DNA of 34,438 nt from Sphingopyxis sp. (GCA_030655355.1 JAURVS010000028.1:1-34438), one strand, 5' to 3'; positions 1 through 34,438 are shown, counted from the first letter of the stretch. The notes: generated by a model from the letters alone, not told the origin. A program made the numbers and translations.

Positions 1-1808
1 CCGCGAACGAGACGGCCTTTCTCTATTCGATATTCGTGCGCGAATATGGGACGAACAATTTTCCCGATTGTTCGAATATGTGCCACGAACCGACGAGCCG
101 CGGGCTGCCTCCCGCAATCGGGATTGGCAAGGGGACGGTGATCCTCGAAGATTTCGACCATGCCGAGGCGATCTTCCTGATCGGGCATAATGCGGGGACA
201 AATGCCCCGCGGATGATGACGCCGCTGGTCGAAGCGCGAAAGCGCGGCGTGCCGATCGTTGCGGTGAACCCGATGCCCGAGCGCGCGCTGATCAAATTTA
301 CCGAGCCGCAGGATATAGTCCAGATGGCGACCTTCGGTTCGACCGAGGTCACCAGCGAATTCGTCCATATAAGGATCGGCGGCGACCTCGCGTTGATCAA
401 GGGCATGATGAAAGTGATGTTCGAGCGCGAGGCGGCGGGCGAAACGATCTTCGACCATGGCTTCATCGCCGAGCATACCGAGGGCTTCGCTGCCTTGGAG
501 GCCGATATCGCGGCGCAGGACTGGCCCGCGATCGTCGCGGCCTCGGGGCTGGCCGAAGCGCAGATCCGCCGTTGCGCCGAAATCTACATTCGCTCGAACG
601 CGACGATCATCTGTTATGGCATGGGGATCACCCAGCATCAGCTGGGGTCGCAGCTTGTCCAGCAGATCGCGAGCCTGCTGTTGCTCAAAGGCAATTACGG
701 CAAGCCGGGCGCCGGGATTTCGCCGATCCGCGGCCATTCGAACGTTCAGGGCGACCGCACCGTCGGGATCGACGAGAAACCGAGCCAGGCGTATCTCGAC
801 AAGGTTCGCGACATATTCGGGTTCGAACCGCCGCGCGAGAACGGCCATCATAGCGTCGAATCGGTCGAAGCGATGATCGATGGCAGCGCCAAAGTGTTTA
901 TCGGCCTCGGCGGCAATTTCGTTCGCGCGATTTCGGATACCGAGCGGTCCTATGCGGCGATGCGAAAGCTGAACCTGACCGTCGGCATCGCGACCAAGCT
1001 CAATCGCGGACATCTGGTCCATGGCCGCGACGCGCTGATCCTTCCCGTCGTCGCGCGGTCCGAACGGATCGAAACCGCGGCGGGCGAACAGTTCGTCACG
1101 ATCGAGGATTCGATGTCGAACGTAACCGCGTCGCGCGGGGTGCTCGACCCGCCGAGCGAACATCTGTTGCCCGAGACCGAGATCGTGTGCCGCATTGCGA
1201 TGGCGACGCTGCCGGACAGCAAGGTCGATTGGGCAAGCTATATCGACGACTACAGCCTGATCCGCGACAAGATCGCCGCGGTCTACCCGGCGATTTACGA
1301 AGATTTCTCGGAGCGCATCAAGGCGCCGATGGGCTTTCACCTCGATATTCCGCCGCGCCGCCGCGTGTGGGCAACGCCGAACGGCAAGGCGAATTTCCTG
1401 ATCCTGCCGGGGCTCGCGGTCAATGCGCCGGTCGCCGATCCGGCGATGCTGCGGCTCGCGACGGTGCGCTCGCACGATCAGTTCAACACGACGATCTATA
1501 GCTATAACGATCGCTATCGCGGCGTGTATAACGACCGGATGATCCTATTCATGAACGCCGACGATATGGCGGCGCGCGCGCTGGAGGCGGGCACGAAGGT
1601 CGCGCTCGAAACGATCAGCGACGATGGCGTCGTGCGCCGCGTCGAAGGGTTGACGATCATCGACTATCCGATGTCGCAAGGTTCGGTCGCGGGCTATTAT
1701 CCCGAACTAAACCCGCTGTTGCCGCTCGGCCACTACGACAAGATCAGCGGCTGTCCGGCGGCCAAGTCGATCCCGGTGCGCGTCGTCGCTGCGGCTTCCA
1801 TTGACTAA
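1..1808 (+). CDS. FdhF/YdeP-family molybdopterin oxidoreductase (formate dehydrogenase-like alpha subunit), 5' truncated by window edge
   Basis: Frame is open upstream of the listed GTG (ANETAFLYSIFVREYGTNNFPDCSNMCHEPTSRGL...), so the ORF extends past the left edge. NNFPDCSNMCHEPTS, IGHNAGTNAPRMMTPL and KGNYGKPGAGISPIRGHSNVQGDRTVGI are typical of this bis-MGD family; C-terminal molydopterin-dinucleotide-binding-like region (RSHDQFNTTIYSYNDRYRGV). Confidence 0.9.
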   Translation, partial: ANETAFLYSIFVREYGTNNFPDCSNMCHEPTSRGLPPAIGIGKGTVILEDFDHAEAIFLIGHNAGTNAPRMMTPLVEARKRGVPIVAVNPMPERALIKFTEPQDIVQMATFGSTEVTSEFVHIRIGGDLALIKGMMKVMFEREAAGETIFDHGFIAEHTEGFAALEADIAAQDWPAIVAASGLAEAQIRRCAEIYIRSNATIICYGMGITQHQLGSQLVQQIASLLLLKGNYGKPGAGISPIRGHSNVQGDRTVGIDEKPSQAYLDKVRDIFGFEPPRENGHHSVESVEAMIDGSAKVFIGLGGNFVRAISDTERSYAAMRKLNLTVGIATKLNRGHLVHGRDALILPVVARSERIETAAGEQFVTIEDSMSNVTASRGVLDPPSEHLLPETEIVCRIAMATLPDSKVDWASYIDDYSLIRDKIAAVYPAIYEDFSERIKAPMGFHLDIPPRRRVWATPNGKANFLILPGLAVNAPVADPAMLRLATVRSHDQFNTTIYSYNDRYRGVYNDRMILFMNADDMAARALEAGTKVALETISDDGVVRRVEGLTIIDYPMSQGSVAGYYPELNPLLPLGHYDKISGCPAAKSIPVRVVAAASID

Positions 1809-2451
1809 GCCGACCAACCTCGCACTTGGGCGGCAGATTGCGCCGCCGCGGTTCCTGATCTTTGCCGGCGTGCTCGCCGCCGCGGCGGGTGCCGTCGCGG
1901 CATGGGGCGCCGAGGCTCGCACCGCATTGCTGATCGGCTTCGACCTTGCGGCCTTGATCTTTCTGGGTTCGATCGTGCCGCTGCTGAGCGCCGATGCCGA
2001 CCGGATGCGGCGAACGGCCGAGAGCAATGACGCGAACCGCGCGGGGCTGCTCGCGATCACCGTGCTGCTGTCGCTTGTCATCCTGTTCGCGGTGGGGACG
2101 CTGATCGCGAGTCCGGGAAGGCTGGGCCGCGCCGATGTCATGCTGATCGTCTCGACGCTCGCGCTTGCCTGGCTGTTCGCGAACATGGTGTTCACCTTGC
2201 ACTATGCGCATCTCTATTATCTGCAGGTCGGCGGCCACGATCAGCGCGGGATCGAAGTGCCGGGGGTGCGCGAGCCCGGCTATTGGGACTTTCTCTATTT
2301 CAGCTTCACGCTGGGCATGACCTTTCAGACGTCCGACGTGACGATATCGGGCGCGCATATGCGCCGCGTCGTCCTCGGCCATTGCATGGCAGCGTTTATC
2401 TTCAACATGGGCATATTGGCGTTCACCGTGAACGCCATCGGCGGGTCATGA
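1801..2451 (+). CDS. DUF1345 family membrane protein
   Basis: Several hydrophobic segments; YWDFLYFSFTLGMTFQTSDVTISGAHMRRVVLGHCMAAFIFNMGILAFTVNAIGG matches the DUF1345 C-terminal signature. TTG start overlaps the upstream stop by 8 nt. Confidence 0.82.
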   Translation: MTKPTNLALGRQIAPPRFLIFAGVLAAAAGAVAAWGAEARTALLIGFDLAALIFLGSIVPLLSADADRMRRTAESNDANRAGLLAITVLLSLVILFAVGTLIASPGRLGRADVMLIVSTLALAWLFANMVFTLHYAHLYYLQVGGHDQRGIEVPGVREPGYWDFLYFSFTLGMTFQTSDVTISGAHMRRVVLGHCMAAFIFNMGILAFTVNAIGGS

Positions 2452-2955
2452 CCCGGCGAGGCGGTCGAGGTCGGCGGCGCGGTTGATATTCGGCGGCACG
2501 AAATCGCTCTGCACTGCGCGCGCGCCGATCCGCCGGGCAAAGGCTTTGACGGCGAGGTCGCTTCCATCCTCCAGCATCGCCTGAAGCTCAGGCAGCGCCG
2601 CGACGGGCCACAGTCCGATCACTGGCTGCATTTCCAGAAAGGCGGGCGCCGGTTCGAGCAGCGCGCGAAGATCATCGGGCAGATGAACGCAATCGACGGG
2701 CGCGGTCAGAAGCTGGTCGAACGCGTGATCTGCGGCGTGGCGCAGCGCCCCGGCGATGCCGCCGAGCGGCCCCATGTCGGGGCGCGGCCAGTCGACGATG
2801 TCCGCGCGGCCGACGATGATCACTGCATCGCAATGCGGGCGCAGCGCCGCGAGCGCATGCTCGAGCAACGTCCGGCCTTCGAGCATCGCAAGCGCCTTGT
2901 CCGACCCGAACCGGCTCGACCGCCCGCCCGCCAGAACAGCGCCGAGCGTCGTCAC
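2446..2955 (-). CDS. mobA: Molybdenum cofactor guanylyltransferase MobA
   Basis: N-terminal LAGGRSSRFGSDKAL nucleotidyltransferase motif, MGPLGGIAGAL, adjacency to fdhD. Confidence 0.88.
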   Translation of the reverse strand: MTTLGAVLAGGRSSRFGSDKALAMLEGRTLLEHALAALRPHCDAVIIVGRADIVDWPRPDMGPLGGIAGALRHAADHAFDQLLTAPVDCVHLPDDLRALLEPAPAFLEMQPVIGLWPVAALPELQAMLEDGSDLAVKAFARRIGARAVQSDFVPPNINRAADLDRLAGS

Positions 2956-3785
2956 GCAATCAGGCCGTTCGGATCGCTGACCACCAGCGCCGAGTCCGCG
3001 CGCGCCAGCGTGACCAGCGTCAATCCGGCCTGCGCGGCGCGCTCGGCGGCAAGGCTGGTGGGCGCCGAAATGGTGACGAGCATAGGGCAGCCCGCGCGCA
3101 CAGTCTTTTCGACCAGCTCATAGCTGCAGCGCGCCGACAGCAGGATGAAGCCCGACGCGGGATCGATGCCTGCCCGCGCGAGCGCGCCGATCAGCTTGTC
3201 GAGCGCATTATGGCGTCCGACATCTTCACGGGCATGAAGGATTTCGCCCGCCGGTGAGCAGAAGGCCGCGGCGTGGACCGCGCCGGTTGCGCGGCCGAGC
3301 GGTTGATGGTCGCGTAGCGCCGCGAGCGCGGCGGCGATGGCGGTGCGGTCGGTCGCGATGCGTGCTGCAAGCGGTGGCAGCGGCCGCAATATCTGTTCGA
3401 TATTCTCGATCCCGCACAGTCCGCAGCTGCTCTCGCTCACCCGCTTGCGCGCGCGTTCGAGCGCAATTTCGTTGCGTTCGGGCGGCAACCAGATGCGCAG
3501 CGCCCAGCCGCCCTCGACGGGGTGCGCATCGATGCGGCGCACCTGACCGGGAGTCTCGACCAGCCCTTCGCCGAGCGCAAAACCCAGCGCATAATCCTCG
3601 AGATCGGCGGGGGTCGCCATCATCACCGCATAGCCGATCCCGCCGACTTCGATCGACACCGGCGCCTCGATCGGAACGCTGCGCACGAGCGCCGCGTCGC
3701 CGGGCGCGGCAAGCCCGATCTGCCGGACCGCAAGGTCGATCATCTTCTGCGCGGAGGTGTCCGGCTTGGCGTTCGCTTGATTCAT
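2952..3785 (-). CDS. fdhD: Formate dehydrogenase accessory sulfurtransferase FdhD
   Basis: SSCGLCG motif, HAAAFCSPAGEILHAREDVGRHNALDKLIG, FILLSARCSYELVEKTVRAGCPMLVTISAPTSLA. Confidence 0.95.
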   Translation of the reverse strand: MNQANAKPDTSAQKMIDLAVRQIGLAAPGDAALVRSVPIEAPVSIEVGGIGYAVMMATPADLEDYALGFALGEGLVETPGQVRRIDAHPVEGGWALRIWLPPERNEIALERARKRVSESSCGLCGIENIEQILRPLPPLAARIATDRTAIAAALAALRDHQPLGRATGAVHAAAFCSPAGEILHAREDVGRHNALDKLIGALARAGIDPASGFILLSARCSYELVEKTVRAGCPMLVTISAPTSLAAERAAQAGLTLVTLARADSALVVSDPNGLIA

Positions 3786-3793
3786 ATCGCAAT

Positions 3794-4723
3794 CTAACCG
3801 ATCGGCGCGGGCTTGTCCCAGCCGTCGCGGCCGATCCGTTCGGCGAGGAAATCGATAAATACGCGCACCCGCGCGGGCAGCGTCGATCCGCCGAGGAACA
3901 ATGCGTGGAAAGGTTCAACGTCGCCCGGATTATAGTCGGCGAGAAGCTCGACCAACCGGCCGTCGGCGATTTCGTCGGCGACGTTGAAGCGGCCGACGCG
4001 CGCGATGCCGACGCCGTCCATCGCAAGCTGGACGACAGTGTCGCCATTGTTCGCCTCGATGACGGGGGTGACGGGCAGATCGAAACTCTCGCCGCCTTGT
4101 GCAAACGGCCACCACGGCTGACGGCGGCGGAAATTGAAGCCGATGCAGCGATGGCCATGGAGGTCGGCGGGGATCACGGGCGTGCCGTGCGCCGCGAGAT
4201 AGGCGGGCGACGCGACGACGGCGCGGTCGCTTTCGCCAAGCCTTCGCGCGATCAGCGGGCTGTCGGGCAGCGGGCCGATGCGGATCGCGACGTCGGCGCG
4301 TTCCTCGATCAGGTCGATGACGGTGTCGGTCAGGCTGATATCGACGATGATGCCGGGATAGCGATCGACGAATTCGCCGAGCAGCGGCACGATATAGCGG
4401 CGACCATAGGATAGGGTGGTACTGACGCGCAGCCGCCCGCGCGGCGCGGCCTGTTCGCCGATCGCCTGTTCGACTTCGGTCAAGTCCGACAGGATGCGCC
4501 GCGCGGCGTGGTAATAGGCCTCGCCCTCGGCGGTCATCGCCAGCGCGCGCGTCGTGCGGACGATCAGGCGGACTCCGAAGCGCGCCTCGATCCCCGAGAT
4601 CGCGCGGCTGACCGCCGAGGGAGACAGGCCGAGCACGCGCGCTGCCGCCGAAAAGCTGCCGCGCTCGATCGCTGTGGCAAAGATTTCCATGTCGGCGGCG
4701 CGATTGACGCGGTCTCTGCTCAT
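3794..4723 (-). CDS. LysR-family transcriptional regulator
   Basis: N-terminal HTH MEIFATAIERGSFSAAARVLGLSPSAVSRAISGIEARFGVRLIVRTTRALAMTAEGEAYY; divergent from an MFS gene. Confidence 0.95.
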   Translation of the reverse strand: MSRDRVNRAADMEIFATAIERGSFSAAARVLGLSPSAVSRAISGIEARFGVRLIVRTTRALAMTAEGEAYYHAARRILSDLTEVEQAIGEQAAPRGRLRVSTTLSYGRRYIVPLLGEFVDRYPGIIVDISLTDTVIDLIEERADVAIRIGPLPDSPLIARRLGESDRAVVASPAYLAAHGTPVIPADLHGHRCIGFNFRRRQPWWPFAQGGESFDLPVTPVIEANNGDTVVQLAMDGVGIARVGRFNVADEIADGRLVELLADYNPGDVEPFHALFLGGSTLPARVRVFIDFLAERIGRDGWDKPAPIG

Positions 4724-4732
4724 CTTTGCGTT

Positions 4733-4748
4733 AAACTCACAAATGTTT
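4733..4748. promoter_or_regulatory. Candidate LysR-type dyad AAAC-N8-GTTT in the lysR/MFS divergent intergenic region
   Basis: AAACTCACAAATGTTT; short dyad about 10 bp upstream of the lysR start. Confidence 0.35.
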
Positions 4749-4823
4749 GGCCGAATTCCGTCCTAAACTAAGTGGTCCGGGAAAGCCATCTGTGCGCTTG
4801 ATAGAAAATCAGGGACTCCGCGC

Positions 4824-5987
4824 ATGAAAATCAATTTACCTTTGCTCGCACTGGCGACGGGCGCTTTCGGTATCGGAATCACCGAATTCGCGCCGATGGG
4901 ACTGCTGCCCGATATGGCCGAGGGGCTGGGGGTTTCGATCCCCGCCGCCGGGCTGCTCGTCTCGGCCTATGCACTGGGCGTGATGCTCGGCGCGCCGTTG
5001 ATGACGCTCACCACCGCGCGGATGAACCGGAGAACGTTGCTCATCGGCCTGATGGCGATCTTCACGCTTGGCAATTTCCTGTCGGCGATCGCGGGCGATT
5101 ACACGACGCTGATGATCGCGCGTGTGATCACGTCGCTCAATCATGGCGCCTTCTTTGGCGTCGGATCGGTCGTCGCCGCGAGCCTTGTCGCCCCCGAGAA
5201 GCGCGCGAGCGCGGTCGCGGCGATGTTCATGGGACTGACGCTCGCCAATGTGATCGGCGTGCCGCTGGCGCCGTGGGTCGGTGAGACGTTCGGGTGGCGC
5301 ACCGCTTTCGGGGTCATCGCCGTCTGGGGCCTGTTCACGATGGCGGCGCTCCGCTTCGCGCTGCCCGATCTTCCGCGCGCAGAAGGCGGCAATATGCTCG
5401 CCGAACTGGGCGTGCTGAAACGGCGTGACGTTCTGATTGCGCTGGCGCTGACCGCGATCGGATCGGCGGCGATGTTCACCGTCTTCACCTATATCGCACC
5501 GATCCTGAAGGAGGCGACAGGAGCGGGGACCTTGTTCGTGACTGCGATGCTGGTGATCTATGGCCTCGGGTTGACCGTGGGCAACTGGCTCGGCGGCGTC
5601 TTTGCCGATCGTTCGATCGACCGCACTTTGATTGTTTCGCTCACCGGGCTTGCGGCGATGCTCCTGCTCTTTGCCGTCACCATGTATTCGCCGATCGCCG
5701 CAGCGATCACGATCTTCGCTTGGGGCGTCGCGACCTTTGCCATCGTCCCGCCACTTCAGATGCGCGTGATGGAAGCGGCGTCGGAAGCGCCCAACCTGGC
5801 GTCGGCGGTCAATATCGGCGCGTTCAACCTGGGCAATGCGGTCGGTGCAGCGGTCGGCGGCGGCGTGATCGGGCTGGGTCTGGGCTTTCCGGCGGTGTCG
5901 ATAGCCGGCGCGGTGATGGCGGTCGCGGGGCTGGTGATCGTGCTTGCATCGCGGACGCCGAAATCTGTGGTGCTTGCCGAGGCCTGA
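4824..5987 (+). CDS. MFS transporter (AraJ/arabinose-efflux-like drug:H+ antiporter subfamily)
   Basis: GITEFAPMGLLPDMAEGLGVSIPAAGLLVSAYALGVMLGAPLMT and roughly 12 hydrophobic segments. Confidence 0.92.
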   Translation: MKINLPLLALATGAFGIGITEFAPMGLLPDMAEGLGVSIPAAGLLVSAYALGVMLGAPLMTLTTARMNRRTLLIGLMAIFTLGNFLSAIAGDYTTLMIARVITSLNHGAFFGVGSVVAASLVAPEKRASAVAAMFMGLTLANVIGVPLAPWVGETFGWRTAFGVIAVWGLFTMAALRFALPDLPRAEGGNMLAELGVLKRRDVLIALALTAIGSAAMFTVFTYIAPILKEATGAGTLFVTAMLVIYGLGLTVGNWLGGVFADRSIDRTLIVSLTGLAAMLLLFAVTMYSPIAAAITIFAWGVATFAIVPPLQMRVMEAASEAPNLASAVNIGAFNLGNAVGAAVGGGVIGLGLGFPAVSIAGAVMAVAGLVIVLASRTPKSVVLAEA

Positions 5988-6027
5988 CGATTGCCATTTC
6001 GGCGGCGGAGCCTATGCAATCATTGGC

Positions 6028-6687
6028 ATGACGACCGAGATTCTCGCTGTGTTGACGGGCAAGGCACGCCCTTTTCGCGATGACGAGCCGAGCGCGATCG
6101 GCAAGCTTCCGGTCGCCGACGCGGTCGCCGTCGGGCCGATGGGGCTTGCGGGTGACGAACAGGCCGATCGCACCGTGCATGGCGGCATCGACAAGGCGAT
6201 CCATCATTATCCCGCCGATCATTATGATTGGTGGCGCGACTATCTGGGTGATGCACCCCTGCTGGGTGGGCCGGGTGCGTTCGGTGAGAATATCTCCACG
6301 TCGGGCCTCGACGAGACCAATGTGTTCCTCGGCGACCGCTTCCGTCTCGGCACCGCGCTCGTTGAAGTGACGCAGGCACGCCAGCCGTGCTGGAAGCTCG
6401 ACCACCGGTTCCAGACGAAGGGCGTGATGGCGCAGGTCGTGAAGACGCGGCGGGCGGGCTGGTATTACCGCGTGCTCGAGGCGGGACAGGTCGAAGCGGG
6501 CGATGCGCTGGTGCTTGTCGAGCGACCCTATCCCGAATGGCCGCTCGCGTCGCTGTTCGCGCTGCTGATCGGCGGCGAGGCGAAGGATCGCCCGGCGGAC
6601 TTGCGCGCGCTGCGCGATGTGCCGGTGCTTGCCGAAACTTGGAAGGTCAGGCGCGCCAAGCTCGCAGAACAGTTCGGCGCCGATTAG
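6028..6687 (+). CDS. MOSC domain protein, YiiM-like
   Basis: ATG at 6028 (MTTEILAVLTGKARPF); GLAGDEQADRTVHGGIDKAIHHYPADHY, GAFGENISTSGLDE, VTQARQPCWKL (MOSC cysteine). Confidence 0.9.
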   Translation: MTTEILAVLTGKARPFRDDEPSAIGKLPVADAVAVGPMGLAGDEQADRTVHGGIDKAIHHYPADHYDWWRDYLGDAPLLGGPGAFGENISTSGLDETNVFLGDRFRLGTALVEVTQARQPCWKLDHRFQTKGVMAQVVKTRRAGWYYRVLEAGQVEAGDALVLVERPYPEWPLASLFALLIGGEAKDRPADLRALRDVPVLAETWKVRRAKLAEQFGAD

Positions 6688-8195
6688 GCTATCCGATTGC
6701 CCATCGCCTCGAGACAGGCGGCGAGCTTTGCGACATCGTCGTCGTTGAAATGCAGCCCCAGCTTGGTGCGGCGCCACAGGATGTCATCGGTGGTGCGCGC
6801 CCATTCATTGGTGACCAGCCATTCGGCTTCGGCGACGCTCAGGCCGTGCGCGATCTCGCCGCCCAGCGCGTCCCAGTCGTCGGCGTCGGCGAGCCAGGCG
6901 CGCGCGTCGGTGCCATAAGCCTTGGCAATGCGATCGACCGTCGCGGCGGTCAGGAAGGGGTGAGCGAGCTTATACTCGGCCTGGAGCGCGGCGGCGCCGT
7001 CGGTCGGGAAATTGCCGCCGGGCAGCGGGGCCTTTGCGGTCCAGCGTTTGCCGGTGAGCGCAGGGATATGATCGACGAGTTCGTCAACCGCGGCTTCGGC
7101 GACATGGCGGTACGAGGTGATCTTGCCGCCATAGATGGTGAGCAGGGGCGCGCCCTCGGCGAGGTCGACGTCGATGCGATAGCCGCGCGTTGCCGCCTCG
7201 GGGCGGCCCGACCCGTCCTCGATCAGCGGGCGCACGCCCGAATAGGTCCACACGACGTCGGCGGGGGTGATTGGCTCGCGGAAATAGAGGCTCGCGCCCT
7301 CGCAGAGATAGGCGATTTCCTCATCGCTCGCGCGCGGAAGGATATTGGGGTCTACATGGTCCTGATCGGTCGTTCCGATCAGCGTGAAGTCCCGCTCATA
7401 GGGGATGGCGAAGAAGATGCGCCCGTCGGGAAGCTGGAAGAAATAGGCATAATCATGCTCGAACAGCTTGCGCACGACGATATGCGATCCGCGCACCAGC
7501 CGCATCTGGTGATCGGGTTCGGCGTCGGCGCGCTTGAGCAGATCGAGCACCGCGGGCCCCGCGGCATTGACGATACTGTGGCTGGTGAAGCGATATTGAT
7601 GGCCCTGATCGTCGCTGGCATCGACGACCCACATGCCATCCTCGCAGCGCAGCATCTCGGCGCGCGTCCGCGTGCGCACGCGCGCGCCATGCTCGGCTGC
7701 GTCGCGCGCGTTGAGGACAACGAGCCGCGCGTCGTCGACCCAGCCGTCCGAATATTCGAAGCCGCGAATATATTGCGGTTGCAGAGCGCCGCCCGAAGCA
7801 TGGCGGCGGAGGTCGATCGAGCGCGTCGCGGGCAGTTTCTTCCGGCCGCCGATATGATCATAGAGGAACAGGCCGAGGCGGAGCAGCCAGCGCGGGCGCA
7901 ATCCGTCGCGATAGGGCAGCACGAAACGCAGCGGATGGATGATGTGCGGCGCGATGCCCCACAGAATCTCGCGCTCCTTCAGCGCCTCGCGCACAAGGCC
8001 GAATTCATAATGTTCGAGGTAGCGCAGACCGCCGTGGATCAGCTTGGTCGAGGCTGACGAGGTGCCTTGCGCCAGATCGCCCGCCTCGAGGAGCAGCACG
8101 CGCGCGCCCCGTCCGGCGGCATCGCGCGCGACGCCGGCGCCGTTCACACCGCCGCCAACGACGATAACATCATAGGGTAGACTGCTGTCAGGCAT
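6684..8195 (-). CDS. glpD: Aerobic glycerol-3-phosphate dehydrogenase
   Basis: FAD-binding DVIVVGGGVNGAGVARDAAGRGARVLLLEAGDLAQGTSSASTKLIHGGLRYLEHYEFGLVREAL. Confidence 0.95.
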   Translation of the reverse strand: MPDSSLPYDVIVVGGGVNGAGVARDAAGRGARVLLLEAGDLAQGTSSASTKLIHGGLRYLEHYEFGLVREALKEREILWGIAPHIIHPLRFVLPYRDGLRPRWLLRLGLFLYDHIGGRKKLPATRSIDLRRHASGGALQPQYIRGFEYSDGWVDDARLVVLNARDAAEHGARVRTRTRAEMLRCEDGMWVVDASDDQGHQYRFTSHSIVNAAGPAVLDLLKRADAEPDHQMRLVRGSHIVVRKLFEHDYAYFFQLPDGRIFFAIPYERDFTLIGTTDQDHVDPNILPRASDEEIAYLCEGASLYFREPITPADVVWTYSGVRPLIEDGSGRPEAATRGYRIDVDLAEGAPLLTIYGGKITSYRHVAEAAVDELVDHIPALTGKRWTAKAPLPGGNFPTDGAAALQAEYKLAHPFLTAATVDRIAKAYGTDARAWLADADDWDALGGEIAHGLSVAEAEWLVTNEWARTTDDILWRRTKLGLHFNDDDVAKLAACLEAMGNRIA

Positions 8196-8319
8196 GGTGC
8201 ATCCCTATGACAGCGCTATCGGATTTGCCAAGAGCCGACATCGTATGCGGCCTACGTATGCGCGTTGCATTCGTGTGGCGCATCCTCCAATTCTGGCATG
8301 TGATATCTAGGGGACGAAT

Positions 8320-9783
8320 GTGAGCGTGAAAGTCGAAACTTTGGTGCTGTTCGGCGCGACGGGCGACCTGGCGCAGCGCATGCTCTTTCCCTCGCTTTAC
8401 AATCTCGCGCTCGACGGACTGTTGGCCGACGCGCTGACGATCATCGGATCGGGCCGGTCGAAAATGGACCGCGCGGCATTTCAGCAACAGGTCCGCGCTG
8501 CGCTGACCGAGCATCTGCCCGCCGACCGCCTTGATGATGACCGCATCGCCGCCTTTCTGGACCGGGTCGATTACTGCGCAATCGATGCGGGCGCGGGTAC
8601 CGGCTATGATGAGCTCGCGGCGTTGCTCGGCGACCGTATGGGCCGACCGATCGGTGTGTATCTCTCAACCCCGCCGTCGATGTTCGGCCCGATCGCGCAG
8701 GGGCTCAAGGCCGCCAATATCGCGTGCGCCGAATGTCGCATTGCGATGGAAAAGCCGATCGGCCAGGATCTCGCTTCATCGCGTGAGGTCAATGCGCAGG
8801 TCGGTGACGCCTTTGCCGAAGACCGCGTATTCCGCATCGACCATTATCTCGGCAAGGAAACGGTGCAGAATCTGCTCGCGCTGCGCTTTGCCAATATGTT
8901 GTTCGAGCCTTTGTGGAACGCGCAGGCGATCGATCACATCCAGATCACCGTCGCCGAGACCGTCGGCCTCGAAGGCCGCGTCTCCTATTATGACGGGGTC
9001 GGCGCGCTGAAGGATATGGTGCAGAACCATATGCTCCAGCTGTTGGCGATCATCGCGATGGAGCCGCCGTCGAGCGTGTCTTCGACTGCGGTGCGCGACG
9101 AAAAGGTCAAGCTGCTGCGCAGCCTCCGCAAAATGAGCGCCGAAGATGTGAAGGCGCATAGCGTGAAGGGGCAATATACGAGCGGCGCGGTGAACGGCGG
9201 TGCGGTTGCGGGTTATGCCGACGAACTCGGCAATCCGTCGAACACCGAAACCTTTGTCGCGATCAAGGCCTATATCGACAATTGGCGCTGGAAGGGCGTG
9301 CCCTTTTACCTGCGCACCGGCAAACGCATGCCCGAACGCAAGTCGGAGGTGCTGATCCAGTTCAAGCCGGTGCCGCATAATATCTTTGCGCGTGTCGGCG
9401 CGGGCAAGCTCGATGCGAACAGCATGATCATCAACCTGCAGCCTGAGGAAAATATCCGGGTCAAGGTGATGGCGAAGCAGCCCGGCCTCGACCGCGACGG
9501 TGTGAAGCTCAAAGAAGTGACGATGGACGTCTCGCTCTCGCACAGCTTTGCCGGCGAGCGGCGGCGCATCGCCTATGAGCGGTTGCTGCTCGATTTCATC
9601 GAAGGCGATCAGACCTTGTTCGTCCGCCGCGACGAGGTCGAGGCGCAGTGGCAGTGGATCGATTCGATCCGCGACGCCTGGGCCGACGTCGACATGGCGC
9701 CGCAGAATTACACCGCGGGAAGCTGGGGTCCGTCGAGCGCGATCGCGCTGATCGAACGCGACGGGGCGAGCTGGCATGACTGA
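8320..9783 (+). CDS. zwf: Glucose-6-phosphate 1-dehydrogenase
   Basis: [51 protein letters not shown]. Confidence 0.97.
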
Positions 9784-11617
9784 TCTTCACGCCACGATCG
9801 CCGCTGTCACCGACCGCATCGTCGCGCGCAGCGCGCCGCGCCGCGCGGCCTACCTCGACCTGATGGAGCGTCAGCGCGAGGCGGGGACGAACCGCGGCAA
9901 TCTGTCGTGCGGAAATCTTGCGCACGGCTTTGCCGCGGCGGGCGACGACAAGGCGGTGATCCGTACCGGCACTGCGATGAATATCGGCATCGTCACCAGC
10001 TATAACGACATGCTGTCGGCGCATCAGCCCTATGGCCGCTATCCCGAGCAGATCAAACTGTTCGCGCGCGAAGTCGGCGCGACGGCGCAGGTTGCGGGCG
10101 GCGTGCCCGCGATGTGCGACGGGGTGACGCAGGGGCAGGCGGGGATGGACCTGTCTTTGTTCAGCCGCGACAATATCGCGCAGGGCACGGTGATCGCGCT
10201 CAGCCATGCGATGTTCGAAGGCGCGCTGCTGCTCGGCATTTGCGACAAGATCGTTCCGGGCCTGCTCATCGGCGCGCTGCGATTTGGGCATCTGCCGCAG
10301 ATATTGATCCCCGCCGGGCCGATGCCCTCAGGGCTCGCCAACAAGGAAAAGCAGCGCATTCGGCAACTCTACGCCGAGGGCAAGGCGAGCCGCGACGAAT
10401 TGCTCGAGGCCGAGGCGGCGAGCTATCATGGTGCGGGTACCTGCACTTTCTATGGCACCGCGAACAGCAACCAGATGATGATGGAGCTGATGGGGCTCCA
10501 CATCCCCGGCAGCGCCTTCACCAATCCGGGTACCAAGCTCCGCCAGGAATTGACGCGCGCCGCGGCGCACCGCGTCGCCGCGATCGGCTGGGGCGGCGAG
10601 GATTATCGCCCGCTCGCGCGCTGCATCGACGAAAAGGCGATCGTCAACGCCGCGATCGGCCTGCTCGCGACCGGGGGCTCGACCAATCATGCGATCCATT
10701 TGCCCGCGATTGCGCGCGCGGCGGGGATCATCATCGACTGGCAGGATTTCGACGAGCTCAGCCATGCGGTGCCGCTGCTCGCGCGCGTCTATCCTAACGG
10801 CGCGGGCGACGTGAACAATTTCCACGCCGCGGGCGGCATCGGCTATGTCGTGCGCGAGTTGCTGGGCGCCGGCCTGCTCCATGGCGACGTGCTCACGGTC
10901 GGCGGGACGATGGCCGACTATGGTCATGAGCCGGTGCTGACCGACGACAAACTCGATTGGCAGCCCGCGCCCGCGACGAGCCGGGACGACACGATGCTGC
11001 GCCCGGTCGCGGCGCCTTTCTCGCCCGACGGCGGGATGCGCCTGCTCGCCGGCAATCTGGGCCGCGCGATTATTAAGACGAGCGCGGTCGCCGAAGATCG
11101 CTGGACGATCGAGGCGCCGTGCCGGATCTTCGACACGCAGGATGCGGTGCTGGCCGCGTTCAAGGCGGGCGAGCTGGAACGCGACGTCATCGTCGTCGTC
11201 CGGTTCCAGGGGCCGCGCGCCAACGGCATGCCCGAATTGCACAAGCTGACCCCCGCGCTTGGCGTGCTGCAGGATCGGGGTTTCCGTGTCGCATTGCTCA
11301 CCGACGGCCGCATGTCGGGGGCGAGCGGCAAGGTGCCTGCGGTGATTCATCTTTCGCCCGAAGCCTTGCCCGGCGCCGACGGCGTCAGCGGCCCGCTGGC
11401 GTTTCTCACCGATGGCGACATCGTTCGCGTCTGCGCGCGCAAGGGCGAGGTGCTCGCGCTCGTCGATCCCGCGATCTGGTCCGCACGCACTGCCGCGGTC
11501 GCGCCGCCGCCTGCGGTGGGTGTCGGCCGCGAATTGTTCGCCCTGTTCCGCCATCATGCCGACGAAGCCGAAAAGGGCGGGTCGGCGGTTCTTGCTGCCA
11601 TGGAGACCGTAATTTGA
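9776..11617 (+). CDS. edd: Phosphogluconate dehydratase
   Basis: IlvD/Edd family: [72 protein letters not shown]; 8-nt overlap with zwf. Confidence 0.96.
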
Positions 11618-12234
11618 GCCAGTCTATCGACCAGATCATGCGCCTCGCGCCCGTCATCCCGGTGATCGTCATCGACCGGGTCGAGGATGCGGTGCCGATG
11701 GCCGAAGCGTTGGTCGCCGGCGGGCTGACAGTGCTCGAAGTTACCTTGCGTACGCCCGCGGCGATCGATGCGATTACCGCAATGAAGCGCGTCAAAGGTG
11801 CGATCGTCGGCGCGGGCACGGTGCTCGACCCCGCGATGCTCAACGGTGCGATTGCGGCTGGCGCCGAATTCATCGTTTCGCCGGGGCTGACTGACAATCT
11901 CGGAAAAGCGGCAGTCGCGAGCGGGATTCCGTTCCTGCCCGGCACCGCGAATGCGGGCGATATCATGCGCGGGCTCGACCTTGGCCTTTCACGCTTCAAA
12001 TTCTTCCCTGCCGCAACGAGCGGCGGCATTCCGGCGCTGAAGGCGCTTGCCGGTCCCTTCGGTCAGGCGCGCTTCTGCCCGACCGGCGGCATCAGCCTCG
12101 CAACCGCGCCCGAGTGGCTCGCGCTCGAACCGGTGCTGTGCGTCGGCGGCAGCTGGGTGGTTCCGTCGGGGGCGCTCGACCCGGCGCGGATCGAGGCGCT
12201 GGCCAGCGAGGCGTCCGCACTTTCGAGCCATTGA
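11614..12234 (+). CDS. eda: 2-keto-3-deoxy-6-phosphogluconate aldolase
   Basis: [65 protein letters not shown] start at 11614 overlapping the edd stop. Confidence 0.95.
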
Positions 12235-12269
12235 TAAACGCCATCTTTACTGTCACTGTGCCTAGGTGA

Positions 12270-12287
12270 AACGGCAATATAGCCGTT
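12270..12287 (+). other. Short perfect hairpin AACGGC-aatata-GCCGTT in the eda / HAD-PlsC gap
   Basis: 6-bp stem, 6-nt loop, no T tract after it; lies 15 nt upstream of the GTG start at 12303. Confidence 0.4.
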
Positions 12288-12302
12288 GGTGGGGAGACAG
12301 GC

Positions 12303-13895
12303 GTGGCGAGGCCGCAACCGCATTTGGATGAAGTTCTGGCATCGGAGCCGGGGCCGCATATCGCCGCGCTGTTCGATTTCGACGGCACGATCATTTCGGG
12401 CTATTCGGCGACCGCGATGCTGCGCGAGAAATTCCAGCGCCGCGAAATGTCGATGGAAGAAATCGCCGAGACCGCGCAGGTCATCGCGCAGCACAGTCTT
12501 GGCACCATTGGCTTTTCGGGACTGATGTCGGGCGCCGCCAAATTCATGAAGGGCGTCGAAGAGGAAAGCTTCATCGAGTTCGGTGAAGAGCTCTACAAAA
12601 AGCATATCGCGCGGAAAATCTATCCCGAGACGCGCGCGATCATCGAGGCGCATCAGGCGAAGGGACACCGCGTCGCGATCATCTCGTCAGCCACAATCTA
12701 TCAGATCGAACCGACCGCGCGCGACCTCGGCATCGACGATATCAAATGCTCGGCCTATGAAATCGAAGACGGGGTGTTCACTGGCGAGATCATGCGCCCG
12801 CTTTGCTTCGGCGAAGGCAAGGTGCTTGCGGCCGAGGAACTCGCCGCCGAATATGGCCTCGATCTCGACCAGAGCTTTTTCTATTCGGACAGCGACGACG
12901 ATATCGAATTGCTCGAACGCGTCGGCAAGCCGCGCCCGCTCAACCCCAATCTCAAACTCAAGGCGATCGCCGAGGAAAACGGCTGGCCGGTCCAGCGTTT
13001 CGGCAGCCGCGGTACGCCTTCCTGGATCGACTATACGCGCACCATCTATGCGACCGGTTCGCTCGTCGGCGCTTTTGCCGCGGGTCTCCCGATTTGGGCG
13101 CTGACGCGCTCGCAGCGCGAAGCGGCGAATTTCTCGATCGGATTATTCGGCGATTTTGCGACGGCGATCACCGGCGTCGAGCTGGAGGTCGAGGATGAGA
13201 AGAATCTCTGGTCCTCGCGTCCGTGCATCTTCATCTTCAACCATCAGAGCAAAGCGGATGTGATGATCCTCGCCAAGCTCATCCGCCGCGATATGGGCGG
13301 GGTGGGCAAGAAAGAGATCAAGGACATCCCGATCCTTGGCAAGCTGATGGAATGGGGCGGCACCGTCTTCGTCGACCGCGCCGACGGCAAGAGCGCGATC
13401 AAGGCGATGGAGCCGCTGGTCGATGCGATCAGGATCGAGGGAAAATCGATCTGCATCTCGCCCGAAGGCACGCGCAGCCTGACGCCCAAGCTGGAACCCT
13501 TCAAAAAGGGCGCGTTCCATCTGGCGATGCAGGCGGGGGTCCCGATCGTCCCGATCGTGATTCATAACGCGACCGACGTCGCGCCGAAGAATGAGTTTGT
13601 GATGCGCCCCGCGACGGTGCGCGTCACCGTGCTGCCACCGGTCGACACCTCGAAATGGAGTCCGCGGACGATCAACACGCATGTCCGCGACGTGCGCAAC
13701 ATGTTCCTGCGGACGCTCGGCCAGCCCGAGGAAAGCGTCGCGGAATCGGTGGCGAAGGAACCCGCGCCCGAGGTGGCTCCGCCCGAAGCCAAGGTTGAAA
13801 AGGCCAAGCCGAAAAAAGTGGCCGAGAAGAAACCGGCTGCGAAGAAAAAGCCTCCTTCCAAAAAGCCCGCGTCTGGCAAGGGAAGGGCTGCCTAA
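12303..13895 (+). CDS. Fused HAD-IB phosphatase / 1-acylglycerol-3-phosphate acyltransferase (PlsC-like), with Lys/Ala/Pro-rich C-terminal tail
   Basis: HAD motif ALFDFDGTIISGYSA; PlsC motifs FNHQSKADVMIL (HX4D) and SPEGTRSLTPKLEPFKKGAFHLA; tail EKAKPKKVAEKKPAAKKKPPSKKPASGKGRAA. Confidence 0.93.
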   Translation: MARPQPHLDEVLASEPGPHIAALFDFDGTIISGYSATAMLREKFQRREMSMEEIAETAQVIAQHSLGTIGFSGLMSGAAKFMKGVEEESFIEFGEELYKKHIARKIYPETRAIIEAHQAKGHRVAIISSATIYQIEPTARDLGIDDIKCSAYEIEDGVFTGEIMRPLCFGEGKVLAAEELAAEYGLDLDQSFFYSDSDDDIELLERVGKPRPLNPNLKLKAIAEENGWPVQRFGSRGTPSWIDYTRTIYATGSLVGAFAAGLPIWALTRSQREAANFSIGLFGDFATAITGVELEVEDEKNLWSSRPCIFIFNHQSKADVMILAKLIRRDMGGVGKKEIKDIPILGKLMEWGGTVFVDRADGKSAIKAMEPLVDAIRIEGKSICISPEGTRSLTPKLEPFKKGAFHLAMQAGVPIVPIVIHNATDVAPKNEFVMRPATVRVTVLPPVDTSKWSPRTINTHVRDVRNMFLRTLGQPEESVAESVAKEPAPEVAPPEAKVEKAKPKKVAEKKPAAKKKPPSKKPASGKGRAA

Positions 13896-13898
13896 GCG

Positions 13899-16250
13899 GT
13901 GGCCGACGGAACGCCCCGCACCCCGATCGTGGCGGAGGACGCGGCCGAGCGGCTCTATATCATCGACGCGCGCAACGGAGTCGAGCGGCGCATATTGCTC
14001 GATTGGGTCCATGCGACCGCCAATGATCTGGGCGGCGATGACGAGCCGCAATGGGCCAGCCTTGCGATCGAGGATGACGATCACGCACTTCCGCTCGACA
14101 TGCTGCGCGCGCGGCTCGACGGATCGCCGTCGCGGCAGGTTGTGCCGCTGCGCGTCGCGTGGCGCATCCCGGGCTTCGAGCGCGACCGCGCGCTCAAATT
14201 CCGTCACATCATCTTTGGTGACCCCCGCCATCCCGGCCCGCTCCGCGCGCGCCTGATCCTGTGGCGCGACCGCCGCCGCGCGCAGATATTGGTCGGTGAA
14301 GCGGCAACGCTCGATGCGCTGCGCGGCCGGTTCAGCCAGCAGACCGGCGGCGGCGATGGGGCCGGCGTCGACAGCGCCGAGTTCGCGGGCTTCGTCGCGC
14401 GGCAGGCGGGACTGGCACTCGACGTCGCCGAACGCGGCATCCGCGGTACGCGGTACAAGGTACCGCGCTTCGTCGCCGATAGCCTGCGCACCAGCCCGAA
14501 ATTCCGCGCGGCGCTCGCCGATCTGTCGGCGACGACGGGGCGCCCCGTTGCTGAGCTGTTCCGCGAGGCGCGGCCGCTGATGAAGGAAGTTATCGCGCGG
14601 CCCTCGGCGCTGTTCCTCGACCTGCGCGCGCGGCTCGACCGGATGATGTTCGGCGGTTACGCGCCCGAGATGGAGGTCGACGCCGTCGAACTCGCGAAGC
14701 TGCGTTCGATCCTGCGCGAGCATCCGACCGCAATTCTCTTCACGCACAAAACCTATATCGACGGTGCGACCCCCAGCCGCCTGACCTATGAAAAAGACAT
14801 GCCGATGCTGCACAGTTTCGGCGGCGCCAATCTCGACTTTGCGGTGATGGGCGAATTTTTCCGCCGCTCGGGGATGATCTTCATCCGGCGCAGCTTTCAG
14901 GACCAGCCGGTCTACAAGCTGGTGCTGCGTCATTATATCGCCTGGCTGCTCGCGAAGCGCTTTCCGCTCTCATGGGCGTTCGAGGGAACACGCTCGCGGC
15001 TCGGCAAGCTGATGCCGCCCAAATATGGGCTGATGAAATATGTCCTCGACGCCGCGCATGCGACGGGCACGCGCGATGTGCATTTCGTGCCCTTCGTCAC
15101 CAGCTTCGACTTGATCCGCGACGTCGAGGAATATGCCGCTGAGCAGACGGGGCGGAACAAGAAGCCCGAATCGCTGTCGTGGTTCCTCGGCTATATGAAG
15201 AGCCTGAAGGAACCGTCGGGGCGTATCCGGCTCGATATCGGCAATCCCGTGGTGATCGACGAAGCACCCGGGCCCGATGACAGGCGCGCGCTGGAGAAGA
15301 TCGCCTTTGCGGTCGCGGTCGAGGCGAACCGCGTCACGCCGCTGACCGTGACGTCGGTGATGTGCCTCATCCTCCTCGGCATGGCACCGCGCGGCGCGAC
15401 GTCGGCCGAACTGCTCGGTGCCATCGGCGCGGTGACCGACTGGGCGCGGGCGCGCGACATCCGGCTGAGCAGCGAACTGGAAAGCGGCGACGATATCGCG
15501 CTGTCCGCCACGGTCGACACGCTCGTCGAAAGCGGGCTGCTGACGCGCTACGAAGCGGGGAGCGAAAATGTCTATTCGATCGATCCCGCCAAGCATCCGA
15601 TGGCGAGCTATTACCGCAACATCATCGCGCATCATTTCCTCGATCGCGCGATGATCGAACTTGCGTTGTTCGAGCTGCGCGATGCCGACAGCGGCGATGC
15701 GACGACCGCTTTCTGGGCAAAGATCGACCGTCTGCGCGATCTGTTCAAATTCGAATTTTTCTATCTGCCGCGCGACGAGCACCGCGCTGCGATCGAGGCT
15801 GAACTCGCGCGCATCGATCCCGTCTGGGACCGCCGCCTTGCCAGTGGCGACCGCGGTATCGCGCAGTTGCTCCGCCGTTGTCAGCCGGTTGTCGGTCATG
15901 CGATTCTGCTGCCCTTTGCCGAGGCCTATTCGGTCGTCGCCGACCTGCTCGCTCGTGCGAAGCCGGGCGACGTCGTCGACGACAAGGCGCTGGAGGCGGC
16001 GGCGCTCACCGAAGGCAAACAAGCCTATCTACTCCGCCGGATCAGCAGCGAAGCGGCGATTGGCAAGCTGCTGTTCGCCAACGGCCTGTCGCTGATGCGC
16101 CATATGGGGCTAACCGCCGATGCCACCCCGACGAGCCTCGCTGCGCGCCGCGCATTGCTGATGGAACTCCGCGGTCTTGCCAATGTGATGGAAACTATGC
16201 GGCTTTCGACTGTCGCGCTTGCCGACCGGTTGCCGGGTTCAGGAGAATAA
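13899..16250 (+). CDS. PlsB-like glycerol-3-phosphate 1-O-acyltransferase
   Basis: Acyltransferase motifs LFTHKTYIDG (HX4D) and WAFEGTRSRLGKLMPPKYGLMKY; size and neighbourhood fit PlsB. Confidence 0.88.
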   Translation: MADGTPRTPIVAEDAAERLYIIDARNGVERRILLDWVHATANDLGGDDEPQWASLAIEDDDHALPLDMLRARLDGSPSRQVVPLRVAWRIPGFERDRALKFRHIIFGDPRHPGPLRARLILWRDRRRAQILVGEAATLDALRGRFSQQTGGGDGAGVDSAEFAGFVARQAGLALDVAERGIRGTRYKVPRFVADSLRTSPKFRAALADLSATTGRPVAELFREARPLMKEVIARPSALFLDLRARLDRMMFGGYAPEMEVDAVELAKLRSILREHPTAILFTHKTYIDGATPSRLTYEKDMPMLHSFGGANLDFAVMGEFFRRSGMIFIRRSFQDQPVYKLVLRHYIAWLLAKRFPLSWAFEGTRSRLGKLMPPKYGLMKYVLDAAHATGTRDVHFVPFVTSFDLIRDVEEYAAEQTGRNKKPESLSWFLGYMKSLKEPSGRIRLDIGNPVVIDEAPGPDDRRALEKIAFAVAVEANRVTPLTVTSVMCLILLGMAPRGATSAELLGAIGAVTDWARARDIRLSSELESGDDIALSATVDTLVESGLLTRYEAGSENVYSIDPAKHPMASYYRNIIAHHFLDRAMIELALFELRDADSGDATTAFWAKIDRLRDLFKFEFFYLPRDEHRAAIEAELARIDPVWDRRLASGDRGIAQLLRRCQPVVGHAILLPFAEAYSVVADLLARAKPGDVVDDKALEAAALTEGKQAYLLRRISSEAAIGKLLFANGLSLMRHMGLTADATPTSLAARRALLMELRGLANVMETMRLSTVALADRLPGSGE

Positions 16251-16251
16251 G

Positions 16252-17820
16252 ATGCTCAAACAGCTCAGCGCGCAGGATGCCCAGTTCCTCTACACGCAGA
16301 CCGCGAACAATCTGACGCACATCATGGGGGTCTATATTTATGACCCCTCGACCGCGCCGGGCGGTTTCGTGCGCTTCAAGGATATCATTCGCCACGTCGA
16401 GGGCCGCGTTGACACCTCGCCCTTGTTCAAGCGCCGCCTCCACCGCCTGCCGTTCGACATGGATCATCCCTATTGGGTCGAGGACGAGCATTTCGACATC
16501 GAGGCGCATATGAGCCACGCGCGCCTGCCCGAACCCGGCGACTGGCGGCAATTCTGCATCGCGGTTGCGCGCTATTTCTCGAAGCCGATGGATATGAACC
16601 GGCCACTCTGGGACATCTATATCATCGAGGGGCTCGACCGGATTCCGGGCATTCCCAAGGGCAGCTTTGCGATGCTTCACCGCGTCCACCATGCCGCGGT
16701 CGACGGGGCATCGGGCGCGCATGCCTTCATCGCGATGAGCGACATAGACGCGAAGGGTACGCCCGCGATCGCCGAGCCGCCGCCGCTCGAAGAGCTTGGC
16801 AAGGCGCCGTCGAGCACCGAGACGCTGTCGCGCGCCTGGTCGGCGTCGATGCAGTCGCCGGTCAAATTCATGAACGCGCTGATGAAAATGTCGCCTGCAA
16901 TCATTTCCTCGGCGCGCAAGTCGATCGCCGAAGGCGGGATGACGGCCGGCGTACCCGAGACGCGCTTCAATGTGCCGGTCGGTCCGCACAAGATGTTCGA
17001 TGCGACGACGGTCGCGCTCACCGACGTGGCGGAAATCCGCAAGAAGGTGCCGGGGGCAACGGTCAATGACGTGGTTCTGACCACCGTCGGCGGGGCCTTG
17101 CGCAAATATCTCGACAAGCATCGCGAACTGCCGGCGGAAAGTCTGGTGGCGGTCGCGCCGATCAATTTGCGCGGCAAGGGAGGCAAGGCGTCGAAGCCGG
17201 GCAATCAGGTTTCGGCGATGAGCGTGCCGATCCGCACCGACATCGCCGATCCGCTCGCACGGCTCGCGGCGATCCGCGACTATACGGTCGAGGCGAAGGA
17301 AGCGAAGGCGGGGGTCAGCGCGCGGATCATGACCGATCTGTCGCAGCATATTCCGGGCGCGACGATGGCGGCGGTCGCACGGCTCGTCACCAGCGAACGC
17401 TTCGCGGTGCGCGGGACCAACCTTTTCATTTCGAACGTGCCGGGCGCGCAGGTGCCGCTGTATCTCGCCGGGGCACAGCTTGTGCAGCAGCATGGCATGG
17501 CGCCTCTCGCAAATAATATGGGACTGTTTGTCGCGACCCCCAGTTATAACGGGCGCATCGCCTTTTCGATCATCGGCGAGCGGTCGATCATGCCCGACAT
17601 CGCCTTTTTCCGCGAATGTATCGACGAAAGTTTTGCCGACCTGATGGCGGCCGTGCCCAAGCCGGAAAAGGCGAAAGCCGCTACGGCAGCGCCGAAAGCT
17701 GTGCCGAAGGGCGCTGCAAAGCCTAAGCCGGCGCCGAAAGCCGCGCCCCAAACTGCGACAAAGAGCAGGGTGAAACCAGTTGCTAAAGCGAACGCAACCG
17801 GCAAGACTCGGAAAAAATAG
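16252..17820 (+). CDS. Wax ester synthase / diacylglycerol acyltransferase (WS/DGAT family)
   Basis: HRVHHAAVDGASG (HHxxxDG); MLKQLSAQDAQFLYTQT and FISNVPGAQVPLYLAGA; Lys/Ala/Pro-rich tail. Start at ATG 16252 after AGGAG. Confidence 0.94.
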   Translation: MLKQLSAQDAQFLYTQTANNLTHIMGVYIYDPSTAPGGFVRFKDIIRHVEGRVDTSPLFKRRLHRLPFDMDHPYWVEDEHFDIEAHMSHARLPEPGDWRQFCIAVARYFSKPMDMNRPLWDIYIIEGLDRIPGIPKGSFAMLHRVHHAAVDGASGAHAFIAMSDIDAKGTPAIAEPPPLEELGKAPSSTETLSRAWSASMQSPVKFMNALMKMSPAIISSARKSIAEGGMTAGVPETRFNVPVGPHKMFDATTVALTDVAEIRKKVPGATVNDVVLTTVGGALRKYLDKHRELPAESLVAVAPINLRGKGGKASKPGNQVSAMSVPIRTDIADPLARLAAIRDYTVEAKEAKAGVSARIMTDLSQHIPGATMAAVARLVTSERFAVRGTNLFISNVPGAQVPLYLAGAQLVQQHGMAPLANNMGLFVATPSYNGRIAFSIIGERSIMPDIAFFRECIDESFADLMAAVPKPEKAKAATAAPKAVPKGAAKPKPAPKAAPQTATKSRVKPVAKANATGKTRKK

Positions 17821-17823
17821 ACC

Positions 17824-19293
17824 ATGCTCTCGCAGGATTACCGAATGCTTTTCACCCCGACGCTCAGCGCCGACCGCGACCTTGTTACTGCATCTGACTA
17901 TATTGCCTGGATGAAGGCGGCGCGCGAACATGACCGGAAATCGGGGCTGCAGACGTGGCGGGACGCCGATGAAAGCAAGCATTTCGATTATAAGGCGATC
18001 CGCGCGCGCCTCGAAAAATTGCGCAAGCTGTCGGCGGCGGGGGACGTCAAGGGGCTGCTGTTCGTCCTCAATGAGGGCATCCACGGCAATATCGACGGCA
18101 TGGGGCATGAGCGGCTCTATCAAAAGGCGCGCTTTGGCACGAAGACGCTGATCGAGGATTATGTCGCTGAAGTCGTCGCCTCGCTCGACAAGATCGCGGC
18201 CGCGCGCAGCATCGGGCGTGACGAGAAGCGCGATTTCTTCCGCCGTGCCCAGCATTGCTATGGTCGGTCGGCGCTGCTCCTCTCGGGTTCAGGCAGCTTC
18301 CTGTTTTTCCATATTGGCGTCGTGAAGGCTTTGTGGTCCGAAGGCGTTCTGCCCGCGATCATGTCGGGCGCGAGCGGCGGGTCGATCGTTGCTGCTGTCG
18401 TCTGCACCCGCAAGAATAGCGACATCGGCGCGTTTCTCGAAAGCGGCCGCTTGGCGAACCCCCGCCGCAACCCCGATCAAAAACGTCTGGCGCCCGACGA
18501 TGTGCGCGACAGGCTCGCCGACCTGATCCCCGACCTGACCTTTCAGGAGGCTTATGAGATCAGCGGCCGTCATCTCAACGTCTCGGTCGCGCCCGCCGAA
18601 AAGCACCAGAACGGCCGCCTGCTCAACGCGATTACGGCACCGAATGTGCTGATCCGCGAAGCGGTGCTTGCGTCATGCGCGGTCCCCGGCGTTTTTCCGC
18701 CGGTGATGCTGATGGCGCGCGACGATGCGGGCAATCGCGTGCCGTATCAGCCCGATCGGCGCTGGGTCGACGGATCGGTGACGCACGATATCCCGACCAA
18801 GCGGCTAGAGCGGCTTTACGGAGTCAATCATCATATCGTGAGTCAGGCGAACCCGATCGCGCTGCCTTTCGCAACCGACACGCGCAAACAAATGGCCCCG
18901 ATCGAGGCGATCCAGCATGCGTCGATGGCGACGTTCAAGGCGTGGCTCAACGCAAATATGGTGATTTTCCAAAAGCCGCTGGGCCTGATCCCACCGCTCA
19001 ACAGCCTCGCGAATATGGCGCGATCGGTGATCAATCAGGAATATACCGGCGACATCAACATCATCCGCCCGCCGAAGTTCTGGTCGCCTACGAAGATTTT
19101 GAGCGATCTGGGGCAGGAGGATATCGACGACCTGATCGACACAGGGATGCGCACCGCCTGGCCCAAGGTCGAGATGGTCCGCACCCAGACGGCGATCAGC
19201 CGCGCGCTCGAAGCGATTCTCGCGAAGATCGACAAGACAGGTGACGATGGCCCCGGCCATCGCAGCGCAGCGCTCCAGAAAGCGGTGCGATAA
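17824..19293 (+). CDS. Patatin-like phospholipase with N-terminal DUF3336 domain
   Basis: GSGSFLFFHIGVVKAL, nucleophile elbow SGASGGS, RRWVDGS (Asp of the dyad). Confidence 0.93.
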   Translation: MLSQDYRMLFTPTLSADRDLVTASDYIAWMKAAREHDRKSGLQTWRDADESKHFDYKAIRARLEKLRKLSAAGDVKGLLFVLNEGIHGNIDGMGHERLYQKARFGTKTLIEDYVAEVVASLDKIAAARSIGRDEKRDFFRRAQHCYGRSALLLSGSGSFLFFHIGVVKALWSEGVLPAIMSGASGGSIVAAVVCTRKNSDIGAFLESGRLANPRRNPDQKRLAPDDVRDRLADLIPDLTFQEAYEISGRHLNVSVAPAEKHQNGRLLNAITAPNVLIREAVLASCAVPGVFPPVMLMARDDAGNRVPYQPDRRWVDGSVTHDIPTKRLERLYGVNHHIVSQANPIALPFATDTRKQMAPIEAIQHASMATFKAWLNANMVIFQKPLGLIPPLNSLANMARSVINQEYTGDINIIRPPKFWSPTKILSDLGQEDIDDLIDTGMRTAWPKVEMVRTQTAISRALEAILAKIDKTGDDGPGHRSAALQKAVR

Positions 19294-19294
19294 T

Positions 19295-20140
19295 ATGGCA
19301 GTGGTGATCTTGCCGGCCGGGTCGGCGGGGGCAGGGGCCAAGCTGCATGTCACCCATTGGCTGCCCGAAGGCCGTCCGCGCGCGATCATCCTGCTCGCGC
19401 ATGGCTATGCCGAACATGCGGGGCGCTATGCCTATGTCGCAAAGCGGCTGACCGACGCGGGTTACGCTGTCTATGCCGTCGACCATTGGGGGCACGGCAA
19501 TTCGGACGGCGAGGGCGGTTTCGTACCGCGTTTTTCGGCGTTTCTGGATGGCATGGCCGAGCTGTTGACCTTGGTCGAGATCAACCATGCCGACACGCCG
19601 CGGCTGCTGCTCGGGCACAGCATGGGCGGACTGATCGCGACCTTGTTCCTGATCGAGCGTCAAAACGCCTTTGTCGCCGCCGCGCTGTCGGGGCCCGCGA
19701 TCCTGCCCGCCGAGCCGCCGTCGCGCTTCACGGTCTGGATCAGCCGCTTTCTGTCGCGCTTCTTTCCGCGTCTCGGCGTGCTGTCGCTCGATTCGAATGG
19801 CGTCAGCCGCGATGCGCAGGTTGTCGCGGACTATCAGGGCGATCCCCTGGTCTATGGCGGCAAGATCGGTGCGCGACTGGGCAAGGAATTCATGGACGCA
19901 ATGGCGGTCGCGCAGGCCGACGCGCCCAAGATCGATCTGCCGATCCTGATCCAGCATGGTGAGGCCGATCGGCTGACCGCCCCCGCGGGATCGCGCTATC
20001 TGTTCGACAATGTGGCGTCGAAGGACAAGGCGCTCAAAATCTATCCGGGGCTTTTCCACGAAATCTATAACGAGCCCGAGCGCGATGCGGTGCTTGATGA
20101 TCTGGTCGGCTGGTTTGATGCGCATGTCGCGCGAAATTAG
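19295..20140 (+). CDS. Alpha/beta hydrolase, monoacylglycerol-lipase-like
   Basis: ATG at 19295; LLAHGYAEHAGRYAYVAKRLTDAGYAVYAVDHWGHGNSDG, LLGHSMGGLIA. Confidence 0.9.
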   Translation: MAVVILPAGSAGAGAKLHVTHWLPEGRPRAIILLAHGYAEHAGRYAYVAKRLTDAGYAVYAVDHWGHGNSDGEGGFVPRFSAFLDGMAELLTLVEINHADTPRLLLGHSMGGLIATLFLIERQNAFVAAALSGPAILPAEPPSRFTVWISRFLSRFFPRLGVLSLDSNGVSRDAQVVADYQGDPLVYGGKIGARLGKEFMDAMAVAQADAPKIDLPILIQHGEADRLTAPAGSRYLFDNVASKDKALKIYPGLFHEIYNEPERDAVLDDLVGWFDAHVARN

Positions 20141-20144
20141 AAAC

Positions 20145-20226
20145 CCGTTCGCATCGAGCGCAGTCGAGATGCCCCTCGGCCTTGCGCTATCCCGATGGGT
20201 GTCTCGACTGCGCTCGACACGAACGG
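20145..20226. repeat. Imperfect palindromic intergenic repeat, sphingomonad-type 'GTTCGnnTCGAGCGCAGTCGAGA' element
   Basis: Left arm CCGTTCGCATCGAGCGCAGTCGAGATGCCCCTCGG is nearly the reverse complement of right arm CCGATGGGTGTCTCGACTGCGCTCGACACGAACGG; 15-bp core TCGAGCGCAGTCGAG pairs perfectly. Confidence 0.85.
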
Positions 20227-20248
20227 ATTAAAGGACGGTTCAAGAGAC

Positions 20249-21181
20249 ATGCGTATTCTCCTCATCCTCCTCTTCGCGCCGCTGATCGCGCTGACTTTGA
20301 TGTATTTTGTCTTTCCCGGCCGCCTTGTGGCGCTGGGGCGCGTGCTGCTCCGCCGCCGCGGCCGGACCGTGCAGAAAAGCGTTGTCGTCGATGGCCGCAC
20401 CTGGCCTTATCTGGAAGGCGGCGATCCCTCGAAACCCTTGCTCCTGCTTGTCCATGGCTTTGCCGGCGACAAGGATAACTGGTCGATGATCGCGCCCTAT
20501 CTTACGCGCGACTATCATATCATCGCGCCCGACTTACCGGGATTTGGTGAGAATGAACGGAATCCCGATCTGGCCTATGATCTGCAGGCGCAGACGGCGC
20601 GGTTGAAGGCATTTGCCGATACACTCGGCCTGCAGCGTCCGCATGTCGCGGGCAACAGCATGGGCGGCTGGATCGCGCTTCGCTACGCGATCGACTATCC
20701 CGCTTCGCTCGCCAGCCTGATCCTGCTCGACAACGCGGGCGTCAACGGCGCGAACGAGAGCGATCTTCAGAAGCAAGCGGCGAACGAGGATTATAACCCG
20801 CTGGTGATCGCCAGTCTGGAGGATGCCGATCGGCTGGTTGCGATGGTGGTGCATAAGCCGCCCTACCTGCCCGCGCGGCTGAAGCCGGTATTCTATGCCG
20901 ACGCGCTCAAATATCGCGATCAGCTGGACAGCATTTTCTGGACGATCGCGACCGAGGGCCGCGACCATCCGCTCAACGACCGGCTCGGCGAAGTGAAGGT
21001 GCCGACGTTGATCATCTGGGGTCGCCACGACCGACTGCTCGATGTGAGCTGCGTTCCAGTGCTCGAGGCGGGCATAGCCGGGAGCATATCGCATATCTTC
21101 GAGCATGTCGGGCATGTGCCCATGATCGAGGATCCGAAAGCGACCGCGACAGTGATGAAGGGCTTTCTTGCCAAGCATTGA
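20249..21181 (+). CDS. Alpha/beta hydrolase with N-terminal membrane segment
   Basis: ATG at 20249 (MRILLILLFAPLIALTLMYFVF); LLVHGFAGDKDNWSMIAPYL, VAGNSMGGWIAL, IIWGRHDRLLD, HVGHVPMIE. Confidence 0.9.
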   Translation: MRILLILLFAPLIALTLMYFVFPGRLVALGRVLLRRRGRTVQKSVVVDGRTWPYLEGGDPSKPLLLLVHGFAGDKDNWSMIAPYLTRDYHIIAPDLPGFGENERNPDLAYDLQAQTARLKAFADTLGLQRPHVAGNSMGGWIALRYAIDYPASLASLILLDNAGVNGANESDLQKQAANEDYNPLVIASLEDADRLVAMVVHKPPYLPARLKPVFYADALKYRDQLDSIFWTIATEGRDHPLNDRLGEVKVPTLIIWGRHDRLLDVSCVPVLEAGIAGSISHIFEHVGHVPMIEDPKATATVMKGFLAKH

Positions 21182-21192
21182 TTACCGCGCCA

Positions 21193-21216
21193 CTCTCCAC
21201 CGAAACAAGGGGAGAG
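21193..21216 (+). promoter_or_regulatory. Stem-loop CTCTCC(a)CC-gaaacaa-GGGGAGAG whose 3' arm covers the gpsA Shine-Dalgarno
   Basis: 8 bp of complementarity with one bulged A; the purine arm GGGGAGAG lies immediately upstream of ATG 21221. Confidence 0.4.
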
Positions 21217-21220
21217 AGAC

Positions 21221-22222
21221 ATGCGGTTGAAGGTCGGCCTGCTCGGTGGGGGCAGCTGGGGCACGACGGTGGCATCGGTGGTGTCGCGCAATGCGCCGAT
21301 CACGCTCTGGGCGCGTGATGCCGAGACGGTCGATGGCATCAACGCCGATAATGAGAACCGCAAATATCTGCCCGGGATCAAGCTGCCGACATCGCTGCGC
21401 GCCACTGCCGATCTGGCCGAGGTCGTTGCGAGCGCCGATGTGCTTGTCATGGGGGTGCCTTCGCACAGCTTTCGCGCCGTGCTCGAAGAGGCGCGCAATC
21501 ATCTCCGGCCGTGGGTTCCGGTCATCAGCCTGACCAAGGGGCTTGAGCTCGCATCGGGCAAACGGATGACCGAGTTGATCGAGGAAGTGCTGCCCGGCCA
21601 TCCGGTTGGCGTGCTGACCGGTCCCAATCTCGCGCGCGAGATCATGACGGGCCAAGCGGCGGCGAGCGTGTTGTCGATGGAGGACGAGATTGTCGTTCGC
21701 GCGCTTCAGCCGGTGTTCCATTCGGGGCTGTTCCGCGTTTACACCAACACCGATCTGCTCGGATGCGAACTGGGCGGCGTGCTCAAGAATATCATCGCGA
21801 TCGCGGTCGGCATGGGCGACGGGCTGGGGGCGGGAGACAATACGCGATCGGCATTGATGACGCGCGGGCTGTCGGAGATCACCCGGCTTGGCGTCGCGAT
21901 GGGCGGCCGGGCGGAAACCTTCGCCGGATTGACCGGCATGGGCGATCTGATCGCCACCTGCACTAGCCCCTTGTCGCGCAACCGCCATGTCGGGGTCGAA
22001 CTCGGCAAAGGGCGGCCGATCGACGAGATCATCGCGGGGATGAACATGGTCGCCGAGGGAGTGAAGAGCGCGCCGACCGTGATCGCGCTCGCCGAACGCT
22101 ATGGTCTCGACATGCCGATTGCGCGCGACGTGTTCGATGTAACGCAGGGAAAACGCAGCGCACAGGACGTGTTTCGCGGTCTGCTGCGCTCGGCAGTCGG
22201 CGACGAAGCGCACCCCGGTTGA
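21221..22222 (+). CDS. gpsA: NAD(P)+-dependent glycerol-3-phosphate dehydrogenase
   Basis: GLLGGGSWGTTVASVVS, VLTGPNLAREIM, CELGGVLKNIIAIAVGMGDGLGAGDNTRSALMTRGLSEITRLG. Confidence 0.97.
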   Translation: MRLKVGLLGGGSWGTTVASVVSRNAPITLWARDAETVDGINADNENRKYLPGIKLPTSLRATADLAEVVASADVLVMGVPSHSFRAVLEEARNHLRPWVPVISLTKGLELASGKRMTELIEEVLPGHPVGVLTGPNLAREIMTGQAAASVLSMEDEIVVRALQPVFHSGLFRVYTNTDLLGCELGGVLKNIIAIAVGMGDGLGAGDNTRSALMTRGLSEITRLGVAMGGRAETFAGLTGMGDLIATCTSPLSRNRHVGVELGKGRPIDEIIAGMNMVAEGVKSAPTVIALAERYGLDMPIARDVFDVTQGKRSAQDVFRGLLRSAVGDEAHPG

Positions 22223-22335
22223 GCGATTCCGCCGCGACCTGTGCAATTTCGGCGATTAGCGGGGAAGAAATCGGTGATCTGCTTCGTTGACTCCCCTGAC
22301 CGCTCCTCAACGAGCGGACAATCAGGAGATGGACG

Positions 22336-22671
22336 ATGAAAAAGTGGACCACCCTAGCGATATGTCTGGCTCTCCCTGCCAGTGTTTCAGCCGCCGTTCC
22401 CTATGGCTCGCAGCCGCCGGGGTTCGAGGCGCCGCACATCCGCACCGCGCCGATCGCGGGCGTCGTGAACCAGCAATGGTATAATTACAAAGCCGATATT
22501 CTGGAAGCCGAGAAGGAGTTGACGAGCGACCTTCGTCATTCGACCGACCGCGAAGACCGTTGGGACGCTTGGGACGAATGGGAGACCGAGGTGGTCGACG
22601 CCGACAAGGATTATGTGAAGGAAATGCGCAAGAAGGGCTATCGCAGCGGCCGCGTGACGGTCGGAGGTTAA
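22336..22671 (+). CDS. Small secreted/periplasmic protein of unknown function
   Basis: Signal peptide MKKWTTLAICLALPASVSA, then a short highly charged domain (DREDRWDAWDEWETEVVDADKDYVKEMRKKGY). Confidence 0.7.
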   Translation: MKKWTTLAICLALPASVSAAVPYGSQPPGFEAPHIRTAPIAGVVNQQWYNYKADILEAEKELTSDLRHSTDREDRWDAWDEWETEVVDADKDYVKEMRKKGYRSGRVTVGG

Positions 22672-22710
22672 GCTTTCTAGCGTTCCCCCGGAGCCTTGCT
22701 CTCGGTCGCA

Positions 22711-22752
22711 GGGAAGGGCGAGCGTCATGGGGCGCCCTCCCTTTCTTGTTTT
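22711..22752 (+). terminator. Rho-independent-like terminator after the small secreted protein gene
   Basis: GGG(a)AGGGCG...CGCCCTCCC stem followed by TTTCTTGTTTT; convergent intergenic position. Confidence 0.6.
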
Positions 22753-22760
22753 CCCGGTGA

Positions 22761-22785
22761 TCCCGTCCCGCAAGTGGGAGAGGGA
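22761..22785 (-). repeat. Imperfect palindrome TCCCgTCCCgcaagtGGGAgaGGGA immediately downstream of the tlpA-like stop
   Basis: Inverted TCCC-TCCC/GGGA-GGGA arms around gcaagt; possible terminator stem or copy of a dispersed palindrome. Confidence 0.45.
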
Positions 22786-23415
22786 CTAAGTGCCGCTCTC
22801 CGCCAGCAACGCCTTGGCTTCGGCGCCCTGCCAGTCGATCGCGCCGACAACGCGCCAGATTTCCTTGCCTTCCGCGTCATAATAGATGCTGGTGGGCAGC
22901 GCGCTGTTCGCATCGTCGAGCAGGCCGTGCTGCGGGTCTACGTAGGGTTGCAGCGCCTTCATCCCGGCTTTCTGAAACCAGGGGTCGACGATTTCGGCGC
23001 CCTGCAGGTCCTGTGCGACCGCAATCACCGTCATATTCGCACCATTTTTCGCCGCGAGCGCATCGAGCGTCGGCATTTCGGCGACACACGGCGCGCACCA
23101 AGTCGCCCACAGATTGACGAGCAGCGGCTTCCCGCGAAAAGACGCCAGCGTTACCGGCGCATCGTCGGGACCGCGAAAGGCGACTGTGGGTGCGGCCTTG
23201 CCTTTTTGGCTGCGGTCGAGCTGATGCTGGAAATGGCCGACGCCGCCATCCTTCGCTTGGCCCGGCGAAATATTTGCTTGGCCTTCTGCCGCTTGCCCGC
23301 CCGATTGCTTTTCCCTATCGCAGCCCGCGATTGATCCGGCCAGAAACACGGCGAGGATCGCAAGATACGGGCTTGGAACGCGGCGGATGGCGAATACTCC
23401 GGATAGCAACAGCAT
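22786..23415 (-). CDS. TlpA-like thioredoxin-fold lipoprotein
   Basis: [22 protein letters not shown] (CxxC); lipobox-like SIAGC. Most plausible start is ATG at 23415 ([32 protein letters not shown]); the track's longer ORF start is less likely. Confidence 0.85.
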
Positions 23416-24790
23416 GTGGGGCGGCCGCTTCGGTGGCGGACCTGCGGCGATCATGCAAGAGATTAACGCCTCCATCCCGGTCGACAAGCGCCTGTGGGAA
23501 GAAGATATCGCCGCCAGCCGCGCGCATGCCGCGATGCTCGGCGCCGCGGGCATCATCGGCACCGACGACGCAGTGGTGATCGACCGCGGGCTCGCGCAGA
23601 TCGCCGAAGAGTTCGCGCGCGACGGTGTTCCGGTCGACCTTGCGCTCGAGGATATTCACATGACGGTCGAGTCGCGGCTGAAGGAACTCGTCGGCGAAGC
23701 CGCGGGCCGCCTTCACACCGCGCGCTCGCGCAACGATCAGGTCGCAACCGATTTCCGCCTGTGGACGCGGACCGCGTGCGAGCGGATCGATGCCGGGCTG
23801 ACGGCAATCCAGACCGCGCTGCTCACGCGCGCTGACGAACATGCGGGCAGCATCATGCCCGGCTTCACGCATCTTCAGGTCGCGCAGCCGGTGACGCTGG
23901 GCCATCATCTTCTCGCTTATGTCGAGATGTTCGGCCGCGACCGCTCGCGCTTTGTCGATGCGCGCCGCCGCCTCAATGAATCGCCGCTCGGCGCCGCGGC
24001 GCTTGCGGGAACCGGCTTTCCCGTCGATCGCCATGCGACCGCCGCCGCGCTCGGATTCGAGCGTCCGATGGCGAACAGCATCGATGCCGTGTCCGACCGC
24101 GACTTCGCGCTCGAATTCTGCGCGTCGGCGTCGATTGCCGCGATCCATTTGTCGCGTCTTGCCGAAGAGATTGTGATCTGGGCCAGCCAGCCTTTCGGGT
24201 TCATCAGCCTGCCTGACGCCTGGTCGACCGGCAGCTCGATCATGCCGCAAAAGCGCAATCCCGATGCCGCCGAGCTGGTGCGCGGGCGCGCGGGGCTTTT
24301 GCTCGGTGCGTTCCAGCGCCTCGCGGTGATCGTGAAGGGCCTTCCGCTCACCTATTCCAAGGATCTGCAGGACGACAAGGAAACCGTGTTTGGTGCGTTC
24401 GATGCGCTCGCGCTGTCGCTCGCGGCGATGACCGGGATGGTCGAGACGCTGACGTTCCGCACCGACCGGATGCGCGCACTTGCAGCATCGGGCTATTCGA
24501 CCGCGACCGATCTGGCCGACTGGCTGGTTCGCGAGGCGGGGCTGCCGTTCCGCGACGCGCATCATGTTGTCGGATCATGCGTCAAGCGCGCCGAAGAACT
24601 GGGCGTCGAACTGTCGGCGCTGCCCGCGGCGGACGCTGCGGCGATCCACGCGGCGGTCACTCCCGAGGTGTTGGCGGCGCTTACCGTCGAAGCTTCGGTG
24701 GCAAGTCGCACCAGCTATGGCGGCACCGCGCCCGAACGGGTAAGGCAATCGATAGCCGCGGCACGCGCCGCGCTGGAAGGAACGATTTGA
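23387..24790 (+). CDS. argH: Argininosuccinate lyase
   Basis: [60 protein letters not shown]. Confidence 0.98.
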
Positions 24791-25041
24791 TGGCGACGAA
24801 GCGCCTCATCATAACGACGCTCGCTGCAACCGCGCTGCTTGGCGCGTGCGGTGGCAAGGAAGATCTGAAACCCGTTGCAGGCCAGCCTGCACCGGTGGTT
24901 CCCGTCGGCGCCACTCGCGCCCCGACCACGGAGGAGCTTACGACGCCTGACGCGCAGGCCCGGCCAGCGCGCAGCGACGAACTTCTCAAACGGTCCGAAC
25001 AACGCGAACCCGACGATTTTGATTTGCCGCCTCCGGGCTGA
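24790..25041 (+). CDS. Small lipoprotein, LptM/YifL-like by position (argH-x-lysA)
   Basis: ATG overlaps the arg[26 protein letters not shown] lipobox, short Pro-rich remainder; directly upstream of lysA. Confidence 0.75.
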   Translation: MATKRLIITTLAATALLGACGGKEDLKPVAGQPAPVVPVGATRAPTTEELTTPDAQARPARSDELLKRSEQREPDDFDLPPPG

Positions 25042-25056
25042 GCTTAGGACTTTCCA

Positions 25057-26316
25057 ATGAACCATTTTGAATTTCGTGACGGCGTCCTCCACGTCGAAGA
25101 CATTCCCTTGCCGCGCATCGCCGAAGAAATCGGCACGCCTGTCTATGTCTATTCGCGCGCGACGCTCGAACGCCACGCACAGGCATTCCGCGACGGGCTG
25201 AAGGATGTGCCGCGCAAGCGCCTCGCCTTCGCGATCAAGTGCAACCCCAACCTCGGCGTGCTGCGCGTCCTCGCGCGGCAGGGCTATGGCGCCGACGTCG
25301 TGTCGGGTGGCGAGCTCGAACGCGCGCTCGCTGCGGGCATGGCGCCCGAGGACATCGTCTTTTCGGGCGTCGGCAAGACGCGCGCCGAACTGGCGCAGGG
25401 GCTCGATCGCGGCATCGGCCAGTTCAACATCGAACATGAGCCTGAAGGCGTCGCGCTCGCCGAAATCGCCTTGGCTCGCGAAACCACTGCGCCTGCCGTG
25501 CTGCGGGTCAATCCTGACGTCGATGCAGGCACGCATGCGAAGATTTCGACCGGCAAGGCCGAGAATAAGTTCGGCGTCGGCATCGACGTCGCGCCCGAAA
25601 TCTTCGGCCGTCTTTCCGCGCTGCCAGGGCTCAACATGCGCGGCATCGCGGTGCATATCGGCAGCCAGCTTACCAGCCTCGCGCCGCTCGAAGCAGCGTT
25701 CGAACGGGTCGGTCTGCTCGTCGCCGAACTGCGTGCCGCAGGGCACAGCATCACCCACGTCGATCTCGGCGGCGGGCTGGGTGTGCCGTACAAGGCCGAC
25801 GACAATCCGCCGTCGCCTGCCGAATATGGCGCGATGGTCGCACGCGTAACCAAGGATTGGGACGTCACCTTGATGTTCGAGCCGGGCCGTGTGATTGCCG
25901 GGAACACGGGCGTGCTGCTGACCGAAGTGCTTTGGGTCAAGCCGGGCGCGACCAATCCGTTCGTGATCGTCGACGCCGCGATGAACGATCTGGCACGTCC
26001 CGCGCTCTATGATGCGTATCACGACTTTGTCGCGGTCAAGCCGGGCGGCGAGACGATGACGGCATCGATCGTCGGTCCGGTGTGCGAGACGGGGGACACC
26101 TTTGCGCGCGACCGCGTGACCGACAAGGTTGAGGAGGGCGATCTCGCTGTCTTCCGCACCGCAGGCGCTTATGGTGCGACGATGGCCTCGACCTACAACA
26201 GCCGCAGCCTCGTTCCCGAGGTGCTCGTCGATGGCGATCGTTATGCCGTCGTCGCCGACCGCATCACCGCTGGCACGATCATGGCCGCCGAGCGCGTGCC
26301 CGACTGGATCGACTGA
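25057..26316 (+). CDS. lysA: Diaminopimelate decarboxylase
   Basis: PVYVYSRATLERHA, FAIKCNPNLGVLRVLARQGYGADVVSGGEL, HIGSQL, DLGGGLGVPY, CETGDTFA. Confidence 0.97.
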   Translation: MNHFEFRDGVLHVEDIPLPRIAEEIGTPVYVYSRATLERHAQAFRDGLKDVPRKRLAFAIKCNPNLGVLRVLARQGYGADVVSGGELERALAAGMAPEDIVFSGVGKTRAELAQGLDRGIGQFNIEHEPEGVALAEIALARETTAPAVLRVNPDVDAGTHAKISTGKAENKFGVGIDVAPEIFGRLSALPGLNMRGIAVHIGSQLTSLAPLEAAFERVGLLVAELRAAGHSITHVDLGGGLGVPYKADDNPPSPAEYGAMVARVTKDWDVTLMFEPGRVIAGNTGVLLTEVLWVKPGATNPFVIVDAAMNDLARPALYDAYHDFVAVKPGGETMTASIVGPVCETGDTFARDRVTDKVEEGDLAVFRTAGAYGATMASTYNSRSLVPEVLVDGDRYAVVADRITAGTIMAAERVPDWID

Positions 26317-26318
26317 CC

Positions 26319-27095
26319 GTGGAGCAGCTTCCCATCTTCCTCAACCTCACCGGCCGCACGGTCGTGCTGGTCGGGGAAGGGGAGGCTGCCGAAGCCAAGG
26401 CGCGCCTTATCACGCGCGCGGGTGGACGGATTGTTTCGGCATGGGAAGCGGGCGCGATGCTCGCTTTCATCGCGCTGAGCGATGATGAGCAGGCGCGCGC
26501 TGCAGCGGCTGACCTTCGTGCGCATGGTCTGCTCGTCAATGTCGTAGACCGGCCCGATCTTTGCGACTTTACCACTCCCGCGATCGTCGACCGGGCGCCG
26601 GTGACCATCGCGGTGGGAACGGGCGGCGCGTCGGCGGGGCTGGCCAAGGCGGTGCGCCAGCGCGTCGAGACGCTGTTGCCCGCGCGGCTTGGCGCGCTGG
26701 CCACGGCCCTCCTCGCGGCGCGCGGTGAAATGAAATCGCGCTGGCCCGCCGCCGCCGACCGCCGCCGCGCGATCGATGCCGCGCTGGCGCAAGGCGGAGC
26801 GCTTGATCCACTCGATGGCGATGCGGCGGACAAGGTCGAAAGCTGGTTGGCGAGTGAAGCGGCAGTGCAGTCGGCGCGGCTCGAGACGATCCGGCTTTCC
26901 AGCGCTGACCCTGATGAGCTGACGCTCCGCGCTGCGCGGTTGCTGGGTGAGGCGGATCATATTTTTCACCCGGCGAATGTTCCCGTAGCGGTTCTCGATC
27001 GTGCGCGGGCCGATGCGGTGCGGCATGTTGCTGATTGCCTGCCGGACGATCCGCCAACGGGGTTGTCGCTCTGGGTGATTTTTGACGGCCGTTAA
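26319..27095 (+). CDS. Precorrin-2 dehydrogenase/sirohydrochlorin ferrochelatase (CysG N-terminal type) with truncated SUMT-like C-terminal tail
   Basis: MEQLPIFLNLTGRTVVLVGEGEAAEAKARLITRAGG; FTTPAIVDRAPVTIAVGTGGASAGLAKAVRQRVE; tail DPDELTLRAARLLGEADHIFH resembles the start of a CobA/SUMT domain. Confidence 0.87.
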   Translation: MEQLPIFLNLTGRTVVLVGEGEAAEAKARLITRAGGRIVSAWEAGAMLAFIALSDDEQARAAAADLRAHGLLVNVVDRPDLCDFTTPAIVDRAPVTIAVGTGGASAGLAKAVRQRVETLLPARLGALATALLAARGEMKSRWPAAADRRRAIDAALAQGGALDPLDGDAADKVESWLASEAAVQSARLETIRLSSADPDELTLRAARLLGEADHIFHPANVPVAVLDRARADAVRHVADCLPDDPPTGLSLWVIFDGR

Positions 27096-27160
27096 GATCG
27101 CCGTCGCCGTCCCATGACACTCGTGTGTTACCCGAATAAAACCCCTTGCCAAGCATGCGC

Positions 27161-27186
27161 TACAAATGTAGCACGCTACAAATGTA
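27161..27186. promoter_or_regulatory. Two tandem BlaI/MecI-type operators (TACAAATGTA x2)
   Basis: Perfect palindromes at 27161-27170 and 27177-27186, 16 bp centre to centre, each flanked GC...GC; match the TACA-N2-TGTA operator form; directly upstream of a BlaI-family gene. Confidence 0.88.
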
Positions 27187-27204
27187 GCGCATGAGGTGAG
27201 TCGC

Positions 27205-27579
27205 ATGTTATCCAGTTTGCCGCCGCGGGAACGCGAAATCGTCGATGTCCTTTATGAGCGTGGCGCCTCCACCGTGACCGAGATCGGCGAAGCGCTGTCC
27301 GACGAATTGTCGGGCTCGGCAATCCGCGCGATGCTCAAACGGCTGGAAGCCAAAGGCTTTGTCGCCCGCGAACAGTCGGACCGCGGTTTTGTCTACGCGC
27401 CGAGCGTGTCGGACAAGACGGCGCGCAAGTCGGCGCTGAGCCAGGTCGTGCGCGTCTTTTTCAACGGATCGGCGACGAGCGCGGCTGCTGCGCTGCTGGG
27501 CATGCAAGACGAGATGAGCACTGACGAACTCGACGAGCTGGAACAGATGATCGCGCGGGCGCGCGAAGGGAGAGCGTGA
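27205..27579 (+). CDS. BlaI/MecI/CopY-family transcriptional repressor
   Basis: LPPREREIVDVLYERGASTVTEIGEALSDELSGSAIRAMLKRLEAKGFVAREQSDRGFVYAPSVS; ATG at 27205 preceded by AGGTGA (the track gives a GTG at 27196). Confidence 0.93.
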   Translation: MLSSLPPREREIVDVLYERGASTVTEIGEALSDELSGSAIRAMLKRLEAKGFVAREQSDRGFVYAPSVSDKTARKSALSQVVRVFFNGSATSAAAALLGMQDEMSTDELDELEQMIARAREGRA

Positions 27580-29318
27580 TGCTGACCACCGCCATGTTGC
27601 TGGGCCTCGCCTGGAAATCGATTGTCGTCGCGGCGCTGACGCTGGGGCTGCTGCGCCTCGCGCGATCACGATCCTCGGGCGAGAGGTCGATGATCGCGCA
27701 TGCGGGGCTTATGGCGCTGCTCGCTTTGCCGGCCGCAATGCTGTTGCTGCCGCAATGGGCACCGCTTCCCGCGACCTGGTTCGCATCGGTCCCCACGCCG
27801 GTGGCACAAATGGCAGCAACAGGGGGATCGGCGATCGATCCGGCGTCCGCGACGGCTTCAGTCCCTGTCGCCGCGACCCATGCCGGATCGTCGCCGGTCA
27901 TTCTGTCGTCGTGGAGCGACCTTGCCCCCTTTCTCTATCTTGTCCCGCTCATATTGCTGTGCGGAGTGATGGCGGTTGCGGTGGTGCGGCTGTTCGGAAT
28001 GCGCGGGCGCGCCGAAATATTGGTCGAACGGTCGTGGCTGTCGGCGCTTGCCGAAGCGCAGCGGCGCATGGGGTTCAAGCATGGCACCGCGCTGCTCGTC
28101 AGCAACGAATTGCGCTCGCCGATCAGTTGGGGCGTGCTGCGCCCGACGATCGTCCTGAACCCGAAAGCGGTTGCCGCGGCGGGCGAGGCCGAGGCGATTA
28201 TCGCGCATGAACTGGCGCATGTCGCGCGGCTCGACTGGGCGAAACTGCTCGGCGCCCGCATCGCCTGCGCGGTCTTCTGGTTCAATCCTCTGGTGTGGAT
28301 GCTGGCGCGTGAAAGCCACCAGTTGCGCGAGGAAGCCGCCGACGATGCGGTGTTGATGGCCGATATAGACGGTCCCGATTATGCGACCTTGCTGGTCGGT
28401 GCGGCGCGGCACGACAATCAGGGCGTTTTGCTGGCCGCGCACGGCGTCGCGCCGGGCAAGGACAGCCTCAAGCGCCGCATCACGCGCGTTCTCGACGGCA
28501 GTTTGCGGCGCGGTCCCGCCAGCGCGAGCTGGATACTGATGAGCCTTGTGGTGCTTGCGGGCATCACTGCGCCGCTCGCCGCCTTTTCGGCGACGGCAAA
28601 GCCCGAAGCGGCGTCGGCCGTCCAAAGCGTTGTCGCTTCGACGGCCGCTCAGCGCTCCACAACGGTTACGTCGCAGTCGGCGGCCGTCGCCAAAAGCGCC
28701 GCCGACGATGATGCGACCGCCGCCGCCGCCACGTCGAAGGTGTTGAGCGCCGAGGAACTGGTGAGCATGCGTGCGGTCGGAGTGACCCCCGAGTATGTAG
28801 CGCAGATGCGCGAACAAGGCGGCGAAATGAGCGCCGACGACATCATCGCGGCCAAGGCGACGAACATCGATCCGGCCTATATCCGCCAGATGCGTGGCAT
28901 CCTTCCGGGCGCCGATTTCGACGAATTGGTCGGGGCAAAGCAGGTTGGCGTCAACGCAACCTTTGCCCGCGACATGAAATCGCACTTCCCCGATGTCGGC
29001 CTCGATGATCTGATCGCGCTCAAGGCGATGGGGATCGACTGTGATTTCGTCACCGACATGCAAAAGGCGGGCGTGAAAATTCGCGACGCCGAGGATGCGA
29101 TCGAACTACGCGCCACGGGCGGTTTTCGTCCCGTCGCCGCCCGCCGACAGGTGGCAACGCCGCGGGCGTTAGCGACCGCCCGGCAAGATGGCCGCGTTGC
29201 GACGGTCGATATGGAACGCGGCGTGATCGAGGCGCGTCGCTCCGACGGCCGCGTTGCCCGGATTGAAATCCCTGTAACGGCAGAACCACCGGCACCGCCG
29301 GTGCGCCCGAAAGGCTGA
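27579..29318 (+). CDS. M56-family (BlaR1-like) membrane metallopeptidase with C-terminal ~28-aa repeats
   Basis: Zinc motif HELAHVARLDW; FWFNPLVWMLARESHQLREEAADDAVL; hydrophobic segments; ATG overlaps the blaI-like TGA. Confidence 0.92.
   Translation: MLTTAMLLGLAWKSIVVAALTLGLLRLARSRSSGERSMIAHAGLMALLALPAAMLLLPQWAPLPATWFASVPTPVAQMAATGGSAIDPASATASVPVAATHAGSSPVILSSWSDLAPFLYLVPLILLCGVMAVAVVRLFGMRGRAEILVERSWLSALAEAQRRMGFKHGTALLVSNELRSPISWGVLRPTIVLNPKAVAAAGEAEAIIAHELAHVARLDWAKLLGARIACAVFWFNPLVWMLARESHQLREEAADDAVLMADIDGPDYATLLVGAARHDNQGVLLAAHGVAPGKDSLKRRITRVLDGSLRRGPASASWILMSLVVLAGITAPLAAFSATAKPEAASAVQSVVASTAAQRSTTVTSQSAAVAKSAADDDATAAAATSKVLSAEELVSMRAVGVTPEYVAQMREQGGEMSADDIIAAKATNIDPAYIRQMRGILPGADFDELVGAKQVGVNATFARDMKSHFPDVGLDDLIALKAMGIDCDFVTDMQKAGVKIRDAEDAIELRATGGFRPVAARRQVATPRALATARQDGRVATVDMERGVIEARRSDGRVARIEIPVTAEPPAPPVRPKG
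28743..29126 (+). repeat. Four to five coding ~28-aa repeats in the M56 protein C-terminus
   Basis: LSAEELVSMRAVGVTPEYVAQMREQGGE / MSADDIIAAKATNIDPAYIRQMRGILPG / ADFDELVGAKQVGVNATFARDMKSHFPD / VGLDDLIALKAMGIDCDFVTDMQKAGVK / partial IRDAEDAIELRATGG. Confidence 0.85.
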
Positions 29319-29384
29319 CGCCCGGACATTCGTCCGAACCCGCCGACGCCTAATCGAAACCCTGTTTGAAAACGCTGCTGCGGC

Positions 29385-29404
29385 GGCGAGCGACGACGCT
29401 CGCC
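29385..29404 (+). other. Perfect hairpin GGCGAGCG-acga-CGCTCGCC between M56 gene and next ORF
   Basis: 8-bp GC-rich stem, 4-nt loop, no U tract; lies just upstream of GGAGGAGG and ATG 29430. Confidence 0.6.
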
Positions 29405-29429
29405 CGGCGCACGGAGGAGGAGTGCCTCA

Positions 29430-30176
29430 ATGAATGCCTTGTTATTTGCCGGTGGCGCCGCGCTACTGTCGATCCTCGCCTTTTCAGTGCCGACGGCCGC
29501 CGCAGACCCCTTGGTCCTGAGCGATGTGCGCTGGGTTGCCGAGCCGGCCGGCGGAAAACAGGAAGCGCCGCGCGTGCGCATCCAGCACAAACAGTCGAAC
29601 AGCGATCAGACGCTCGACGGTTCGCGCGCCGATTTTGTGGAGGCGCAGGCTGCGTTGGGTCGCAGCACGGCGGGGCCGGTCAGCTTTACCGTGACGCATG
29701 ATGCGGGGACGCTGTCGTGTACGGGCAATTTGACGCGGGCGTTCGAGGGTAAGGGCGATTGTCGTTTCACCTCCGACCCCGGATTCGAGCACGGACTTGG
29801 CGAACGCGGGCTTTCGCCCGATCATCGCTCGACGTTGCTCGCGATGCTGATGGTCGATGCAACGATCGAGCTTGCCGACGGGCTGACTGCGGAGGGGGTG
29901 CGGCCGAAGGATGGCGAGGATCTGATCGCCGCGGCGGCGCTGGACGTGCGCCCCGACTATATCCGCGACCTCAAATCCGAGGCGCTGGTGCTGACCGACA
30001 TCCAGGATGCCATCGCGTGCAAGGCGCTCGGCGTCGACGGCGCCTATGTGCGCGTGCTCGCCGCGGCAGGTTACCGGAAGCTCAGCGCCGACGATGTCGT
30101 CAGCATGAAGGCGCTGGGCGTCACGGGCGACTATGCGCAGGCGATGAACCGCGCAGCGGGGAGGAATGCGAAGTGA
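29430..30176 (+). CDS. Secreted protein with three C-terminal ~28-aa repeats shared with the M56 protein
   Basis: Signal peptide MNALLFAGGAALLSILAFSVPTAAA; repeats GEDLIAAAALDVRPDYIRDLKSEALV / LTDIQDAIACKALGVDGAYVRVLAAAGYRK / LSADDVVSMKALGVTGDYAQAMNRAAG. Confidence 0.87.
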   Translation: MNALLFAGGAALLSILAFSVPTAAADPLVLSDVRWVAEPAGGKQEAPRVRIQHKQSNSDQTLDGSRADFVEAQAALGRSTAGPVSFTVTHDAGTLSCTGNLTRAFEGKGDCRFTSDPGFEHGLGERGLSPDHRSTLLAMLMVDATIELADGLTAEGVRPKDGEDLIAAAALDVRPDYIRDLKSEALVLTDIQDAIACKALGVDGAYVRVLAAAGYRKLSADDVVSMKALGVTGDYAQAMNRAAGRNAK

Positions 30177-32272
30177 TGCGTCTGGCGAGCCTGGCGGCGC
30201 TTGCCGCCGCACTATCGTCGATGCCTGCCATCGCACAGGACGCTTCTCCAACCGGCGATACGCCGCCGCCAGCGCCCGCCGAAGTTCCTGCGGGCGGAGG
30301 CAGCAGCGCAGCGCGACAGGTCTATGCGCCCGCAGACTTCGCGCGCTACGCGCCGAACAACGCCTATGACATGCTGCGTCAGGTTCCGAGCTTTCAAATC
30401 CGTGACAATGAAAATCTGCGCGGGCTGGGGCAGGCGACGGGCAATGTGCTGTTCAACGGCGAGCGGCCGTCGAACAAGGGCGACGACATGTACACCCAGC
30501 TCTCGCGCATTCCCGCGGGCAATGTCGAGCGGATCGAAATCGTCGATGGTGCGACGCTCGATATTCCCGGCCTGTCGGGCCAGGTCGCCAATATCATTTA
30601 TCGCGCCGACAGTTTTTCGGGGCAGTTCTCGTGGAAGCCCGAGTTTCGTGCGCATTACACCGATCCGCTGTTCACGCGCGGTGACGTGTCTGTGCGTGGC
30701 CGGTCGGGCACGATCGAATATGAGGCAGCGCTCAGCAACGACGATTCGGCGCGCAGCGGGGCGGGCGGCCCGACTTTGATATATGATGGTGCGGGCAATA
30801 TCATCGAACGCCGCCATGATGTGTGGAACACCCACTATGATACGCCAAAGTTGTCGGGGCGGATTACCTGGGATCCGGCGGGTGACACCGTCGCCAATCT
30901 GGGCGGGCATTATCAGCGTAAATATGACCGTTATTATGAGGATGGTTTGCGCACTGGGCCGGGCCTGCCCGACCGCGTCCGCACCGTTTATGAAAATGCC
31001 GACAGCTGGAACTATGAGGTCAGCGGCGATTATCAGTTCGGCCTCGGGCCGGGGAAGCTGAAGCTGATCGGACTGCGGCGGTTCAGCCATGAGCCCTATC
31101 GTCAGGAAATCATCACAACCCCCGAAGGCGGGATCGCGACCGGCGACCGCTTTGCGCAGACGGGCGATCTGGGCGAAACGATCGGGCGCGGCGAATATCA
31201 GTGGAAGATGTTCGGCGGCGACTGGCAGCTTTCGGGTGAGGCCGCATTCAACACGCTCGACAATGTCGCGTCGATCGCGGTGCTCGATCCATCGGGGGTG
31301 TTTGTCGACCAGCCGTTCGACGGCGGCACCGGCGGGGTGAGCGAGGATCGATACGAGGGGCTGCTGAGTTTCGGGCGCAAACTGACCGACAAGCTGAATT
31401 TCCAGATCATCGCGGGCGCCGAACATTCGACGATCACGCAGACGGGTATGAATGGCCTGACGCGCAGTTTCTTCCGGCCCAAGGGCTCGGTCTCGCTTGC
31501 GTGGACGCCCACAGCCGATTTCGACGTGTCGGTGAAGCTGCGCCGCCGCGTGTTGCAATTGTCCTTCTATGATTTTCTGGCGCGCGCTTTCCTGAACGAT
31601 GGCAATCAGAATGAGAGCAACAATGATCTGCGGCCCCAGCAGGACTGGACCTATGAGGCCGAGATCAACAAGAAGTTTGGCGCCTGGGGTTCGACCAAGC
31701 TCATTCTGATCTATCGCGACGTTGAGGACCGTGTCGACGTGATCCCGATCGGTACCAATGGCGAGGCAGTCGGCAATATCGCGAAGGCAAAAGCCGGCGC
31801 GATCGACTGGACGGCAACGATCAATCTCGATCCGGCAGGGATCAAGGGGATGCGGCTCGAACCGCGGATGCTTCTCCAGAAAAGTTCGCTTCGCGACCCG
31901 TTCACGGGCGAAAAGCGGCAGTGGAACGGTTTTACCGACACGGTGATCAGCCTTGGTCTTCGCCACGACATTCCGGCCAGCAACTTGGCGTGGGGCGGCG
32001 ATCTCGAATATGTGCATTATCAGCCCAACTATCGGCGTAATCAGACCGACAAGGTGTGGGAGGGGCCGGTCTGGGCATCGGTCTTTGTCGAACACAAGGA
32101 TGTGCTGGGCCTGACCGTTCGCGCGTCGATCCGCAACATCGCCAATGCCCGATCGAAGCGCGATCGGACGGCTTACACGGGCGTTCGCGGCGAGAGCCCC
32201 GTCAGTTTCGTCGAGGAACGCGACCGGCTGATCGGCCCCGTATTTTCCTTTTCAGTGCGCGGAAAATTTTGA
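30176..32272 (+). CDS. TonB-dependent receptor-like outer membrane protein
   Basis: Signal peptide MRLASLAALAAALSSMPAIAQ; plug-like DMLRQVPSFQIRDNENLRGLGQATGNVLFNGERPSNKGDDMYTQLSRIPAGNVERIEIVDGA; beta-barrel-like remainder with C-terminal Phe (FSFSVRGKF). ATG overlaps the upstream TGA. Confidence 0.88.
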   Translation: MRLASLAALAAALSSMPAIAQDASPTGDTPPPAPAEVPAGGGSSAARQVYAPADFARYAPNNAYDMLRQVPSFQIRDNENLRGLGQATGNVLFNGERPSNKGDDMYTQLSRIPAGNVERIEIVDGATLDIPGLSGQVANIIYRADSFSGQFSWKPEFRAHYTDPLFTRGDVSVRGRSGTIEYEAALSNDDSARSGAGGPTLIYDGAGNIIERRHDVWNTHYDTPKLSGRITWDPAGDTVANLGGHYQRKYDRYYEDGLRTGPGLPDRVRTVYENADSWNYEVSGDYQFGLGPGKLKLIGLRRFSHEPYRQEIITTPEGGIATGDRFAQTGDLGETIGRGEYQWKMFGGDWQLSGEAAFNTLDNVASIAVLDPSGVFVDQPFDGGTGGVSEDRYEGLLSFGRKLTDKLNFQIIAGAEHSTITQTGMNGLTRSFFRPKGSVSLAWTPTADFDVSVKLRRRVLQLSFYDFLARAFLNDGNQNESNNDLRPQQDWTYEAEINKKFGAWGSTKLILIYRDVEDRVDVIPIGTNGEAVGNIAKAKAGAIDWTATINLDPAGIKGMRLEPRMLLQKSSLRDPFTGEKRQWNGFTDTVISLGLRHDIPASNLAWGGDLEYVHYQPNYRRNQTDKVWEGPVWASVFVEHKDVLGLTVRASIRNIANARSKRDRTAYTGVRGESPVSFVEERDRLIGPVFSFSVRGKF

Positions 32273-32292
32273 GCGGCTAGGGTGGCCCGGTG

Positions 32293-32667
32293 ATGAAACG
32301 CCGCATCAAAATCTATTTCGACGGCGGGTGCCGCCCGAACCCCGGAAAGATGGAAACCGCCGTCGTGACCGGCGGCGCCGCGACGGTCGTGTACGATGCG
32401 GGGGTCGGCAGCAGCATGGACGCCGAGTGGCTGGCGCTGCTCGCGGCGTTGCGGCTGGCGCAGGAGTTGGGACTGAAGAATTTCGTGCTGCTCGGCGATG
32501 CCGCTGCGGTGGTGGCGCAAGCAAATGGCGCGGTCCCCGCCCGCGGCGGCGCGGCGGATCATCTTTCCACCTTCCACACATTGGTCGGCGAAGGACCGAT
32601 GCCCAGCGTGCGTCATATCAAGCGGACGCAGAATCTGGCGGGGATTGCGTTGGCGCGTGGCCGATAG
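32293..32667 (+). CDS. RNase H-like fold protein, possibly catalytically degenerate
   Basis: IKIYFDGGCRPNPGKME, MDAEWLALLAALRLAQELG, FVLLGDAAAVVAQANG, HIKRTQNLAGIALARG follow the RNase HI motif order. Confidence 0.75.
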   Translation: MKRRIKIYFDGGCRPNPGKMETAVVTGGAATVVYDAGVGSSMDAEWLALLAALRLAQELGLKNFVLLGDAAAVVAQANGAVPARGGAADHLSTFHTLVGEGPMPSVRHIKRTQNLAGIALARGR

Positions 32668-32764
32668 CGCGTCGCCGACAGCGCGTGGGGGGCTGTCAAT
32701 CGGGATCACGAGTTGTTAAGCGCTGGCCGCCTACCCCCGGCCGACACATTGGAAGACCAGCGCG

Positions 32765-33238
32765 TTGAAGCAGACATATCCCTTGCCCGTCCACCACAGC
32801 TGGCCGCTCTATGAGCGCGACCGCTTTTTCGAGCTTGGGCAGATCCATGGAGTCGATACGCTGGATCCGGTGCCGGACATGGTCGATATCGTGGCGCCGG
32901 TGCGCGAAGGCCGTCTGGGCAAATGGGAGTGCGACCTGACCGACAACAACCGGCTGAGTTGGTCGGATGAGGTCTATAACATCTTCGGCGTTCCCCGAGG
33001 CGTGACCGTTACGCGCGACGAGACCGTTGCGTTATATTGCGAAGGATCGCGGGCCGCGATGGAGAAATTGCGGGCCTATGCGATCAAGCATCGCCGCGGC
33101 TTCACGCTCGACGTCGAAATTCGGCCTGCGCAAGAGCCACGGCGGTGGATGCGCCTGATCGCCGCGCCCGTTTGCACTGACGACCGGGTCGTCAAACTAC
33201 AGGGACTGAAGTTCCTCGTGCCAAGGGCGACCGACTGA
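32765..33238 (+). CDS. Stand-alone PAS-domain protein
   Basis: GRLGKWECDLTDNNRLSWSDEVYNIFGVPRG...GFTLDVEIRPAQEPRRWMRLIAAPVC follows the PAS_3-type pattern; TTG start at 32765 is tentative. Confidence 0.7.
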   Translation: MKQTYPLPVHHSWPLYERDRFFELGQIHGVDTLDPVPDMVDIVAPVREGRLGKWECDLTDNNRLSWSDEVYNIFGVPRGVTVTRDETVALYCEGSRAAMEKLRAYAIKHRRGFTLDVEIRPAQEPRRWMRLIAAPVCTDDRVVKLQGLKFLVPRATD

Positions 33239-33275
33239 TGCAATTGATCGGTCGGACCTGAGAAACCACCGTTCT

Positions 33276-33311
33276 GACAGCAACTATGGCGGCGGCAGTT
33301 GACCTGCTGTC
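33276..33311 (+). other. Imperfect inverted repeat in the mreB upstream region
   Basis: GACAGC-AACT ... AGTT-gacct-GCTGTC: 10 bp of pairing with a one-sided 5-nt bulge. Confidence 0.4.
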
Positions 33312-33371
33312 GCCTTCGCCGCAGCGATATATGACAGACGTCGGGGGCTCTGAAGGGCCAGCCACGCCTGA

Positions 33372-34438
<1,067 letters not shown>

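Follow-up and report, generated by a model that had tools for sequence, protein, structure and literature searches.

A BlaI/M56 protease cassette of Sphingopyxis with a helical-repeat ectodomain, a secreted relative of that domain and an outer-membrane receptor gene: a candidate self-regulated proteolytic operon

Introduction

What does a BlaI-type repressor with its BlaR1-type protease control when the neighbouring genes encode a secreted protein and an outer-membrane receptor, and what might the protease sense? To our knowledge, BlaI/M56 pairs are common in Gram-negative genomes, and their signals are almost all unknown outside the beta-lactam and copper cases. The locus analysed here comes from a draft genome of Sphingopyxis sp. 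(G000; 3.4 Mb, 476 contigs, about 85% complete), and the window, that is, the whole stretch of DNA that was analysed, is a 34.4-kb contig (34,438 nucleotides). The cassette (27160-32272) comprises two CTACAAATGTAG operators followed by blaI, an M56 protease gene, a gene for a secreted protein (SEC) and a gene for a TonB-dependent-receptor-like protein (TBDR). It is a compact conserved unit in culturable bacteria. Its operator is defined, its protease intact and its output gene clear, and it also encodes a soluble relative of the sensor domain.

Results and discussion

Organization of the cassette and its operators

The coordinates of the cassette features are listed in Table 1. The repressor carries a Penicillinase_R winged-helix domain (PF03965) scoring 85.4 bits against a cut-off of 22.6. 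Its gene probably starts at the ATG at 27205, directly after a conserved ribosome-binding-like stretch, and not at the GTG at 27196. The initial annotation had described two perfect operators of the TACA-N2-TGTA type 5' of this gene, and both are present: the core TACAAATGTA lies at 27161-27170 and 27177-27186, and the full unit is a 12-mer with 5-bp arms (CTACA/TGTAG). Their occurrence is above chance, with 0.15 matches to TACAAATGTA at no more than one mismatch expected in shuffled windows. Moreover, four exact copies of the 12-mer were found in the genome versus about 0.08 expected per 3.4 Mb from base composition.

The operator scan also held beyond the window, with genome-wide sites before a few genes (see below) and paired operators before blaI at 62 of 73 loci collected by a scan of the genome collection seeded by M56 motifs alone. 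The spacing was 16 bp in 42 loci, 17 in 8, 18 in 9 and 19 in 3, and 121 of the 129 operator copies were exactly the 12-mer. Additionally, almost all aligned cassettes have CTTGC(C/A) a few bases 5' of operator 1. This element, TTGCCA in the window, may serve as part of a promoter, so that the operator doublet would fall where the downstream part of that promoter would be. A consensus promoter scan found no sigma-70-type site 5' of blaI. The gene overlaps noted earlier were seen again, the stop codon of blaI overlapping the M56 start (TGATG, ATG 27579) and that of SEC overlapping the TBDR start (TGATG, ATG 30176).

Table 1 Features of the cassette (positions counted from the first nucleotide of the window)
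Feature	Position	Strand	Basis
TTGCCA, conserved promoter-like (-35-like) element 5' of operator 1	27146..27151	+	CTTGC(C/A) in aligned cassettes
Candidate BlaI operator 1, CTACAAATGTAG	27160..27171	.	Doublet of same sequence in 62/73 loci
Candidate BlaI operator 2, CTACAAATGTAG, 16 bp after operator 1	27176..27187	.	Spacing across loci
blaI repressor gene (P0001, 124 aa)	27205..27579	+	PF03965, E 4.7e-24
M56 (BlaR1-type) membrane zinc protease gene (P0002, 579 aa)	27579..29318	+	PF05569, E 1.5e-28; fold match BlaR1 8exr
Periplasmic helical-repeat ectodomain of P0002 (residues 389-516, ~28-aa units)	28743..29126	+	AlphaFold2 pLDDT about 86-98; homology to SEC repeats
SEC, secreted protein with beta domain and helical repeats (P0003, 248 aa)	29430..30176	+	AlphaFold2 mean pLDDT 91; signal sequence by eye
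SEC beta domain (residues 29-115), invariant C97 and C111	29514..29774	+	Homologue alignment, AlphaFold2 model
SEC helical-repeat domain (residues 117-247)	29778..30170	+	AlphaFold2 model, profile homology to M56 repeats
TonB-dependent-receptor-like outer-membrane protein gene (P0004, 698 aa)	30176..32272	+	Plug PF07715, E 3.4e-9
Plug domain of P0004	30305..30556	+	Plug PF07715

A BlaR1-like protease with a different ectodomain

Judged from its sequence, the metalloprotease catalytic set of the M56 protein is intact. H210-E-L-A-H214, E251xxxD255 and R303 were invariant in 49 homologues, and H210, E251, D255 and R303 are spaced like the catalytic residues of BlaR1, namely H201EXXH, E242xxxD246 and R294 (PMC9834060). 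The membrane part of the AlphaFold2 model matched Staphylococcus aureus BlaR1 (8exr) with a TM-score of 0.59 by target and an rmsd of 2.9 Å over 172 columns. Hydropathy indicated four TM-like segments, and the presumed outer loop is poor in charges; the segments and the charge bias fit the N-out/C-out layout of BlaR1.

The same model (mean pLDDT 78) contains a confident helical-repeat ectodomain (about residues 391-512, block pLDDT 86-98) behind a disordered linker, with helix pairs beginning at residues 391, 419, 447, 475 and 504. According to the initial annotation, the protease ends in repeats of about 28 residues. The modelled helix pairs bear out the repeats but not their terminal position, because a short beta segment and then a proline-rich tail follow (residues 517-579). 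The earlier view that the protease lacks a penicillin-binding sensor agrees with its C-terminus, which had no transpeptidase or PBP match in Pfam or NCBIfam; the NCBIfam model blaR1_generic covered only residues 119-308, the membrane/protease part, at 62 bits against a cut-off of 400. An ordinary DD-peptidase sensor at the M56 C-terminus, which had been left open, was checked for and ruled out. With neither a PBP sensor nor a beta-lactamase, beta-lactam resistance was rejected as the function of the cassette.

Part of SEC is homologous to the sensor ectodomain

The secreted protein gene was found downstream on the same strand, as expected, and the signal sequence of its product is typical when judged by eye. 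In the AlphaFold2 model, the SEC repeats form helical hairpins C-terminal to the beta domain. No Pfam family was found for SEC, its 62 homologues giving just scattered weak matches, and no PDB entry matched its fold at E<0.001, the top matches having low TM-scores. In an hhalign comparison of the protease and SEC family profiles, repeats aligned with repeats (probability 99.9, E 4e-31). By this profile evidence, the C-terminal repeats of SEC are homologous to the periplasmic repeats of the protease, which makes part of SEC a soluble relative of the ectodomain of the sensor. This relationship is new beyond the initial annotation, as is the joint change of type described below.

Conservation of the cassette

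BlaI, M56, SEC and TBDR genes were found in this order on one strand at 53 of the 73 M56-selected loci, and several of the remaining loci are cut by contig ends. This co-occurrence of the gene set rules out random neighbours, the possibility against which the initial annotation had proposed collecting M56 homologues. The core order is kept while the flanks differ in Altererythrobacter, Tsuneonella, Novosphingobium, Sphingomonas and others. In Sphingopyxis itself, the cassettes share their downstream flank, so vertical inheritance accounts for much of the co-occurrence in this genus.

SEC was present in 48 of 60 Sphingopyxis genomes and was found in 13 of 201 family genomes, some of which have only a stand-alone form or M56 repeats. 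Among 388 class genomes, there was none except the window's own, and none was found in the phylum sample, where three distant matches proved on reading to be proteins full of TPR-like repeats. A plasmid-borne module was rejected, neither SEC nor the M56 protein occurring in 72,556 plasmid records. Compared with the close relative L137, dN/dS was about 0.08 for BlaI, 0.15 for M56 residues 1-335, 0.19 for the M56 repeats, 0.19 for SEC and 0.06 for TBDR. All four genes, the M56 linker and tail aside, are therefore under purifying selection by this estimate (dN/dS roughly 0.06-0.2).

Ectodomain and secreted partner appear to change type together

A repeat-type M56 protein occurs together with SEC at 65 of the 73 loci, and in L168, SEC lies beside an M56 gene that looks frameshifted. 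SEC is missing beside a repeat-type M56 protein at only three loci, and two of these lie at contig ends. The M56 ectodomains of L181 and L193 belong to the GIN/DUF2807 type (Pfam E 3e-16 and 6e-15, respectively). L181 and L072 denote one locus of genome G011. Here, the operators are immediately followed by a gene for a secreted DUF2807 protein (E 6e-17) that is about 40% identical to the M56 ectodomain of this locus; the TBDR and blaI-M56 genes are arranged divergently, with the doublet immediately 5' of the TBDR gene. Downstream of blaI-M56, L198 has a DUF2807 open reading frame in another frame, a secreted DUF2807 protein and two TBDRs; we read the out-of-frame DUF2807 part as the frameshifted end of the M56 gene in a metagenome assembly. 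L193 has no partner gene within the available stretch.

Thus, in the GIN variant loci L181 and L198 (n=2), BlaI, the doublet and TBDR are kept, and both repeat parts are replaced by GIN/DUF2807. No mismatched pair of ectodomain and secreted partner was seen. Resting on two GIN loci with partners, the comparison suggests that the two appear to swap as a matched pair.

The outer-membrane receptor gene

The TonB-receptor-like gene that had been placed after the secreted protein is indeed there, with its Plug domain (Table 1), and by profile comparison its product resembles the colicin I receptor in the plug region (E 2e-7). The C-terminal ~540 residues have no Pfam barrel match; another cassette TBDR lineage matches OMP_b-brl_3 (E 1.2e-17). 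No clear TonB box was recognized by eye. Homologues occur in 130 of the 201 family genomes, mostly outside the cassette, and no operator was present at 20 such non-cassette loci. Many of these non-cassette homologues adjoin clpP/clpX and the trigger factor gene, and some adjoin a secreted amidase.

In a tree with some long branches and unsure exact counts, the TBDRs of the cassettes separate into two or more deep lineages, one of them sharing about 30% identity with the TBDR of the window, indicating that the receptor was exchanged while the regulator stayed. This lineage exchange, the divergent L181 layout and the operator-free homologues elsewhere strengthen the link that the sequences suggest between blaI and the receptor.

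A proposed regulatory circuit

Taken together, the balance of the evidence favours a self-regulated proteolytic operon in which BlaR1-like derepression of an outer-membrane receptor proceeds via a non-penicillin ectodomain, with SEC as a co-sensor or feedback partner. This mechanism combines established BlaR1/BlaI biology with the anatomy of the cassette, and it lends partial support to the view in the initial annotation that the protease may sense an envelope ligand or protein and then relieve BlaI repression of an outer-membrane gene. The gene set, operators, catalytic set, ectodomain-SEC homology, conservation and domain swap are read from the sequences, to which DNA binding, BlaI cleavage, the signal, the role of SEC and transport would be added as proposed steps.

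BlaI dimers would occupy both operators across the promoter and keep blaI-M56-SEC-TBDR repressed. The M56 protein would be an inner-membrane protein whose zinc site faces the cytoplasm and whose helical-repeat domain lies in the periplasm. A change at the ectodomain, caused by a ligand, the envelope state or the binding or loss of SEC, would activate the protease, which would cleave BlaI and turn the operon on, leading to the synthesis of SEC and the outer-membrane receptor. The receptor would be the main output, taking up some substrate. SEC may compete with the ectodomain for the ligand, bind and damp the ectodomain, or carry the ligand to it. A co-sensor or negative-feedback partner is the most likely role of SEC because SEC follows the ectodomain type and not the TBDR type. 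Somewhat more tentatively, the M56 protein and the secreted paralogue of its ectodomain might be a matched exchangeable pair (repeat/repeat or GIN/GIN). Such a pair would relay a signal from the envelope or outer membrane and set the receptor level via BlaI proteolysis.

If true, the circuit would couple the amount of an outer-membrane receptor to an envelope signal by means of a protease. It would also be a second path from the outer membrane to transcription, next to the sigma/anti-sigma relays. Moreover, the matched ectodomain/secreted-partner rule would provide a handle for predicting the partners of other M56 sensors.

Relation to known systems

The class of mechanism is already known (BlaR1/BlaI; PetP/PetR), and the sensor, partner and target are new. 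With BlaR1/BlaI and MecR1/MecI of Staphylococcus and Bacillus licheniformis, the cassette shares a BlaI-family repressor, paired operators and an autoregulation layout. The proteases share the M56 gluzincin type, four TM segments, a C-terminal domain facing the periplasm or outside, and conserved catalytic residues (PMC9834060). Unlike these systems, the cassette has no PBP-like sensor and no beta-lactamase or PBP2a, its ectodomain is helical-repeat or GIN, and its operon adds a secreted ectodomain relative and an outer-membrane receptor. The operators in the genome precede blaI/M56, SEC-TBDR, lumazine-binding-like and S41 peptidase genes, whereas the targets of BlaR1/MecR1 are a beta-lactamase or PBP2a. 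The PetR/PetP copper switch of cyanobacteria likewise uses a BlaI-like factor and a BlaR1-like protease in a Gram-negative-type envelope, responding to copper, on which cleavage of the repressor depends, and acting on plastocyanin and cytochrome c6 (petE/petJ), genes unrelated to beta-lactams; however, the paper on this switch mentions neither a secreted ectodomain copy nor an outer-membrane receptor target (PMC7896320). No plastocyanin or cytochrome c6 gene was noted in the cassette.

Fec-type cell-surface signalling (FecA/FecR/FecI) connects transcription with an outer-membrane TonB-type receptor by way of an inner-membrane protein, and the cassette resembles it in this respect. It differs in using a protease and a repressor: an ECF sigma factor, an anti-sigma factor and a receptor signalling domain were not detected, the TBDR of the window showing a Plug domain only and the conserved cassette containing no sigma or anti-sigma gene. 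In the open literature, no report was found on this operon, the SEC family, the matched-domain rule or Sphingopyxis BlaI/M56; subscription papers lay mostly outside this search, which is not proof of absence.

Further operator sites and alternative explanations

An envelope-stress or antibiotic sensor is an unlikely alternative. The M56 ectodomain would then respond to a drug or to damage of the wall or outer membrane, with the operon, an S41 peptidase and other secreted proteins making up a repair regulon in which TBDR is only one output. BlaI/BlaR1 proteins are known for antibiotic responses, and the distribution of operators lends this reading some weight. CTACRNNYGTAG was found at five places in G000: the doublet and before a second blaI-M56 pair, a lumazine-binding-like (NTF2-like) secreted protein gene and an S41 peptidase gene. 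G040, also a carrier of the cassette, likewise has five sites, located before orthologues of these genes, and the same operator precedes an M13-type peptidase gene in G011 (family assigned by eye). In the Sphingopyxis genomes G118 and G172, which lack the cassette, the blaI1-M56 site is the only one. Of the 60 Sphingopyxis genomes, 15 have the lumazine-binding-like gene, all of them with SEC (hypergeometric p about 0.02, uncorrected for kinship), and the operator precedes this gene in 8 of the 13 cases with upstream sequence. However, no beta-lactamase or PBP gene adjoins the operator at any site examined, there is no PBP-like sensor, and the outer-membrane receptor is the most constant target across genera. 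The extra sites may also belong to the second BlaI: the second BlaI/M56 pair in G000 has the same operator, so that either BlaI may act at a given site.

It is rather improbable that SEC and TBDR instead form an outer-membrane pair, SEC being a periplasmic or surface accessory of the barrel in uptake or export and the repeats in common with M56 meaning only that the same ligand or cell-wall element is bound. The gene overlap at 30176, suggesting coupled synthesis, and the extra beta domain of SEC with its two invariant cysteines, absent from the protease, would fit such a pair. Against it, L071 and L185 keep blaI, a repeat-type M56 gene and TBDR without SEC, and at ten loci, of which two lie at contig ends, blaI-M56-SEC was found but no TBDR. 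Neither SEC nor TBDR is therefore obligatory, a point that also weighs against the preferred operon. Furthermore, SEC tracks the M56 ectodomain in type (repeats or GIN), whereas the TBDR type varies independently.

Passenger synteny, with blaI-M56 as the regulatory unit and SEC and TBDR as functionally unlinked neighbours kept by descent, would account for the conserved downstream flank in Sphingopyxis and the many TBDR homologues located elsewhere, but is very unlikely given that the core order persists across genera with different flanks, TBDRs of different lineages occupy the same position, the operators precede the TBDR gene in the divergent L181 layout, and the GIN swap is paired.

Two further candidates were set aside in addition to the preferred proteolytic operon and these rivals. 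Anti-phage defence had no specific PADLOC match, only weak HTH matches. A glucan ligand was hinted at by a GH16/TBDR/tryptophan-halogenase-like cluster beside the cassette in L171 and L176, which looks like one shared event.

Operator sites and BlaI/M56 pairs outside the cassette

In the draft genome containing the window (G000), the cassette operator also precedes an S41 peptidase gene and a lumazine-binding-like gene (Table), and both placements are kept in G040, another cassette-bearing genome. A second BlaI/M56 pair, whose M56 ectodomain differs in type from that of the cassette, recurs in G040 and in cassette-free Sphingopyxis G118; in G172, which also lacks the cassette, a BlaI/M56 pair adjoins the same kind of glutaredoxin-like gene.

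Elsewhere, M56 proteases carry a GIN/DUF2807 ectodomain in place of the helical repeats, with linked secreted DUF2807 proteins at L181 and L198. BlaI-linked M56 ectodomains of further kinds, rich in 'GAxxMRxGA' helical stretches (L075-L080), possibly represent another sensor type. The cassette of Sphingopyxis sp. PET50 is intact apart from an apparent frameshift in its M56 gene.

Table. Features at the window and compared public loci (L; C, G000 contigs)
Feature	Location	Remark
GH16 glycosidase, large TonB receptor, tryptophan-halogenase-like gene	L171:10850-16542; L176:10972-16582	same strand, 3' of blaI-M56-SEC
Small RNase-H-like (RVT_3) gene	window 32290-32667	17 bases 3' of TBDR gene
S41 peptidase gene	L015:1-1034 (G000:C48)	CTACAAATGTAG operator upstream
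Small lumazine-binding-like secreted protein gene	L014:342-905 (G000:C278)	CTACAAATGTAG operator upstream
Second BlaI/M56 pair	L013:6297-8353 (G000:C274)	one CTACAAATGTAG operator only
GIN/DUF2807 in M56 proteases or linked secreted proteins	L181:7013-7567; L193:3-1643; L198:9498-10474	
M56, Sphingopyxis sp. PET50	L168:7983-9755	apparent frameshift past residue ~330

Downstream genes and stand-alone homologs

The RVT_3 gene, common to many Sphingopyxis loci and absent from loci of other genera, was left out of the cassette definition. The genes downstream of blaI-M56-SEC at L171 and L176 suggest a possible link to glucan.

Receptors of the P0004 (TBDR) type were also found near clpP/clpX and trigger factor genes without the operator (L092-L100), several adjoining a secreted amidase gene. 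No operator was found near the stand-alone genes for SEC-like secreted proteins (L046, L047, L049 and L050), which carry longer repeat arrays; in L046 and L050 an aspartate-semialdehyde-dehydrogenase-like gene is adjacent.
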